Source: Luteipulveratus mongoliensis (lineage in GTDB: Bacteria > Actinomycetota > Actinomycetes > Actinomycetales > Dermatophilaceae). Taken from it: a stretch of DNA of 64,000 bases. A program made the translations under genes and the position numbers. The notes beneath the pieces are model-generated. The model was not told the DNA's origin. It did no database searches and was given only the letters and a program-made list of their open reading frames with translations. Location of the stretch: the NCBI RefSeq assembly GCF_001190945.1, contig NZ_CP011112.1, positions 3,782,001 through 3,846,000 on the forward strand. Direction: 5' to 3'. Of the stretch, positions 1 to 64,000 are shown piece after piece; the stretch's first letter is position 1; every line of letters begins with the position of its first letter.

Positions 1-1
1 G

Positions 2-1786
2 CTCAGACCGACGACCCGTTCGCTGATCAGATCCGGGCCGAGCGTCGGGGAGCAGGAGGTTCTCCTGCGTACGACTGAAGACGCCATGGAGGCGTACCTG
101 GCCATTCCCAGCCGACGCTGTGTGATTCTCGGCGAGCCTGGCACCGGTAAGACGACGACCGCCGTGCTGCTGACCAGACAGCTGCTTGAGTCGTGGAAGC
201 CTGAGCTCCAGGGCAAGCAAGTCAAAGCCGTACCCGTCTTCGTCTCGCTCGCTGACTGGAAGCCGCTGTCCAGCGAGGGCGCTGAGGCAACCGGGCTCCT
301 CGACTGGATGAGCAGCAAGCTGTCCGACCAGTACCGCTTCCTGAACGACAAGCGGTATGGCGACAACGTGGCCATGGAGCTGATCAGAACCGGCCGGGTG
401 CGCCCGGTCCTTGACGGGCTCGACGAGATCGGCATTCCCGATGACCCCGCTGGCACCAAGGCGCTTCAGGCCGAGGCGCTCAGCCAGATCAGCGAGGCGG
501 CCGACGCGTACTGGTCACAGCCTGCTGAAGACCCCGCGGGTCTGGTGCTCACGTGTCGGGTGCGCGACCTCGAGGCCACGATGGGGGCTGGCGGAGTCCG
601 CGGGGAGATCGAGGACGCCAGGGTCGTCGAGGTCCAGACCCTTGACCTGAAGGAAGCCAAGGCCTTCATCATGAAAGGTGCGACCGGTGTGCAGCGTGCT
701 CACTGGGACACGTGGCTGGACACGGTGACGCACGGGGAGCCTGTTGCCGAGGCGTTCTCCCGACCGTTGTTCGTGTCCCTCGCCCGGGGATACCGCTTGG
801 GCAACGGGGCTCCAGACGATCTGCAGCAGTGTCGAGACGTCCGATCGGTCGAGCGCAAGCTGTTGACCCATCTCGTGGAGAGCGCCTACGCCAAGCGCCC
901 TGGGGGCGCAGCGGACCGCTGGGGCAGTACCAAGGCGGAGCGGTGGCTCGGGTTCGTCGCGAAGGAGATGAACGTCCGCGGTCTACGCGCCTTCACCTGG
1001 TGGGATCTGCCATCACTTCTCGGCCGTGCGCACAGCCTGCTTGCCGGGCTGATCGGATTCCTTCTGATCGCTCCCGCGGTGGCCATGGGCATCGCCATCG
1101 TCTTCAGCGATGCTCTCGGCACAGCGCAAGCCGTTGTCCTTGCTGGGGTGATCGGTCTCGTGGTCGGCAGCACCTTTGGCTGGCTGTCGATGCACACCGT
1201 GCCGCCACCTGCCGAGATGCACTTCGGGAAATCAGGCCGTGCCCGTTCGATAGCAGTGTCCGGGCTGCTCGTAGGCGCCCTCGGCGCCGCGGCCGGCATG
1301 GTCGCGGGAGGGCCAACGCTCGAACACGCGATCATGGGACTGATGCTGGCGGCTCCCATCGCCATCGCGTACGCAGGGGCGACCATCGACGCCAGCGTTC
1401 GAGTCGCTGGGTCCGGTCGCCTGATGCACAACGACATCGTCGTGGCGCTGGTGTTCACTCTGGCCTACGGAGTACCGATCGCGTTGGTCACCGCAACCGT
1501 CGCGCACCGGCCGGTGCTCGGCATCGTGTTCGGGCTGTGGGCCGGGCTGGCGGGCGGCCTGACCTACGGTCTGCCGTGGCTGGTCACCCTGCGACCAGAG
1601 CGGGTCGGTGTGATCGCGGTGGCACACCTCGTGGTTGCTCAGCTGATCAGTCGGGGTCGGTTGCCGTGGCAGGTCATCCCGTTCCTCGAAGAGGCGTGCA
1701 ACCGTGGCGTGCTGCAACGAGTCGGCCCGGCCTACGAGTTCCGCCACGCGGACCTTCAGGAAGTGCTCGCGGACCGAGCGAAGTAG
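2..1786 (+). CDS. NACHT-type NTPase with multi-helix membrane domain (5' end outside window)
   Basis: P-loop NTPase of the STAND/NACHT type. Numbering from the ATG at 86, Walker A (GEPGTGKT) is at residues 16-23, the Walker B-like VLDGLDEIG at 108-116, and a sensor-like LTCRVRD at about 155-161. Residues about 315-510 form five or six hydrophobic helices, followed by a C-terminal winged-helix-like segment (LPWQVIPFLEEACNRGVL) ending in EFRHADLQEVLADRAK. This architecture recurs in actinobacterial NACHT proteins. The frame stays open to base 2 with no stop, and Walker A lies only 16 residues after the first ATG, so the true start and an N-terminal domain probably lie upstream. The gene converges on the next one with a 31-bp overlap. 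Some bacterial NACHT proteins act in antiphage defence; the role here is inferred only from the domain. Confidence 0.75.
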   Translation, partial: LRPTTRSLIRSGPSVGEQEVLLRTTEDAMEAYLAIPSRRCVILGEPGTGKTTTAVLLTRQLLESWKPELQGKQVKAVPVFVSLADWKPLSSEGAEATGLLDWMSSKLSDQYRFLNDKRYGDNVAMELIRTGRVRPVLDGLDEIGIPDDPAGTKALQAEALSQISEAADAYWSQPAEDPAGLVLTCRVRDLEATMGAGGVRGEIEDARVVEVQTLDLKEAKAFIMKGATGVQRAHWDTWLDTVTHGEPVAEAFSRPLFVSLARGYRLGNGAPDDLQQCRDVRSVERKLLTHLVESAYAKRPGGAADRWGSTKAERWLGFVAKEMNVRGLRAFTWWDLPSLLGRAHSLLAGLIGFLLIAPAVAMGIAIVFSDALGTAQAVVLAGVIGLVVGSTFGWLSMHTVPPPAEMHFGKSGRARSIAVSGLLVGALGAAAGMVAGGPTLEHAIMGLMLAAPIAIAYAGATIDASVRVAGSGRLMHNDIVVALVFTLAYGVPIALVTATVAHRPVLGIVFGLWAGLAGGLTYGLPWLVTLRPERVGVIAVAHLVVAQLISRGRLPWQVIPFLEEACNRGVLQRVGPAYEFRHADLQEVLADRAK

Positions 1787-2367
1787 ACCACCGCAGGAGG
1801 GGCATTCCGCCAGACGATGGGGCTGACCGTGACCTCGCCGAAGCAGGTCTGTAGCCGGCGATAGAACCGGGCGGCTGATGGCAGGACCCGACCATGGACG
1901 TACGCGAACGTGGTGAAGGTGCCACCGTCGGCCAGACCCTCGATCGCGGCGACGAGCAGTCGTTCCTGAAGCGCCTCGCCGAATCCCGCCCAAGGCAGCG
2001 AGCTGACGATGAGCTCCGCCCCGCCCAGACCGCGCTCGGCGAGCAGGTCAGGTAGCCGGACCGCGTCATCGTTGATCACGGTGACCTCTGGAAACCGGTC
2101 GGACAGCAAAGCCGCCAGGCGTGGGTTGGTGTCGATCGCCAGGTGTGTGCCGTGGCCGGCGAGACGTTGCTGGATAGCGCCGGTGAAGGCGCCGGTCCCG
2201 GGGCCGAGCTCGACCACGAGTGGGTCCCCGGCGGATGTCAAGGGCGAGATCGCCACCTGAGCAAGGGCCGGGGAGCTCGGCAGGACCGCGCCGGTCTGCA
2301 CCGGGTGGCGAAGAAACTCGCGAAAGAAGATAGCTGCGTCGCCGTGCCTGCGGGCCGGCTCAGGCAT
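1756..2367 (-). CDS. class I SAM-dependent methyltransferase, phospholipid N-methyltransferase-like
   Basis: A 203-residue Rossmann methyltransferase. SAM motif I is ELGPGTGAF at residues 53-61, followed by an acidic ribose-binding strand (AIDTNP) and a conserved SSLPWAGF segment in the place of motif IV. The N-terminal FFREFLRHPVQTGAVLPSSP resembles small phospholipid N-methyltransferases (PmtA type) and rRNA adenine dimethylase relatives. It overlaps the 3' end of the PAP2-family gene by 8 bp and is read in the same direction, so the two are probably co-transcribed, which supports a lipid substrate. Substrate identity is an inference; an RNA or small-molecule target is not excluded. Confidence 0.7.
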   Translation of the reverse strand: MPEPARRHGDAAIFFREFLRHPVQTGAVLPSSPALAQVAISPLTSAGDPLVVELGPGTGAFTGAIQQRLAGHGTHLAIDTNPRLAALLSDRFPEVTVINDDAVRLPDLLAERGLGGAELIVSSLPWAGFGEALQERLLVAAIEGLADGGTFTTFAYVHGRVLPSAARFYRRLQTCFGEVTVSPIVWRNAPPAVVYFARSASTS

Positions 2368-3022
2368 GGATCAGGTCCGCATGCTGCGGTTGAGACGAGA
2401 GACGGCCCACCCAGCAAGCCGCGCCGGCGACCACGAGCCCGCCGAGCATGTCCGCGATGTAGTGCTGATGGACGAACACGGTCGAGGCCATGATCAGTGC
2501 GCACCATGCGGCGACGTAGCGACCGACCCGGGCGTTGTAGCGAAGCCAGTGCACGCCGATGATCACCGAGAACCCGGCATGCAGACTCGGGAAGCAGTTG
2601 TAGGCCTCGTCATTGCCGTAGACCGCCCGCAGCATCCTGGCGAACACGTCGTCTCCACGGACGACCGGCCGGGGAACGTGCGTCTGAGCGAACACATAGA
2701 ACACGAAGGCGACGACCAGCAGCAGCACCGCTGAGACCAGCGCCGACCGCGCCAGCTGGGGTGCTCGGACCGCGAAGAGCAGGAGGCTCAACGGAGCGAG
2801 CGCCAGGATCGAGACGTAGGGCACGACGAGCTGCTTGACCAGCGGAATGTGCTCATCAATCGGCGTGCGGAGGTTCCACCGCGCTGGACCGTGATTGAGC
2901 GGGCCGTACAACGCGAACAGCCCGACCACGAGGAGGAAGAGCACCCCGAGAACGACCAGCTCGTTCCGGCTCGGACGGCGCTGGACTGCAGGCCGGGCCG
3001 CTTGAGGGATGTCACCAGCCAT
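2360..3022 (-). CDS. PAP2-superfamily membrane phosphatase / inositolphosphotransferase-like protein
   Basis: A 220-residue integral membrane protein with a basic N-terminus and about five or six helices. The PAP2 signature motifs are clear: NCFPSLHAGFS at about 142-152 (motif 2, His 148) and HQHYIADMLGG at about 185-195 (motif 3, nucleophilic His plus Asp 191). The FPSLHAG form with a following VHWLRY segment is typical of the Aur1/Ipt1-like branch that handles lipid phosphates or inositol-phosphoryl head groups. It is first of a two-gene operon with the downstream methyltransferase, overlapping it by 8 bp, which suggests joint action on membrane lipids. The exact lipid is not determinable. 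Confidence 0.75.
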   Translation of the reverse strand: MAGDIPQAARPAVQRRPSRNELVVLGVLFLLVVGLFALYGPLNHGPARWNLRTPIDEHIPLVKQLVVPYVSILALAPLSLLLFAVRAPQLARSALVSAVLLLVVAFVFYVFAQTHVPRPVVRGDDVFARMLRAVYGNDEAYNCFPSLHAGFSVIIGVHWLRYNARVGRYVAAWCALIMASTVFVHQHYIADMLGGLVVAGAACWVGRLSSQPQHADLIHA

Positions 3023-3160
3023 TGCGGCTACTCAGCGTGCAGAGTCGGCAGGAGTGGTCACGAGGAAACGCTAGTCCATGGTGGCTTGACGCGGCGGGGC
3101 AACAGCTGCTGCATCATCTACACCTGAGTCGTCTGGAACGCCGCGCCGAACCTCGCCGGA

Positions 3161-3757
3161 TCACGATGCGCCCGGCTCGTCCAGCACGAGGGGCACGAAG
3201 CGGTACCACCCGTGCTCCTCCTGCCGCACCCCGTCCTCATCGCGGGTCACCCGCAGCATCCGGCCCTGCACCGGGAGCACCATCACGCCCCCGATCCCGA
3301 CCTGCTCAACCAGCTGGTCCGGCAGCTCATCGGCCTCGGCCGACACGAGGATCCGATCGAACGGCGCCACGTCGGGCAGACCGAGCGTCCCAGGCGTGGC
3401 GACCCTGATCTGGGCCCACGTCTGCTCCGTCGCGTTGAGCGCACGTGCTCCGAAGGCGGCCAGCTCGGGGATGCGCTCGACTCCGAGCACCAGGCCGTCC
3501 GGCCCGACGAGCCTCGCCAATATCGCAGTCGTCCACCCTGATCCCGAACCGATGTCCAGGACCCACTGACCCGGCTGGACGTCAAGCAGCTCGAGCATGT
3601 CGAGTACCGTGCGCGGCTGCGAGTTGGTCTGACCCGAGCCGATCGGGACCGGCCCGTCGAGGTCTGCGAGAGGGACCTGTCGAGGGGGCAGAAATCGCCC
3701 CCGTGGTGTACGTCGCATCGCCTCAGCCGCGCGACGGCGAGCCTCCGAGTCCGTCAT
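3161..3757 (-). CDS. pcm: protein-L-isoaspartate O-methyltransferase
   Basis: A 198-residue methyltransferase that methylates L-isoaspartyl residues in damaged proteins using SAM. The family signature PIGSGQTNSQPRTV (substrate loop) comes about 40 residues from the start, followed by SAM motif I VLDIGSGSGW and the post-I acidic VLGVERIPEL. The ATG at 3757 (MTDSEARRRAAEAM) was chosen because longer versions run into the divergent lhr gene and add non-conserved sequence. A GGGAGG lies 14 nt upstream, a somewhat long spacing, so the ATG at 3784 remains an alternative. It is divergent from lhr with about 73 bp between starts. Confidence 0.85.
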   Translation of the reverse strand: MTDSEARRRAAEAMRRTPRGRFLPPRQVPLADLDGPVPIGSGQTNSQPRTVLDMLELLDVQPGQWVLDIGSGSGWTTAILARLVGPDGLVLGVERIPELAAFGARALNATEQTWAQIRVATPGTLGLPDVAPFDRILVSAEADELPDQLVEQVGIGGVMVLPVQGRMLRVTRDEDGVRQEEHGWYRFVPLVLDEPGAS

Positions 3758-3830
3758 CCGTTCAGTATTGTCCTCCCGGACCATGCCGGGCGGCCTACCG
3801 ATGTCGTACGCCGGTGGCAGGCTGAGCGGT

Positions 3831-6800
3831 ATGTCCGCCCAGGTGCTCGACCGGTTCTCCCCTGCCACGCGTGCGTGGTTCACGGGGAGCTTCCGTGAGC
3901 CGACGGCGGCGCAGGCCGGCGCCTGGGATGCCATCAGCTCTGGCCAGCACACTCTGGTCGTCGCACCGACCGGGTCCGGCAAGACCTTGTCCGCCTTCCT
4001 CTGGGCCCTGGACCGGATGGCGTCCGAGCCGGTTCCGCAGGAGCGGTTGGCGCGCTGTCGGGTGCTCTACGTCTCGCCCATGAAGGCGCTCGCCGTCGAC
4101 GTGGAGCGCAACCTGCGCTCGCCCCTCGTCGGGATCAAGCATGCGGCCACCCGGCTCGGGCTGCCCGAGCCTGACGTGACGGTTGCGGTGCGCTCGGGTG
4201 ACACGCCAGCACAGGAGCGCCGCGCCTTCCAGCGACGCCCGTCCGATGTGCTGATCACGACGCCTGAGTCGCTCTTCCTCCTCTTGACCTCGAGCGCGCG
4301 CGAGGCTCTCGTCGGTGTCGAGACCGTGATCGTCGACGAGGTCCACGCGGTGGCCGGCACCAAGCGGGGCGCTCATCTCGCGCTGACCCTCGAACGGCTG
4401 GATGCGTTGCTGGACAAGCCCGCTCAGCGCATCGGGCTGTCCGCGACCGTGCGTCCGGTCGAGGAGGTCGCACGGTTCCTGGGCGGCGGGCGACCGGTCA
4501 CCACGGTCCAGCCGCCCTCGACCAAGGAGTGGGACCTGGACGTTGTCGTGCCGGTGCCGGACATGGCCGAGCTCGGCCAGACCAACGGCCCGGGCGGCGC
4601 TCCCGACGACCCTCAGGAGCGCGCCTCGATCTGGCCCCACGTCGAGGAACGCATCGTCGACCTGGTCGTGCAGCAGCGGTCGACCCTGATCTTCGCCAAC
4701 TCTCGCCGGCTGGCCGAGCGCCTGACTGCACGCCTCAACGAGATATGGCAGGAGCGGTTGGAGGAGTCAGCCGCCGCACCCGACGACGAGGCGACCACTC
4801 GGCGTACGACCGGGACGCCAGCTCAGCTGATGGCACAGTCCGGGCAGAGCCACGGTGCGCCGGCCGTCCTCGCGCGCGCCCACCACGGCTCGGTCAGCAA
4901 GGAGCAGCGCGCGCAGGTCGAGGACGACCTCAAGGCGGGCCGGCTGCCGGCGGTCGTGGCCACCAGCTCGCTCGAGCTCGGCATCGACATGGGTGCGGTC
5001 GACCTGGTCATCCAGGTCGAGTCACCGCCGAGTGTTGCCAGCGGCCTGCAGCGGGTCGGCCGCGCCGGCCACCAGGTGGGTGCGGTCTCTCGGGGTGTGC
5101 TGTTCCCGAAGTTCCGCGGCGACCTCGTGCAGACCGCCGTCGTCGTCGAGCGGATGCGGTCGGGCGGCATCGAGGCGCTCAGGGTGCCCGCCAACCCGGT
5201 CGATGTGCTCGCTCAGCAGATCGTCGCGATGTGCGCGATGGACGACTGGGCGGTCGACGACCTCGAACAGCTCGTCCAGCGCGCCACGCCGTTCGCCGCA
5301 CTGCCCCGCTCCATCCTCGAGTCCGTGCTCGACATGCTGTCCGGCCGCTACCCGAGTGAGGAGTTCGCCGAGCTGCGGCCGCGCCTGGTCTGGGACCGCG
5401 TGGCCGGCACCCTCTCCGGTCGGCGCGGAGCGCAGTGGCTGGCCGTGACCAGCGGAGGCACGATCCCCGATCGCGGGCTCTACGGCGTCTTCCTGGCGGG
5501 CGGCAACGGGCCCGGGCGCCGGGTCGGTGAGCTCGACGAGGAGATGGTCTACGAGTCGCGCGTCGGCGACGTGTTCACCCTCGGCACCACGAGCTGGCGG
5601 ATCGAGGACATCACCCATGACCAGGTGCTCGTGACCCCTGCGCCGGGGCAACCGGGGCGGCTGCCGTTCTGGAAGGGCGACACCCTCGGACGACCGGCCG
5701 AGCTCGGGCGGGCTGTGGGCGGGTTCGTCCGCGAGGTGATGGCGCTCGACGACGAGCAGGCGCGAGCCCGGGTGGCGAAGGCCGGGCTGGACACCTGGGC
5801 CGGTGACAACCTGCTCGCCTATCTGCGCGAGCAGAAGGAGGCCACCGGTCATCTCCCCCACGACCGCGCGATCGTGGTCGAGCGGTTCCGGGACGAGCTC
5901 GGCGACTGGCGCGTCGTCGTCCACTCACCGTTCGGCGCCCAGCTCCATGCACCCTGGGCACTCTGTGTGGCCGCACGACTGCGCGAGCGGTTCGGCGTCG
6001 ATGTCCAGGCCATGCACGGCGACGACGGCATCGTCTTCCGGCTCCTCGACCTCGATGCCGGCTCCGACTCGGGCGATGGTCCGGCCGCGCTCGATGACCT
6101 AATGTCCATCATTGCGCTCGACCCGGACGACGTGCAGGACATCGTCACGACCGAGATCGGTGGATCTGCTTTATTTGCAGCACGATTCAGAGAGTGCGCC
6201 GCCCGCGCGCTGCTGCTGCCGAGGCGACGGCCTGGACAACGCCAGGCACTGTGGCAGCAGCGCCAGCGATCTGCTCAGCTGCTCGAGGTCGCCAGCCGCT
6301 ACCCGTCGTTCCCGATCGTCCTCGAAGCCGTGCGCGAGTGCATCCAGGACGTGTTCGACGTGCCCGGGCTGGCCGACCTGATGCGCGACATTGCCGCCCG
6401 GAGGGTTCGCCTGGTCGAGGTCGAGACGACGACGCCGTCACCGTTCGCCAAGAGTCTGCTGTTTGGCTATGTCGCGCAGTTCTTGTACGAAGGCGATTCA
6501 CCGCTGGCCGAGCGCCGGGCCGCCGCCCTCGCACTCGATCCCTCCCTGCTCGGCGAGCTGCTCGGTCAGGGCGAGGGCGCCGCGCTGCGGGACCTGCTCG
6601 ACAGCGACGTCATCCAGCAGACCGAGGCCGAGCTGCAACGACTGGTCCCTGAGCGCCGCTGCCGCGACGCCGAGGACATCGCCGACCTGGTGCGGTGGCT
6701 GGGGCCGCTCACGCTCGATGAGATCCGCGAACGCTCCAACGACGATGTCGTCGAGCGCGTGGGCACCTTCGTCGAGGAGCTGATCACCGCGCGACGCCTG

Positions 6801-8543
6801 ATCGCCGTTCGGGTCGCGGAGCGTGACTGCGTCGCGGCGATCGAAGACGCGGCACGGCTGCGGGACGCGCTCGGCGTGGCTCTACCGGTCGGCGTACCCA
6901 TCGCCTTCCAGGAAGCCGTGGCCGACCCGCTCGGCGACCTGCTCGCCCGCCATGCCCGCACCCATGGTCCGTTCACGGTGCACGATGCCGCCGCTCGGTT
7001 CGGGCTCGGACGTGCGGTCGTCCACGACGGCCTGCGCCGTCTCGTGTCAGCGGGGCGTCTGATCGAGGGCGAGCTGCGACCGGTCGACCTCGGCGGTGGC
7101 CAGCACGGCACCGACTTCTGCGACGCCGAGGTGCTGCGTGTCCTCAAGCGTCGCTCGCTGGCATCCCTGCGCGCTGAGGTGGAGCCCGTGCCCGCGGTCG
7201 ACCTCGCCCGGTTCCTGCCAGCGTGGCAGGGCGTCGGCTCGGGGCAGCGCGGTGCGGACGGGCTGCTGCGTGCGGTCGAGCAGCTCGCCGGAGCGCAGGT
7301 GCCTGCGAGCGCGCTGGAGACACTCGTGCTCCCGACGCGCGTGGTCGGCTACTCTCCTGGCCTGCTCGATGAGCTGATGGCCGGCGGAGAGGTCCTGTGG
7401 CAGGGACACGCAGCTCTGCCAGGTGACGACGGATGGGTGTCACTGCACATCGCGGACACGGCACATCTCACCCTCGGCGAGGGTGACCCGACGCTCGAGC
7501 TCGATGAGTCACATCGCGCCGTCCTCGACGGTCTCGCCGGCGGCGGCGCGTACTTCTTCCGCACCCTGAGCGATGCGGTGGGCGCGACCGACGACGCAGA
7601 GCTGATCACCGCTCTCTGGGACCTCGTGTGGAGCGGTCGCGTCAGCGCCGACACGTTGGCGCCGATCCGCGCCCTGCTGTCCGGCGGACGTACGACGCAT
7701 CGCACCCGCCGCTCCGGCCCGCGCCGCACGCGACACGGCGGTCGGGCGGGCCTGGGTGGCCTCGGTGGCGGTCGGCCCACGGGGCCGTCCCGCAGCGGCC
7801 CGCCGACAGGCGTCGGGCGCTGGTCGACCTTGCCAGAGATCGAACCCAGCGCGACGGTGCGCGCACTCGCAGAGGCCGAGATCCTCCTGGACCGTCACGG
7901 TGTCGTAACGCGGGGTTCCGTTGCCGCAGAACGCATCTCGGGTGGTTTTGCGTCCGTCTACCGCGTGCTCGCGACGGCTGAGGAGTCCGGACGCGTGCGC
8001 CGCGGCTACTTCGTCGAGGGCCTTGGGGCGTCTCAATTCGCGACGGCTGGTGCAGTCGACCGGTTGCGTGCCCAGAGCCGGCCCTTGGTGTCCAGCGCGT
8101 CACCCTGGGAGAAGCCCCGCGACCGCGAGGAGTCACGTGCTGTGGTCCTGGCTGCGGCCGACCCGGCCAACCCTTACGGCGGTGCGCTGGACTGGCCAGA
8201 GCGGGTCAGGGCCGCAGCGGCCGACGACGCCACGAGCACATCGGCCGCAGCCGGGCACCGACCCGGACGCAAGGCCGGCGCGCTGGTCGTCCTCGTCGAC
8301 GGTGCACTCGTGCTCTACGTCGAGCGCGGCGGCAAGACCTTGCTCTCCTGGAGCGACAACCCGGCCGACCTACGAGCGGCCGCCGACGCACTCGCCCTGT
8401 CGGTGCGTGAAGGTGCGCTCGGCCAGCTCACCGTCGCCAAGGCCGACGGCGACCGCCTGCTCGGTTCGGACCACCCGCTGGCCGCCGCACTGACCGAAGC
8501 CGGCTTCCACGCGACACCACGGGGGTTGCGCCTGCGAGCATGA
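3831..8543 (+). CDS. lhr: ATP-dependent helicase Lhr (large helicase-related, about 1570 aa)
   Basis: SF2 helicase of the Lhr family, a 3'-5' translocase acting in DNA repair. Residues from the ATG at 3831: Walker A APTGSGKT 45-52, DEVH box 169-172, SAT motif 204-206, motif V TSSLELGID about 378-386, motif VI QRVGRAGH about 407-414. These are followed by the Lhr winged-helix and core domains and a long C-terminal region with several helix-turn-helix-like repeats, giving the full-length Lhr of about 1500-1600 residues. The start at 3831 (MSAQVLDRFSPATRAWF) fits the family N-terminus better than an ATG 21 codons upstream. In mycobacteria lhr is next to nei; here that glycosylase lies 7.6 kb downstream. 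Confidence 0.95.
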   Translation: MSAQVLDRFSPATRAWFTGSFREPTAAQAGAWDAISSGQHTLVVAPTGSGKTLSAFLWALDRMASEPVPQERLARCRVLYVSPMKALAVDVERNLRSPLVGIKHAATRLGLPEPDVTVAVRSGDTPAQERRAFQRRPSDVLITTPESLFLLLTSSAREALVGVETVIVDEVHAVAGTKRGAHLALTLERLDALLDKPAQRIGLSATVRPVEEVARFLGGGRPVTTVQPPSTKEWDLDVVVPVPDMAELGQTNGPGGAPDDPQERASIWPHVEERIVDLVVQQRSTLIFANSRRLAERLTARLNEIWQERLEESAAAPDDEATTRRTTGTPAQLMAQSGQSHGAPAVLARAHHGSVSKEQRAQVEDDLKAGRLPAVVATSSLELGIDMGAVDLVIQVESPPSVASGLQRVGRAGHQVGAVSRGVLFPKFRGDLVQTAVVVERMRSGGIEALRVPANPVDVLAQQIVAMCAMDDWAVDDLEQLVQRATPFAALPRSILESVLDMLSGRYPSEEFAELRPRLVWDRVAGTLSGRRGAQWLAVTSGGTIPDRGLYGVFLAGGNGPGRRVGELDEEMVYESRVGDVFTLGTTSWRIEDITHDQVLVTPAPGQPGRLPFWKGDTLGRPAELGRAVGGFVREVMALDDEQARARVAKAGLDTWAGDNLLAYLREQKEATGHLPHDRAIVVERFRDELGDWRVVVHSPFGAQLHAPWALCVAARLRERFGVDVQAMHGDDGIVFRLLDLDAGSDSGDGPAALDDLMSIIALDPDDVQDIVTTEIGGSALFAARFRECAARALLLPRRRPGQRQALWQQRQRSAQLLEVASRYPSFPIVLEAVRECIQDVFDVPGLADLMRDIAARRVRLVEVETTTPSPFAKSLLFGYVAQFLYEGDSPLAERRAAALALDPSLLGELLGQGEGAALRDLLDSDVIQQTEAELQRLVPERRCRDAEDIADLVRWLGPLTLDEIRERSNDDVVERVGTFVEELITARRLIAVRVAERDCVAAIEDAARLRDALGVALPVGVPIAFQEAVADPLGDLLARHARTHGPFTVHDAAARFGLGRAVVHDGLRRLVSAGRLIEGELRPVDLGGGQHGTDFCDAEVLRVLKRRSLASLRAEVEPVPAVDLARFLPAWQGVGSGQRGADGLLRAVEQLAGAQVPASALETLVLPTRVVGYSPGLLDELMAGGEVLWQGHAALPGDDGWVSLHIADTAHLTLGEGDPTLELDESHRAVLDGLAGGGAYFFRTLSDAVGATDDAELITALWDLVWSGRVSADTLAPIRALLSGGRTTHRTRRSGPRRTRHGGRAGLGGLGGGRPTGPSRSGPPTGVGRWSTLPEIEPSATVRALAEAEILLDRHGVVTRGSVAAERISGGFASVYRVLATAEESGRVRRGYFVEGLGASQFATAGAVDRLRAQSRPLVSSASPWEKPRDREESRAVVLAAADPANPYGGALDWPERVRAAAADDATSTSAAAGHRPGRKAGALVVLVDGALVLYVERGGKTLLSWSDNPADLRAAADALALSVREGALGQLTVAKADGDRLLGSDHPLAAALTEAGFHATPRGLRLRA

Positions 8544-8547
8544 AGCC

Positions 8548-9096
8548 ATGGCGAGTCCCGACTTCCACGGCGTCGTGCTGATCGTCGGCGTTCCGGGCGC
8601 AGGCAAGAGCACGGTGGCCCGAGCCCTGGCCGAACGCTTCGAGCGATCCGCGTGCATCGAGGGCGACCTCATCCAGCACGAGCTGACCGCACGCGGTCTC
8701 GTCGCGCCGGGGCAGCAGCCGCCCGAGGAGGAGTACCTCCAGCTCGCGCTGCGCTGGCGCAACTGCGCCTCTCTTGCTGACAACTTCGTCGCCGCCGGGT
8801 TCACCGCGGTGGTCGAGCACGCGGTGTCGGTCCCGCTCTTCGTCGAGCAGTTCCAGCGTGACCTCACGGCGCGGCCGCTGTCGCTCATCGTCCTTGCACC
8901 CTGCCTCGAGGTCGCGCTCGCGCGAGATGCAGTGCGGCACAAGCAGGTTGCGCACCACTTCGTCCACATGGACGCCGAGATGCGCGAAAAGCTGCGCGAC
9001 TGGGGCTGGTGGATCGACACGTCCGAGCTCACGGTCACCGAGACCGTCGACGCCATCATCGAGAGTGGCCTCAGCGCGGGTGCCCTCACACCCTGA
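8548..9096 (+). CDS. P-loop kinase-like ATPase (AAA/zeta-toxin/CPT-like)
   Basis: A 182-residue single-domain P-loop protein. Walker A GVPGAGKST is at residues 14-22, followed by an acidic EGDLIQHEL strand and a VVEHAVSVPL core strand, as in small phosphotransferases related to gluconate kinase, chloramphenicol phosphotransferase and zeta toxin. No antitoxin partner is visible. It starts 4 bp after the lhr stop, so it is almost certainly translated from the lhr mRNA. The phosphate acceptor cannot be deduced. Confidence 0.75.
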   Translation: MASPDFHGVVLIVGVPGAGKSTVARALAERFERSACIEGDLIQHELTARGLVAPGQQPPEEEYLQLALRWRNCASLADNFVAAGFTAVVEHAVSVPLFVEQFQRDLTARPLSLIVLAPCLEVALARDAVRHKQVAHHFVHMDAEMREKLRDWGWWIDTSELTVTETVDAIIESGLSAGALTP

Positions 9097-9141
9097 TCGA
9101 TCTCGGTCGCCATGTCGGTGCACGCTCCTACGCTGAGAGCC

Positions 9142-9498
9142 ATGGCACCCACACATCACACGATCGACTACATCGAGATTGCCGCTCCGGACGTCGCAGC
9201 CGCAAAGGCGTTCTACGAGAAGGCGTTCGGCTGGACCTTCAACGACTACGGCCCGGACTACGCCGGCATCTGCGCTCCGGACGGCGAGGGCGAGATCGGC
9301 GGGCTCAACCCCGGCCGCGCTGCCCAGCCCGGCGGTCCACTCGTCCTGCTCTACTCCGATGACCTCGCGGCCTCCGAGAAGGCAGTCGTGGACGCCGGCG
9401 GCACCATCGTCTCCGGACCGTACGAGTACCCCGGCGGCCATCGCTTCCACTTCACCGACCCCGGCGGCACCGAGCTGGGCGTCTACTCCCACGGCTGA
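9142..9498 (+). CDS. VOC-family (glyoxalase/bleomycin-resistance fold) protein
   Basis: A 118-residue vicinal-oxygen-chelate protein with the usual two beta-alpha-beta-beta-beta modules: HTIDYIEIAAPDVAAAKAFYEKAFGW at the N-terminus and HRFHFTDPGGTELGVYS at the C-terminus. Candidate metal ligands are the His near residue 6 and the terminal Glu in GTELGVY. The start at 9142 (MAPTHHTIDY) matches the family; a TACGCT hexamer 7 nt upstream and no Shine-Dalgarno suggest a leaderless mRNA. Substrate is unknown; such proteins include glyoxalases, dioxygenases and binding-only proteins. Confidence 0.8.
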   Translation: MAPTHHTIDYIEIAAPDVAAAKAFYEKAFGWTFNDYGPDYAGICAPDGEGEIGGLNPGRAAQPGGPLVLLYSDDLAASEKAVVDAGGTIVSGPYEYPGGHRFHFTDPGGTELGVYSHG

Positions 9499-9553
9499 CG
9501 AGCCTGGCCTCCTGCTCGGAGCAGGGTCTCGCGAGCGATCGATGTTGTGATCC

Positions 9554-10726
9554 TCAGAGTTCAAAGCTGGTGACGGCGAGGTTGCGGATCGTGTGGGGCG
9601 CCTGCACTGAGACCTCGCCCCCGCCGGGCACGGCAACCACGAACTGCTCCGGTGCCTCGTCACCGAGCAGGTGGAGGAAGTCGGTGCCATTCGCGTGGGT
9701 GCTGACCACCCCTGGCGGGGTCTGGAGCCGGCTGGCGCGGGTGCCGTAGAGGGTGTGTCCATGGACCCGCAGCCAAGCGCCTACGGCGGCGAGCCGTTGA
9801 CGTTGCGGTTCGGGCACCTCGCCGTCGGCGGTCGGGCCGACGTTGAGCAACAGGTTCGCACCGGCGGCTGCCGCGCGCACCAGAACGCGGACCAAGTCCT
9901 CGGCGGACTTGTAGTCGTGATCCCACTGGTGGAAACCCCACGAGTCGTTGATGGTGAGGCAGGTTTCCAGTGGATTGTCGCCGGGCAGGGTCTCGTTGAA
10001 TCCGGACGTGTTGTTGCCGGGCAGGTCCTTCTCGAAGCCTTGGACATCCTCCCCGGGCTGTAGTTCCACGTGGCGGTTGTTCAGCACGACGGCGTCGGGC
10101 TGAAGCTGGTGGATCAACCCGTAGAGGTCTTCATAGCCGAAGGCACCACCTGGCTGGAACCAGTCGGCGTACTCGGGATCGTCAAAGGGCATCAACGGCC
10201 AGTCCCCGTCGAACCACACCTGCGCCAGTGGGCCGTAGCCCGTGCACAGCTCGCGGACCTGCCCGTGCAGAAATCCCACGTAGTCGTCCCAGGCCATGCC
10301 TGACGCCGTCCGCCGCGAAGCGCGGTAGGCGGGATGCGACCAGTCGATCAACGATACGTACACGCCGAGCTTCACCTCGTGCTTCGCGCAAGCCTCGGCT
10401 ACCTCGGCCAGCGCGTCGCGCTTGAACGGGGTATTCGTGCACTTGTACGGAGACAGCGCGGTGTCGTACATGCTGAACCCGTCGTGGTGCCGAGTCGAAT
10501 GAGTGAGGTAGCGCTGGCCCGCGTCGGCGGCGAGCCCGACCAGGTCGTCGGCGTCGAAACGCTCCGGGTTGAACTGCTCGGCCAGAGCCGAGTGATCCAA
10601 CGGCACCTTCCGCAGGTCGTACATCGACCACTCGCCGGCGCCCAGCACTGAGTAGCTGCCCCAGTTGACGAACATCCCGAACTTCGCGTCCTGGAACCAG
10701 CGAAGCCCGGACTCAGACACCTGCAT
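9554..10726 (-). CDS. alpha-L-fucosidase, GH29 family, cytoplasmic
   Basis: A 390-residue GH29-type (beta/alpha)8 hydrolase that would release terminal alpha-L-fucose or a related sugar. Visible family features are the N-terminal WFQDAKFGMFVNWGSYS, the HHDGF motif at 80-84 and the nucleophile segment WFDGDW at 171-176 (Asp 173 likely nucleophile). A short beta-sandwich-like C-terminal part follows. There is no signal peptide, so it should act on imported oligosaccharides. The ATG at 10726 has a GGTGGGAG ribosome-binding site; longer N-termini are not conserved. It diverges from the DUF4838 gene, and the intergenic region carries two copies of the putative GntR operator (10751 and 10848). Other GH29-like specificities are possible. 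Confidence 0.85.
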   Translation of the reverse strand: MQVSESGLRWFQDAKFGMFVNWGSYSVLGAGEWSMYDLRKVPLDHSALAEQFNPERFDADDLVGLAADAGQRYLTHSTRHHDGFSMYDTALSPYKCTNTPFKRDALAEVAEACAKHEVKLGVYVSLIDWSHPAYRASRRTASGMAWDDYVGFLHGQVRELCTGYGPLAQVWFDGDWPLMPFDDPEYADWFQPGGAFGYEDLYGLIHQLQPDAVVLNNRHVELQPGEDVQGFEKDLPGNNTSGFNETLPGDNPLETCLTINDSWGFHQWDHDYKSAEDLVRVLVRAAAAGANLLLNVGPTADGEVPEPQRQRLAAVGAWLRVHGHTLYGTRASRLQTPPGVVSTHANGTDFLHLLGDEAPEQFVVAVPGGGEVSVQAPHTIRNLAVTSFEL

Positions 10727-10750
10727 GGATGCTCCCACCACAGATCGACA

Positions 10751-10765
10751 ATTGGTATTGCCAAT
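10751..10765. promoter_or_regulatory. putative GntR/FadR-type operator, copy 1
   Basis: ATTGGTATTGCCAAT: arms ATTGG and CCAAT are perfect inverted repeats about a 5-bp centre. It lies 24 bp upstream of the fucosidase start and matches the ATTGGTNNNACCAAT form bound by PdhR/LldR-like FadR-subfamily regulators. It is the first of four copies in the locus. Confidence 0.65.
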
Positions 10766-10847
10766 CTGGCACGCGATAGGGCGCGCTCGCAACTCCATGT
10801 CTCTTGACAGGCCCAAGACGCCTCTGCTTCACTCGCCAGCGAGTCTG

Positions 10848-10862
10848 ATTGGTAGGGCCATT
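10848..10862. promoter_or_regulatory. putative GntR/FadR-type operator, copy 2
   Basis: ATTGGTAGGGCCATT, one mismatch from perfect arms. It lies 25 bp before the DUF4838 gene start, where a bound repressor would block promoter clearance. It shares the TGGTAGG core with copy 4. Confidence 0.6.
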
Positions 10863-10887
10863 TGGGGCAGGGCGCCAGAGGAGACAG

Positions 10888-13152
10888 ATGATGACGAGCA
10901 CCGATTCCTTCTCGAGCAACAACGCCAGTGGCGTGACGCGCAGGCGATTCCTGTCCGGTGCGACCGGTCTTGCGGTGACCGCGGCCGGGGCGACCCTCGA
11001 GCCGCAGACTGCCGCGGCCGCTGTGTCCCCTGCAAGACGGCCGATCCGGCTCGCGCGGAAGGGGCGTACGGCGTACCGCATCTATCACGGGGCCGCCGAA
11101 GGCCTGGTGGTGCGCCAAGCCGCTGAGGAGCTGGCGTCGTATCTGCATGGCATTACCTCGGCCACCTTCGACATCGTGTCGGCGGACGAACCGCCCGCGG
11201 ACACCTCGACCTTGCTGGTGGTGGGTCGGGCGAACCCGCTGACCACGGCGACCAGGATCGATTTCACTGGTCTGGGCGAGGACGGCTTCGCGCTGCGGAC
11301 GACCGGGTCGACGGTGTTCATCGCCGGGGCCCATCCTCGCGGGACGCTGTACGGGGCGTACTGGGTGCTTGACCGGCTGCTCGGCGTCCGCTGGTTCGCC
11401 GCCGACGCCACGACAATCCCGCACGCCGTGACCCTCGACGTGGCGTCCGACAAGCTGAACGGCGATCACGTACCCCGATTCCGCTATCGCCAGATCCTGG
11501 CGGGTAGCGGTAGCGACCCTGCTTACCGTCAGCACAATCTCCTCAACGGAGCCCGTGGCTGGGACGACGGGCAGATCGACGCGCCACCCGCGCCGGCGTC
11601 GATCAACACCTGGTCGCCCTATTGGCCGGCGGACCCGTTCGGCGGCAACTTCCATGTGATGGTTCCGGATCAGAGCCTCTGGGCCGGCGGCCAGCTGCAG
11701 TGCATGGCCCCCAAGACGCGGTCGATGGCCGCGGACTCCTTGATCAAGACGCTGAAGGAGCGGATGGCCCGTGGCGAGGATCCCTCCTTCGGTTTCGAGC
11801 AGCAGGACGCAGGCTGGACGCCGGACGCGGCCAGCCGGGCGTTCGCGGACCAGCATGGTGGCGCGTTGTCCGCGCCGGTCCTCGACCTGGTCAACGACGT
11901 GGTATCTCGCGTTCGCAAGCAGGTCCCGCAGGCTCGGCTCAGCACGCAGGCCTACCTGTTCAGCTTTCCCCCGCCGACCGGGATCGCCCCGGCGGACGGC
12001 GTTGTCATGACCATCGCACCCATCGAGGCGAACTTCGCCGAGTCGCACTTCACCGGGAGCAACCAGAAGAGCGGCGGCCACATCCGGGACTGGTGCGGGA
12101 TCGCCAAGGACGTCGTCCTTTGGGACTACGTCACCAACTTCTCCTGCTACATCCAGCCCTTCCCTGACTGGTGGACGGTCGCCGACAGCATCAGGGGGCT
12201 GGCAAGATATCCGGCCGCGCAGGGGTACCTCGGTCAGTCGGCGTGGGACGCCCGCGGCTCCGAGTTCGTGAACCTCCGTGTGTGGGTTCTCAGTCGGCTG
12301 CTGTGGGAGCCCCATCTCGACGTCGATCCGCTGATCAGGGAGTTCCTCAAGGGCTACTACGGGCCGGCGAGCTCCCTCATCTACCTATACATGCGGTTGA
12401 TGAGGGAATCAGTCAATCGGAGCAAGAGCGGCCTGACCTTGTACGACTCGGTCAAGGCGGAGTTCCTGAACTTCGACACGATGCGGCACGCCGACGTCCT
12501 GATGGCGCGCGCTTCCGACACCGTCCGGAGGCATCCCGATTTCGCCAAGCGCGTGCAGGCACTCCGGCTGGGGGTGGACTACGTGGTCCTGATGCGCAGC
12601 AACGAGTACCTGCGGATCGCGGCGGAGCGCGGGATCGACTGGGATCCCGATCGCGACAACAGGCTCGAGCGGTTCAAGGCCGAGATCAGTGCGGCCGGTC
12701 TCACCAGGTACCGGGAGGGCCGCGGGACACCCGAGGAGCTCCTGACCCTGGTCACCAACATGTCGGCACCCGCGGACCCGAGCATCATCAACGACGACAG
12801 CAGCCAGATCACCTACACCGGGGCTTGGCAGGTCAGCGCCGGACGATCCCTCGGCGACCACAACGACGACGTGCATTACACGCTGACCACCGGCGACAGC
12901 GCAACGATCACGTTCACGGGGACCGGGATCGACTACTACGCACCGAAGCATGACGACACGTCCTCCGCGCAGGTCACGCTCGACGGCGTCGACAAGGGCG
13001 AGTACGCTGCGCGGAGCTCCGACGGCACCTACCAGCCGCGGACCGTCATCTACGGCGTTCGCAACCTGCCGGCGGGGCAGCACACGCTGGCCGTGGCCAA
13101 CGTGGGCAATGCGGCCTTTTTCACCGTCGACGGCTTCAAGATCATCACCTAG
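10888..13152 (+). CDS. Tat-exported DUF4838 protein with C-terminal carbohydrate-binding-like domain
   Basis: A roughly 754-residue secreted protein. The N-terminus has a twin-arginine signal (TRRRFLSGATGLAVTAAG). Then comes a GH20/alpha-glucuronidase-like N-terminal module (ELASYLHGITSATFDI, LLVVGRAN, GTLYGAYWVLDRLLGVRWFA), a DUF4838 catalytic-type domain (ARLSTQAYLFSFPP, VMTIAPIEANF, LWDYVTNFSCYIQPFPDW), and from about residue 640 a beta-sandwich resembling a galactose-binding/X2-type domain (ITFTGTGIDYYAPKHDD). DUF4838 proteins occur in polysaccharide-use loci and are probable glycosidases of unsettled specificity. Two adjacent ATGs (10888, 10891) follow AGGAG at 4 and 7 nt; the second is equally possible. 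It diverges from the GH29 gene. Confidence 0.75.
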   Translation: MMTSTDSFSSNNASGVTRRRFLSGATGLAVTAAGATLEPQTAAAAVSPARRPIRLARKGRTAYRIYHGAAEGLVVRQAAEELASYLHGITSATFDIVSADEPPADTSTLLVVGRANPLTTATRIDFTGLGEDGFALRTTGSTVFIAGAHPRGTLYGAYWVLDRLLGVRWFAADATTIPHAVTLDVASDKLNGDHVPRFRYRQILAGSGSDPAYRQHNLLNGARGWDDGQIDAPPAPASINTWSPYWPADPFGGNFHVMVPDQSLWAGGQLQCMAPKTRSMAADSLIKTLKERMARGEDPSFGFEQQDAGWTPDAASRAFADQHGGALSAPVLDLVNDVVSRVRKQVPQARLSTQAYLFSFPPPTGIAPADGVVMTIAPIEANFAESHFTGSNQKSGGHIRDWCGIAKDVVLWDYVTNFSCYIQPFPDWWTVADSIRGLARYPAAQGYLGQSAWDARGSEFVNLRVWVLSRLLWEPHLDVDPLIREFLKGYYGPASSLIYLYMRLMRESVNRSKSGLTLYDSVKAEFLNFDTMRHADVLMARASDTVRRHPDFAKRVQALRLGVDYVVLMRSNEYLRIAAERGIDWDPDRDNRLERFKAEISAAGLTRYREGRGTPEELLTLVTNMSAPADPSIINDDSSQITYTGAWQVSAGRSLGDHNDDVHYTLTTGDSATITFTGTGIDYYAPKHDDTSSAQVTLDGVDKGEYAARSSDGTYQPRTVIYGVRNLPAGQHTLAVANVGNAAFFTVDGFKIIT

Positions 13153-13189
13153 CGCACTCGCGGCACCGGCCCAGCGCCTGCTGCCTGCG

Positions 13190-13846
13190 TCACAGGATGC
13201 CGTGGCGTCGCCAGACGGCCCGCAGGCCGTCGCCGGCGAGCAGTTCGTGGAGCACACGCCTCTCGGCGACTGCCCGCGCACGGGCGCGTTCGAGTACCTC
13301 GTGCTCGGCTCCCTGGGGAATCACCACGATGCCGTCGTCGTCAGCCAGGAGCAGATCTCCTGGCTGCACAGTGACGCCGTCCAGGATGACGGGCTCCGCC
13401 TGGGCGACCACGCGCATCCGGGCGCGATAGTCGATCGGTCGGTTGCCACGGGTGAATGCGGGAAAGCCCAGGTCTGCGATCTTGGGGGTGTCGCGCAGAC
13501 ATCCGTCAGTGATGACGCCGCTCGCGCCGCGGCCGATAGCGGCTGCGCTAAACAGCTCGCCCCAGAAGGCCGATCGACTGCTGTTGCCCGTGGCAACCAC
13601 GGCGACGGAGCCTGCCTGTAGCTCGTCGATGAAGTCGATCGCCTCGTCGTAGGGGTTCTCCGAATCGAGTGTCGTGGGAGCGAACTGAACAGTGGCGGCA
13701 CGACCGAAGACGCGCATCCCCGGCACGACTGGGCGGATGGCTGGGGAAAGCACCTGATGGCGGCGGCCGACGGCGTCGAGGGCATCCGACAGGATCGCCG
13801 ACGTGAGCCGCTCGTCGCCCGGCTCTGCCACGAACCCGGTGGTCAT
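13190..13846 (-). CDS. RraA-family aldolase/decarboxylase-like protein
   Basis: A 218-residue RraA-fold protein. The family includes 4-hydroxy-4-methyl-2-oxoglutarate aldolases and oxaloacetate decarboxylases as well as the RNase E inhibitor RraA. Key features are GELFSAAA at 96-103 (substrate loop) and DGCLRD at 114-119, where Arg 118 and Asp 119 are the expected substrate and metal-binding residues. It overlaps the enolase-superfamily gene by 4 bp, so a 2-keto-3-deoxy sugar acid made by that enzyme is a reasonable substrate. That assignment is inference; a regulatory RraA role is less likely given the neighbours. Confidence 0.8.
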   Translation of the reverse strand: MTTGFVAEPGDERLTSAILSDALDAVGRRHQVLSPAIRPVVPGMRVFGRAATVQFAPTTLDSENPYDEAIDFIDELQAGSVAVVATGNSSRSAFWGELFSAAAIGRGASGVITDGCLRDTPKIADLGFPAFTRGNRPIDYRARMRVVAQAEPVILDGVTVQPGDLLLADDDGIVVIPQGAEHEVLERARARAVAERRVLHELLAGDGLRAVWRRHGIL

Positions 13847-15054
13847 CCGGCCAGCTCCTGCGCTGGGCCGATCACATGGCCGTTGCCCGGCTGGAAGGGG
13901 AACCGCCGCTCGACGTCCTCGGCGAGGCGTACGCCGAAGCCCGGTGCAGCTGGGACCAGCAGGTGCCCGTCGATCAGCTGCGGAGGCGCGATGATCAGCG
14001 CGTCGCGCAGCGGGTTGTCCAGCGTGCAGTACTCGAACAGTCGCACCTTCGGATGACTTGCGCAGACGTGCAGATTGGCCATCAGTGTGACCCCGCTGCC
14101 CCAGACATGGGGCACGCAGGCCAGCCCGTGCGACGCCGCGAGATCGGCAACCCTGGCGAACGCGGACGGCCCGCCGACGAAGGAGACGTCCGGCTGGACG
14201 ATATCGACTCCGCCCGCGCCGATCAGTGTCTCGTAGTCATGAACGGTGCCGTGCGACTCGACCCCGGAAACCGGTACGTCTAGCGCTCTCCTGACCTCGG
14301 CGTAGCCGGCGACGTCCTCGGCATGGCAGGGCTCCTCGTACCACCGGGCATCCAGCTCGGCGCACACGGCGCCGACCCGGATCGCATCCGGGATAGACCA
14401 TGGCTCGGCAGCACAGCCCTGCACCGCGTCGAGAACGAAGCGCGTGCCGGCCGGAAGGCGCGGCACGACATGCCGCATCAGCTCAATGGTGGTGTCGGGA
14501 TCACGCATCGCGCGGAACTTCACCGTGCGCAGCCCGCGGCGCACCTGCTCCAGGGCCCAGTCGGCCACCTGTTCGAACGTGGTCCCGAGCCCGCCACTGG
14601 CATAGACCTCGATCCGATCCTGCCGCTGTCCTCCAAGCAACTCGTAGGCCGGCAGGCCGAGGCGGTTGCCAACGGCATCGAGGCAGGCCGCCTCGATGGC
14701 CCCGATAGTGCCGCTCGCGATCCCACCCCTAGCCCAGAACGCGGTTCGGGCGCGTAGGTGATCGCCCACCAGTAGCGGGTCTGGGAAGCGCTGACCTTCG
14801 ATGTACGGGCGCAGCGCGTCCAGGATGCCCGGGACCGCGGGCGTGGCCATGATGCCGGCGCCGACCTCGCCGAGGCCCGTGCTGCCGTCCGTCAAGGTGA
14901 CCTCGACGAGGGCCGCGTCCCAGGAGCGGATCACCCCGCCCACCCAGGTCAGCTCGGCGCCAGGCGGGTAGACCGCCGAGAGCAGCACAGGACGCACCGC
15001 CGCGATCGTGAGCCGACGGTCTGTCAATGCTGCTGCGTTGGCGGTCATGGTCAC
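13843..15054 (-). CDS. mandelate racemase/enolase-superfamily protein, probable sugar-acid dehydratase
   Basis: A 403-residue enolase-superfamily protein with the N-terminal capping domain and C-terminal barrel. Metal ligands look intact: Asp 209 (VLDAVQG), Glu 240/241 (WYEEP) and Glu 266 (SGVESHG). A general-base His 316 lies in CVPHVWGSG with an Asp in QPDVSF. The strand-2 motif is Lys-Phe-Arg (179-181) rather than the usual Lys-x-Lys. The His places it nearest the mandelate racemase subgroup, many members of which dehydrate aldonic acids such as fuconate, rhamnonate or galactonate. First gene of a two-gene operon with the RraA-type aldolase; operator copy 3 lies 22 bp before the start. Confidence 0.85.
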   Translation of the reverse strand: MTMTANAAALTDRRLTIAAVRPVLLSAVYPPGAELTWVGGVIRSWDAALVEVTLTDGSTGLGEVGAGIMATPAVPGILDALRPYIEGQRFPDPLLVGDHLRARTAFWARGGIASGTIGAIEAACLDAVGNRLGLPAYELLGGQRQDRIEVYASGGLGTTFEQVADWALEQVRRGLRTVKFRAMRDPDTTIELMRHVVPRLPAGTRFVLDAVQGCAAEPWSIPDAIRVGAVCAELDARWYEEPCHAEDVAGYAEVRRALDVPVSGVESHGTVHDYETLIGAGGVDIVQPDVSFVGGPSAFARVADLAASHGLACVPHVWGSGVTLMANLHVCASHPKVRLFEYCTLDNPLRDALIIAPPQLIDGHLLVPAAPGFGVRLAEDVERRFPFQPGNGHVIGPAQELAG

Positions 15055-15075
15055 GTCGCTCCTGAGGCGGCAATC

Positions 15076-15090
15076 ATTGGAAGGACCAAT
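15076..15090. promoter_or_regulatory. putative GntR/FadR-type operator, copy 3
   Basis: ATTGGAAGGACCAAT, perfect ATTGG/CCAAT arms. It lies immediately upstream of the enolase-superfamily gene start on the minus strand, in the region shared with the divergent gntR gene. Confidence 0.65.
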
Positions 15091-15172
15091 GTGTCACATG
15101 CAAGCCAGTCCCGCCAGGCGAGGTACGCTATTTCCTGCGCTTCTTGAGCACCCCGCTCACGAGTGGCAGAAG

Positions 15173-15187
15173 ATTGGTAGGACCAGC
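15173..15187. promoter_or_regulatory. putative GntR/FadR-type operator, copy 4
   Basis: ATTGGTAGGACCAGC contains the perfect TGGT-AGG-ACCA core. It sits about 128 bp upstream of the gntR start and 97 bp from copy 3, so the pair could support repression of both divergent promoters. Confidence 0.6.
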
Positions 15188-15315
15188 GACCTGGCCTCTG
15201 GTTCGCGCGATCCAGCCTTTGGTGAGTGGCGAGCCTCCGGTGAGCCTGTCGGAGGGGGGAGGACAATAGTCCGACGTGGCCCACCACCCGGATCGACGAC
15301 CACAGAGTAGGGGCG

Positions 15316-16068
15316 ATGACCAAAGCAGATGAAGGCGCCGGACCCGACCCGAGTGCGGGTCCGCACCAGCCACGGCTGACCGGCAAGACGGAGGATGCGA
15401 TCAATCGCATCCAGGCCATGCTCCTGTCCGGTGAACTCGGCCCCGGCGACAGGCTGCCGACCGAGCGGGAGCTGTCGACCCGGTTCTGGATGTCCCGCAA
15501 CTGCGTGCGCGAGGCGGTGCGGACTCTGTCGTCGATGGGTGTCCTGGAGTCCCGAGTGGGTGCAGGTACGTACGTCACGGATCTACAGCCGCAGGTGTTG
15601 CTCGATGGTTCCTCGTTCGTGCTCGAACTCCTGCGGCATCGCAACGTCTGGGAGGTCATGGAGACCCGCCGGGTGCTCGATGCGTTGGCTGCGAGTAAGG
15701 CGGCCGGCAGAATTACCGCTGAGCAGCTCTCCGAGCTGCGAGAGCTGATGGCCACGATGGACTCGGCCCTGGACCTCGATGAACGCATCGCCGCCGACCT
15801 CGCGTTCCACCGCCTGATCGCCGACGCTGGCGGCAACCAGGTGCTGGCGGCCGTTCTACGCACCGTGGCTGGTGGTACCACTGCCGCGCGGAAGCGTCGA
15901 GGGCTGACTGACGCACACGCGATGGAGCGCATGCACGCCGAGCACCTGCTCATCTACCGCGCCCTGGAGCGCGGCGACGCTGATCTCGCCGCAACTGCCG
16001 CTGCAGCACACGTCGCCGGAGTCGAGGCATGGCTCCTGGACACCGACGACTCCCCAGCCGATCAGTGA
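15316..16068 (+). CDS. GntR-family transcriptional regulator, FadR subfamily (FCD domain)
   Basis: A 250-residue regulator. The winged helix-turn-helix spans about residues 25-90 (AINRIQAMLLSGELGPGDRLPTERELSTRF, then NCVREAVRTLSSMGVLESRVGAGTYV), followed by an all-helical FCD ligand domain (ETRRVLDALAASKA, ADLAFHRLIADAGGN, AEHLLIYRALERGD) that normally binds a carboxylated metabolite through a metal. The FadR subfamily recognises TGGTNNNACCA-like sites, which fits the four repeats around this locus. It diverges from the enolase/RraA operon. The natural inducer is likely an intermediate of the sugar-acid pathway encoded next to it (inference). Confidence 0.9.
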   Translation: MTKADEGAGPDPSAGPHQPRLTGKTEDAINRIQAMLLSGELGPGDRLPTERELSTRFWMSRNCVREAVRTLSSMGVLESRVGAGTYVTDLQPQVLLDGSSFVLELLRHRNVWEVMETRRVLDALAASKAAGRITAEQLSELRELMATMDSALDLDERIAADLAFHRLIADAGGNQVLAAVLRTVAGGTTAARKRRGLTDAHAMERMHAEHLLIYRALERGDADLAATAAAAHVAGVEAWLLDTDDSPADQ

Positions 16069-16188
16069 CGGCCGTAGATCTGGATCTCGGACATGTTGTG
16101 CTCGGTATTCGCTGTGTCGCCTGCCATCCGCGGAGATGGGCATCTTCCCTCACAGCTGAGGAGCTCTGCTCCGTGATTCTGCGCCGAT

Positions 16189-17022
16189 ATGCCTGAGGGC
16201 GATGTCCTGCTGCGCACCGCGCGGCGGCTCCACCACGCTCTCGTCGATGAGCCACTGGTCGTCGCTGACCTGCGGTGGTCCGGGCTGTCCGAGCTCGACC
16301 TGACCGGCCGGCGTACGACTGAGGTCATCAGCCGAGGCAAGCATCTGCTGCACCGGCTCGAGGGTGGCGCCACCATCCACAGCCATCTGCGCATGGAAGG
16401 CCACTGGTGGGTGGAGCGTCGGGACCAGGTCCGGCCAGGTGTCTTGCGCTCCCCCGACCTGCGGGCCGCGCTGGCCACCACTGAGTGGGCGGCACTCGGT
16501 TGGCAGCTCGGCATGCTGGATGTCGTTGACACTGCTCAGGAGTCGACCGTCGTCGGCCATCTCGGTCCAGATCTGCTCGGTCCGGACTGGCAGGAGTCTG
16601 TCGCCGTCGACAACCTGCACCGGTCCGCGCAATCCCTCGGCGCTGCTTTGCTGGACCAGCGCAACCTGGCCGGTCTCGGCACGATCTACGCCTCGGAGTC
16701 CCTGTTCGTGCAACGACTCTCGCCGTGGCAGCCGGCGAGCGCAGTCAGCGAGGACGCCCTGCAGCTCCTCGTCCGACGCGCGCAGCGGCTGCTGAAGCAC
16801 GGTGCCGAGGTCGGTCGGCCGAGCATCACCGGCGACCCGCGCGAACCGACCTATGTGCACGCCCGCAGCGGTCGCCCGTGCCGACGGTGCGGTGGACCGG
16901 TCAGGGTGTCAGCGATCGGGACGGCGCCACGAGAGCGACCGATGTTCTACTGCCCCCAGTGTCAGGGCGGACTCGGCCCGGACGATGACGGACGGCCGCA
17001 GCGACCACTCGGCGCGCGGTGA
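16189..17022 (+). CDS. Fpg/Nei-family DNA glycosylase (Nei2-type endonuclease VIII)
   Basis: A 277-residue bifunctional glycosylase/AP lyase for oxidised pyrimidines. The N-terminal MPEGD provides the catalytic Pro 2 and Glu 3, which requires the start at 16189. Further family features are the SRGKHLL lysine segment, the helix-two-turn-helix region (LLDQRNLAGLGTIYASESLF) and a C-terminal zinc finger with Cys-Arg-Arg-Cys and Cys-Pro-Gln-Cys pairs (about residues 235-262). In mycobacteria a nei gene directly follows lhr; here the carbohydrate locus separates them. Confidence 0.9.
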   Translation: MPEGDVLLRTARRLHHALVDEPLVVADLRWSGLSELDLTGRRTTEVISRGKHLLHRLEGGATIHSHLRMEGHWWVERRDQVRPGVLRSPDLRAALATTEWAALGWQLGMLDVVDTAQESTVVGHLGPDLLGPDWQESVAVDNLHRSAQSLGAALLDQRNLAGLGTIYASESLFVQRLSPWQPASAVSEDALQLLVRRAQRLLKHGAEVGRPSITGDPREPTYVHARSGRPCRRCGGPVRVSAIGTAPRERPMFYCPQCQGGLGPDDDGRPQRPLGAR

Positions 17023-17035
17023 CTGCGGGGTTGGC

Positions 17036-17341
17036 TCAGGCAGCAGACGAGACGACGGCAGGTGCGGCGTTGGCCGGCACCGGCAGACGAACCGGCTGCG
17101 ACAGGGCCTCGGACACGGCGACCTTCTCGGTCACCAGCATCAGTGTCTCGGAGAGCTGCAGGCCGAGGGCGGCGCAGATCGCGGCCAACAGCTCGGACGA
17201 GGCTTCCTTCTCGCCACGCTCGAGCTCGCTGAGATAACCCAGCGAGACCTTGGCTGAGGCCGACACGTCACGCAACGTGCGGCCCTGAGTCTGGCGCTGC
17301 TCACGGAGCACGTCGCCGAGCTCACGGCGAAGCAAGATCAT
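17036..17341 (-). CDS. clgR: XRE-family regulator, ClgR-like
   Basis: A 101-residue protein with an N-terminal helix-turn-helix of the Cro/CI type ([58 protein letters not shown]) and a short C-terminal tail ending in Ala residues. ClgR activates clp protease genes and other stress genes in actinobacteria, and its C-terminal AA is a degradation signal for Clp proteases. The ATG at 17341 has a strong GAGGAGG 7 nt upstream. In other actinobacteria clgR is close to pgsA/cinA; here three unrelated genes lie between clgR and cinA. Confidence 0.85.
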
Positions 17342-17509
17342 GGCGTCCTCCTCAGGATCTCGATGTCGGCCTACCGAAGATGGGTCCACCGTACCTCTCC
17401 CCACGGACGGCAGTCCGAAGAGAGGTCCGGTTCTCCGGCGACAACGTCATGGGTCGGGTCCCGTGTTCCCTGTTCGGACCACCTGTCGCGGATGCGGCCG
17501 AGGCGCGCT

Positions 17510-17525
17510 AATCTGATATCAGATT
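17510..17525. promoter_or_regulatory. perfect 16-bp palindrome upstream of the SPFH gene (putative operator)
   Basis: AATCTGATATCAGATT is fully self-complementary and ends 24 bp before the SPFH start codon, so a protein bound there would cover the promoter. The ribbon-helix-helix protein encoded just after the SPFH gene is the obvious candidate ligand. Confidence 0.6.
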
Positions 17526-17549
17526 GCTATCACCTATCGAGGGGAAGCC

Positions 17550-18668
17550 ATGAGCGACGACGAGACCCGATCCATCCCGACGACCGATGGGCAGGGTCAC
17601 CCGGCCGGCCCCGTCGGCGAACCGGTCCGACATGCCCTTCCCTCCGGGCCCGCTGCGATGGGTCCACCGCGCGGTCCAGCCGGACCCGGCGGTCCAGCCG
17701 GACCCGGCGGTCCAGCCGGACCCGGCGGACCTGGGGGGCCGGCGTACGGCGACTCCGGCCGCGGCCCTGAGGAGCAGCTCCCGTCCGGCCGACCGGTCGG
17801 CCACCAGGGCATGCGGGTCGACATCGACGAGCACTCCGCCTGGGCCATGAACGGCTTCCTGGCGCTGCTCGTCGCGCTTGCTCTGGCGGTGGGCGCCGCA
17901 GTGTGCTTCGGCACCGGGCTGCCACCCGTGGGAGTCGTGCTGATCGTGCTGGCCTTCCTGATCGCGACGCCGCTCGTGGTCATCCAGCCCGGACAGACGC
18001 GCGTCGTGCAGTTCTTCGGCCGCTACGTCGGCACGGTGCGCCGGACCGGCCTCACGTGGGTCATGCCCCTCACCACACGACGCAACGTCTCGGTCCGCGT
18101 CAACAACTTCGAGACCAATGCGCTCAAGGTCAACGACGCCGACGGCAACCCGGTCGAGATCGCCGCGATCATCGTCTGGCAGGTCGCGGACACCGCAAAG
18201 GCGACCTTCGCGGTCGAGCACTACACCGACTTCGTCCGGGTGCAGTCAGAGGCCGCACTGCGACACGTGGCGACGACCCATCCGTACGACGACCCCAACG
18301 GCCAGGGCACCTCGTTGCGTGGGTCGACCGACCAGGTCTCCCAAGAGCTGGCACACGAGGTCGCGCAGCGCGTCGTGATCGCCGGTGTCGAGATCCTCGA
18401 GGTGCGGATCAGTCATCTCGCCTATGCGCAGGAGATCGCTCAGGCGATGCTGCAGCGTCAGCAGGCGAGCGCGATCATCGCTGCGCGGGAGCGCATCGTC
18501 GAGGGTGCGGTCTCCATCGTGGAGATGGCCATCGGCCGCCTCGAGTCCGAGTCGATCGTCCAGCTCGATGAGGAGCGCAAGGCCGCGATGGTGTCCAACC
18601 TGCTCGTGGTGCTGTGCGGCGACCAGCGGGCGACGCCGGTCGTCAACACCGGCAGCCTCTACCACTGA
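17550..18668 (+). CDS. SPFH/Band 7 domain membrane protein with Gly-Pro-rich N-terminus
   Basis: A 372-residue stomatin/prohibitin-like protein. Residues 1-85 are polar and rich in Gly and Pro, with a GPAGPG repeat at about 42-59. Two hydrophobic helices follow at about 102-120 and 127-145. The SPFH domain starts at [30 protein letters not shown] and continues to about 340, with a helical [24 protein letters not shown] stretch. Proteins of this type scaffold membrane microdomains. Start: ATG 17550 after GAGGGGAA. Followed 14 bp later by an RHH protein, so probably an operon controlled by the palindrome at 17510. Confidence 0.85.
17673..17726 (+). repeat. 18-bp tandem repeat, three copies
   Basis: Three identical in-frame copies of an 18-bp unit (GGTCCAGCCGGACCCGGC) encode Gly-Pro-Ala-Gly-Pro-Gly, a collagen-like tract in the SPFH N-terminus. 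Copy number is likely variable between strains. Confidence 0.9.
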
Positions 18669-18682
18669 GCGCGGACGTCACC

Positions 18683-18907
18683 ATGCCTCAGGCACCGCCG
18701 CCGGAGCGGGCACCGCGCAAGGCGGTCCTGCTCCGGCTGGACCCGGCCGTGCATGATGCGCTGGCCCGGTGGGCAGGAGACGATCTGCGCAGCGTCAACG
18801 CTCAGATCGAGCTGTTGCTCCGGGACGCGCTGCGCGAGCGCGGTCGGTTGCCTCACGATGCCGGTCCGCTCCCCCGCCGTGGCCGGCCACCCGCCGACTC
18901 ACCCTGA
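18683..18907 (+). CDS. small ribbon-helix-helix (Arc/CopG-like) protein
   Basis: A 74-residue basic protein with a single RHH fold: strand KAVLLRLDP, helix AVHDALARWAGDDL, then SVNAQIELLLRDALRERGR, preceded and followed by Pro/Arg-rich tails. RHH dimers insert their paired strand into the DNA major groove at palindromic sites. The ATG at 18683 is 14 bp after the SPFH stop. No toxin-like partner is present, so an autoregulator of the SPFH operon is more likely than an antitoxin (inference). Confidence 0.75.
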   Translation: MPQAPPPERAPRKAVLLRLDPAVHDALARWAGDDLRSVNAQIELLLRDALRERGRLPHDAGPLPRRGRPPADSP

Positions 18908-18914
18908 CCGATCA

Positions 18915-18935
18915 GACCCCGATGATCGGGGGGTC
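18915..18935. terminator. hairpin between convergent genes
   Basis: GACCCC and GGGGTC arms around an ATGATC-containing centre form a short GC hairpin between the RHH stop and the OPT stop. No T-tract follows, so its role as a bidirectional terminator is tentative. Confidence 0.4.
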
Positions 18936-20940
18936 AGTTCTCTGGAGTGCGGAGGCCAGCCTCATCGGTCGTGCGTTCCTCGCCACGCACCGACGCCTGG
19001 GTGGCGCGGTAGAGCCAGCCGACGATCAGGACGAACGCGATGATGCCGATGGCCTTGCCCCAGCTCTCGAACCCGTCGCCCACGATGCCCAGTGGCGCGT
19101 CCTCGCCGGTGCCGGCGATGATCGCGGCATTGGCGACGCCGAACAGGCTCTCTCCGACGATCAGTCCAGTGGCCATCAGCACGGCCAGACGCTTGGCGTG
19201 CTCCGGGTCGTTGCGCCGGTCGGCCCAGCGCTCGTAGAAGAACCCGATCACGGCTCCCACTGAGATCAGCAAGGTCAGGGACATCGGCAGGTACAACCCC
19301 ATGCCGACAGCAAGGGGCGGCAGCGCGAGCTTCGTGGTACGGCTCAGGCTCTCGTCGATGATGATCACGACGACACCGATGGCGGCGCCGAGGCCGATCC
19401 GCCCCCACTGCAGGTCTCCACCGAAGACTCCCTTGGCGAGCGCGGAGATCAGCGAGGCCTGTGGTGCCGCGAGCGCGTCGTCACCGGCACCAGGAGCGCC
19501 GACGAAGCCGAACGCCGAGTTGAGCAGGTTGAGCACGGGCGCGATCACGATCGAGCCGAACACCACGCCGACGACCAGGGCGGCCTGCTGCTTCCACGGC
19601 GTGGCGCCGACCAGCTGTCCGGTCTTGAGGTCTTGCAAGTTGTCGTTGGAGATGGTCGCGATGCTGAACACCACGGCGGTGACAAACAGGGTGTACGCGA
19701 CCAGGGCGGTCGTCTGCTTGGCGTCGCCCTCACGTCCGTGGACGAGCACCATCAGCAGTGCTGCCGCGAGAACGACGACGATGCCGACGCCCGAGATCGG
19801 GCTGTTGGACGAACCGATGAGACCGGCCATGTAGCCGCAGACCGCGGCGATGACAGCACCGATCACCAGCACGAAGATCAGGCTCAGGGCGATCGTGAGG
19901 AACAGGTTGTCCTGCAGGTGGGTGTCACGCGCAAATAGCCACAGCATCAGGCCGATCGGCAGCAGCGAAAGAAGAATCGTGCCGCCGACGACCGTGATCG
20001 GCAGATCGCGCTCCGTGAGCTCGACCTGCTCGCCGGCCTGGCGCTCGCGGGTCGATGCCGCGGACTCACGGATGCCCTTGACGATCGGGCCGATGATCTT
20101 GAGCAGGGTCCAGATCGCCGCCACGGCAATGGTTCCGGCGCCGACGAAGCGCACCTCCTCGCTGAAGGTCTTGTCGACGATGTCGGCGATCGCACCGCCG
20201 GCCGACAGATCGCCGGAGGTGAACGAGGGCACGAGCACGGCCCAGGAGATCACCATCCCGATGAGCATGGCGATACCGACCGTGAGGCCGACGAGATGAC
20301 CGACACCGATGAGCGCCAACGAGAGGCTGGCTGATGCAGCAGTGGCTCCGGACCCGATCTTGAACGCGGCAGTGACCTCGCTGCTCGCGACCTTGAGCGA
20401 TGTCATGAGGTTGAAGGCGACGGCGGCCAGCCCGCCCTTGATGATCATTCGCAGACCGCGGGCGTTGCGCTCGGCGCTGTCGTCCTCACCCAGCCCGACC
20501 TTGAGGACCTCGGCCGCAGCCTTGCCCTCCGGGTAGGGCAGATCCGAGCCGGTGACCAGTGCCCGTCGCAGCGGCACGGAGTACATCACTCCGAGCGTGC
20601 CGCCGATGGCGCACAGCAGCACGGTCGTCCAGTAGGGGAAGTCCTGCCACCAGCCGATCATGATCAGGCCGGGCAGCACGAAGATGATCGCGGCCAGCGT
20701 GCCGGCCGCCGAGGCGACCGTCTGCACGATGTTGTTCTCCTGGATGGTGGTGCCGCCGAAGCGGCGCAGGAGCGCCATCGAGATGACGGCTGCCGGGATC
20801 GCCGTCGCGAACGTCAGGCCGACCTTCAGCCCCAGGTAGACATTGGCTGCCGTGAAGACCAGCGTGATGACGCCACCGAGGATGATCCCTCTGACGGTCA
20901 GCTCACGCGGCGTAGTGGCAGTCGTACTGGTGGCGCTCAT
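18934..20940 (-). CDS. OPT-family oligopeptide (or metal-chelate) transporter
   Basis: A 668-residue polytopic membrane protein with about 16 hydrophobic helices. OPT hallmarks are NNIVQTVASAAG at 69-80, the GSDLPYPEGKAAAEVLKVG segment, and ISGVGIVVVLAAALL around the middle. OPT proteins are proton-coupled importers of small peptides or, in some branches, metal chelates. It stands alone on the minus strand, between cinA upstream and the convergent SPFH/RHH operon. Substrate cannot be inferred from context. Confidence 0.9.
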   Translation of the reverse strand: MSATSTTATTPRELTVRGIILGGVITLVFTAANVYLGLKVGLTFATAIPAAVISMALLRRFGGTTIQENNIVQTVASAAGTLAAIIFVLPGLIMIGWWQDFPYWTTVLLCAIGGTLGVMYSVPLRRALVTGSDLPYPEGKAAAEVLKVGLGEDDSAERNARGLRMIIKGGLAAVAFNLMTSLKVASSEVTAAFKIGSGATAASASLSLALIGVGHLVGLTVGIAMLIGMVISWAVLVPSFTSGDLSAGGAIADIVDKTFSEEVRFVGAGTIAVAAIWTLLKIIGPIVKGIRESAASTRERQAGEQVELTERDLPITVVGGTILLSLLPIGLMLWLFARDTHLQDNLFLTIALSLIFVLVIGAVIAAVCGYMAGLIGSSNSPISGVGIVVVLAAALLMVLVHGREGDAKQTTALVAYTLFVTAVVFSIATISNDNLQDLKTGQLVGATPWKQQAALVVGVVFGSIVIAPVLNLLNSAFGFVGAPGAGDDALAAPQASLISALAKGVFGGDLQWGRIGLGAAIGVVVIIIDESLSRTTKLALPPLAVGMGLYLPMSLTLLISVGAVIGFFYERWADRRNDPEHAKRLAVLMATGLIVGESLFGVANAAIIAGTGEDAPLGIVGDGFESWGKAIGIIAFVLIVGWLYRATQASVRGEERTTDEAGLRTPEN

Positions 20941-20974
20941 TCAACGTCCTCGGCTCCGGGGCAGTTCATGGATG

Positions 20975-20996
20975 CGGCGGGGCCTTGGCCCCGCCG
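20975..20996 (-). terminator. hairpin downstream of the rimO-pgsA-cinA operon
   Basis: CGGCGGGGCC and GGCCCCGCCG are perfect 10-bp arms around TT, 41 bp past the cinA stop on the minus strand. There is no clear T-run; the stem strength and position support a terminator. Confidence 0.55.
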
Positions 20997-21036
20997 AGCT
21001 CATCCACGGTACCGACCGCATTCCCTGTGAACCGGA

Positions 21037-21504
21037 TCAGGGCTGCGCGGACTCCAGCAGCAGGGCCAGCACTGCGTCCACGGTCGCCGACCGGATGTCC
21101 TCACGCCCGCCGGTCAACGCAAGGGCTTGCGCCCGTACGCCGACCGGTCCGGCCACCGCCACGAAGACCGTCCCGACGGGCTGGCCATCCTGCGGGTCTG
21201 GGCCCGCCACACCCGTGGTGGCGAGACCCCAGGTGGAGGCGAGCAGCCGGCGTACGCCCTCGGCCATCTGACGGGCCACGCCCTCCTGGACGGCACCGCC
21301 ACGAGCGAGCAGGTCAGCGTCCACGCCGAGCACGGACTGCTTGACGTCCGTCGCGTAGGAGACGACTCCCCCGCGGACGACCGCGCTGGACCCCGGCACG
21401 GACGTCAGCCGAGCGGCGACCAGGCCCCCGGTCAATGACTCGGCCGTGGCGACGGTCTGGCCGGCAGCCGTGAGAGAGCCGACCAGTGCGACGACGTCAG
21501 GCAC
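21037..21504 (-). CDS. pncC: CinA C-terminal-type amidohydrolase (nicotinamide-nucleotide amidase)
   Basis: A 155-residue PncC-like protein corresponding to the C-terminal domain of CinA; it deamidates NMN in the pyridine-nucleotide cycle. Conserved segments are VATAESLTGGLVAARLTSVPGSS, VVSYATDVKQSVLGV and GVARQMAEGVRRLL...GLATTGVAGPDPQDG. The GTG at 21504 overlaps the pgsA stop by 8 bp and gives the usual family length; an ATG 25 codons upstream lies deep in pgsA. Last gene of the rimO-pgsA-cinA operon. Confidence 0.85.
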   Translation of the reverse strand: MPDVVALVGSLTAAGQTVATAESLTGGLVAARLTSVPGSSAVVRGGVVSYATDVKQSVLGVDADLLARGGAVQEGVARQMAEGVRRLLASTWGLATTGVAGPDPQDGQPVGTVFVAVAGPVGVRAQALALTGGREDIRSATVDAVLALLLESAQP

Positions 21505-22132
21505 TCCGCCTCGCCTTGCGAGCGAGGGTGCGCTCGCTGGTCCGGCGCAGGCGTACGGCACGGAAGACGTAGTCGACACCGGTGACGACCGTGACGATGA
21601 GCGCCGCGATCATGACGATCCAGGCGACCACGTGCAGGAAGCCACCGAGCGGCAGCACGAACAGTCCGATGGCGAAGGCCTGCAGGGCGGTCTTCAGCTT
21701 GCCGCCACGGCTCGCGGGCATGACCCCGTGCCTGATGACCGCGAAGCGCAGGGCGGTGATGCCCAGCTCGCGCACCAGGATGATGATCGTGATCCACCAC
21801 GGCACCTCGCCGATGATCGACAGCCCGACGAGGGCCATCCCCATGAGCGCCTTGTCTGCGATCGGGTCGACGACCTTGCCGAAGTCGGTGACCAGACCGC
21901 GCGCCCGGGCGATGTCGCCGTCGATGCGGTCGGTGATCGAGGCGATGGTGAACACCACGAAGGCAGCGATCCGCAGGCCGGTCGACTCGCCCTCGTCCGC
22001 CAGCAGCAACCACCCGAACACCGGCACCAGCGCGATGCGCAGCACGGTCAGGTAGTTGGCGACGTTCCAGTTGCTGACGCCGCTGCTCGGCTCGGCGGCC
22101 GGGTCCGGGATCATCGCCGGCCCGTGGCTCAT
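21497..22132 (-). CDS. pgsA: CDP-diacylglycerol-glycerol-3-phosphate 3-phosphatidyltransferase
   Basis: A 211-residue membrane enzyme forming phosphatidylglycerol phosphate. The CDP-alcohol phosphotransferase motif is intact: [12 protein letters not shown] followed by GKVVDPIAD (D-x2-D-G-x2-A-R-x8-G-x3-D-x3-D). About four to five helices are visible. The start overlaps the rimO stop by 4 bp (ATGA) and the stop overlaps cinA by 8 bp, a classic actinobacterial operon. Confidence 0.93.
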
Positions 22133-23574
22133 CGTGCCTCCGCCACCAGGTCGATGCCCTCCGTCGCGACGACCTTGGCGGAGACCACGTCGCCGACTGC
22201 GAGCTGGGCAGAGGTCTCGAGGTAGGTCACGCCGTCGACGTCAGGGCCCTGCTGACCCGCCCGGCCGACCGGGCGCGCGTCGTCGTCATCGCCGAGGCTC
22301 TCGACCAGGATGTCCAGCGTCTCGCCGACGCGCTCCTCGGCGCGCTGCAGGTTGAGCTCCTCGACGAGGGTACGGATGTGCTCCAGTCGCGCGGCGACCT
22401 CGTCATCGGGGAGCTTGTCGGCGTACGACTCGGCCTCGGTGCCGTCCTCGTCGGAGTAGCCGAACACGCCGACCACGTCCAGGCGAGCGTGGGTCAGGAA
22501 CGACTCGAGCTCGGCGATGTCGTCCTCGGTCTCGCCGGGGAAGCCGACGATGACGTTGGAGCGGATGCCGGCCAGCGGGCTGCGCTCTCGCACCTGCTCC
22601 AGCAGCGTCAGGAACGACTCACGCGAGCCGAACCGCCGCATCCGGCGCAGCAGCGGCTCCGAGGCGTGCTGGAAGGAGATGTCGAAGTAGGGCACGACGC
22701 CGGGCGTCTGGGTCATCACGTCGAGCAGGTCGGGCCGGATCTCGGCGGGCTGCAGGTAGGACACCCGCACCCGCTCGATGCCCTCGACCGCCACCAGCTC
22801 GGGAAGCATCGTGTCGAGCAGCCGCAGATCGCCGAGGTCCTTGCCGTAGGACGTGGAGTTCTCGCTGACGAGGAAGATCTCCTTGACGTCATGCTGGCCC
22901 AGCCAGCGCGCCTCAGCGAGGACGTCGGATGGGCGCCGCGAGACGAAGGCGCCACGGAACATCGGGATCGCGCAGAACGCGCACCGGCGGTCACAGCCGC
23001 TGGCGATCTTCAGCGGCGCCCACGGTCGGCCGTCCAGTCGCGCACGAATGACCCGCGGCGAAGAGGCAGGTGACGCGACCGACACGTCCTCGGGTCGTCG
23101 TACGTCCCCGTGGCCGGGGAGCGCGACGTCGCCGTTCTGGCGCTCGGCCGGGGACAGAGGCAGCAGCTTGCGCCGGTCACCAGGCGTGTGCGACGCCGGG
23201 GCGTGACCGCCCAGGATCGCGGTGAGATGGCCGGACATGTCCTGGTACGAGTCGAATCCGAGCACCGCATCGGCTTCGGGCAGCTGCGCGGCCAGCTGCT
23301 CGCCGTATCTCTCGGCGAGACACCCGACCGCGACGACGGCCTGGGTGCGACCCGTCTCCTTGAGGTCGTTGGCCTCCAGCAGCGCGTCGATGGAGTCCTT
23401 CTTGGCCTGCTCGACGAACCCGCAGGTGTTGATCACCGCGACGTCCGCCTGCGCCGCGTCGTCGACGAGGACCCAGCCCTCCTCGGACAGCCGGCCGGCC
23501 AGCTCCTCGGAGTCGACCTCGTTGCGGGCGCAGCCCAGAGTGACCAGGGCAACGCTGCGTGAGGGGGACGACAT
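22129..23574 (-). CDS. rimO: ribosomal protein uS12 methylthiotransferase RimO
   Basis: A 481-residue radical-SAM methylthiotransferase modifying an Asp of ribosomal protein S12. N-terminal UPF0004 cysteines are Cys 15 ([11 protein letters not shown]), Cys 51 (INTCGFV) and Cys 85 (VGCLAERY). The radical-SAM cluster is Cys 194, Cys 198 and Cys 201 (CDRRCAFC). A C-terminal TRAM domain ends the protein. The frame is open far upstream, but the conserved N-terminus ([18 protein letters not shown]) starts at 23574. A TACAGT hexamer 7 nt before the ATG and no Shine-Dalgarno indicate leaderless translation. Confidence 0.95.
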
Positions 23575-23578
23575 GGCG

Positions 23579-23592
23579 ACAACTGTAGTTGT
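23579..23592. promoter_or_regulatory. rimO leaderless promoter within a small palindrome
   Basis: On the minus strand TACAGT (23587-23582) is a -10-like element 7 nt before the rimO ATG. It is embedded in ACAACT-GT-AGTTGT, perfect 6-bp arms, located between rimO and the divergent dipeptidase gene. Confidence 0.5.
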
Positions 23593-23622
23593 GGCTGAGC
23601 CAGGTCGACGCCACGTGATGGG

Positions 23623-24825
23623 ATGGGTGACATGACGTCCTCCCTCGAAGCCGTGACCGAGCTGCTGCACCAGCACCCCCTGATCGATGGCCACAACGAC
23701 CTCCCGTGGGCTGCCCGTCAACAGGTGCGCTACGACTTCGACAGACTCGACATCGCCACCGACACCAGCGACCGCACGCACACCGACATCGCGCGACTGC
23801 GTCAGGGCTGCGTGGGCGGCCAGTTCTGGTCGGTCTACGTGCCGGCGACGTTGCAGGGTGACTCGGCGATCTCCGCGACGCTGGAGCAGATCGACTCGGT
23901 CCACCAGATGGTCGGCCGCTACCCCGACGCCTTCGGGATCGCCCGCACCGCGGACGAGGTCGAGTCGGTGTTCGGCTCGGGGCGCATCGCCTCCCTCATG
24001 GGGGCCGAAGGCGGTCACTCCATCGGCTGCTCGCTCGCGACCCTCCGGATGATGTACGTCCTCGGCGTCCGCTACATGACCCTGACTCACAACGACAACG
24101 TCCCGTGGGCCGACTCGGCGACGGATGAGCCTGTGCACCAAGGACTTTCGCGTTTCGGCGTCGAGGTCGTGCGCGAGATGAACCGCACCGGGATGCTCGT
24201 CGACCTCAGTCACGTCTCGGCCGACACGATGCGTGATGCGCTGAAGGTCAGCGAGTCGCCGGCGATCTTCTCCCACTCCTCCGCGCGCGCCGTCTGCGAC
24301 AGCCCCCGCAACGCGCCCGACGACGTACTCGAGAGCCTGCGCGACAACAACGGCGTCATCATGGCGACCTTCGTGCCCGACTTCGTGTCGCAGGCCTGTG
24401 CCGACTGGCGGCAGAGCGCCAAGGACGCAGCGACGGCGGCCGGACTGCGCCCCGGCGACCTGGAGCAGTTCATCCCGTTCTCGCAGGAGTTCGCCGCCAA
24501 GAACCCGCGGCCCAAGGCGACTCTCGAGGACGCGGTCGCCCACTTCGAGCACATCCGCGAGGTCGCCGGCATCGATCACCTGGGTGTCGGCGGCGACTAC
24601 GACGGCACCGACGGCTTCCCCGAAGGTCTGCACGACGTGTCGACCTACCCCGTTGTGTTCGCCGCGCTGCGCGACAAGGGCTGGTCCGATGACGACCTCG
24701 CCAAGGTCGCCGGCGGCAACATCCTGCGCGTGCTGCGCGACGCCGAGGCCAAGGCGCACGAGCTGCAGGGCTCGCGCGGACCCAGCCTCGCGACGTACGA
24801 AGAGCTGGACGGCCGGACCGCCTGA
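23623..24825 (+). CDS. membrane dipeptidase-family (peptidase M19) zinc dipeptidase
   Basis: A roughly 400-residue M19/renal dipeptidase-like amidohydrolase. Zinc-site motifs are DGHNDLPW near the N-terminus, GAEGGHSIG (bridging Glu), [16 protein letters not shown] and GGDYDG near the C-terminus. No signal peptide is evident, so a cytoplasmic dipeptidase is likely. The ATG at 23632 (MTSSLEAV) is an equally good start. It diverges from rimO. Confidence 0.88.
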
Positions 24826-24963
24826 GTCGCCCACCCGGCGCTACAGTTCCGTCTGTACGGTTGAGCCCACCTTCTGGAGGACCCATGCCTGGCAGCCGCT
24901 CCCTCAAGCAAGTCCTGGCGACCGCGCACGTCCAGCATCGAGATCGAGGCGGGCGCGGGGGAC

Positions 24964-25404
24964 GTGATGCGGGTCGTGTCCGACCCGGTCCAGATGGCAC
25001 ACCTCGGGGAGGAGATCCACGAGGTTCGACTGCTGGGTGGCGCGCAGGATGCCGCGGTCGGCGTTCGCTTCGAGGGCATCAATCGACTCGGGCGACGGCG
25101 GTGGAACACCATCTGCACGATCACCGACCGCGACGAGACCCGCTTCGGCTACGACGTCCGTGCACCGAAGCCCCTCGACCTCTCGATCTCGCGCTGGCAG
25201 TACGACATCCGGCCGCTCGGCACAGATCGGTGCCAGGTCACGGAGACCAACTGGATCAAGGCGCCGGTCTGGTTCATCCCGCTCGCTGTCACCATCACCG
25301 GGACCCTCGACCGGCCGCACGCCAACCTGCGGCACATCGACAGCACGCTGCAGCGGCTCAAGACCTTCGTCGAAAAGCTCGAGCCCTCGTCGTCGGGCGA
25401 CTGA
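24964..25404 (+). CDS. SRPBCC/START-like protein with apparent N-terminal frameshift
   Basis: A polyketide-cyclase-like SRPBCC protein (RVVSDPVQMAHLGEEIHEVRLLGG, then WIKAPVWFIPLAVTITGTLDRPHANLRHIDSTLQRLKTFVEKL). In this frame the GTG at 24964 is the first usable start but omits the first beta-strand. The same frame upstream encodes TSSIEIEAGAGDV, which fits that strand, yet has no start before a stop at 24862. An ATG at 24885 with an ideal GGAGG lies in the adjacent frame. One extra base between about 24900 and 24930 would explain this, so the gene is either mutated or mis-sequenced. Ligand unknown. Confidence 0.7.
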   Translation: MMRVVSDPVQMAHLGEEIHEVRLLGGAQDAAVGVRFEGINRLGRRRWNTICTITDRDETRFGYDVRAPKPLDLSISRWQYDIRPLGTDRCQVTETNWIKAPVWFIPLAVTITGTLDRPHANLRHIDSTLQRLKTFVEKLEPSSSGD

Positions 25405-25762
25405 CGGCGTACGCCGCAGCTGACGTCCCAGCCAGGACCGCGACCAGGCCCCAGTCGCTGAGGGGTTCGTACGGCCGGGCCGTGTCTCCCCGCCAGGTCC
25501 AGGCACGTACGACCTCGCCGTCCTCGCGCTGGCCGCCTCGGTGGGGCGAGAGGCTGTAACCACGGCCGCTGTCGGCGTACCAGAGCTGATGACCACTGGT
25601 GTCCGTCCGTGCCTCCAGACTCCGGACATCGGAGCGGGTGAGGTACGGGAAGACGGCGTACACGAAAGCCAGCACGGTCAGCAGGGCGAGCGACCAGCGC
25701 AGCACGACGAGGAGCGGATGAACGGGCTCCTGCTGAGCGAGGGAAGGAGGTTGGGCATGCAC
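25358..25762 (-). CDS. small two-helix membrane protein, hypothetical
   Basis: A 134-residue protein not recognised. It has a hydrophobic helix at about 19-42 (LLVVLRWSLALLTVLAFVYAVF), a polar middle with a Trp/Arg-rich stretch (WYADSGRGYSLSPH, WTWRGD) and a second helix at about 104-120, with a basic C-terminus. It starts at GTG and overlaps the 3' end of the convergent SRPBCC gene by 47 bp. The amphipathic pattern looks coding, but a spurious frame is possible. Confidence 0.5.
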   Translation of the reverse strand: MHAQPPSLAQQEPVHPLLVVLRWSLALLTVLAFVYAVFPYLTRSDVRSLEARTDTSGHQLWYADSGRGYSLSPHRGGQREDGEVVRAWTWRGDTARPYEPLSDWGLVAVLAGTSAAAYAVSRPTTRARAFRRRS

Positions 25763-25787
25763 CTCACCATTAAGACAAGGCGGCGCA

Positions 25788-25825
25788 TCAAGATGGCGTC
25801 AAGACGCGTGAAGGCGGCGTCAATC
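25788..25825 (+). promoter_or_regulatory. helically phased direct repeats upstream of kdpF (putative KdpE site)
   Basis: Four hexamers TCAAGA (25788), TCAAGA (25799), TGAAGG (25809) and TCAATC (25820) recur every 10-11 bp, one DNA turn. OmpR-family response regulators such as KdpE bind tandem half-sites with this phasing. The array ends 39 bp before the kdpF start. Confidence 0.5.
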
Positions 25826-25863
25826 TCGCTCTGCGCCAAGGATTCCGGGCGTTCGCTGGAGTC

Positions 25864-25950
25864 ATGGCTGAATACGTCGTCGGCGGCATCATCGCGGTCG
25901 CCCTCCTTCTCTACCTGATCTACGCGCTCATCCGACCGGAGCGGTTCTGA
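25864..25950 (+). CDS. kdpF: KdpF, small subunit of the Kdp potassium pump
   Basis: A 28-residue single-helix peptide (MAEYVVGGIIAVALLLYLIY followed by ALIRPERF). Sequence, length and position directly before kdpA identify KdpF, which stabilises the KdpABC complex in the membrane. Its TGA overlaps the kdpA ATG by one base. A GGAG lies just upstream of the start. Confidence 0.93.
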   Translation: MAEYVVGGIIAVALLLYLIYALIRPERF

Positions 25951-27596
25951 TGAGCACGGGTCTGTCGGGTGTGCTCACGATCGCCACCCTCCTGCTGATG
26001 CTCGCCGTCGTGCACGTCCCGCTCGGCGGCTACATGGCGCGCGTCTTCACCAGCGACCGCGACCTCGGCGTCGAGAAGGCGATCTACCGCATCTGCGGGA
26101 TCAACCCGAAGTCGGAACAGCGCTGGTCGACCTACGCGCTCTCCGTCGCGGGCTTCTCGATCGTCAGCATCGTCGTCCTGTTCGCGATCATCCAGTGGCA
26201 GTCCCATCTGCCGATGGGTCGCGGCGCCGCCATGGACACGGACACCGCGATCAACACGGCGATCTCGTTCACCACCAACACCAACTGGCAGAGCTATGTC
26301 GGTGAGGTGGGCGCCTCGCCCTTCGTCCAGACCGTCGGGCTGACCGTCCAGAACTTCGTCTCGGCCGCCGTCGGCCTGGCCGTCGCCGTGGCTCTCATCC
26401 GCGGTCTGGCCCGCCACGCCTCGGACACGCTCGGCAACTTCTGGGTCGACCTGACCCGCTCGGTCGTACGAATCCTGTTGCCTCTGGCGGCAATTGCCGC
26501 TGTGGTGCTGCTCGCCGGCGGCGTGATCCAGAACCTCGCCGAGCCCGATCTCATCAAGGGCCTCTCCGGCACACCGCAGACGATTCAGGGTGGCCTGGTC
26601 GCGAGCCAGGAGGCGATCAAGGAGCTCGGCACCAACGGTGGCGGCTACTTCAACGCCAACTCCGCGCATCCGTTCGAGAACCCGAACGCCTTCACCAACC
26701 TGGTCGAGATCTTCCTGCTGCTCGTGATCCCGTTCTCCCTCCCCCGCACGTACGGCCTCCTCGTGCAGGACCGTCGTCAGGGCTACGCGGTCCTCGGGTT
26801 CATGGCGACCCTCTGGGGCGGCATGCTCGCCGTCGTGACCTGGGCCGAGGTCGCCGCCTCCACCGGGCCGATGGGCGCGATGGAGGGCAAGGAAGTCCGC
26901 TTCGGTGTCTGGTCGTCGGCGCTCTTCGCAAACTCCACGACGTCGACCTCGACCGGAGCCGTCAACTCGTTGCACGAGAGCTACAGCCCGATCGGCGGCG
27001 GTGGCGTCCTGCTCAACATGATGCTCGGCGAGATCTCACCCGGTGGCGTCGGCGCGGGCATCTACGGCGCGCTCACGATCGCGATCCTGTCGGTGTTCAT
27101 CGCGGGTCTCATGGTCGGACGTACGCCCGAGATCCTCGGCAAGACCATCGGTCGCAAGGAGATCACCTGCGTCGCTCTCATCACGGTGACGACGCCGGCC
27201 CTGGTCCTGCTCGGCACGGGCGCTGCCCTCGCCAACAAGACGGCGAAGTCCGGCATGCTCAGCGGCGGCGCACACGGCCTCAGCGAGATGCTCTACGCCT
27301 TCACGTCGGCGTCCAACAACAACGGCAGCGCCTTCGCCGGCCTGACCGCGGACCAGCCGTACCTCAACCTCACGCTCGGTGCGTGCATGCTGCTCGGCCG
27401 GTTCATCCCGATCTTCTTGATCCTGGCGCTCGCGGGTTCCCTTGCAGCGCAACGGAAACGGCCGACCACTGACGGCACCATGCCCACCCACACCCCCCTG
27501 TTCACCGGACTGATGGTCGGCGTCGCCCTCCTGGTGACCGGTCTGACCTTCCTTCCCGTCCTCGCTCTCGGTCCGCTTGCGGAGGCCCTCTCATGA
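25950..27596 (+). CDS. kdpA: potassium-transporting ATPase subunit A
   Basis: A 548-residue channel-like subunit of the Kdp pump, which selects and conducts K+. The first pore loop reads [13 protein letters not shown], and the second region has [24 protein letters not shown]. About ten helices are visible. One-base overlap with kdpF and 4-bp overlap with kdpB show tight translational coupling. Confidence 0.97.
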
Positions 27597-29605
27597 ACAA
27601 CCTGATTGCTACGGCGGGCGCGTCCTTCCCTGACGCGCTGCGCAAGCTCAACCCTCAGCACCTGTTCCGTGCACCTGTCCTGTTCGTGGTGTGGATCGGC
27701 GCGCTGCTCACGACCGTCCTCTCGTGCATCCACCCGTCCGTCTTCAGCATCTCGGTCGCGGTCTGGCTGTGGCTGACGATCCTGTTCGCCAACCTCGCCG
27801 AGGCCGTCGCCGAGGGGCGTGGCAAGGCGCAGGCCGACACTCTGCGCAAGACGCGCACCACCACCATGGCTCGCCGCCTGGTGACCGGCAGTCAGGAGGA
27901 GCAGGTCGCCAGTGCGGACCTGCGCCTGGACGACCGGGTGGTCGTCGAGGCCGGCGAGGTCATCCCCGGTGACGGTGACGTCATCGAGGGCATGGCCACG
28001 GTCGACGAGTCCGCGATCACGGGAGAGTCAGCCCCCGTCGTACGCGAGGCCGGCGGCGACCGTTGTGCCGTCACCGGGGGTACGACCGTGCTCTCGGACC
28101 GCATCGTCGTCCAGATCACCTCCAAGCCTGGAGAGACGTTCATCGACCGGATGATCGCGCTCGTCGAGGGCGCGGCCCGGCAGAAGACACCGAACGAGAT
28201 CGCGCTCGGCATCCTGCTGATCGTCCTGACGATCATCTTCGTGCTGGCCGTCGCCACGATCCCGCCGTTCGCCGGGTTCACCGGCGAGAAGCCGACCGTC
28301 ATCGTGCTGGTCGCCCTTCTCGTCTGCCTGATCCCCACAACGATCGGTGCGCTGCTGTCAGCCATCGGCATCGCCGGCATGGACCGGCTGGTGCAGCACA
28401 ACGTGCTCGCCATGTCCGGCCGCGCGGTCGAAGCCGCCGGTGACGTCAGCACCCTGCTGCTCGACAAGACCGGCACCATCACGCTCGGCAACCGGCAGGC
28501 GAGCGAGATCCTGCCCGTCGGCGGGGCGCACGGCACCGACGTGAACCGGCTCGCGTACCTGTCCTCGCTCGCCGACGAGACGCCCGAGGGGCGCTCCATC
28601 GTCGACTGGGCTCGGAAACAGCTCGGCGAATATGCAGAAGCACCAACCGATTCCGTCGCTGTGCCCTTCACAGCACAGACCCGCATGAGCGGTGTCGACC
28701 TCGCCGATGGCACCGAGATCCGCAAGGGCGCCGCCGGCGCCATCCGCAAGTGGGTCGTCGAGTCCGGTGGCCAGGTCAGCGACGACGTCACGTCCAAGTC
28801 CGACGAGATCGCCGCCGCCGGAGGTACGCCGCTGGTCGTCGCCGCGCGCGACGCCGGCCAGCCGGCCCGCGCCGTCGGGGTCATCCACCTCAAGGACATC
28901 GTCAAGCCGGGAATGGTCGAGCGGTTCGCCGAGCTGCGTCGGATGGGCATCCGGACGGTGATGATCACGGGCGACAACCCGTTGACTGCGAAGGCCATTG
29001 CTGCCGAGGCCGGTGTCGACGACTTCCTCGCGGAAGCAACTCCCGAGGACAAGATGCGCCTCATCAAGGAGGAGCAGGCCGGCGGCCGGCTCGTGGCGAT
29101 GACCGGCGACGGCACCAATGATGCGCCCGCGCTCGCCCAGGCCGATGTCGGCGTGGCCATGAACACCGGTACGTCGGCGGCGAAGGAGGCCGGCAACATG
29201 GTCGACCTCGACTCGGACCCGACCAAGCTCATCGACATCGTGGCGATCGGCAAGCAGCTGCTCATCACGCGTGGCGCCCTGACGACGTTCTCGATCGCCA
29301 ACGACCTCGCGAAGTACTTCGCGATCATCCCGGCGATGTTCGTACCGCTCTACCCAGGGCTGTCGGACCTGAACGTCATGCACCTGTCCTCGCCCAACTC
29401 GGCGATGCTCTCCGCAGTGATCTTCAACGCGTTGGTCATCGTGGCGCTGGTTCCCTTGGCACTCAAGGGAGTTCGCTATCGGCCGATGCGAGCGGACCAG
29501 ATGCTCGCACGCAACCTCTTGATCTACGGAGTGGGCGGCATCATCACGCCGTTCATCGGGATCAAGCTCATCGACCTCGTCGTCTCTCTCTTCCCAGGAC
29601 TGTGA
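27593..29605 (+). CDS. kdpB: potassium-transporting P-type ATPase subunit B
   Basis: A 670-residue P-type ATPase that energises KdpA. The phosphorylation motif [14 protein letters not shown], the TGES loop ([10 protein letters not shown]), the [14 protein letters not shown] segment and the hinge [18 protein letters not shown] are all intact. Seven or so membrane helices match the family. It overlaps kdpA and kdpC by 4 bp each. Confidence 0.97.
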
Positions 29606-30186
29606 TCGTCATGACTTCTTCGACCATCTCGCTGGGTCGTCAGACCCTCGCCGGCCTTCGCCTGCTGGTCGTCATGACCGTGTTGCTCGGCGCGGTGTTC
29701 CCCGCTGCGATCTGGGGTGTCGGGCAGATCGCGTTCCGGGACCAGGCTGCAGGCTCTCTCGTGCACCAGGACGACAAGGTGATCGGGTCCTCCTTGCTCG
29801 GACAGGCGTGGAAGGGCCCTCAGTGGTTCCAGTCCCGACCGTCGGCCTCGGACTACGCGGGCGACACCAGCGGCGGGTCCAACCTCGGCCCGAGCGACAA
29901 GGCGCTCACCGACGAGGTCGCCAAGCGTCGTACGGCGCTGGGCGGTGGCATCCAAGCGCCTGACGCCCTGACCGCGAGTGGCAGCGGGCTCGACCCGCAC
30001 ATCTCGCCCGCGTACGCCGACCAGCAGGTCGCGCGCGTGGCCAAGGCTCGCGGGCTGCAGCCCGCACAGGTGAAGCAGCTGGTCGAGGACCACACCGAGG
30101 GTCGGACCCTCGGCTACCTCGGAAGGCCCCGGGTCAATGTTCTGGAGCTCAACATCGCTCTGAACCAGCTCGGTTCATCGCGATGA
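29602..30186 (+). CDS. kdpC: potassium-transporting ATPase subunit C
   Basis: A 194-residue subunit with one N-terminal helix ([20 protein letters not shown]) and a soluble domain ending with [19 protein letters not shown], typical of KdpC. It contains the conserved [10 protein letters not shown] and [21 protein letters not shown] segments. The GTG at 29602 overlaps the kdpB stop (GTGA); the ATG at 29611 is an alternative. It overlaps kdpD by 4 bp. Confidence 0.95.
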
Positions 30187-32765
30187 ACACGCGCGCCGCC
30201 GGTCACGCCGATCGGGACGGGCAGCAGCACAATCGTCGTATGGCGCGCGGACGACTGCGGATCTACCTGGGTGCTGCCCCAGGCGTAGGCAAGACCGTCG
30301 CCATGCTGTCCGAGGCGCAGCGGCGGCGGGAGCGCGGGACCGACGTCGTGGTCGGCCTCGTCGAGACCCACGGACGGGCGTACACCGCCGACATGCTCGC
30401 CGGACTCGAGGTTCTGCCTCGAGTCCGGGTGCAGCACGGTGACTCCTTCCTCGAGGAGCTCGACGTCGACGAGGTGATCCGGCGTCGTCCCGATGTCGCG
30501 CTGATCGACGAGCTGGCCCACACCAACGCGTCAGGCTCCCGCCACGAGCGTCGCTGGGAGGACATCAACCAGGTGCTCGACGCCGGGATCGATGTGGTCT
30601 CGACGGTCAACGTGCAGCACCTCGAGTCGCTCAACGACGTCGTCTTCGAGATCACTGGTGTCCGTCAGCGCGAGACCGTGCCCGACGAGATCGTCCGGGC
30701 CGCAGACCAGATCGAGCTGGTCGACATGTCGCCGGAGGCTCTGCGACGACGACTCGCGCACGGCGCCGTCTACCCGGCTGAGCGGGTCGACGCCGCCCTG
30801 TCCAACTACTTCCGCCCGGGCAACCTGTCGGCCCTGCGCGAGCTCGCGCTGCTGTGGGTGGCCGACCGTGTCGACGAGGCGATGACGCGCTACCGGCACG
30901 ACCAGGACATCGACAGCACCTGGGCCACTCGTGAGCGGGTCGTCGTCGCGCTCACGGGCGGTCCCGAGCAGGAGGTCCTGCTGCGCCGAGGTGCCCGGAT
31001 CGCGGCCCGTGGCGCCGGCGGTCAGCTCCTTGCGGTCAAGGTCATCCCCGACTCCGGCCTGCGTGACATGCCGGACGACTCGATCAGCACCGCACGTGAG
31101 CTCACCCAAGAGCTGGGCGGCGAGCTGCACGTCGTCACGGGTTCGGACATCAGCGCCGCCATCCTCGACTTCGCCCGCAGCGTCAACGCGTCGCAGATCA
31201 TCGTCGGCGCGAGCCGGCGGAGCCGATGGCAGGCTCTCCTGACGCCGGGCGTCGGCCAGCAGGTCGTCGCCGAGTCCGGTGACATCGACGTCCTGATGGT
31301 GACCCACCCCTATGCCTCGGGACGGACCCGGTCTCAGGGACGTACGTCCGTTGGCTGGGTGCGCACCATCGGCGGCTGGCTTCTCGCCACGGTCGGCACC
31401 GCGCTGCTCACCTGGATCCTCGACCTCACCCGTCAGGAGCACGACCTCCCACTTGAGGTCCTGCTCTTCCTGCTGCTGACCGTGGTGACGGCGATCGTCG
31501 GCGGACTGCTTCCGGCTCTGGTCGCGGCCGTGCTCGCCAGCCTCGCCCTCAACTGGTACTTCACGCCGCCGTTCAACACGCTCACCATCAATGAGCCGCA
31601 GAACGTCGTGGCCCTCATCGTCTTTGTCCTGGTTGCCGCTTCTGTCGCGTCCGTCGTACATCTGAGCGCGCGACGAGCTGAGCAAGCCGTTGCGGCACAA
31701 CGTGATTCGCACATCCTGGCCGACCTTGCCCACTCGTTGCTCGACGCCGAGCGCCCGTTGTCTGCGTTGCTCGAGCAGGCCCGCGACATCTTCGGTGCGG
31801 CCGGCGCGGCCGTCGTCACCAAGACGCGCGGCGGTGGCATCGGCGAGCCCGTCGTGATGAGTGGCGAGGTGCCGATTCGCGACCCCGGCGCGATGCTCAC
31901 GACGGCCTCCGTCGACGACGGGCACATCCTCGTGCTCTCCGGTGGCAACCGCCGTGCCGACCAGCGTCGCCTGGTGGAGGCCTTCGCCCACCACGCGGCC
32001 GCGGTGATCCGCGGCACCCACCTGGCCGAGGAAGCCGCGTCGGCCAAACGTCTGGCCCGCGACAACCGCACCCGGGGTGCGCTGCTGGCCGCGGTGTCGC
32101 ACGACCTCCGCACTCCCCTGGCGGCGATCAAGGCCGGCGTCTCCAGTTTGCGCGAGCACGACATCGTGCTGTCGGAGCAGGACCAGGCCGAGCTGCTGAA
32201 GACTGTGGAGGACTCGGCCGACCGGCTGGACGCCCTCATCGAGAATCTGCTCGACATGTCTCGCATCCAGGCCGACACCGTCAAGCCACGGACCGACGAG
32301 CTCGTCGTGCTCGACCTCCTCCAGGCCAGCGTCCGCACGGTCACCCAGCCCGAACGCGTCCGCACCTGGCTGCCCGACAAGAGGCTGACGGTCGAGGCCG
32401 ACGCCGGGCTGGCCGAACGGGTCCTCGCCAACCTGGTCGAGAACGCGCTGCGTTACTCCCCCGGTCGCCAGGAGGTCGTCATCAGTGCCGAGCGTTTGCA
32501 GGACCTGCTCGAGATCCGGGTCATCGACCGCGGCCCCGGCGTGCCGATGGAGCAGAAGGAGGGCATCTTTGCGCCCTTCCAGCGCTTCGGCGACGCACCT
32601 CGAGGCACGGGCGTCGGCCTCGGTCTGGCCGTCGCACGTGGTCTCGCCGAAGCCATGCAGGGCACACTGATCGCCGAGGACACTCCCGGCGGAGGACTGA
32701 CGATGGTGCTGCTGCTGCCGATCGGTCCGACGAGCATCGTTGATACCGAAGGAGATTCAGCATGA
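30183..32765 (+). CDS. kdpD: sensor histidine kinase KdpD
   Basis: An 860-residue K+/turgor-sensing kinase. The N-terminal KdpD domain has a P-loop (GAAPGVGKT, about 30-38) and DELAHTN. A universal-stress-like domain follows at about 255-370. The DUF4118 helices span about 395-500, with a GAF-like linker after them. The dimerisation domain carries His 640 (VSHDLRTPLAAIKAG) and the ATPase domain has NLVENALRYSP and GVGLGLAVARGL. It is translationally coupled to kdpC and kdpE (ATGA overlaps). Confidence 0.96.
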   Translation: MNTRAAGHADRDGQQHNRRMARGRLRIYLGAAPGVGKTVAMLSEAQRRRERGTDVVVGLVETHGRAYTADMLAGLEVLPRVRVQHGDSFLEELDVDEVIRRRPDVALIDELAHTNASGSRHERRWEDINQVLDAGIDVVSTVNVQHLESLNDVVFEITGVRQRETVPDEIVRAADQIELVDMSPEALRRRLAHGAVYPAERVDAALSNYFRPGNLSALRELALLWVADRVDEAMTRYRHDQDIDSTWATRERVVVALTGGPEQEVLLRRGARIAARGAGGQLLAVKVIPDSGLRDMPDDSISTARELTQELGGELHVVTGSDISAAILDFARSVNASQIIVGASRRSRWQALLTPGVGQQVVAESGDIDVLMVTHPYASGRTRSQGRTSVGWVRTIGGWLLATVGTALLTWILDLTRQEHDLPLEVLLFLLLTVVTAIVGGLLPALVAAVLASLALNWYFTPPFNTLTINEPQNVVALIVFVLVAASVASVVHLSARRAEQAVAAQRDSHILADLAHSLLDAERPLSALLEQARDIFGAAGAAVVTKTRGGGIGEPVVMSGEVPIRDPGAMLTTASVDDGHILVLSGGNRRADQRRLVEAFAHHAAAVIRGTHLAEEAASAKRLARDNRTRGALLAAVSHDLRTPLAAIKAGVSSLREHDIVLSEQDQAELLKTVEDSADRLDALIENLLDMSRIQADTVKPRTDELVVLDLLQASVRTVTQPERVRTWLPDKRLTVEADAGLAERVLANLVENALRYSPGRQEVVISAERLQDLLEIRVIDRGPGVPMEQKEGIFAPFQRFGDAPRGTGVGLGLAVARGLAEAMQGTLIAEDTPGGGLTMVLLLPIGPTSIVDTEGDSA

Positions 32766-33442
32766 CGCGAGTCCTGGTCGTGGACGACGAACCGGCTCTG
32801 GTGCGCACGCTGAGCATCAACCTTCGCGCCCGCGACTACGACGTCGAGCACGCCTTCGACGGCCGCACCGCGCTGCAGAGCATCGCCGAGGCCGAGCCGG
32901 ACGTCGTCGTCCTCGACCTGGGTCTGCCCGACCTCGACGGCGTCGAGATCATCCGGCGCGTACGCCGGTTCAGCGAGGTCCCGATCATCGTGCTGTCGGC
33001 GCGCCACGAGTCCGACGACAAGGTGGAGGCGCTCGACGAGGGTGCCGACGACTACATCACCAAGCCGTTCGGGATGGCCGAGCTGCTCGCCCGGGTGCGC
33101 GTCGCCGTACGCCGCCACACTCCGACAGACACTCATCCGGCGACTGTCTCCACACCCGACTTCACGCTGAACTTCGTTGAGCGACAAGCAACTCGGAGCG
33201 GCGCCCTCATCCGACTGACGCCCACGGAGTGGAGCCTGCTCGAAGCCCTGGCGACCCGGCCCGGCCACCTCGTGAGTCAGGCGGACCTCCTGCACGCGGT
33301 CTGGGGGCCGGGCTACGACAAGGAGACCCACTACCTCCGGGTCTATGCCGCCCAGCTGCGACGCAAGCTCGAGCCCGACCCGAGCCGGCCGCGTTACCTG
33401 ATCACCGACCCCGGCCTCGGCTACCGCTTCGTGCTCCCCTGA
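32762..33442 (+). CDS. kdpE: response regulator KdpE
   Basis: A 226-residue OmpR-family regulator. The receiver has acidic DDEPAL at residues 7-12, the phosphoacceptor Asp in VVVLDLGLPDLDG and Lys in YITKPF. The C-terminal winged helix includes LTPTEWSLLEALATRPGHLVSQ and LRVYAAQLRRKLEPD. Last gene of kdpFABCDE. It probably binds the phased repeats upstream of kdpF. Confidence 0.96.
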   Translation: MTRVLVVDDEPALVRTLSINLRARDYDVEHAFDGRTALQSIAEAEPDVVVLDLGLPDLDGVEIIRRVRRFSEVPIIVLSARHESDDKVEALDEGADDYITKPFGMAELLARVRVAVRRHTPTDTHPATVSTPDFTLNFVERQATRSGALIRLTPTEWSLLEALATRPGHLVSQADLLHAVWGPGYDKETHYLRVYAAQLRRKLEPDPSRPRYLITDPGLGYRFVLP

Positions 33443-33466
33443 GCGCGAGGCGGCTTCGCGGCTGCA

Positions 33467-33533
33467 AAGTGACTCGCTTCTTCGCAGATGACTCCCCTCG
33501 AGGAGAGGCACCTGCGAGGTAGCGAGTCACCTT
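33467..33533. repeat. compound palindrome between kdpE and a convergent gene (probable bidirectional terminator)
   Basis: Three roughly nested inverted repeats make one long imperfect hairpin: GTGACTCGCT (33469-33478) with AGCGAGTCAC (33521-33530), TCGCAG (33482-33487) with CTGCGA (33512-33517), and a CCTCGAGG centre (33495-33502). The right arm covers the stop of the convergent gene. It lies 25 bp past the kdpE stop. Confidence 0.6.
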
Positions 33534-34087
33534 GAGGGCGTCGTCGACGCGGCGTCGCGGCAGTTGATCGACAGAGGTTGCGGGTTGCAGAGCAGGACCT
33601 CGAGGTCGAGCATCATCGAGTCTCGCTCGGCCTTCGGGCCGTACTGGACGCGTGTCATGGCAAGAAGTGCCATGTCGTCAGTGCCACGAGCGACCTCCAG
33701 ACTCAGCGTCTGGCCCTGACCCTGGTCACACCGGGCGTGCACCTCGTGCTGGGACCCGAGGCCACTGGCTTGCAGAGTGCCCTTCGAGATCCGCGGCGCG
33801 CGGTCGGCACTGCTCGACCCCGACACAGCGAATCCCTTGATCAGAGGGTCAGTCTCGTCCAGGACGGAGGTCACCCGCCTGATCGTGAGCGAGTCACCGT
33901 GCCGCACGCAGACCGGGATGCCCGTCACGACGTATGACTCACCGCGAGCCGTGTCGAGAGCCGCGACCGTCCCGCTCGCCGAGCTGACGATCTCCGCATC
34001 AGGTGACGTGGCGGCGTACACGGCCCCTGCACTCCCGAGCGCGACCAGCGTTGCAAGCGCGCCTATCGCGACAGACTTCCGCCTCAT
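33527..34087 (-). CDS. secreted or membrane-anchored hypothetical protein
   Basis: A 186-residue protein, not recognised. The N-terminus (MRRKSVAIGALATLVALGSAGAVYAA) is a signal peptide or a single anchor. The mature part has three or four Cys residues (about 60, 118 and 167-176) that could form disulphides, and no known motif. It converges on the kdp operon across a long palindrome and is divergent from the DUF1906 gene. Confidence 0.65.
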   Translation of the reverse strand: MRRKSVAIGALATLVALGSAGAVYAATSPDAEIVSSASGTVAALDTARGESYVVTGIPVCVRHGDSLTIRRVTSVLDETDPLIKGFAVSGSSSADRAPRISKGTLQASGLGSQHEVHARCDQGQGQTLSLEVARGTDDMALLAMTRVQYGPKAERDSMMLDLEVLLCNPQPLSINCRDAASTTPSR

Positions 34088-34268
34088 GAATAGCCCCCTG
34101 TGCCGTCAATGTGTCTGGCCGAAAGGTAGCGCGCTCTGCTCTGCGACAAACGCTGAGATCTTTCGTGGCGGGCCGCGGTTCGCATGACGACATCCCGTTC
34201 GCCGCCTCGGGCGTCTACTAGGGCAAAGGGGCTCTGGTGAGCCTGCCGCTCGGTGGTCAGGAACGGCC

Positions 34269-35579
34269 ATGTCCACGCGCACCCGCTCATCGCTCCTTGC
34301 TCTCCTCACCACCAGCCTGATGCTCCTGGCGTGGGGCATCTCCCCCAGCGCCACGGCGGAGCCGGCGACGTCGGTGAGCTATCCGACGACCGCGACTGCC
34401 ACGCGCTACACCGGGCTGGCCTTCGACACCTGCACCGCGCCGACCGCCGCGCAGATGACCGCGTGGAAGGCGTCGCCCTATCGGGCCGTCGGGGTCTACA
34501 TCGGCGGCGCCAACAGGACGTGCGCCCAGCCCCAGCTCACGGCCGCCTGGGTGACGGCCGTGGCGCGGATGGGCTGGCGGATCGTGCCGGTCTACATGGG
34601 CCTGCAGGCGCCGTGCACCTTCCGCCCGAACGCGCAGAAGATCTCACCGAGCCTGGCCGCCTCCCAGGGCACCTCGCAGGCGGCCGACGCCATCACCAAG
34701 GCCAAGGCGCTCGGTCTGCTCCCCGGCAGCGCGATCTACGGCGACATGGAGCACTACGACGCCAGCAACGCGAGCTGCCGTACGACCGTGCTCGCCTTCC
34801 TGTCCGCCTGGACCAAGGAGCTGCACCGGCAGGGCTATGTCTCGGCCGTGTACGCGCACATCAGCTCCGGCGCACTGCACCTCTCCCAGGTCTACGGATC
34901 GACCGCGTACGCCCGCCCCGACGCCGTCTGGATCGCACGCTGGGACCTGAGCTCCGCGCTGACCGGCTGGGCGGGAATCCCCAACGAGCAGTGGGCAACT
35001 GGGCAACGAGCCAAGCAGTACCGCGGTGACCACGCCGAGACCTACGGTGGCGTGAGGCTCAACATCGACAACGACCGCTTCGACGCTCCCGTCGCGACGG
35101 TCGCCTACCCGTGGACCGTCACCAGCACGACGCCACTGAACGCCCGCCGCGCGCCGTCGTCCTCCGCAGCGGTCGCCACGTCGTACGCACCGCACTCGGT
35201 CGTGCAGGTCATCTGCCAGGCGCCGGGCACCAAGGTCGGCACGACGAGCGTCTGGAACAAGCTGTCGAACGGCACCTACGTCACCGACTACTACGTCAGC
35301 ACGCCGTCGAACACGACCTACACCGCACCGATCCCACGCTGCGGCTACCCGTACCAGACGACCACCAGCCTGAGCAGGCGCAGCGGCCCGAGCACGTCGT
35401 ACGGCGTCCTGGGCACCCTCCCCACCGGCGCCCTCGCGTGGGTGGCGTGCCAGGGGCCGGGGTCCAAGGTCGGCACGACCGCGGTGTGGGACCGGCTCAC
35501 CGACGGGTCGTGGGTGAGCGACTACTACGTGGCCAACCCGAGCAACACGACGTACAGCGGCCCGGCACCCCGCTGCTGA
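34269..35579 (+). CDS. secreted DUF1906 glycoside-hydrolase-like protein with two SH3-like repeats
   Basis: A 436-residue exported protein. The signal peptide (SSLLALLTTSLMLLAWG...SATA) is followed by a DUF1906/Rv2525c-like TIM-barrel domain at about 45-275 (GLAFDTCTAPTAAQMTAWK, VGVYIGGAN, WRIVPVYMG, GSAIYGDMEHYD, RPDAVWIARWD). Two bacterial SH3-like repeats follow, each with a KVGTTxVW core and YYV ending (about 280-355 and 360-436). This organisation suggests a cell-wall-directed hydrolase or binding protein. The two SH3 repeats are clearly internal duplicates. It stands alone; the start has AGGAA 7 nt upstream. Confidence 0.8.
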   Translation: MSTRTRSSLLALLTTSLMLLAWGISPSATAEPATSVSYPTTATATRYTGLAFDTCTAPTAAQMTAWKASPYRAVGVYIGGANRTCAQPQLTAAWVTAVARMGWRIVPVYMGLQAPCTFRPNAQKISPSLAASQGTSQAADAITKAKALGLLPGSAIYGDMEHYDASNASCRTTVLAFLSAWTKELHRQGYVSAVYAHISSGALHLSQVYGSTAYARPDAVWIARWDLSSALTGWAGIPNEQWATGQRAKQYRGDHAETYGGVRLNIDNDRFDAPVATVAYPWTVTSTTPLNARRAPSSSAAVATSYAPHSVVQVICQAPGTKVGTTSVWNKLSNGTYVTDYYVSTPSNTTYTAPIPRCGYPYQTTTSLSRRSGPSTSYGVLGTLPTGALAWVACQGPGSKVGTTAVWDRLTDGSWVSDYYVANPSNTTYSGPAPRC

Positions 35580-35585
35580 GCGGCG

Positions 35586-36272
35586 CTACTTGCGGGCGAA
35601 CTTCGTCAGCGTCATGCCGAGCAGGCGCGCGACGACCAGCGCGAGGTAGTAGACGCCGGCGAGCTGTTCGAGCATCACCACAGAACGAGCGTGCCCGCCG
35701 ACCGGCGCGATGTCCGACAGTCCTGTGCCCGTCATCGTCGTGAACGACAGGAACAGCAGCTCGATCCAGGCCAGGTCACCAGGATTCTTCGGCGCCAGGA
35801 ACTGACCTGAACCCCAGATCACCTGCACCACGCCGTAGACGTAGGCGAACGCCCAGGCCACCACGGTGAAGCACGCGCCCGTGGCGAACAGCTCGTCGGT
35901 GGAGACGTGCTCGTCGCTGAACATGTATCGGATCAGGCCGTAGGCGAGGTAGAAGTAGAACGCTCCGTGTGTGACGCCGCTGAGCAGGAGCACCGCATCG
36001 TTCTTGTCGGCGAACACCTCGACGACGGTGAGCACTGCGGCGGGGATGCCCAGGGTGATCGAGACCCGGGTGAGCGCCGGCGTCATCCGGACCGCCGCCA
36101 CCGCGAGCACCAGGACGGTCAGCTGGAACAGCGAGAAGACCGCACGCCCCAGGTCGCCGCCGGTGAACGGGTAGACCACGATGCCCAGCAGCTGCGCCGC
36201 GAGGAGGACTGCGCATGGCAGGGTCCGGATGCGGTCGAACCACCCGATGCTCGGCGCTTCGGCCGTCGTCAT
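35586..36272 (-). CDS. two-pore-domain-like ion channel family protein
   Basis: A 228-residue membrane protein with five or six helices and one pore-loop segment (FLSFTTMTGTGLSDIAPVG), resembling the Ion_trans_2 potassium-channel pore but with TMTGTG in place of the canonical TVGYG filter. The final helix (MLEQLAGVYYLALVVARLLG) matches the inner helix of such channels. It is coupled by a 4-bp overlap to the upstream membrane gene. Potassium selectivity is uncertain because of the altered filter. Confidence 0.7.
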   Translation of the reverse strand: MTTAEAPSIGWFDRIRTLPCAVLLAAQLLGIVVYPFTGGDLGRAVFSLFQLTVLVLAVAAVRMTPALTRVSITLGIPAAVLTVVEVFADKNDAVLLLSGVTHGAFYFYLAYGLIRYMFSDEHVSTDELFATGACFTVVAWAFAYVYGVVQVIWGSGQFLAPKNPGDLAWIELLFLSFTTMTGTGLSDIAPVGGHARSVVMLEQLAGVYYLALVVARLLGMTLTKFARK

Positions 36273-36976
36273 TCGCGGTAGTGGGACGGCGCCGTACGGT
36301 ACGGGTCACCGTCGTCGGTGGACGTACCTGATCCGTCCACCAGCATCGACTCGGGCGCCCAGCCCGACTCGGAGGACACCGTCCGGTCGTGCCAGGAGGA
36401 CTCGCCGTACAGCGGGCCACTGGGGGTCAGCGGCTGATAGGGCGAGACGTAGGAGAACGAGGAAGGCTCGCGCCGGTTGCTCATGGTGTAGGCCAGGGCC
36501 GCCGCGCCCGCAGCAAGCCAGCCGAGCAGGAAGGCCCACCAGGTCACGCGGGTGATCATCGTGGGCCAGACGCCCGGGTAGGCCCGGCCGTCCAGCACCG
36601 AGTTGACGTAGATGACGGTCCAGACGGTCTTGCCGGCGACGGACGCCACCAGCAGGGCCATCCAGGTGCCGAGGAAGACGGGCAGCGCGCGGCTACCGAC
36701 GACCATCGACCGGACCAGCAAGTAGGTCAGGCTCCAGGTCAAGAACGCGGTGATGACCAGCCCCGCAAGGAACGCGACGACCATGGCGCCCCGCACCGGA
36801 TCAGCGAACGGCCAGACGAACTCGCCCGTCCGGCGGACGAGGAGTCCGTCGAGGGTCGGGTTGGTGTCGATGCCTTCCTTGGCCACGTTCCAGGTGATGA
36901 GGGATCCTGCGACGTGCAGCACCACCGTGAGAACGGCTGCGACGGTTGCAGCGCCACCAGCCTTCGCTCGCTTCAT
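36269..36976 (-). CDS. four-helix membrane protein, hypothetical
   Basis: A 235-residue protein, not recognised. Hydrophobic helices lie at about 10-30, 65-90, 95-120 and 145-165, followed by a 70-residue polar, Ser/Pro/Tyr-rich cytoplasmic tail. It overlaps the channel-like gene by 4 bp, so the two may form one membrane complex. It lies 38 bp downstream of the ftsK stop, perhaps read through from it. Confidence 0.65.
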   Translation of the reverse strand: MKRAKAGGAATVAAVLTVVLHVAGSLITWNVAKEGIDTNPTLDGLLVRRTGEFVWPFADPVRGAMVVAFLAGLVITAFLTWSLTYLLVRSMVVGSRALPVFLGTWMALLVASVAGKTVWTVIYVNSVLDGRAYPGVWPTMITRVTWWAFLLGWLAAGAAALAYTMSNRREPSSFSYVSPYQPLTPSGPLYGESSWHDRTVSSESGWAPESMLVDGSGTSTDDGDPYRTAPSHYRE

Positions 36977-37014
36977 GCACGCACGCTAGAGCACGGACGG
37001 GCCGAGAAGGACGA

Positions 37015-39768
37015 TCACGCGCGCCGATCCGTGAGTTCCCAGGCGTCCTCGGACTCCTCGCCGTCGCCGCCACCGTCATGACCATCGTCGTACGCCGGTG
37101 TGACCACCGCGTCGTCGCTCGGGATGTCGTCGCCGCGCAGCAGGGCCAGGGTCATCGGCAGGTCGTCCGGTTTGACCAGCACGTCACGCGCCTTGGACCC
37201 CTCGGACGGACCGACGATGCCGCGGGACTCGAGCAGGTCCATGAGCCGTCCGGCCTTAGCGAAGCCGACGCGCAGCTTGCGCTGCAGCATCGAGGTCGAC
37301 CCGAACTGCGTCGTGATGACGAGCTCGGTCGCCTGCAGCAGCACGTCGAGGTCGTCACCGATGTCCTCGTCGATGTCCTTCTTCGCCGCGACCACGGTGA
37401 CGTCGTCGCGGTAGTTGGGCTTCAGCTGCTCCTTCACGTGCGCGACCACGTTGTGGATCTCCGACTCGGTGACCCAGGCACCTTGCACACGCATCGACTT
37501 GGACGCGCCCATCGGCAGGAAGAGCGCGTCGCCCTGACCGATGAGCTTCTCGGCGCCCGGCTGGTCGAGGACCACCCGGGAGTCGGCGAGCGAGGACGTC
37601 GCGAACGCCATGCGCGAGGGCACGTTGGCCTTGATCAGACCGGTGACGACATCGACCGAGGGCCGCTGCGTCGCCAGGACCAGGTGGATGCCGGCCGCCC
37701 GCGCGAGCTGGGTGATCCGGACGATCGACTCCTCGACGTCACGGGGCGCCACCATCATCAGGTCGGCCAGCTCGTCGACGATCACCAGCAGGTAGGGGTA
37801 GGGGTGCATGACCCGCTCGGAGCCGGCGGGCGGGGTCACCTTGCCGGACCTGACGGCCTTGTTGAAGTCATCGATGTGCTTGAACCCGAAGGCGGCGAGG
37901 TCGTCGTAGCGCGTGTCCATCTCGCGCACGACCCACTGCAGCGCCTCGGCTGCCTTCTTGGGGTTGGTGATGATCGGGGTGATGAGGTGCGGGATGCCTT
38001 CGTAGCCGGTGAGCTCCACCCGTTTGGGGTCGACCAGCACCATGCGCACCTCGTCCGGCGTGGAGCGCATCAGGATCGAGGTGATCATCGAGTTCACGAA
38101 GCTGGACTTGCCGGCGCCGGTCGCACCTGCGACGAGGAGGTGCGGCATCTTGGCGAGGTTGGCGATGACGTAGCCGCCCTCGACGTCCTTGCCGACGCCC
38201 ATCACCATCGGGTGCTGGTTGCCGCGCGCGGCCTGGCTGCGCAGCACGTCACCGAGGCTGACCGTCTCGCGGTCGGAGTTGGGGATCTCGATGCCGATCG
38301 CCGACTTGCCGGGGATCGGGCTGAGGATGCGCACATCGGCGGAGGCGACGGCGTACGCGATGTTCTTGGACAGGGCGGTGACGCGCTCGACCTTGGTGCC
38401 AGTGCCGAGCTCGACCTCGTAACGGGTCACCGTCGGGCCACGGGTGAAGCCGGTGACCTGCGCATCGACGCCGAACGACTCCAGCGTGTCGGTCAGGGCC
38501 TCGACGACTCGGTCGTTGGCGGCCGAACGCGACTTGTGCGGTGTGCCGGGCTCGAGCAGCTTGCTCTCGGGCAGCGTGTAGGTCACGTCGCCCGCCAGCG
38601 CCAGCTGCTCGACGCGCTGCGGCAGCTGCTGGGTCGGCGGCGCCTCAAGAGTGCGGCTGCTCTGCTCGGCCAGCGGGCCCGGCCTGGGCTTCTTCGGCAG
38701 CGTGCTGCTGCGCTTGGCCCGCTCCAGTGCCTCGGCCGCGGCCGTGCCGCTGCCCTCGGCCTGATCGTGGTCGTAGACCTCGGCGTCGTCAGCCGGAGCC
38801 TTCTCGCCGGGGCGCAGCTCGCGGCCGCTCTTGGTCCGACGGGGTACGACCTGGGCCGCCTGCTCGAACGCTTCGTCACCGGTGCGGGTGTCGTCCTCGG
38901 ACATCCGCTTGCGCGGGCTGCGCCGACGCGGCTTCTTGCCGTCGATGTCGGCGCCGTGCCGGTCGGCCTCGACGGCATCCGGCTCCTCGTCCGTGCTGTC
39001 GGCCTCGCTGTAGTAGAGGAGACGGTCGCGCGCCTCGCGCAGGCGGTAGCCGATCTGGTGGACCGGCGTCGCCGTCACGACCAGCAGCCCGAACAGGCCG
39101 AGAATGAACAGGATCGGGACAGCACCCCAGGTCCGGACCCCGGCCACGAGCGGGCTCGAGGCGAGGAAGCCGATCATGCCGCCGGCCTCGTTCATGACCT
39201 TGGTGCCGGCGTCCGGGCTGGGCAGGCCCTTCTGGATGTGGGCCAGCCCGCTGGCGGAGAACCCGAGCATGACCAGGCCAATGATGACCCGGTTGGTCGG
39301 CTGGTGGCCGCGCGGCGAGCGCAGCATGTGGACCCCGAGCAGCAGCAGGACCAGCGGCAGCGCGAAGCCCACGACGCCGAAGGTGCCGGCCACCACGGAG
39401 TGCACGATCTCGCCGAACTTGCCGGACAGGCCCCACCACTCGCGGGCCGCCACCACGATCGCCACGGCGATCAGGAGGAAGCCGATGCCGTCGCGACGGT
39501 GCTCCGGCTCCAGGTCTCGCGCCGAGCTCCCGACGCGTCGTGCGGCTCCACCAGCCACGTGTGAGACCCCCATCCACGTGCCACGCAGTACGCGCAGCGG
39601 TGAGGGCAGTCCACCATCCTTGGCACCTCTGCCGCCGCGAGTTGGCGTAGGTGCGGCCTTCTTGGCGGGCGGACGGGTCGACTTACGGCGGCCCGCGGCC
39701 TTGGGGCGTGCCGACTTGGACCGGCTCGAGGACGAGGCGGTCTTCGACGCGGACTGACGGGTAGCCAC
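37015..39768 (-). CDS. ftsK: DNA translocase FtsK/SpoIIIE
   Basis: A 917-residue septal DNA translocase. A basic Lys/Arg-rich N-terminus (1-55) precedes four membrane helices at about 95-225, a charged linker (about 240-400), the motor domain with Walker A GATGAGKSS and Walker B VIVDELADLMM, and the C-terminal gamma winged helix (LVITTQFGSTSMLQRKLRVGFAKAGRLMDLLESRG) that reads KOPS-like sites. The start is GTG 39768 with TACTCT 6 nt upstream and no ribosome-binding site, so probably leaderless. Confidence 0.97.
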   Translation of the reverse strand: MATRQSASKTASSSSRSKSARPKAAGRRKSTRPPAKKAAPTPTRGGRGAKDGGLPSPLRVLRGTWMGVSHVAGGAARRVGSSARDLEPEHRRDGIGFLLIAVAIVVAAREWWGLSGKFGEIVHSVVAGTFGVVGFALPLVLLLLGVHMLRSPRGHQPTNRVIIGLVMLGFSASGLAHIQKGLPSPDAGTKVMNEAGGMIGFLASSPLVAGVRTWGAVPILFILGLFGLLVVTATPVHQIGYRLREARDRLLYYSEADSTDEEPDAVEADRHGADIDGKKPRRRSPRKRMSEDDTRTGDEAFEQAAQVVPRRTKSGRELRPGEKAPADDAEVYDHDQAEGSGTAAAEALERAKRSSTLPKKPRPGPLAEQSSRTLEAPPTQQLPQRVEQLALAGDVTYTLPESKLLEPGTPHKSRSAANDRVVEALTDTLESFGVDAQVTGFTRGPTVTRYEVELGTGTKVERVTALSKNIAYAVASADVRILSPIPGKSAIGIEIPNSDRETVSLGDVLRSQAARGNQHPMVMGVGKDVEGGYVIANLAKMPHLLVAGATGAGKSSFVNSMITSILMRSTPDEVRMVLVDPKRVELTGYEGIPHLITPIITNPKKAAEALQWVVREMDTRYDDLAAFGFKHIDDFNKAVRSGKVTPPAGSERVMHPYPYLLVIVDELADLMMVAPRDVEESIVRITQLARAAGIHLVLATQRPSVDVVTGLIKANVPSRMAFATSSLADSRVVLDQPGAEKLIGQGDALFLPMGASKSMRVQGAWVTESEIHNVVAHVKEQLKPNYRDDVTVVAAKKDIDEDIGDDLDVLLQATELVITTQFGSTSMLQRKLRVGFAKAGRLMDLLESRGIVGPSEGSKARDVLVKPDDLPMTLALLRGDDIPSDDAVVTPAYDDGHDGGGDGEESEDAWELTDRRA

Positions 39769-39774
39769 GTTGAC

Positions 39775-39780
39775 AGAGTA
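39775..39780 (-). promoter_or_regulatory. ftsK -10 element (leaderless promoter)
   Basis: TACTCT on the minus strand, 6 nt before the GTG start of ftsK, fits the TANNNT -10 consensus placing the transcript start at or next to the start codon. Confidence 0.55.
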
Positions 39781-39905
39781 GTGGTGAACCCCACCAGCCC
39801 CCTACGTCACACGCGGAATGGAGCGGTATTCAGCGTTCTCATATGCCAAGACCGGTTGTCCGACGAGTGGACCGTTCTGGCCGGCCGTCGTTATGTTGTC
39901 GAACA

Positions 39906-40022
39906 GGTCAAGAGTCTCAGCGTCAAGCCCCGGCTTGCTGAGCGGCAACCCTCCGCCGCGGTGGGGTGCTCCGGGTGACGACCCGGCCCACCCGGCAGCC
40001 GCCCGTGGGCAAGCGCGAGTCT
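39906..40022 (+). promoter_or_regulatory. SAM-IV riboswitch
   Basis: The leader of the downstream aminotransferase gene carries the SAM-IV core: GGTCAAGAGT, the GCGTCAAGCCCCGGCTTGCT helix with GGCAACCCTCC, the GCGGTGGGGTGC strand, CCGGGTGACGACC, and after a short GC hairpin the distal GGCAAGCGCGAGTC strand. Order and spacing match the roughly 119-nt actinobacterial SAM-IV aptamer known from mycobacteria. The aptamer ends 2-3 nt before AAGGAG (40025-40030), so SAM binding probably hides the ribosome-binding site. Confidence 0.85.
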
Positions 40023-40035
40023 CCAAGGAGCTTCC

Positions 40036-41433
40036 GTGTCGACGGCACCCCTTCCCCCGAACGAGCCCTCTGTTGCCCAGCCCGTGCCCCGACGCCTGAG
40101 CCTGGTGCGCCAGGCCGTCTCCCGGCGTACGACAGCGCGGGCGACCAACGGCGTCCCCACGACCGTCGGGCTCGAGCTCGGCGTCCCGACGGTCCACCGC
40201 ACGGTGGTCGACTTCGGCAACCTCGATCACGCGGCGACCACGCCGGCGCTGACCGCCGTGTCCGAAGCCGTCGACAAGGTCCAGCGCCGCTACGGCTCGG
40301 TCCACCGCGGGGCCGGCTACACCAGTCGCCTCACCACGTCGTGGTTCGAGCAGGCCCGTGATGAGGTCGGCAGCTTCGTCGGGGCGCGTCCCGATGACGA
40401 GGTCGTCTTCACCCGCAACACGACCGACTCCCTGCGGCTGCTCGCGCACGCCCTCCCCCGGCGTACGTCCGTCCTGGTCTTCGAGTCCGCGCACCATGCC
40501 GCGCTGCTCCCTTGGCCGTCGCGGCGCACGACCCGGCTGCCGGTGCCCGCGAGCGCTCATGACGCAGTCTCGTTGCTCGACCAGGCGCTGGAGCGGCTCG
40601 GCGACACAGGACCTCGGCTTGTCGTGCTGACCGGTGCCTGCAACGTGACCGGTGACATCTGGCCGGTCGCCGAGCTCGCCGAGGTGGCGCGTCGGCACGG
40701 CGCGCGCACGGTCCTCGACGCCGCTCAGCTGGCACCGCACCGCGTCGTCGACATCGCCGCCCTGGGCGTCGACTGGGTCGCCTTCTCCGGGCACAAGATC
40801 TACGCCCCCTACGGCGCCGGCGCTCTGGTCGGCCGTCGCGACTGGCTCGATCAGGCTGCGCCCTACCTGCCCGCGGGCGGCGCGACACACACGGTCTCCC
40901 ACCGGCACATCCGCTGGCAGCAGGGTCCGGCGCGGCACGAGGGCGGCACTCCCAACGCGGTCGGCGCCATTGCTCTGGCGACGGCCTGCGCCACCATCGC
41001 GGCGAACCGGGATGCTGTCGAGGCGCACGAGGCCGAGCTGCTGGGCCTGCTGCGGGCCGGGCTGGCCGCCACACCCGGCGTCCACGTGCACCACGTGCTC
41101 GGGGTGTCTCCTGACAGCGTCGGTGTCGCGACCTTCACGGTCGACGGCTACGCACCGTCGTTGGTGTCACAGGTGCTGGCCGACGAGCACGGGCTGGCGG
41201 TCCGTGACGGCCGGTTCTGTGCCCACCTGCTGTGCGAGACGTTGTTCGACGGAGACGGCACGGCCGTACGCGCGAGCATCGGCCTCGCCACCACCCGTGA
41301 GCACGTCCAGCGGCTGGTGAGCGGCGTACGCCGGCTGGTCGAGCAGGGTCCCGCGCTCGCTTACGAGAACACCAGCGAGGGCTGGGTCGCGCAGGACGAC
41401 CCGCGCGACCTGACCGAGCCGCGCCCCTGGTGA
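40036..41433 (+). CDS. class V aminotransferase / cysteine desulfurase-like protein
   Basis: A 465-residue PLP enzyme of the SufS/NifS branch. Recognised parts are NLDHAATTPALTAV near residue 57, FTRNTTDSLRLLAH, the pyridine-ring Asp in TVLDAAQLAPH, the Schiff-base Lys in AFSGHKIYAPYGAGAL, and EGGTPNAVGAIAL. A Cys sits in the VRDGRFCAHLL loop, as in SufS-like desulfurases. Start GTG 40036 after AAGGAG. Control by a SAM-IV riboswitch ties it to sulfur/methionine metabolism. The precise substrate (cysteine or a related thiol) is not settled. Confidence 0.85.
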   Translation: MSTAPLPPNEPSVAQPVPRRLSLVRQAVSRRTTARATNGVPTTVGLELGVPTVHRTVVDFGNLDHAATTPALTAVSEAVDKVQRRYGSVHRGAGYTSRLTTSWFEQARDEVGSFVGARPDDEVVFTRNTTDSLRLLAHALPRRTSVLVFESAHHAALLPWPSRRTTRLPVPASAHDAVSLLDQALERLGDTGPRLVVLTGACNVTGDIWPVAELAEVARRHGARTVLDAAQLAPHRVVDIAALGVDWVAFSGHKIYAPYGAGALVGRRDWLDQAAPYLPAGGATHTVSHRHIRWQQGPARHEGGTPNAVGAIALATACATIAANRDAVEAHEAELLGLLRAGLAATPGVHVHHVLGVSPDSVGVATFTVDGYAPSLVSQVLADEHGLAVRDGRFCAHLLCETLFDGDGTAVRASIGLATTREHVQRLVSGVRRLVEQGPALAYENTSEGWVAQDDPRDLTEPRPW

Positions 41434-41437
41434 GACC

Positions 41438-42382
41438 TCACCCGACACCGATCCGCAGGCGCGCCCAGATCGCCGCGTGATCGGTGTCGGGCACGCTCAC
41501 CACGCCGGCGTCCACGACGCCGAGCTTGCGCACCAGCACGTGGTCGATCTGCACGAACGGCGGCGTACGCCGATCACGCGGCCAGGTGCGTACCCACCCT
41601 GATCCGGTCGCCCGGTGCGCATCGGTCATGGTCTCGGCCGCGTGCCGGAACGCGGGGTGGGCACTCGAGGCGTTGAAGTCTCCGGCGATGACGAGGGGGA
41701 CGTCGCGCGGTTGCTTGGCGCGCCATGTGGCGAGCTCACCGAGCTGGTCATGCCAGCCGTGCACGAGGTCTGGCACAGGAGGGTAAGGGTGTGCCGCGCG
41801 CAGCACGTAGCGACCACCCGGCGCCTGCACCTCGGCAACCGGCTGGTCGAATCGCGGTGGTACGTGGGCACTTTCGAGTGCTTTGAGGCGGCGCGAGCTG
41901 CAGATCACCGTGCCGTCCGCCCCGGCTCGCGGCGTGCCGACCATGTTGGGGAGAAGCTTGCCGAGGCCGGCGACTCGCAGCCGGCGCCAGCCCTCTGGCG
42001 TGACCTCCACGAGGACGAGGCTGGTGACCTTGCGCTCACGGACGGTGGCGACGATGGTCGCGGGGTCAGCCGCGCCGTATTCCATGTTGGAGGCCATCAC
42101 GACCTCGTCCCGCGGTCCGGCGGCGACCGTGTCCGAGCGCATCGCACGGAACGCGAGGATCGCCGGCAGGAGGGCGATGACGAGTGCCACGACCACGAGC
42201 CGTCGCTCGCGCATCACAGCCGTGGCGATCACCAGCATGAACGCGAGGAGCCCGAACACCGGGAACACGGACTGGGCGACCGGCACCCGGCCCGTCCCGT
42301 CGTACCACCGGAGGAAGACCCCGATGCCCGCCACGACGAGCAGCGCCATCACCGCCCAGCGCACGATGTCGCTCCGCTGCAT
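41438..42382 (-). CDS. endonuclease/exonuclease/phosphatase-family membrane protein
   Basis: A 314-residue protein with three N-terminal hydrophobic helices (about 8-80) and a C-terminal EEP domain: ASNMEYG (N-site), VLVEVTPEGW, IAGDFNASSAHP, QIDHVLVR and DTDHAAIWA carry the expected Asn, Glu, Asp-Asn, Asp-His and terminal Asp-His residues. The topology puts the catalytic domain outside the membrane, pointing to extracytoplasmic phosphodiesterase or phosphatase activity. The ATG at 42382 has AAGGAG 9 nt upstream; longer frames overlap the upstream esterase gene. Substrate unknown. Confidence 0.8.
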   Translation of the reverse strand: MQRSDIVRWAVMALLVVAGIGVFLRWYDGTGRVPVAQSVFPVFGLLAFMLVIATAVMRERRLVVVALVIALLPAILAFRAMRSDTVAAGPRDEVVMASNMEYGAADPATIVATVRERKVTSLVLVEVTPEGWRRLRVAGLGKLLPNMVGTPRAGADGTVICSSRRLKALESAHVPPRFDQPVAEVQAPGGRYVLRAAHPYPPVPDLVHGWHDQLGELATWRAKQPRDVPLVIAGDFNASSAHPAFRHAAETMTDAHRATGSGWVRTWPRDRRTPPFVQIDHVLVRKLGVVDAGVVSVPDTDHAAIWARLRIGVG

Positions 42383-42419
42383 CTGTTGCTCTCCTTCGAC
42401 CTTGCGTCCGGCAGTGGCC

Positions 42420-43064
42420 TCACCGACCGAAAGCCCACGTGACCATACGTGGGAACTCGCGCCTCCAGAACGGCCCACCGTGATCACCGGCTCGCTCGGT
42501 CATCACGACGTCAGCTCCGGCGTCCTGGAGCGCGCCCGCCCAGCGGGTCGCGTTCTCGCGAAAGAACGGCTCGGCAGTGCCGGCGACAAGGTAGGTGCGC
42601 GGCAGCAGATCCGGCAGCGTGTCCGGCGGCCGATAACCGGCACCCGGCGAGGCGCAGAAGACCACGCCGTAGACGTCCGGATGGCGCATACCCATGGCCA
42701 GGGCGAGCTCACCACCGGCTGAGACTCCACATACCGCCGTACGCGCCGCCGGCAGCGCGACGCCGAACCGATCCCGAACCCAGTCGCGGACGTCCGTGAA
42801 GAAGAACGCCTCGTGGGCCTCGAACCGGGCGGGATCGATCGCGGGTGAGTACTCGCCGAGCCGCACCATCTCGTCGTCGACTGCGGTCCGGTGTGCACCG
42901 ACAACCATCGTCGGAGGCGCGCCCGCGGCCTCCAGATCTGCGCCCCACCGCGAGATCAGCTGTCCGTCGCCCGCGAAGACCACGGCCTCAGGAGGCGCGG
43001 AAGGGACGTAGACCGTGACGTCACGGCCCCCGTCGTACGGAAAGGTCTCGGTGACAAGAGACAT
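42420..43064 (-). CDS. alpha/beta-hydrolase, esterase D/enterochelin-esterase-like
   Basis: A 214-residue hydrolase with the nucleophile elbow GVSAGG (about residue 113) and the likely catalytic His in RAGDHGGPFW near the C-terminus. Its short N-terminal beta region (VTVYVPSAPPEAVVFAGDGQ) is as in Fes/esterase D proteins. A GAGAGGAG ribosome-binding site precedes the ATG. It diverges from satD across two inverted repeats that may regulate both. Confidence 0.75.
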   Translation of the reverse strand: MSLVTETFPYDGGRDVTVYVPSAPPEAVVFAGDGQLISRWGADLEAAGAPPTMVVGAHRTAVDDEMVRLGEYSPAIDPARFEAHEAFFFTDVRDWVRDRFGVALPAARTAVCGVSAGGELALAMGMRHPDVYGVVFCASPGAGYRPPDTLPDLLPRTYLVAGTAEPFFRENATRWAGALQDAGADVVMTERAGDHGGPFWRREFPRMVTWAFGR

Positions 43065-43082
43065 GGACGCTCCTCTCGTAGG

Positions 43083-43127
43083 TGAAGATCATCACTTCAC
43101 TCTAGGCAAATGAAGGTATGATCTTCA
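43083..43127. promoter_or_regulatory. two TGAAG-N7-CTTCA operators and satD -10 element
   Basis: Identical 17-bp inverted repeats TGAAG-N7-CTTCA occur at 43083-43099 and 43111-43127, centres 28 bp apart. The second contains TATGAT (43117-43122), a -10 hexamer 6 nt before the satD ATG, so a bound protein would block a leaderless satD promoter. The first lies toward the divergent esterase gene. Confidence 0.7.
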
Positions 43128-43128
43128 T

Positions 43129-43779
43129 ATGGCCCAACGACAGCCATCTGCTTCCACAGCCACCGTGATCGGCGATCTGGTCGGATCGCGCCAGTCCCCC
43201 GATCGCACCCAGGTGCACCGCGAGCTGTCCGCGGCCTTGGAGTCCTCGACCACGGACCATCCTGCCGTCGAGACGCCCTGGATCACCGCAGGCGATGAGT
43301 TCCAGGCGCGTTACGACACAGTGGGCGACGCCCTGAACGCCACCTTCTGGCTGCGGCTCGAGCTCCTCCCGACCGTGGACGTGCGATTCGGCATCGGCTG
43401 GGGTCCGGTCACCGTCCTGGACGCCGAGCGAGGAATCCAGGACGGGCCGGGCTGGTGGATCGCCCGCGCGGCGATCGAGAGCACCGAGCGAGGACAGTCG
43501 CAGCCGGCGCTGCGCCACCTGCGCACGACCTACCAGGCGTACGACGACAGCGGGCCGCGGCCGGAGGCGGTCAACGCGGCACTCGCCTGTCGGGACCACC
43601 TGGTTGGATCACTCGACGAACGCTCCCTTCGCATCCTGAGAGGTCTCATGGGCGGTCACACCAAGTCCGACCTGGCAGCAGCCGAGGGCATCAGTCCTTC
43701 GGCTGTCTCCCAGCGCGCGATGCGTGACGGTCTGGACACGATCGTGCTCGCACAGAGCTGGCTGAGGGAGGTCTCATGA
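43129..43779 (+). CDS. SatD-family protein
   Basis: A 216-residue SatD-like protein: the N-terminal IGDLVGSRQSPDR, the central ITAGDEFQARYDTVGDALNA and VDVRFGIGWGPVTVLD, and a C-terminal helix-turn-helix (SDLAAAEGISPSAVSQRAMRDGL) resembling a sigma-like HTH. SatD was named from streptococcal stress operons; the biochemical role is unknown. The HTH makes it a candidate for binding its own operators. It overlaps the next membrane gene by 4 bp (ATGA), a pairing typical of this family. No Shine-Dalgarno is present, consistent with a leaderless mRNA. Confidence 0.8.
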   Translation: MAQRQPSASTATVIGDLVGSRQSPDRTQVHRELSAALESSTTDHPAVETPWITAGDEFQARYDTVGDALNATFWLRLELLPTVDVRFGIGWGPVTVLDAERGIQDGPGWWIARAAIESTERGQSQPALRHLRTTYQAYDDSGPRPEAVNAALACRDHLVGSLDERSLRILRGLMGGHTKSDLAAAEGISPSAVSQRAMRDGLDTIVLAQSWLREVS

Positions 43780-44528
43780 GCGTCGTCGCTGCACTCCTGC
43801 TCGCGATCGGGCTGGGCGACCTGGCCCGCAGCCGACGACCGCACGGCGTCCGCATCCCGATAGCCATCGCGCTCGCGACGCTCGTCGCCGTGGCTCTGCT
43901 CGCCGACCTCACCTCCTGGGCCGATCTTGGGCTGCTCGTGGTGGCGGCCGCGACGGCCATCGCCTGGATCACCCTCTCCTCCAAGGCACTTCGCCAGCGA
44001 CGCGGTGAGTTGTGGCCGCTCGCCGCACTCGGCGCCGGGCTGCTCGCCCTGCTGGTGCTGGCCGGCGCGGGCTCGACCGCCGACGGTGCGCTCGGCCGCT
44101 GGATGCGCTGGGTCGACCTGGCCCAGCTCCACGAGGTCGAGCCGCAGCGCTTCCTGCTGATCCTCGGGCTGGTCGCGCTCCAGCTGAGCACGGGCAACGA
44201 GCTGGTCCGGCTGGTGCTGACCGCTGTCGGCGCGATCAAGCCGCAGGGTCAGCCGCAGCCCTCGGACCGCCTCAAGGGCGGCCGGCTGCTCGGTCCGATG
44301 GAGCGCGTCTTCATCCTCGGCCTCGGCCTTGCCGGTGAGGTGACGGCGGCGGGTCTGGTCATCGCGGCCAAGGGACTGATCCGGTTCCCCGAGCTCAGCT
44401 CACGTCGTACGGCCGCACAGGAGCGCTCGGAGGTCGACATCGACGAGGTCACCGAGTACTTCTTGGTCGGCAGCTTCGTGAGCTGGCTGCTCGCGATGGC
44501 CGCGCTCGGCCTGGCTGTCCTGTCCTGA
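43776..44528 (+). CDS. membrane protein, partner of SatD
   Basis: A 250-residue protein with seven or so hydrophobic segments and a conserved-looking amphipathic VLTAVGAIKPQGQPQPSDRLKGGRLLGPMERVFILGLGLAGEVTAAGLVIAAKGLIRFPEL region that resembles the DUF3307-associated membrane proteins found beside satD. The acidic EVDIDEVTEYFLVGSFVSW near the end precedes the last helix. Translationally coupled to satD; function unknown. Confidence 0.7.
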   Translation: MSVVAALLLAIGLGDLARSRRPHGVRIPIAIALATLVAVALLADLTSWADLGLLVVAAATAIAWITLSSKALRQRRGELWPLAALGAGLLALLVLAGAGSTADGALGRWMRWVDLAQLHEVEPQRFLLILGLVALQLSTGNELVRLVLTAVGAIKPQGQPQPSDRLKGGRLLGPMERVFILGLGLAGEVTAAGLVIAAKGLIRFPELSSRRTAAQERSEVDIDEVTEYFLVGSFVSWLLAMAALGLAVLS

Positions 44529-44530
44529 GG

Positions 44531-44547
44531 CCGGCACACCGTGCCGG
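44531..44547 (+). terminator. hairpin after the satD operon
   Basis: CCGGCAC-ACC-GTGCCGG, perfect 7-bp stem with a 3-nt loop, 2 bp past the membrane gene stop. No T-tract follows. Confidence 0.5.
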
Positions 44548-44640
44548 ATGCCGTTCCCGACGTGCACCCCATGGGCGAAGTCCTTGATCAGCGTCCAGAG
44601 CGTCTTCATGTCTCGATCGTCCGCCGCGGGAGGCCTCGCC

Positions 44641-44673
44641 AACAGTGGCGTAGATGACACTGTTCGTTAAGAT
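44641..44673 (+). promoter_or_regulatory. promoter and inverted repeat of the AraC/GlxA-type gene
   Basis: AACAGTG (44641-44647) and CACTGTT (44658-44664) are perfect 7-bp arms spaced 10 bp. TAAGAT (44668-44673) is a -10 element 6 nt before the start codon. The repeat covers the -35 region, a typical autoregulation site. Confidence 0.6.
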
Positions 44674-44679
44674 CTAGCC

Positions 44680-45663
44680 ATGACGTCAGGCAGCGGTCCA
44701 GGGACGGTCTCCGTCCTCGCGTACGACGGCATGACGGCCTTCGAGGCCGGCATCGTCATCGAGGTCTTCGGGTTGCACTGGTCGGACCTCGATCTGCCTT
44801 GGTACGACCTGAGGGTCTGCGCCGAGGGCGACGCACCTCTGCGGGTCCTCGGCGGAGCAACACTGAGCACGCCGTACGGCCTGGCCGACTTCGCGGCCGC
44901 TGACACCGTGGTCGTCCCGAGCGTCAAAGACCCGTCCGGGCCGGTGTCCGATGACCTGATCGCGGCGCTGCAGTCCGCTCACGCCCGAGGCGCGCGGCTG
45001 GTGTCGATCTGCTCCGGTGCGTTCGCCCTGGCCGCAGCCGGGCTGCTCGACGGGCGGCGCGCGACCACCCACTGGCGCTACGCCGACCAGCTGCAGTGCC
45101 GCTACCCGGATGTCCTCGTCGACCCGGACCCGCTCTACGTGGAGGACGACAACGTCCTGACCAGTGCTGGCTGCGCCGCCGGGCTCGACCTCGCGCTGCA
45201 CATCGTGCGATCTGACCTGGGTGCCTCGGTCGCCAACGCCGTCGCACGCCGCATGGTCGTCTCACCGCACCGCCCCGGCGGCCAGTCGCAGTACATCGAG
45301 GCTCCGATGGCGGTCGACCCTGAGGACGAGCGGCTCGCGGCGAGCCTGGCCTGGGCGCAGGAGCACCTCGACCAGCCCATCCGACTGGGCGACCTGGCCG
45401 CTCGCGCGGCGATGTCCTCGCGGACCTACCAGCGCAAGTTCTCGGCCGCGACCGGCACCAGCCCGGCGCAGTGGCTGATCGAGCGACGGGTCCAACGTGC
45501 CGTGGAGCTCCTGGAGACCACCGACTTGCCGATCGAATACGTCGGCGCGGCAACGGGATTCGCGACTCCGGCGACGATGCGCCACCACTTCACGGCACGT
45601 GTCGGTACGAGCCCGTCGGCCTACCGTCGGACCTTCAAAGCCGAGCCGATCAGGCGTCGATGA
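44680..45663 (+). CDS. GlxA-family AraC transcriptional regulator (DJ-1/PfpI plus AraC HTH)
   Basis: A 327-residue regulator. Residues about 10-190 form a DJ-1/PfpI-like domain with the nucleophile-elbow Cys in SICSGAFALAAAGLLDGRRATTHW and the following TSAGCAAGLDLALH. Residues about 220-320 hold two AraC helix-turn-helix units (RLGDLAARAAMSSRTYQRKFSAATGTSPAQW and EYVGAATGFATPATMRHHFTARVGTSPSAYRR). No recognisable target operon is adjacent. Its 3' end overlaps the rnj gene by 14 bp. Confidence 0.9.
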   Translation: MTSGSGPGTVSVLAYDGMTAFEAGIVIEVFGLHWSDLDLPWYDLRVCAEGDAPLRVLGGATLSTPYGLADFAAADTVVVPSVKDPSGPVSDDLIAALQSAHARGARLVSICSGAFALAAAGLLDGRRATTHWRYADQLQCRYPDVLVDPDPLYVEDDNVLTSAGCAAGLDLALHIVRSDLGASVANAVARRMVVSPHRPGGQSQYIEAPMAVDPEDERLAASLAWAQEHLDQPIRLGDLAARAAMSSRTYQRKFSAATGTSPAQWLIERRVQRAVELLETTDLPIEYVGAATGFATPATMRHHFTARVGTSPSAYRRTFKAEPIRRR

Positions 45664-47332
45664 CGATCGGGATGATCATCGGGCGTCGCCGGAGCTTGCT
45701 GCCGACAAAGCCACCGACGGTGCGACGGATCACCTGCTGCAGCTGGTGTGAGTCGCGGATGCCCTTGGCCCGAGCTTCCTCGAGCGCCTCCTCGAGCTTG
45801 GGCAGCACCCGTTCGAAGACCTGCTCGTCCTCGGCAAAACCGCGGGTCTGGATCTCAGGACCAGCCGCAATCTTGCCGGTGGCCGCGTCCCGCACCACGA
45901 TGATCGTCACAAAGCCCTCGTCGCGCAGGATGCGCCGGTCCTTCAGCAGCTCCTCGTCGGTGGCGCCCACCAGGGAGCCGTCGACGTAGATGTAGCCACA
46001 CGGCACCGAGCCGGTGATGGCTGCCTTGCCGTTGACCAGGTCGACGACCACACCGTCCTCGGCCAGCACGACGTTCTTGCGCGGCACACCGGTCTGCACG
46101 GCCAGGTCGGCGTTGGCCACGAGGTGACGCCACTCGCCGTGGATCGGCATGACGTTCTTGGGCTTGACGATGTTGTAGCAGTAGAGCAGCTCGCCTGCGC
46201 TGGCGTGACCCGAGACGTGCACCAAGGCGTTGCCCTTGTGCACGACCTTGGCGCCGAGCCGCATCAGGCCGTTCATCACGCGGTAGACGGCGTTCTCGTT
46301 GCCCGGGATGAGCGAGCTGGCCATCAGGACGGTGTCGCCCTCGCCCACGTCGATCTTGTGGTCACGGTTGGCCATCCGGGACAGCGCCGCCATCGGCTCG
46401 CCCTGCGAACCGGTGCAGATCAGCACGATCTGGTCATCGCGCAGGTCGTCGAGCTTCTTGAGGTCGACCAGGACTCCGTCGGGCACCCGCAGGTAGCCGA
46501 GGTCGGTGGCGATGCCCATGTTGCGCACCATCGACCGGCCGACCATGGCGACCTTGCGGTCGTAGAGCTCGGCGGCGTCCAGCACCTGCTGGACGCGATG
46601 CACGTGCGAGGAGAAGCAGGCGACGATGATGCGCCGGTCCGCAGTCTCGAAGACGCGCTCGATCGCGGGCGTGATGTCGCGCTCCGGCGTGGTGAAGCCC
46701 GGGACCTCAGCATTGGTCGAGTCGGTGAGGAACAGGTCGACGCCCTCCTCGCCCACGCGGGCGAAGGCGCGCAGGTCGGTGATCCGTCCGTCCAGCGGCA
46801 GCTGATCCATCTTGAAGTCGCCGGTGCACAGCAAGGTGCCACCCGGCGTACGGATGAACACGGCGAGCGCGTCAGGGATCGAGTGGTTGACCGCGATGAA
46901 CTCGCAGTCGAACGGCCCGATCTTCTCGCGCTGCCCCTCCTTGACCGACATCGTGTACGGCTTGATGCGGTGCTCCTTGAGCTTCGCCTCGATGAGGGCG
47001 AGCGTCAGCGTCGAGCCGATCAGCGGGATGTCCCGCTTCATGCGCAGCAGGTAGGGCACTGCGCCGATGTGGTCCTCGTGACCGTGCGTCAGCACGATCC
47101 CGTCGATGTCATTGAGCCGATCGGCGATGTACTCGAAGTCCGGCAGGATCAGGTCGACACCGGGGTGGTCCTCGGGGAAGAGGACGCCGCAGTCGACGAT
47201 CAGCAGGCGGCCGTCGTACTCGATGACCGTCATGTTGCGCCCGACCTCGCCCAGACCACCGAGGGCGACAACTCGGACGCCGCCCTTCGGGAGTGCGGGC
47301 GGCGGGCCGAGCTCGGGGTGGGGATGACTCAC
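45650..47332 (-). CDS. rnj: ribonuclease J
   Basis: A 560-residue metallo-beta-lactamase/beta-CASP ribonuclease with 5'-exonuclease and endonuclease activity in RNA maturation and decay. Zinc-site motif HGHEDHIGAVPYL, beta-CASP STNAEVPGFTTPE, ICTGSQGEPMAALSRM and HVSGHASAGEL are intact, followed by the C-terminal domain. It overlaps dapA by 4 bp, the conserved actinobacterial dapA-rnj order. Confidence 0.96.
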   Translation of the reverse strand: MSHPHPELGPPPALPKGGVRVVALGGLGEVGRNMTVIEYDGRLLIVDCGVLFPEDHPGVDLILPDFEYIADRLNDIDGIVLTHGHEDHIGAVPYLLRMKRDIPLIGSTLTLALIEAKLKEHRIKPYTMSVKEGQREKIGPFDCEFIAVNHSIPDALAVFIRTPGGTLLCTGDFKMDQLPLDGRITDLRAFARVGEEGVDLFLTDSTNAEVPGFTTPERDITPAIERVFETADRRIIVACFSSHVHRVQQVLDAAELYDRKVAMVGRSMVRNMGIATDLGYLRVPDGVLVDLKKLDDLRDDQIVLICTGSQGEPMAALSRMANRDHKIDVGEGDTVLMASSLIPGNENAVYRVMNGLMRLGAKVVHKGNALVHVSGHASAGELLYCYNIVKPKNVMPIHGEWRHLVANADLAVQTGVPRKNVVLAEDGVVVDLVNGKAAITGSVPCGYIYVDGSLVGATDEELLKDRRILRDEGFVTIIVVRDAATGKIAAGPEIQTRGFAEDEQVFERVLPKLEEALEEARAKGIRDSHQLQQVIRRTVGGFVGSKLRRRPMIIPIVIDA

Positions 47333-48216
47333 ATCAGTCCTGACTTGGTCAGTGCGTCGCGCAGCAAGGCGCGGTGCTCCTCGGGTGCCGGGAGCAGCGG
47401 CAGGCGGCAGAAGTCGGAGTCGATCACTCCGAGCAGCTTGAGGGCGGCCTTCGCCTGGATGGCGCCCTGGCTCGTGTCCATGATCGCATCGACGATGGGG
47501 ATCAGTCGGGTGTGGATCTCGCGGGCGCGTGGCAGGTCACCGCGGTCCATGGCGGCCACCATCTCGGCGTACTCGGCACCGGCGACATGGCCGACGACCG
47601 AGACCACGCCGATGGCGCCCTGCGCCAGGTGCGCGAGGTTGACCACGTCGTCGCCGGAGAACCACAGGAGGTCGGTCTCGGCGATCAGCCGGCTGGCCTC
47701 GAAGAAGTCGCCCTTGGCGTCCTTCACGGCCTTCAGCTGGTCGATCTCCGCGAGCCGGCGGATCGTGTCGGTCGCCAGGGCGGTGCCGGTGCGGCCGGGG
47801 ATGTCGTACGCCATCGCCGGCAGGTCGGTCGCGGTCGCCACCGTGCGGAAGTGCTCGACGATGCCGTCCTGGGTGGGCTTGTTGTAGTAGGGCGTCACGA
47901 TGAGGACAGCATCAGCGCCGAGCTCGGCCATCCGCTTGGCGACGCGCGTCGAGTGGGCGGTGTCGTTGGTGCCCACACCCGCCGTGACCTTGACGCGACC
48001 GCCGACGGCGTCCACCACCGCCTTGACGGTGGCGAAGTTCTCCTCGTCGGTGGTGGTCGCGGACTCGCCAGTTGTCCCGTTGACGACCAGGCCGTCATGG
48101 CCACGATCGGCCAGGTGGGCAGCGAGCTTGCTGATGCCGTCGAGGTCCAAGGAACCGTCGTCGTGCATCGGGGTCACCATGGCCGTCAGCACGCGGCCGA
48201 AAGGAGAGCTCGTCAT
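47329..48216 (-). CDS. dapA: 4-hydroxy-tetrahydrodipicolinate synthase
   Basis: A 295-residue class I aldolase for lysine/diaminopimelate synthesis. Key motifs are VNGTTGESATT near residues 44-54, the active-site Tyr in YYNKPTQDG, the YDIPGRTG loop and the Schiff-base Lys in LKAVKDAKG. First gene of dapA-rnj. Its upstream region holds a long hairpin and a CRP-like palindrome. Confidence 0.96.
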   Translation of the reverse strand: MTSSPFGRVLTAMVTPMHDDGSLDLDGISKLAAHLADRGHDGLVVNGTTGESATTTDEENFATVKAVVDAVGGRVKVTAGVGTNDTAHSTRVAKRMAELGADAVLIVTPYYNKPTQDGIVEHFRTVATATDLPAMAYDIPGRTGTALATDTIRRLAEIDQLKAVKDAKGDFFEASRLIAETDLLWFSGDDVVNLAHLAQGAIGVVSVVGHVAGAEYAEMVAAMDRGDLPRAREIHTRLIPIVDAIMDTSQGAIQAKAALKLLGVIDSDFCRLPLLPAPEEHRALLRDALTKSGLM

Positions 48217-48282
48217 GGCTCACCAGGCTAGTCGCTGAGCGCAGCGAGCGAACCGGCGGCTCACAGGGTGGAGACAAATAAT

Positions 48283-48326
48283 GATCGCGTCGCCACCCGC
48301 TCGGGGGTCCGGGTGGCGACGCGATC
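48283..48326 (-). terminator. perfect 16-bp-stem hairpin in the dapA leader (terminator/attenuator candidate)
   Basis: GATCGCGTCGCCACCC (48283-48298) and its exact complement (48311-48326) flank a 12-nt loop. Reading toward dapA the stem is followed by ATTATTTGT, the most T-rich stretch in the area, which is the orientation of an intrinsic terminator 67 bp before the dapA start. There is no gene on that strand upstream, so it could end a short leader RNA. Confidence 0.6.
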
Positions 48327-48363
48327 AGGGGTTACATCGGGCCTGCTCAGGATTCGTTACGAG

Positions 48364-48393
48364 CGCCCAATGTGATCTGGATCACATTGGGCG
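48364..48393. promoter_or_regulatory. 30-bp perfect palindrome with CRP/GlxR-type core
   Basis: The core TGTGATCTGGATCACA matches the CRP/GlxR consensus TGTGAN6TCACA. Symmetry continues outward to 14-bp arms (48364-48377 and 48380-48393) about a central TG. It lies 75 bp before the thyA start and 148 bp before the dapA start, so it may serve either gene. Confidence 0.75.
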
Positions 48394-48467
48394 AATATAG
48401 CACCACTCTCGCACCGTTCGAGTGGGGTACTCCGCAGTGTCGGGCCTCGCTGCTAGCGTCACTGAGC

Positions 48468-49262
48468 GTGAAGCAGTATCTCGACCTGCTCGACCGCGTC
48501 CTCACCGAAGGCACCCGCAAGGACGACCGCACGGGCACCGGCACGCTGTCCGTGTTCGGTCATCAGATGCGGTTCCCGCTGTCCGACGGCTTTCCGGTCA
48601 CCACCACCAAGAAGCTCCACCTGCGCTCGATCTTCGGCGAGCTGCTGTGGTTCCTGCGTGGCGACACCAACATCGCCTGGCTGCACGAGCGCAAGATCTC
48701 GATCTGGGACGAGTGGGCCGACGAGAACGGCGACCTCGGCCCGGTCTACGGCCACCAGTGGCGTTCCTGGCCGACGCCGGACGGTCGCTCGATCGACCAG
48801 CTCGCCCGGGTGATCGACTCGATCCGCACCAACCCCGACTCACGCCGCCACATCGTCTCGGCCTGGAACGTCGCGGACGTCGAGGACATGGCGCTGCCGC
48901 CGTGCCACACGATGTTCCAGTTCTACGTGGCCAACGGGCGCCTCTCGTGCCAGCTCTACCAGCGATCGGGTGACGTGTTCCTGGGCGTGCCGTTCAACAT
49001 CGCCTCGTACGCGCTGCTCACCTCGATGGTCGCGCAGGTCACCGGGCTCGAGCCAGGCGACTTCGTGCACACGATCGGGGACGCCCACCTCTATCTCAAC
49101 CATGTCGACCAGGCGCGGCTGCAGCTCAGTCGCGAGCCCAAGCCGCTCCCCCGGCTGGTGCTCAACCGGGACATCAAGGACATCGACGCCTTCGAGCTCG
49201 AGGACATCTCGCTCGAGGGCTATGTCGCCGACCCGAGCATCAAGGCTCCGATCGCCGTATGA
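48468..49262 (+). CDS. thyA: thymidylate synthase
   Basis: A 264-residue ThyA, the same length as the E. coli enzyme when started at the GTG at 48468 ([15 protein letters not shown]...). It makes dTMP from dUMP with methylene-tetrahydrofolate. Catalytic Cys 146 lies in [12 protein letters not shown], with [20 protein letters not shown] and the [12 protein letters not shown] substrate segment. A TAGCGT hexamer 8 nt upstream suggests leaderless expression. It overlaps the DHFR-Nudix gene by 4 bp. Confidence 0.95.
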
Positions 49263-50194
49263 GCTCGGGCTCCTCGCACATCACGCTCATCGCGGCGATG
49301 TCTCGCAATCGCGTCATCGGCAAGGACGGCGGCATGCCGTGGCATCTCCCCGAGGACCTGAAGTACTTCAAGCGCACGACCATGGGCCACCCGATGATCA
49401 TGGGCCGCAAGACTTTTGACTCGATGGGTGCACTCCCTGGCCGCCGCTCGATCATCGTGACGCGGCAAGCCGACTGGTCCGCTGACGGCGTTGAGACCGC
49501 CACCTCACTCGATCACGCGCTGGCCCTGGTCGACGGCCAGGACGTCTTCGTGGTCGGTGGTGCGCAGATCTACGAACAGGCGTTGCCCTTCGCCGACCGC
49601 GTCCTGCTGACCGAGATCGATCGCGATGTCGAGGGCGACACCTCCTTCCCCGTGCTCGATGCCGTATGGCGCGAGGCAGCTCGCGAGGAGCGCGAGGGTT
49701 TTGCCTGGGTCACCTATGAGCGGACTCCGCCGCGGGCGACGTACGACCTCGGCGAACGCGTTGGCGCGGGTGCGGTTCAGCGCATGGGCGCCGGCGCAGC
49801 AGTCATGCGCGATGGGCGGCTGCTGTTGACCCGTCGGTCGGACAACGGCTTGTGGTGCCTGCCCGGCGGCGGCGTCGAGGCAGGCGAGCGCTGGAGCGAG
49901 ACCGCCGTGCGCGAGGTGCGGGAGGAGACCGGGCTGGAGGTCCGCGTCACGAGCCTTCTCGGCGCCTGCACCGACCCCGATCGGGTCGTGGTCTACCCCG
50001 ACGGCGAGCGCGTGCAGATCTACGACGTCAGCTTTCGCGCAGAGGTTGTGGCAGGCGAGGCAGGGCCGACCGATGAGGTCAGTGAGGTCGGCTGGTTCGG
50101 GAGGGCCGACATCGCTCGGATCCCGGTTCTCCCTCTGCACCGGCACCTGATCGACGCGGCGTTTGCGCCCCAGGACCCACCAATCTGGTCCTAG
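49259..50194 (+). CDS. dihydrofolate reductase fused to a Nudix hydrolase domain
   Basis: A 311-residue two-domain protein. Residues 6-155 are a complete DHFR ([27 protein letters not shown] with the catalytic Asp 33; [24 protein letters not shown]). After a roughly 15-residue linker, residues about 172-305 form a Nudix hydrolase with a canonical box (Gly 204, Glu 210, Arg 218-Glu 219, Glu 222-Glu 223, Gly 225). It is translationally coupled to thyA, so DHFR regenerates the tetrahydrofolate that ThyA consumes. The Nudix part may hydrolyse a folate precursor such as dihydroneopterin triphosphate, or clean up nucleotides; this is inference. No frameshift or stop separates the domains. Confidence 0.9.
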
Positions 50195-51169
50195 GCCAAC
50201 CGAGCCCGGACCAGGGCGGCGCTGCCTTCGACCGTGCTCGACCAGGTGATGCCACAGGTACTTCAGCTCCTGCAGTGTCTGCACCTCGTCCCCGTACCGC
50301 GACCACTCAGCCGGATCCCGTAGGACCGCCTGCACCGCGCGTCCGACGAGCTCGGCGTCCAGCTGCTGCTCCCTTCGCGCGAGGCGCTCATGTGCGTCCT
50401 GCGCAAGTTCCGGTGAAAGGGACGTCCGGAACTCCGGGTCCAGTGCGGTCGGCTCCAGCTGATAGCCGGGGTGCCACTCGAGCGGGACGTCGTATCGACT
50501 GCTGAGCCTCTCGAGATGGCTCGCCACCGGTGAGTGCTGGAACGACGGGTCGACGACCACAGCCACCACGTCGGTCGCCAGGTCGATCGGGCTGTGGATC
50601 TGTGCCTCGATGTAGCGATCGAGCCGGCCGCTCCCGTCGTGCTGCCCGGCAACCTCAGGCATCTCATCCCGCTGTGCCGCCGCGAGCACCGCGCCGAGCT
50701 CATCCCACACTCCTACGGCTGTCGGCTCGGTGGCGCTGTCGCCCCAGGTGTACGTCGTCCGTTCCAGCATGTGCGGACCCAGCCGCAGGTGACATGACCC
50801 GAACCTCGGGCAGGCACCCTCGGCATAGCCCACGAGATCCAGACCGCCGTAGCGCGGCCGCTCGCTCGGGTCAGCACGGTCGTACGCACCCGCGAACATC
50901 GTGTGTTCCCAACGAGTTCGGGCACCCTCGATCACAGCGTCGAGGCCGCCTGCAGAAATGCCGGTCTCGAACTGTGTGCGATAGACACCGTCGGCCGCCA
51001 ACGACTCGGCTGCCGTACGACCGTCCCGCGATGGCCGGTCAGGGTGAAAGTTCACCGTCAGTACGGCGTGCTCCCGAGCCCGTCTCGTGACCACGCGATC
51101 CAGGTCAGCGGCCTGGTCTCGAGCAAGGTCGCGAACGTGCTCGATGGCACGCTCTGACGGTCGACGCAT
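50191..51169 (-). CDS. DUF3626 domain protein, 3' end unresolved
   Basis: The coding signal is clear from 51169 (MRRPSERAIEHVRDLARDQ) through AVLTVNFHPDR, YRTQFETGISAGGLDAVIEG, RPRYGGLDLVGYAEGACPRFGSCHLRL and LQELKYLWHHLV, all typical of DUF3626. Function of the family is not known. The frame has no stop until it has crossed almost 700 bp of the convergent DHFR-Nudix gene, which is implausible. An adjacent frame stops at 50191-50193, sharing CTAG with the convergent stop, so a frameshift near 50225-50262 is likely. The span given assumes that, hence its length is not a multiple of three. An AGGAG better spaced for an out-of-frame ATG upstream adds doubt to the start. Confidence 0.55.
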
Positions 51170-51332
51170 TCGAACATTCTGGCTCCTGCGCTGAACCGCT
51201 CCGTGGCCGGGCAGGACTGTTGGATGCTGGGCCCCGATACCTGCTCGGAGGAGCGCGCCTCCGGGTTCGATGGCATAGTCAGCCGGCAAGGGAGAAGCAT
51301 CCGGCGGGTTGCCGCGGAGGGGCGGCGGTGTC

Positions 51333-52589
51333 ATGCGTGTCGCGGTAGAGCTGAGGCAGTTCCTGCCGATCCTGAGGAGTCGCCGACTCGCGACCGTTCT
51401 GGGCGGCGAAGGCCTCTCCATGATCGGAGACACAGCCTTCGAGGTCGCCCTCGCCTGGATGGTGATCGAGACGACCGGATCTGTCGGCGCGCTCGCCGGC
51501 ATCCTCCTCGCGCACACGGTTCCCCGCGGCGCGCTGCTGCTGCTCGGCGGCGCGTACGTCGATCGGTTCTCGCCACGCCTCGTGATGGGGATATGCCATG
51601 TGGTGCGGGCTGCGCTCATGGCCGCGTTGGCAGTACTGACATTCATTGATCGCGCTGAGCTGTGGCACCTCTACGGAGTGGCCTTTGTCATGGGCACGTC
51701 AGCAGCGTTCTTCACTCCGGCGAGCGAGTCGGTGCTACCTGCGATCGTTCCCGAGGAGCAGCTCGATCGAGGAAATGCCTTGCAGGGGCTTGCGGAACAG
51801 ATCTCTTACATCGTTGGACCCGTACTCGGTGGACTCCTCACCGCAGCCGACGGCAGCTGGCTGGTGTTCGCACTCAATGCCCTGACGTTCGCTGTCGCCG
51901 CAGTGACGGTTAGGTGGGCACCGAGAGCACCGAGTGACCAGCCGTCACCGAGAGTGAGGGAGGTGATCCGCGACATCGGTGAGGGACTTAGACACGCTCG
52001 GCGGACGCGAGAGGTACGGCTGGTGCTTCTGGTGATCAGTGCTGCCACTCTGAGCTACAGCGGACTCTTTGCGGTCGGTCTGCCGATCCTTGCGCGCTCG
52101 ATGAGCGAGAGCGCCATGGCACTCGCCCTGATGGTGTCGGGGTGGGGAGTCGGCCAGTTCATCGGTGCGCTCTGCGCCGTGGTCACCGGGCTTCCTCGGC
52201 GTTGGGGTCTGCTCATCATCGTCATGACCGTCGCGGAAGGCGCAGTGTTCATCGCGCTGGGCTTCATGCCGTCGGCCTGGGCAGCGGCCCTCATCCTGTG
52301 TCTGCTGGGAATCGGCGTCTCCTACAGCAGCGACGTGGCCCTGCCGACCTTCATCCAGACGACGACTCCTGCGCACCTCCTCGGGCGGATCAGCGCAGTC
52401 ATGCAGGTGCCGCGAGTCGTCCTTGAGCCCCTGTCCATCGCACTCCTCGGAGCAACGCTCCACTACTCGCTGCAGTGGGGCTTCGCGCTGTGTGCAGTGC
52501 CGGTTCTCCTCGTGGGCCTCGTCCTCGCACTCGACCCGTCGGCCCGCCGCCTGAGCGCGACGAAGGACCGAGCCGTTCAGGCGTCGTAG
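51333..52589 (+). CDS. MFS transporter (MdfA/enterobactin-exporter-like)
   Basis: A 418-residue permease with 12 predicted helices. It has the MFS loop GGAYVDRFSPRLVM between helices 2 and 3, FFTPASESVLPAIVPEEQLDRGNALQGLAEQISYIVGPVLGG in the centre, and LLGRISAVMQVPR in the second half. This is the pattern of the drug/siderophore exporter branch (DHA3-like). Start at 51333 (MRVAVELRQFLPIL). It converges on paaE with a 13-bp overlap. Substrate unknown. Confidence 0.85.
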   Translation: MRVAVELRQFLPILRSRRLATVLGGEGLSMIGDTAFEVALAWMVIETTGSVGALAGILLAHTVPRGALLLLGGAYVDRFSPRLVMGICHVVRAALMAALAVLTFIDRAELWHLYGVAFVMGTSAAFFTPASESVLPAIVPEEQLDRGNALQGLAEQISYIVGPVLGGLLTAADGSWLVFALNALTFAVAAVTVRWAPRAPSDQPSPRVREVIRDIGEGLRHARRTREVRLVLLVISAATLSYSGLFAVGLPILARSMSESAMALALMVSGWGVGQFIGALCAVVTGLPRRWGLLIIVMTVAEGAVFIALGFMPSAWAAALILCLLGIGVSYSSDVALPTFIQTTTPAHLLGRISAVMQVPRVVLEPLSIALLGATLHYSLQWGFALCAVPVLLVGLVLALDPSARRLSATKDRAVQAS

Positions 52590-53692
52590 TCGAGCGTGAC
52601 GGTGTCGGTGACCGGGTGGGCCTGGCACGCGAGGACGATGCCGGCCGCGATCTCTTCCGGCTCCAGTGCGTAGTTGCGGTCCATCCGGACCTCTCCCTGG
52701 ACGACCCGCGCACGGCAGGTCCCGCACACGCCACCCGTGCAGCTGAAGGGCGCATCCGGCCGCTCACGCAGCGTGGCGTCCAGGATCGACTCAGCCTTGC
52801 TGGGCATCTCGACCTCGGTGGAGCGACCATCCAGGTTGATCGTGACCACGGCCTCGGCCGGCGCGCCGGGCTCGGTCACGATGACCGGCGCCGGCTGTCC
52901 GACCTCGTCGACGTGGAACACCTCGTGGTGGACGTGGCTGTCACCAACACCGTTGTCCCGCAACAGCTCTCGTGCGCCTTCAACCATGCCGAACGGGCCA
53001 CAGAGGTACCACTCGTCAACGGCGTCGACAGGGATGAGCGCGCCGAAGAGCCGCTCCAGCCGCTCCTTGTCGATCCGCCCGTTGAACAGCTCGACTTCCT
53101 GCGGTTCGCGCGACAGGACGTTGATGAGGTGGAAGCGACCGGCGTACGCGTTCTTCAGGTCCTCGAGCTCTTCGAGGAACATGATCGAGTCGGTGCGCCG
53201 GTTGCCGAAGATCAGCGTGGCCCGCGAGCTCGGCTCGTCCTCGAGAGCGCTCGCCAGCAAGGACAGCACGGGCGTGATGCCCGACCCGGCCGCGATGGCG
53301 ACATGGTGGCGGGACAAACCAGGGTCGGTCGGGCAGGTGAATGCACCGAGCGGCGACATGACCTCGATCTCGTCGCCCGGCTTGACCTTCTCGTTGAGCC
53401 AGGTGGACATCACGCCCCCGGGCACCCGCGCGGACCCGACGCGAACTTCCTTGCGCAGCAAGGCTTCCGAGCGGGACAGGCAGATGGAGTAGGAGCGGCG
53501 TACGTCCTCGCCGTCGATCGTCGCGCGAAGAGTCAGGTGCTGGCCAGGAGCGAACTCGAACACCGACGCCAAGTCGTCGGGCACGGCGAAGGAGATCGCG
53601 ACGGCCTCGTCCGTGAGCTGTTGGACATGGCTCACCGTGAGGGTGTGGAAGCGCGGCCGGGTGCGGGCCGGAGTGCTGATCAGAGCAGTCAT
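52577..53692 (-). CDS. paaE: phenylacetyl-CoA epoxidase reductase subunit PaaE
   Basis: A 371-residue electron-transfer subunit supplying electrons to the PaaAC oxygenase. An FNR-like FAD domain (VRRSYSIC) and NAD domain (AGSGITPVLSLL) are followed by a plant-type [2Fe-2S] ferredoxin domain with Cys residues in CTGGVCGTCR and a fourth Cys in VLACQAHP. The ATG at 53692 overlaps the paaD stop (TGATG). Last gene of paaABCDE. Confidence 0.95.
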   Translation of the reverse strand: MTALISTPARTRPRFHTLTVSHVQQLTDEAVAISFAVPDDLASVFEFAPGQHLTLRATIDGEDVRRSYSICLSRSEALLRKEVRVGSARVPGGVMSTWLNEKVKPGDEIEVMSPLGAFTCPTDPGLSRHHVAIAAGSGITPVLSLLASALEDEPSSRATLIFGNRRTDSIMFLEELEDLKNAYAGRFHLINVLSREPQEVELFNGRIDKERLERLFGALIPVDAVDEWYLCGPFGMVEGARELLRDNGVGDSHVHHEVFHVDEVGQPAPVIVTEPGAPAEAVVTINLDGRSTEVEMPSKAESILDATLRERPDAPFSCTGGVCGTCRARVVQGEVRMDRNYALEPEEIAAGIVLACQAHPVTDTVTLDYDA

Positions 53693-54189
53693 CAGAGGGC
53701 CTTGAACTCCTCGAACGGCTCGCGGCACGATACGCACCGACGGAGCGCCTTGCACGATGTCGACCCGAACCGGGAGAGCTCCTCGGTGTCCGTCGAGCCA
53801 CACAGCGGACAGGTCACCTGACGGACGCTGAGGCCCACAGCAACAGGGCCGTCCTTCAGTACATGTGGTGGAGCAATCCCGAAGCGTGCCAACGCATCTC
53901 GGCCATCAGCGGACATCCAGTCCGTGGTCCAGGCCGGAGACAGCTGCATCGAGACGTCCGCCTCGTAGCCGTGATCGGCAGCCACTCGCTGAATGTTGGC
54001 GCGAATCGCCTCCATCGCCGGACAGCCGGAGTAGGTCGGAGTGATCACGACGCGCAGGCGGTCGCCGTCGAGGTCGACGGACCGCAGGATCCCGAGGTCG
54101 TCGATCGTGATGACCGGGACCTCAGGGTCCGGGATCGCCCGGACCGCGGCGAGGACATCCACCGAGCTGGTCGCGACGGCCGTCACCAC
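53692..54189 (-). CDS. paaD: phenylacetate-CoA oxygenase subunit PaaD (MIP18/DUF59 type)
   Basis: A 165-residue protein with an N-terminal DUF59 domain (IPDPEVPVITIDDLGILRSV, TYSGCPAMEAI) and a C-terminal four-Cys zinc-ribbon-like segment (CPLCGS...CVSC). PaaD is thought to mature the iron-sulfur or di-iron centres of the epoxidase. It starts with tandem GTG codons (54189 or 54186), overlapping the paaC stop. Confidence 0.92.
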   Translation of the reverse strand: MVTAVATSSVDVLAAVRAIPDPEVPVITIDDLGILRSVDLDGDRLRVVITPTYSGCPAMEAIRANIQRVAADHGYEADVSMQLSPAWTTDWMSADGRDALARFGIAPPHVLKDGPVAVGLSVRQVTCPLCGSTDTEELSRFGSTSCKALRRCVSCREPFEEFKAL

Positions 54190-54992
54190 TGCGCTCCCGG
54201 GTGTGACCGGGCGATGTGCTGCATGTCGGCAAGGAGATGCCCCATGGCCGACGAGTGCGCGCCCGTGCGGCCACCTCGTGAGCGCCAGCGCGAGTCGTTG
54301 GGCAGCGTCAAGGTTGCCTCATCCACCACTGCACCGACACGAGCGACCACCGCGTCATGAAGACCCGACGGCGCTACACCACGCCCGGCCTCAGCAGCCG
54401 CGAGAGACACCGCGTCGTCGTCGAACAGCTCTGCCAGATAAGGGAGTACGGCCTCGAGGGCCGTCTGCATCCGGTCGTGGGACTCGAGCGTGCCGTCACC
54501 CAGTCGCAGCACCCACTGGGTTGCGTGGTCGCGGTGATAGGCAACCTCCTTGACCGCCTTGTGAGCGACCGCCGACAGGACCTCGTCCTCGGAGGTCAGG
54601 AGGGCGGCGTACAGCTCCGCCTGATAGCTGGAGAACCACAGCAGCCGTGCCATCTCGAAGGCGAAGTCACCACGTGGCTGCTCGACCAGCTGGACGTTGC
54701 GGAACTCCCGCTCGTCGCGCAGGTAGGCGAGGTCGTCCTCAGTCCGACCGGACCCATCCAGCTCTCCCACCCGCGTCAGCAGCGCGCGAGCCTGACCGAG
54801 CTGGTCGAGGCCGATGTTGCCGAGGGCCATGTCCTCCTCGATCTGTGGCGCGCGTGAGATCCACTCCCCCAGTCGCTGCGCGTAGATCAGGGCATCGTCT
54901 CCGAGCTGCAAGCAGTAGGCCGCGGCCAGCGAATCGCCTTCAGGGACAGTCGTGTCCGGCGCGCGTCCCACCCAGGTCGTGTCCCCGCTCAC
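54183..54992 (-). CDS. paaC: phenylacetyl-CoA epoxidase structural subunit PaaC
   Basis: A 269-residue ferritin-like subunit that pairs with PaaA. Typical segments are LGDDALIYAQRLGEWISRAPQIEEDMALGNIGLDQLGQAR and KEVAYHRDHATQWVLRLGDGT. It is coupled to paaB by an ATGA overlap. Confidence 0.94.
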   Translation of the reverse strand: MSGDTTWVGRAPDTTVPEGDSLAAAYCLQLGDDALIYAQRLGEWISRAPQIEEDMALGNIGLDQLGQARALLTRVGELDGSGRTEDDLAYLRDEREFRNVQLVEQPRGDFAFEMARLLWFSSYQAELYAALLTSEDEVLSAVAHKAVKEVAYHRDHATQWVLRLGDGTLESHDRMQTALEAVLPYLAELFDDDAVSLAAAEAGRGVAPSGLHDAVVARVGAVVDEATLTLPNDSRWRSRGGRTGAHSSAMGHLLADMQHIARSHPGAQW

Positions 54993-55273
54993 AAGTACTC
55001 CACGTCCTCGGGCACGTCGTAGAACGTCGGGTGGCGGTAGACCTTGTCCGCCGCCGGATCGAAGAACGAGTCCTTCTCATCCGGGCTGCTCGCTGTGATG
55101 TCATCCGCCTTGACGACCCAGACGGACACGCCTTCCTGGCGGCGGGTGTAGAGGTCGCGTGCGTTGCGCAGCGCCATCTCGGCGTCCGGTGCGTGCAGCG
55201 AGCCGACGTGCAGGTGTGAGAGCCCTCGCTTACCCCGGACGAACACCTCGTACAGCGGCCATTCCGAAGTCAT
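54989..55273 (-). CDS. paaB: phenylacetyl-CoA epoxidase subunit PaaB
   Basis: A 94-residue subunit ([20 protein letters not shown]... [17 protein letters not shown]) that bridges the PaaAC heterodimers. The ATG at 55273 overlaps the paaA stop by 4 bp; longer versions add non-conserved residues. Confidence 0.94.
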
Positions 55274-56316
55274 GCCACGGCCTCCTTCGCGCGTGCTGCG
55301 ACCTTGTCGGCGTACGCATTCGCCGCCTCCCGGACCCACGCACCCTCATCGTGGGCGCGCACGCGGTGCTCGATGCGCTCGGCGTTGCACGGTCCGTCGC
55401 CCTTGACGACGCGCCACAGCTCGTCGAAGTCGATCTCGCCGAAGTCCCAGTGGCCCCGCTCGTCGTTCCAGCGCAGGTCGGGGTCGGGCAGCGTCAGGCC
55501 GAGCTTCTGGGCCTGCGGGACGGTGATGTCGACGAACTTCTGACGCAGGTCATCATTGCTGAACCGCTTGATGCCCCAGGCCATCGACTGCTCGGTGTGC
55601 CCACCGGGAGCCGCGGCATCGCCGGTGTCGGGCGGACCGAACATCATCAGCGCCGGCCACCACCAGCGGTCGGCAGCGTCCTGGGCCATCGCGTGCTGCT
55701 TCTCGGTCCCGCGCGCCAGGGTCCACAAGATCTCGAAGCCCTGCCGCTGGTGGAAGGACTCCTCCTTGCAGACGCGGATCATGGCGCGGGCGTACGGCCC
55801 GTAGGAGCACCGGCACAGCGGCACCTGGTTCATGATCGCGGCGCCGTCGACCAGCCAGCCGATCGCACCCACGTCGGCCCACGTCAGGGTCGGGTAGTTG
55901 AAGATCGAGGAGTACTTCTGCCGCCCCGTGTGCAGCTTGTCGAGCAGCTCGCTGCGGTCCACGCCCAGCGTCTCGGCCGCGCTGTAGAGGTAGAGCCCGT
56001 GGCCGGCCTCGTCCTGCACCTTGGCCATCAGGATCGCCTTGCGCCGCAGGGACGGAGCACGCGAGATCCAGGCGCCCTCGGGCTGCATACCGATGATCTC
56101 GGAGTGCGCGTGCTGAGCGATCTGGCGGATCAGCGTCTTGCGGTAGTCGTCCGGCATCGCGTCACGCGGCTCGATGCGCTGCTCCGCCGCGATGAGGTCA
56201 TCGAAGGATCCCGGCTGCGTACGACGCTGGGTCGCCGTCGGAAGCAGCTCGTCCAGTGCCCCGCCCTCCGCTGCGTTGAGCGGTTCGGAGCCGGGGCCGA
56301 CGTCGTTGCTGTCCAT
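55270..56316 (-). CDS. paaA: phenylacetyl-CoA epoxidase catalytic subunit PaaA
   Basis: A roughly 348-residue di-iron oxygenase subunit that makes the ring-1,2-epoxide of phenylacetyl-CoA. Two iron-binding ExxH motifs are visible: EAGH in [12 protein letters not shown] and ESFH in [11 protein letters not shown]. The CoA-binding region is normal. A GTG two codons upstream (56322) is an alternative start. First gene of paaABCDE; no paaR, paaK or paaZ is in the window. Confidence 0.95.
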
Positions 56317-56333
56317 GCTCACAGGATGCCTTC

Positions 56334-56372
56334 TATGACAAGAATACGCAATTCTGTATCCAGACTGTCATA
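56334..56372. promoter_or_regulatory. paaA / GNAT divergent promoter with inverted repeats
   Basis: The region is AT-richer than its surroundings. TATGACA (56334-56340) and TGTCATA (56366-56372) are perfect arms 25 bp apart, and AGAAT-N5-ATTCT (56341-56355) lies inside. On the minus strand TATTCT (56346-56341) is a possible -10 with GACAGT or ATGACA about 17-19 bp upstream. A repressor such as a PaaR-type TetR could bind here. Confidence 0.45.
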
Positions 56373-56400
56373 TGGCCCGCGGCTTGCGAGACTGGCCGCC

Positions 56401-56943
56401 ATGACCACCGACCTCCCCGCTGCGGACGCCGCCGTCCGGACCGCCCGTCCCGCCGATGCGGCAGCCGTCGGTGAGGTCCAGAGCAGGGTGTGGCGGACGG
56501 CGTACGCCGGTCTTCTGCCTCGCGAGGTGCTCGACACCTTCGAGGCCGAGGCCTTCGCGGACATCTGGAGTCGCTCGCTCGCCGAGCCCCCGACCTCTCA
56601 GCACCGGTTGCTCGTGGCCACCGCCGGCACCGATCTCGTCGGCCTCGCCGCGGTCGGACCGACCGACGTCGCCGGCCGCGGCGAGCTGCTCGTCCTCGGC
56701 GTGGCCCCCGAGCACCGTCGGGTCGGCCACGGTTCACGTCTGCTCAACGCAGCCGTGGATACGTTGCGCGCCAACGACTTTCGCGAGATCGAGATCTGGG
56801 TGGCCGTGGGCGACGAGACGACGCGAGCCTTCCTCGAGTCAGCCGGACCGCAGCCCGACGGCGCATGGCGCGACCGGGAGGTCGCCGAGGACGGCACGAC
56901 CGCACGCGAGGTACGACTGGTGGCCTCGATCGTCGGCACATGA
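56401..56943 (+). CDS. GNAT-family N-acetyltransferase
   Basis: A 180-residue acetyltransferase with the N-terminal VRTARPADAAAVGEVQSRVWRTAYAGLLP and the acetyl-CoA loop LGVAPEHRRVGHGSRLLNAAVDTL. The start at 56401 follows the divergent paa promoter; the same frame is open far upstream but only as antisense to paaA. It overlaps azlC by 4 bp. Substrate unknown. Confidence 0.85.
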   Translation: MTTDLPAADAAVRTARPADAAAVGEVQSRVWRTAYAGLLPREVLDTFEAEAFADIWSRSLAEPPTSQHRLLVATAGTDLVGLAAVGPTDVAGRGELLVLGVAPEHRRVGHGSRLLNAAVDTLRANDFREIEIWVAVGDETTRAFLESAGPQPDGAWRDREVAEDGTTAREVRLVASIVGT

Positions 56944-57641
56944 CGGCCGAGGACTCCACAGCGACCTCGAACACACGGCGTAAAGAGGTCGTCCGGCAGA
57001 GCCTGTCTGTCGCGGTCGCCACAGGTCTCTACGGCGTCAGCTTCGGTGCCCTGTCCGTCGCCGCGGGACTGTCCACCTGGCAGACCGTCGCGCTGTCGGT
57101 GCTGCTGTTCAGCGGTGGGTCGCAGTTCGCACTCGTCGGCGTCGTCGCGGCCGGCGGTGCGGGTCTGTCCGCGGTCGCCACGTCAACCCTCCTCGGCGTC
57201 CGCAACGGCCTCTACGGTCTGCAGGTCAGCCGTCTCCTGGAGGCACGCGGCTGGCGCCGGCTGGTAGCCGCACACCTGACGATCGACGAGTCCACCGCTG
57301 TCGCGGTCGTCCAGCCTGAGCGGGAGATGTCGCGCACCGGATTCTGGTGGACCGGGCTCGGCGTCTTTGTCGGCTGGAACTTCACGACCTTCGTGGGCGC
57401 CATGATCGGCAACGCCATAGGCGACCCGAAGACGTACGGCCTGGATGCTGCCGCCGTCGCCGCCTTCTGCGCGTTGCTCTGGCCGCGGCTCGGCTCTCAC
57501 GAGGCTCGCGGCGTCGCCCTCGCCGCAGCGGCCATCGCGCTCCTGCTGGCTCCGCACTCGGCGGCCGGTGTCCCCGTGCTCGCCGCCGCGGCCGCAGCCG
57601 TGCTCGCGGGTCTGCTGCCGCGCAGGAGCACGGCCCCATGA
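56940..57641 (+). CDS. azlC: AzlC-family branched-chain amino acid exporter subunit
   Basis: A 233-residue membrane protein with about five helices: VAVATGLYGVSFGALSVAAGLSTWQTVALSVLLFSGGSQFALVGVVA is the AzlC signature. It pairs with AzlD, whose ATG overlaps its stop (ATGA). Expected substrate is branched-chain amino acids or their analogues, by family. Confidence 0.9.
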   Translation: MTAEDSTATSNTRRKEVVRQSLSVAVATGLYGVSFGALSVAAGLSTWQTVALSVLLFSGGSQFALVGVVAAGGAGLSAVATSTLLGVRNGLYGLQVSRLLEARGWRRLVAAHLTIDESTAVAVVQPEREMSRTGFWWTGLGVFVGWNFTTFVGAMIGNAIGDPKTYGLDAAAVAAFCALLWPRLGSHEARGVALAAAAIALLLAPHSAAGVPVLAAAAAAVLAGLLPRRSTAP

Positions 57642-57952
57642 ATACCTGGGTGATGGTCCTGGTGGCCTGTGGAGCGGCGTACGCGCTGAAGGTGCTGGGC
57701 TACCTCGTGCCCGCTCACCTGCTCGAAGGCCCGATCGTCTCGCGGGTCGTACGGCTGCTGCCGATCTCCCTGCTGGCCGGCCTGGTCGTCGTGCAAGCCT
57801 TCGTCGGAGACGGAGGACGACTCGAAGTCGACGCGCGCGCCGCCGGGTTGGTGGTGGCCATCATCGCGCTGCTCCTGCGAGCGCCGTTCATCGTGGTGGT
57901 CGTGCTGGCTGCTGCCACCGCAGCAGGTCTGCGAGCAGCCGGAATCGGCTGA
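57638..57952 (+). CDS. azlD: AzlD-family branched-chain amino acid exporter subunit
   Basis: A 104-residue protein with three or four helices (AAYALKVLGYLVPAHLLEGPIVSRVVRLLPISLLAGLVVVQAF), the small partner of AzlC. Coupled by a 4-bp overlap. Confidence 0.9.
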   Translation: MNTWVMVLVACGAAYALKVLGYLVPAHLLEGPIVSRVVRLLPISLLAGLVVVQAFVGDGGRLEVDARAAGLVVAIIALLLRAPFIVVVVLAAATAAGLRAAGIG

Positions 57953-57980
57953 CCGCCTGCTCCCAGCGGGCTACATCGTC

Positions 57981-59482
57981 CTACCGGTGCAGCTGGACGA
58001 GGGCCACTGCATAGGCGGGCAAGTCGAAGGCGTCGGTCGGCCGTACGAGGTCGTGCTGGATGCCGTCTCCGCGAGTCCGCAGGAGCGCGGCGCAGCCGCG
58101 GGCACGATAGCCGCGAAGTGCCAAGCGGGTTCTGACCGGGCCTGCGCTGCGATTGACCAGAAGGATCGCGAGACTGCCGTCGGGCTCGCGGACTGCGTGA
58201 GTCGCGATCGCTCCGGTCGTGGATCGGCCGATCAGCCGACCGCCGGGCCGTGCGACGGCGCTGACCAGCTGTTGTGCGTAGTAGGTGGGAAGCCTTGTGC
58301 CGACAGGTGATTCGCAGGTCTCCTGACAGTTGCCGGTGGACAACAGGCCGAGGTCCGCGGTGGGTGAACCGCGTTGCAGAGCCGAGTACAGACCGAACCA
58401 GTGCACCTCACGGGCTCCGGCGGCCAGCAGAGCGAGCTCGGTGTCCGCGAGGTAGGCAGCGTTGCTCTGGGTTGCGCTGTAGGGCATTGCGGCCGGCGCC
58501 GAGTTCACCTCACCGGCAAGAATCCGCACGTGATGGCCCTGGCGGCTGTTCGTGTCGAGCGTTCGGCGCAGGCTGGCGATGGCAGGACCAATGTTGGCGA
58601 CGCTGGCCAGCTCTGGGCCGATCGTCCAGTCGGGGTTGTCGTACGTGCCCAGCCAGTGCACATCCGCGAAGTCGACGGCGCTGGTCAGGCCCGACGTCGC
58701 CGCGACCTCCTTGGTCCATGAGTTGAAGTACCGCAGCCGTGCGCTCGTCGGCGAGCTGCCCGTCAGCCAAGCAGGGTCCAGAGCAAGCAGCTCGACTCCG
58801 ATCTGGACCGTCGGTCCACGGCCTTCATCGCCTTGCTGAACGCGATGACGTTCCGCGCATAACAACGAGCGTTGACCGCGGCCGACTCCCGCCCGCCCGT
58901 CAGCGGTACGCGCCGGTCCGGCTCGGTGTACTGGTCGTTGTAGACCTCCTCGCCGATGATCCAGTTGCGTACGCCGTACCCGCGTTCTCGGTTGGCGTAC
59001 CTCACCCAGGCCGCCGCTTCCGCAGGAGTGCCGGTGCCGTAGTTGACGTGAACCGTCGTGTGGGCACCAGCGGCCCTGGCCACCGCTTCGAACTGGTCGA
59101 AGGTGTACTGAGGCGGGGCAGAGGCATAGCTGTAGCCACCGAGGGCAGCCGTGTCTCTGGCCGCGTCGGGATCAGGCCGCAGGGTATTGGTGCGCCAGTC
59201 GTAGAGGTCGGTCTGTCCGCCGGAGTCGAAGTTCAGGTCCTCGATCCCGGCCTGCCAGATGCGCCGCGCTGTGATCGGCGCCGTCAAGCCCGGATTCCAC
59301 ACCGGGTCGTCGGCACCGATGACCGTCGCGGGCAACCGGCGCACCACGTCCTTTGCGTTGACGCGCACGACCGTGACGGAGTGCGCCTCGTTCGCCCCTG
59401 CGACAGCCGAAGAACTGAGTCCGAGCACGGTGATCATCGCGCACACGACACTCTTGGCACCCAGGACCAACGTCTCAGTCAT
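57981..59482 (-). pseudogene. frameshifted secreted glycosidase (alpha-L-arabinofuranosidase-like)
   Basis: Two overlapping frames encode one protein of about 500 residues. The 5' part (59482 to about 58814) has a signal peptide (VVCAMITVLGLSSSAVAGANEA) and a glycosidase N-terminal half ending in NVIAFSKAMKAVD. The 3' part continues as PTVQIGVELLALDPAWLTGS through VHWLGTYDNP and ILAGEVNSAP to VALVQLHR. Adding one C in GTGGACCGACGG at about 58813 restores a single frame. Clan-A features are visible: WIIGEEVYND (acid/base; the usual Asn before Glu is Glu here) and Glu in LAGEVNS (candidate nucleophile). Either a recent pseudogene or a sequencing error. Confidence 0.75.
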
Positions 59483-59609
59483 GGCGCCCAGACTGCTATC
59501 AGCGGCGACCTCGAACCAGGCCCACTCGTCCTGCGCCCCGCAGGACGAACGTCCTATGGAGCTCGGGACCGCACAATCTCACCGCGCCGATCAGCACGGT
59601 TGGCTCCAG

Positions 59610-60257
59610 TCAGACATCCGCCGGTGCGCGCTCCGGCTCGGGCGCGTTCGTGCGCGCCGCGCGCCGGCGTGCGATCAGGGCTCGGCCGACCTCGATGAGA
59701 GCCGAGGCGACGAGCGCCATGCCGATGCCGAGCATCAGCCCCTTGAGCGGCTCGTGCTGGAAGGCCGCTCCCCCGATATAACCCATCAGGCAGCCGTGAA
59801 CCGCCCACAGGAAGACGCCCAGGCTGTCGAAAGCGGTGAACCGGCGTACGGGATAGCCCGTTGCTCCGAGCACAAGGGTGGTGGCGATTCGGCCCCAGGG
59901 GATGAAGCGCGCGATGACGAGGGTCATGCCACCGCGCTTGTCCAGCATCGTCTTGGCGCTCGCGATCGCTCTGCCGCGGCGGCTGTCGGGCGGGACCGCG
60001 TCCACTCGCGAGGCGAGCCGGCGACCGATGAAGAAGGTGAGGTGATCACCGATCAGGGCGCCGAGACCGGCCGAGAGGATCACGGCGACGACGTTCGGAG
60101 TGCCGTCCGAGCCGGCGTACACACCCGCCATGATCAGCGGCGCCTCGCTCGGAAAGATCGGCACCAGGGCATCGAGCAACGACATCCCGAACAACGCCGG
60201 ATAGACCCAGACCGAGCCCATCATCTGCTCGACCCAGCTCAGGATCTGATCGATCAC
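59610..60257 (-). CDS. DedA-family membrane protein
   Basis: A 215-residue DedA/SNARE-associated-type protein. Conserved re-entrant segments are VPIFPSEAPLIMAGVYAG (acidic residue) and VIARFIPWGRIATTLVLGATGYPVRRF (essential Arg). The C-terminal helix is followed by an Arg-rich tail. DedA proteins flip lipids or polyprenyl carriers and support proton-motive force. The start is GTG 60257. It precedes no partner gene. Confidence 0.88.
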   Translation of the reverse strand: MIDQILSWVEQMMGSVWVYPALFGMSLLDALVPIFPSEAPLIMAGVYAGSDGTPNVVAVILSAGLGALIGDHLTFFIGRRLASRVDAVPPDSRRGRAIASAKTMLDKRGGMTLVIARFIPWGRIATTLVLGATGYPVRRFTAFDSLGVFLWAVHGCLMGYIGGAAFQHEPLKGLMLGIGMALVASALIEVGRALIARRRAARTNAPEPERAPADV

Positions 60258-60326
60258 GTCCCCACCACGCCCCGCATGGCGTCACGCTAGGTCGGCCAGG
60301 CGACCAGCACCTGAACTCCGGATGTC

Positions 60327-61073
60327 CTACAGACCCAGGTAGTGCTCGAGGCCGACGGTCAGCCCCGGGTGCCCGGCCACGTCGCGTACGCCGGTCAGCA
60401 CGCCGGGCATGAAGCTCACCCGGTCGAACGAGTCGTGTCGGATCGTGAGCGCCTCACCGATCGCACCGAAGGCGACCTCCTGGTGTGCGACGCGGCCGCG
60501 AAGGCGCAGCGCATGCACGGGTACGCCGTCCACGCGGGCCCCACGAGCGCCGTCGGGATCCGTGGTCGTCGCGTCGGGGACGTCTCCGAGTCCGGCCTCA
60601 CGTCGCGCCTCGGCAATGAGTGACGCGGTCCTCGCCGCGGTGCCGGACGGTGCGTCGACCTTGTCCGGGTGGTGGGTCTCCACGACCTCGACGGACTCGT
60701 AGAACCGGGCGGCCTGCCGGGCGAACGACATCATCAGCAGCGCGCCGATCGCGAAGTTGGGCGCGATGAGCACTCCGACCTCCGGCTTGGCCGCGAGCTG
60801 GTCGCGCAGCGCGGCGAGCCGTGGGTCGGTCCAACCCGTGGTGCCGACGACAGCGTGCACGCCCTGCTCGACACAGTGCGCGATGTTGGCCGGCGAGGAG
60901 TCCGGCACAGTCAGCTCGACTGCGACCTGCGCACCGCCGAGGTCGCCGAGGTCGTCGCCGACGTCGAACCGGCCCACGAGCTCGAGGTCCTCCGCAGCCT
61001 CGACCGCCTGGCACGCCTGCGAGCCCATGCGGCCGGATGCGCCGATCACGGCCACCTTGATCAGATCAGTCAC
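60327..61073 (-). CDS. dapB: 4-hydroxy-tetrahydrodipicolinate reductase
   Basis: A 248-residue DapB. The NAD(P) site is VAVIGASGRMGSQ at residues 7-19, the GTTGW loop follows, and the catalytic ETHHPDKVDAPSGTA is intact. Start GTG 61073 with TAGGCT 7 nt upstream and no ribosome-binding site indicates leaderless expression. Works with DapA, encoded elsewhere in this window. Confidence 0.96.
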   Translation of the reverse strand: MTDLIKVAVIGASGRMGSQACQAVEAAEDLELVGRFDVGDDLGDLGGAQVAVELTVPDSSPANIAHCVEQGVHAVVGTTGWTDPRLAALRDQLAAKPEVGVLIAPNFAIGALLMMSFARQAARFYESVEVVETHHPDKVDAPSGTAARTASLIAEARREAGLGDVPDATTTDPDGARGARVDGVPVHALRLRGRVAHQEVAFGAIGEALTIRHDSFDRVSFMPGVLTGVRDVAGHPGLTVGLEHYLGL

Positions 61074-61125
61074 GACGCCCAGCCTACGAGGGCTGCCGCA
61101 ACCCGGACCGACGGGCCACGGCGGG

Positions 61126-63192
61126 CTACCAGTGGATGCCAGGGATCAGGCGTACGGCATCGCGCGCCAGTCCAGCGACACCCGAACGCTCCGCGATCCG
61201 ACCGACCGGACGCGCGGCCCGCCCGACCCGGTCGCGGACGTTCAGCGCGATGTCGAACGTGTCGCTGCCGGCGTCGTTGCCACCGTCGGCGCTACGGGTG
61301 GCGCCCGTCGACGCGGCGGCCGCTGAGTCCGGGAACATCAAGAACATCTGGTGCTGGATGAAGGCCGTCAGCGACGGCGTCAGGAAGTGGCCCACGGTCG
61401 CCAGGCTGCCCAGGGGCGTGTCGATGCGGCGCGGGTGCTCCGCGATCGCCTTCACCACGATGGCGGCAGCCTTCTGTGGCGTGAGGACGTTCATTCGGTC
61501 ATAGGTGTCGGTGGCCGCGATCATCCGGGTACGCACGAGTGGCATGTGGATGTTGGTGAACGTGACGTGCTGCGAGACGGTCTCGCTTGCGGTGACGTCG
61601 CTGAACGCATCGAGCGCCGCCTTGGAGGCGACGTACGCGCCGAAGCGCGGACCCTTGGCGAGCACACCGATCGTCGAGACATTGACGACGCGTCCGAACT
61701 TGCGCTCGGCCATCTGCGGCAGCAGCTCGAGGGTGATGTGCACTGCCCCGAAGTAGTTCACGGCCATGGTGCGCTCGTAGTCGTGCAGCCGGTCGGTCGC
61801 GTTCAGCGTGGCTCGCCGGATCGAGCGGCCGGCGTTGTTGACGAGGACATCGACGTGGTCGTGGTCCGTCAGGATCGTCTTGACCACCACGCTGACCGAG
61901 TCCGGATCGGTGAGGTCGCACGCGTAGGCGTGCACGTCGCCACCCTCTGCCCGCAGCTCGGACTCGGTGGCCTTCAGCTCGAGCTCGTTGCGGGCCAGGA
62001 TGATGACCTTCGCGCCCTTCGACGCGCACAGCCGTGCCGACTCCTTGCCGATGCCGGAGGAGCCGCCGGTGATCACCACGTGGCGTCCGTCGAGCGGCCC
62101 ACCCGGTCCGGGTCTGCGGTGCCGGTCGGGATCGAGCTCACGCTCCCAGTAGCCGTAGAGCGCCGGGGCGTAGTCGGCCAGGTCGGGCAGCGCGACGCTG
62201 AGTCCGGCCAGGGTGTCGATCGTGCGGTCGGCGTCGAAGCGGGTGCGCAGGTGCAGGGCATCGAGCAGAACCGGCGGGATGCCGAGCTGCTGGGCGAACA
62301 GGTCCCGGCCGGTCCGCAGTGGTGCGCGACCGCTGAGATCCATTGCGGCTTGGGCGATTTCGCGAGGCAGCACGCCGATGCCGCGCGGACCACCGATGGC
62401 CGGGGCGAGCGCGTTGTAGAGCTCGGTCATGCTCTGCGGCCGAGGACTGGTCAGGTGCCACACGCTGCGGTCCGGCTGCGGACGCGTCATCAGCGCGACG
62501 ATGGCGTCGGCGACGAAGTCGACCGGGACGACGTTGGTATCACCCATCTCGGGCAGCAGGACGGGCAGCGCCGCAGGCAGCCGACCGAGCTGCCTCAGCA
62601 GCCCGAAGAAGTAGTACGGGCCGTCGATCTTGTCCATCTCGCCGGTGCGGGAGTCCCCCACGACGACGGCCGGCCGGTAGACCTGCCAGTGCAGGCCGTC
62701 CGCGCCGCGGACGAGCTGCTCGGCCAGGAACTTGGTGCGGTGGTAGGGCGAGGGGAAGTGCTGCCCGAGATCGAACTGATCCTCTGAATAGCTCCCGTGG
62801 TAGTCGCCGGCCACTGCGATGGACGAGACGTGGTGCAGCACCGCACCGAGCCCCAGAGCCAGGTCGATGACCGACGAGGTGCCCTCGACGTTGGCCGCCT
62901 GCTGGCTGTCCGCATCGGCAGTCATGTCGTAGATCGCGCCGAGGTGCAGGATGTGCTCGATCCCCATGGGTGCGCCACTGGGACCGAGCCCCAGCCCGGG
63001 TGCTGTGAGGTCCCCGACGAGGGCATGCACGCGGTCACCTCCCGGCCACCCGCTCGCCAGCCTCGTCAGTCGGGAGACCGAGGACTCGCGTACGAGGACA
63101 TGGACCTCAGCGGTCGCGTCCGCCTCGAGGAGACGCGGCAGCACGTGCCTCCCGATGAAGCCCGTGCCTCCGGTGATCAGATAACCCGTCAT
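61126..63192 (-). CDS. two-domain fatty acyl-CoA reductase (AcrA1-like SDR fusion)
   Basis: A 688-residue protein made of two short-chain-dehydrogenase-like domains. The first is an extended SDR/NAD-binding-4 reductase (ITGGTGFIGRHV at about 6-17; YHRTKF with the Tyr/Lys pair). The second, from about residue 368, is a classical SDR (ITGGSSGIGKES; NNAGRSIRR; YVASKAALD). This resembles mycobacterial acyl-CoA reductases (AcrA1 type) that produce aldehydes or alcohols for wax-ester synthesis. Start ATG with AAGGA upstream. Located between dapB and pnp. Confidence 0.85.
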   Translation of the reverse strand: MTGYLITGGTGFIGRHVLPRLLEADATAEVHVLVRESSVSRLTRLASGWPGGDRVHALVGDLTAPGLGLGPSGAPMGIEHILHLGAIYDMTADADSQQAANVEGTSSVIDLALGLGAVLHHVSSIAVAGDYHGSYSEDQFDLGQHFPSPYHRTKFLAEQLVRGADGLHWQVYRPAVVVGDSRTGEMDKIDGPYYFFGLLRQLGRLPAALPVLLPEMGDTNVVPVDFVADAIVALMTRPQPDRSVWHLTSPRPQSMTELYNALAPAIGGPRGIGVLPREIAQAAMDLSGRAPLRTGRDLFAQQLGIPPVLLDALHLRTRFDADRTIDTLAGLSVALPDLADYAPALYGYWERELDPDRHRRPGPGGPLDGRHVVITGGSSGIGKESARLCASKGAKVIILARNELELKATESELRAEGGDVHAYACDLTDPDSVSVVVKTILTDHDHVDVLVNNAGRSIRRATLNATDRLHDYERTMAVNYFGAVHITLELLPQMAERKFGRVVNVSTIGVLAKGPRFGAYVASKAALDAFSDVTASETVSQHVTFTNIHMPLVRTRMIAATDTYDRMNVLTPQKAAAIVVKAIAEHPRRIDTPLGSLATVGHFLTPSLTAFIQHQMFLMFPDSAAAASTGATRSADGGNDAGSDTFDIALNVRDRVGRAARPVGRIAERSGVAGLARDAVRLIPGIHW

Positions 63193-63315
63193 CAGCCCAT
63201 CCTTCGCGGTCGCGGCGGCCCAAGGTTACCGGTGCGTAACTTTCCTGGGAAGGCCCCGCCCACATGAGCCGATGTCACAGCCCAGAACCCGTGGCCAAAC
63301 CGGATGCCATCGTGA

Positions 63316-63398
63316 CCTGAGGAGTGGCCCGACCGGTCACTCCTCAGGCGCCTTGGTACCCCTAGACCTGAGCAGCGGCTCGATCGGTCGCTCCTCAG
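63316..63398. repeat. pair of 32-bp palindromic repeats
   Basis: Two direct copies (63316-63347 and 63367-63398, 27 of 32 positions identical) begin CCTGAGSAG and end CTCCTCAG. Each is itself an inverted repeat around a GACCGGTC- or GATCGGTC-like centre. They lie between pnp and the acyl-CoA reductase gene and may be members of a genome-wide repeat family. Confidence 0.75.
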
Positions 63399-63412
63399 AT
63401 GCCCCAGGCTGG

Positions 63413-63450
63413 CCGAAGGCCCGGCACCCACAGGGGTGCCGGGCCTTCGG
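63413..63450 (-). terminator. pnp terminator hairpin
   Basis: A perfect 17-bp stem (63413-63429 with 63434-63450) and ACAG loop lie 22 bp beyond the pnp stop. Its strength and position make it the pnp terminator, although no T-tract follows. Confidence 0.7.
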
Positions 63451-63471
63451 TTCGTGCGTGAGACTGCGCCG

Positions 63472-64000
63472 TCAGGCGTCCTCGGACACCGCACCAGCGT
63501 TGACGGGCTCGGCGTCGGCCGAGCCGCCCTCGGCCTTGTCGCCACCGTCGTTGCCGCGACCGCGACCACGACCACCGCGACGACGACGCTGGCGCTTGCG
63601 CTCCTCGCCACCGTCCTCGGAGTCGCTGTCACTGTCGTCGGACGGCGCGTCGGCACCCTGGTCGGCCGGAGCCGCCGCAGGAGCGTCGTTGACCGGAGCC
63701 TCGGCAGCAGGAGCGTCGTTGACCGGAGCCTCGGCAGCGGGCGCCTCAGCGGCCGGAGCGTCGGTGGCCGGAGCGTCGTTGTTGCCCGCACCGGCCTCCT
63801 CGACCACGGCGAGCGAGAGCTTGCCGCGCGGGTCGATCTCCTTGAGCTCGACCTGAACCTTCTGGCCGATCTTCAGGACATCCTCGACCGCGTCGATCCG
63901 CTTGCCACCGACGAGCTTGCGCACCTCGGAGATGTGCAGCAGACCGTCCTTGCCCGGGAGCAGCGAGACGAACGCACCGAACGTGGTCGTCTTGACCACG
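63472..64000 (-). CDS. pnp: polynucleotide phosphorylase, C-terminal part (5' end outside window)
   Basis: The frame is open to the right edge. The visible part starts in the S1 RNA-binding domain ([29 protein letters not shown]), followed by [26 protein letters not shown]. It then runs into an actinobacterial-type tail: Ala/Pro/Glu/Asp-rich, with a 30-bp direct repeat (63681-63710 and 63711-63740) encoding [10 protein letters not shown], then an Arg/Gly-rich basic patch ([17 protein letters not shown]). PNPase degrades RNA 3' to 5'; the tail probably adds RNA or partner binding. Confidence 0.92.

Follow-up and report, generated by a model that had tools for sequence, protein, structure and literature searches.

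Directly behind thyA, the window (the whole 64-kb stretch of DNA analysed here) carries a gene in which dihydrofolate reductase (DHFR) is joined to a Nudix hydrolase. Two questions arise: is this union genuine and how did it come about, and what could a Nudix enzyme do beside DHFR? The gene (49259-50194, plus strand) has a frame that is open throughout, with no stop, and encodes a single protein of 311 aa. Since both Pfam domains are recognized in this frame (Table 1), the original prediction of DHFR and Nudix in one continuous protein is borne out. So is the canonical Nudix box, which conforms to GX5EX7REUXEEXGU. An Asp within PWHLPEDL fills the active-site acid position of DHFR, a role that we take this residue to play. 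The fusion gene is the sole DHFR_1 match in the 5.42-Mb genome, across which 23 Nudix matches were counted.

Table 1. Features of the thyA-DHFR-Nudix locus (window coordinates).
Feature	Positions	Strand	Basis
CRP-type palindrome TGTGATCTGGATCACA	48371..48386	+	within a perfect inverted repeat of 14+14 nt (48364-48393); upstream of thyA by 97 bp
thyA, thymidylate synthase, 264 aa from GTG 48468	48468..49262	+	PF00303, E 2e-125; NCBIfam NF002497 (thymidylate synthase), 473 bits (cut-off 327)
DHFR domain (residues 1-160)	49259..49738	+	Pfam DHFR_1 (PF00186), residues 8-146, E 4e-52, 176.4 bits (gathering cut-off 25)
Linker (about residues 161-173)	49739..49777	+	alignment of 16 C-type fusions; pLDDT 57 for block 161-170
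C-terminal Nudix hydrolase domain	49778..50191	+	Pfam NUDIX (PF00293), residues 175-299, E 9e-22, 77.9 bits (gathering cut-off 21.1); box; AF2 Nudix fold

The start codon of thyA was picked by eye in an open frame that begins at 48372. The two genes are probably translationally coupled, because the ATG of the fusion (49259-49261) overlaps the thyA stop codon TGA (49260-49262) as ATGA. Of the proposal that the fusion is translated with thyA, the overlap of start and stop is thus confirmed, and the coupling itself is probable. The upstream neighbours, dapA and the gene for RNase J, both lie on the minus strand; downstream come a DUF3626 gene, again on the minus strand, and a gene for an MFS transporter. 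Between the divergent genes dapA and thyA there is also an inverted repeat, perfect over 18+18 nt around a loop of 10 nt (48282-48327), which resembles a terminator or attenuator.

The survey of relatives that the original prediction called for revealed the DHFR-Nudix order (hereafter the C-type fusion) in 16 of the 186 genomes of the window's GTDB family, across eight genera; two of the carriers are Metallococcus carri (L054) and Leekyejoonella antrihumi (L055). This count refers to the matches listed with the whole-protein query, 14 of which were one full-length match, while G029 and G077 gave two pieces in one open frame. When the Nudix domain alone served as query, the same 16 genomes came first with at least 53% identity, followed by separate genes with at most 47%. 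In all 16 loci thyA precedes the fusion. The fusion is therefore not confined to this genome, and an assembly artefact, a frameshift or chance can be ruled out as its origin, since 16 genomes have the same architecture. In the alignment of the 16 proteins, the linkers of G029 and G077 are extended by about 26 and 46 aa, respectively. At the loci of these two genomes there are also additional, separate Nudix ORFs, at a distance of about 4 kb from the fusion (L170, 1342-1911; L171, 11249-11959).

The family also has the opposite fusion (N-type), in which the Nudix domain is placed at the N-terminus of DHFR, likewise directly behind thyA, as seen in G001, G002, G021, and G026. G001 and G002 are both other members of the window's genus examined. 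With the G001 protein (318 aa) as query, one-piece near-full-length matches were obtained in 47 of the 186 family genomes (seven genera); three further genomes outside these 47 (G010, G150, and G160) gave partial or two-piece matches. Overall, fused DHFR is present in 63 of the 186 genomes, with three more partial. We read 30 of the 47 N-type loci, each of which has thyA upstream, bringing the fusions read to 46 (16 C-type and 30 N-type). The N-type Nudix domain presumably resembles CDD cd04683.

A tree of 80 Nudix domains placed the fused N-type domains together with the separate N-type genes (support 99) and grouped the fused C-type domains (support 96). Each type had a long branch of its own, and paralogues from the window genome fell between the two; the tree was made by a quick method, its long branches were flagged, and its deep nodes are weak. 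In the DHFR tree, the 30 N-type fusion domains formed one group (support 95), and the 16 C-type DHFRs fell in another (support 91), which also took in two DHFRs without a Nudix partner, from Dermacoccus abyssi (G011) and Segeticoccus (G193). Two distantly related Nudix subfamilies were thus joined to DHFR behind thyA in independent events. The DHFR of D. abyssi (L174) groups with the C-type fusion DHFRs, yet has no Nudix domain, which suggests either loss of that domain or a pre-fusion state.

The ThyA tree, which has few strong branches, mixes the two kinds of fusion: G000 (C-type) groups with G001 and G002 (N-type) with a support of 92. At the nucleotide level, positions 44007-49262 of the window align with G001 in a single run of 83.5% identity that stops at the thyA stop codon. 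Past this point only the DHFR part aligns (49283-49722, 68%) and the Nudix part does not, before the alignment resumes in the DUF3626 gene (50238-51052, 71%). G002 gave the same pattern. Because homology to G001 runs to the thyA stop and then covers the DHFR part only, the exchange at the thyA locus involved entire DHFR alleles together with the Nudix domain attached to each.

Beyond the family, no full-length fusion was found among the matches listed, either in 22 genomes of the order with the C-type query or in a 396-genome sample of the order (34 family members) with the N-type query; full-length matches rank first in these lists. The latter sample contained six full-length N-type fusions, all from the family, and separate N-type Nudix genes were frequent among the matches listed; six such loci had neither thyA nor DHFR within about 1.5 kb. 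In a 396-genome sample of the phylum (four family members), the only full-length match to the C-type query among those listed came from the window genome. A contig search limited to close relatives (best 80 of 84) returned two fusions, both of the family. In phages (1679 matching records) and plasmids (the 5000 best records), query coverage never reached 80%, two phage places with 77-78% coverage had no Nudix domain on inspection, and a pattern scan of viral contigs detected no relative of the fusion.

DHFR loci were also scanned for Nudix ORFs with a home-made Nudix profile. All 46 fusion loci gave one, and none was detected at 39 unfused DHFR loci, comprising 33 from the family (flanks of about 1.5 kb, two shorter) and six from other Actinomycetota (up to 5 kb). 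Among 80 further loci, seven had a Nudix ORF, namely two fusions and five loci retrieved through their Nudix match, and the 73 DHFR loci of other bacteria had none (flanks up to 5 kb, some shorter), which rules out a general DHFR-Nudix neighbourhood. Because of these results at the 39 unfused and 73 other loci, the link is seen as a fusion only and in one family only, with no operonic intermediate. Going by titles and abstract openings, none of the papers listed in our literature searches describes a DHFR-Nudix fusion, and in the portion of text available for the Nudix survey PMC5389931 the words dihydrofolate, DHFR, and thymidylate do not occur.

The palindrome TGTGATCTGGATCACA, which we take to agree with the CRP consensus, is the only TGTGAN6TCACA site in the window. 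An exact motif of this type was present at 13 of the 16 C-type loci (one mismatch at one more) and at four of the 30 N-type loci (one mismatch at three more), four of the latter having less than 400 bp of upstream sequence. Among unfused loci it occurred exactly at one of 31, with one mismatch at one more; G032 was left out of this count, as the stretch taken there is not a true upstream region. None of six outgroup loci had the motif. Kinship accounts for part of this distribution.

The full Nudix box is retained in all 16 C-type fusions. All 30 N-type fusions read have the EXXEEXG core, so that the EXXEE core is present in all 46; the box lacks its first Glu (GX5E) in 16 of these 30. Mean pairwise identity was 65.7% for Nudix and 66.5% for DHFR among the C-type fusions (120 pairs), and 63.2% and 70.0%, respectively, among the N-type fusions (435 pairs). 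An AF2 model of the full window protein had a mean pLDDT of 88.6 and a pTM of 0.67, with the linker and the termini least certain; the Nudix domain alone reached 87.5 and 0.80. The top structural match of this domain was the Aquifex Ap4A hydrolase 3i7u (Z 19.3, rmsd 1.8, 131 residues aligned), followed by MutT1 (Z 18.7, rmsd 1.7, 127 aligned), CDP-Chase (Z 17.5, rmsd 2.5, 130 aligned), and MutT2 (Z 16.8, rmsd 1.9, 121 aligned), where matches with Z within 1 of each other count as tied. In the model, such matches fix the Nudix fold and not the substrate. With its box intact, the domain does not look catalytically inactive, and we infer that it is an active pyrophosphohydrolase.

None of the NCBIfam models listed for the Nudix domain reached its cut-off: 32.6 bits against 103 for NudB (NF006961, dihydroneopterin-triphosphate diphosphatase), 43.5 against 95 for NudI (NF012016, pyrimidine nucleoside triphosphatase), 34.6 against 475 for MutT1 (NF052459, 8-oxo-(d)GTP phosphatase), and 29.5 against 97.9 for MutT (TIGR00586, 8-oxo-dGTP diphosphatase). 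Elsewhere, the window genome encodes a MutT1-like protein (215.8 bits, below the same MutT1 cut-off) and a separate NAD(+) diphosphatase that passes its own model (166.4 bits, cut-off 158). A strong trimeric-dUTPase match was found in 22 of the 26 genomes searched, including the window genome, and dUTP feeding as an essential role was rejected for this reason. Four fusion-bearing genomes (G002, G006, G079, and G080) have no strong match of this kind, which is present in close relatives, and may represent draft gaps or real loss. They have only the weak dUTPase match common to most other genomes (about 194 aa in most), presumably Dcd.

Separate close copies of the N-type Nudix domain (at least 46% identity over about 140 residues or more) occurred in 11 genomes, all unfused, among the matches listed. 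For the C-type (E up to 3e-24), the matches listed gave 29 genomes, of which 27 are unfused, one is C-fused (G207), and one is N-fused (G105). About 111 family genomes have an unfused DHFR, a number obtained by subtraction, 33 of them having been read. A Fisher test of fused against separate copies gave p of about 1e-4; it rests on the estimate of 111 and ignores kinship, and we gave it no weight.

Taken together, we tentatively favour, at somewhat under an even chance, a role of the Nudix domain in house-cleaning by pyrophosphohydrolysis, directed at a wrong or damaged nucleotide from the thymidylate cycle, over cleavage of dihydroneopterin triphosphate. DHFR would regenerate tetrahydrofolate from the dihydrofolate made by ThyA, and the fused domain, as an active pyrophosphohydrolase, would clean up for this ThyA-DHFR pathway. 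It would split a wrong, excess or damaged NTP-type compound, e.g., dUTP or a dNTP that is oxidised or has a modified pyrimidine, and so keep such compounds from DNA and from poisoning ThyA or DHFR. Because DHFR was united twice, at one locus, with distant and apparently active Nudix domains, a pyrophosphohydrolase is probably useful there. The complete box of the C-type domain and its conservation, which equals that of DHFR, also favour this role. The nearest solved folds are mostly nucleotide pyrophosphohydrolases, and we infer a nucleotide as the class of substrate; there is a precedent in a thiamin-pathway gene, whose fused Nudix domain turned out to have pyrophosphatase activity (PMC4921024, Table 4). 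Dispensable cleaning also fits better than an essential step, because presence of the fusions is patchy, alleles were exchanged, and unfused relatives have few close separate copies. Against nucleotide cleaning stands that the Nudix superfamily is functionally plastic, so that the substrate cannot be read from fold matches. The restriction of the link to fusions within one family, as seen at the 73 and 39 loci scanned, also counts against it. Substrates of the dUTP and oxidised-dGTP type would moreover be redundant, because the genome has the trimeric-dUTPase match and the MutT1-like protein, and the N-type Nudix domains are less conserved than their DHFRs, with the initial Glu of the box missing from 16 of the 30 read.

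The other substrate put forward in the original prediction would make the domain the missing dihydroneopterin-triphosphate pyrophosphatase (the FolQ/NudB role), attached to the enzyme that ends the folate pathway. According to the part of PMC1971073 available to us, most bacteria have no assigned enzyme for this step, and FolQ belongs to the Nudix enzymes. The partner DHFR is a folate enzyme, and no gene in 13 genomes reached the NudB cut-off, a weak argument as this narrow model passes in just one of 14 controls. Nevertheless, we consider this role unlikely: the domain falls far short of the NudB model itself, many of the roughly 111 unfused genomes would need another enzyme given the few close copies, and a beneficial but dispensable pattern lowers the case for folate synthesis. 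Nor did the home-made Nudix profile find any Nudix ORF in folE loci of about 3.5 kb from eight genomes (the second folE of G020 left out), which rules out membership in a folate cluster; in the window genome, about 84 kb separate folE from the nearest Nudix match. G020 (Leekyejoonella) has a second GTP cyclohydrolase I match (G020:C85:168189-168701) on the same contig as its fusion. Unlikelier still is a broader version, in which both fusions mark the missing actinobacterial enzyme and unrelated Nudix proteins were recruited separately and attached to DHFR; a CRP-type switch would then couple folate synthesis, through its second and its final enzyme, to the demand for thymidylate. It is improbable that the domain removes damaged or unwanted DHFR cofactor (NADPH or derivatives) or another NDP-X compound. 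NADPH is the cofactor of DHFR, there are known cases of Nudix domains fused to enzymes of cofactor pathways (the thiamin case; NMN adenylyltransferase-Nudix models also match weakly), and the fold matches include NudC and an ADP-ribose pyrophosphatase, but the genome already has its separate NAD(+) diphosphatase. Least probable is a mainly structural or regulatory part (oligomer interface, ligand sensing), or near-neutral joining amid many Nudix genes. The longer linkers of G029 and G077, the Nudix domain lost or never gained in D. abyssi, the incomplete box in half of the N-type fusions read, and the 23 Nudix matches as raw material would agree with it; the EXXEE core kept by all 46 fusions read, the occurrence of two separate events at a single locus, and a C-type Nudix domain conserved to the same degree as DHFR argue against it.

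The link to folate or thymidylate metabolism claimed in the original prediction is likely, given the recurrence, the second fusion at the thyA locus, and the intact box; the substrates that it named are candidates. That two distant Nudix subfamilies were each fused, in separate events, to one partner at one locus is good evidence of a shared function. Through these fusions a Nudix activity would be connected with the ThyA-DHFR cycle, which is a classic drug target, and the two forms allow a comparison. Should the substrate be dihydroneopterin triphosphate, the fusions would close a gap of long standing in folate synthesis; if it is a nucleotide, pool cleaning would be built into thymidylate synthesis.

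Among known systems, FolQ/NudB have the Nudix fold and box and a folate-linked context in common with the window domain, which differs by failing the NudB cut-off, by being fused to DHFR and linked to thyA, and by the lack of a Nudix ORF near folE. MutT1, MutT2, and NudI-type enzymes, with the same box motif and nucleotide substrates, are among the closest solved folds; they are 24-29% identical to the window domain and are not fused to DHFR. Protists possess a bifunctional DHFR-thymidylate synthase, in which DHFR is likewise joined to a partner from the thymidylate cycle; here the partner is a Nudix domain, and ThyA is encoded by a separate, overlapping gene. In Tnr3-type fusions, the partner of the Nudix domain is thiamin pyrophosphokinase. 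The thiamin fusion of this type (PMC4921024, Table 4) likewise carries a Nudix cleaning domain on a vitamin-pathway enzyme; it differs in pathway and partner, and its function is established.
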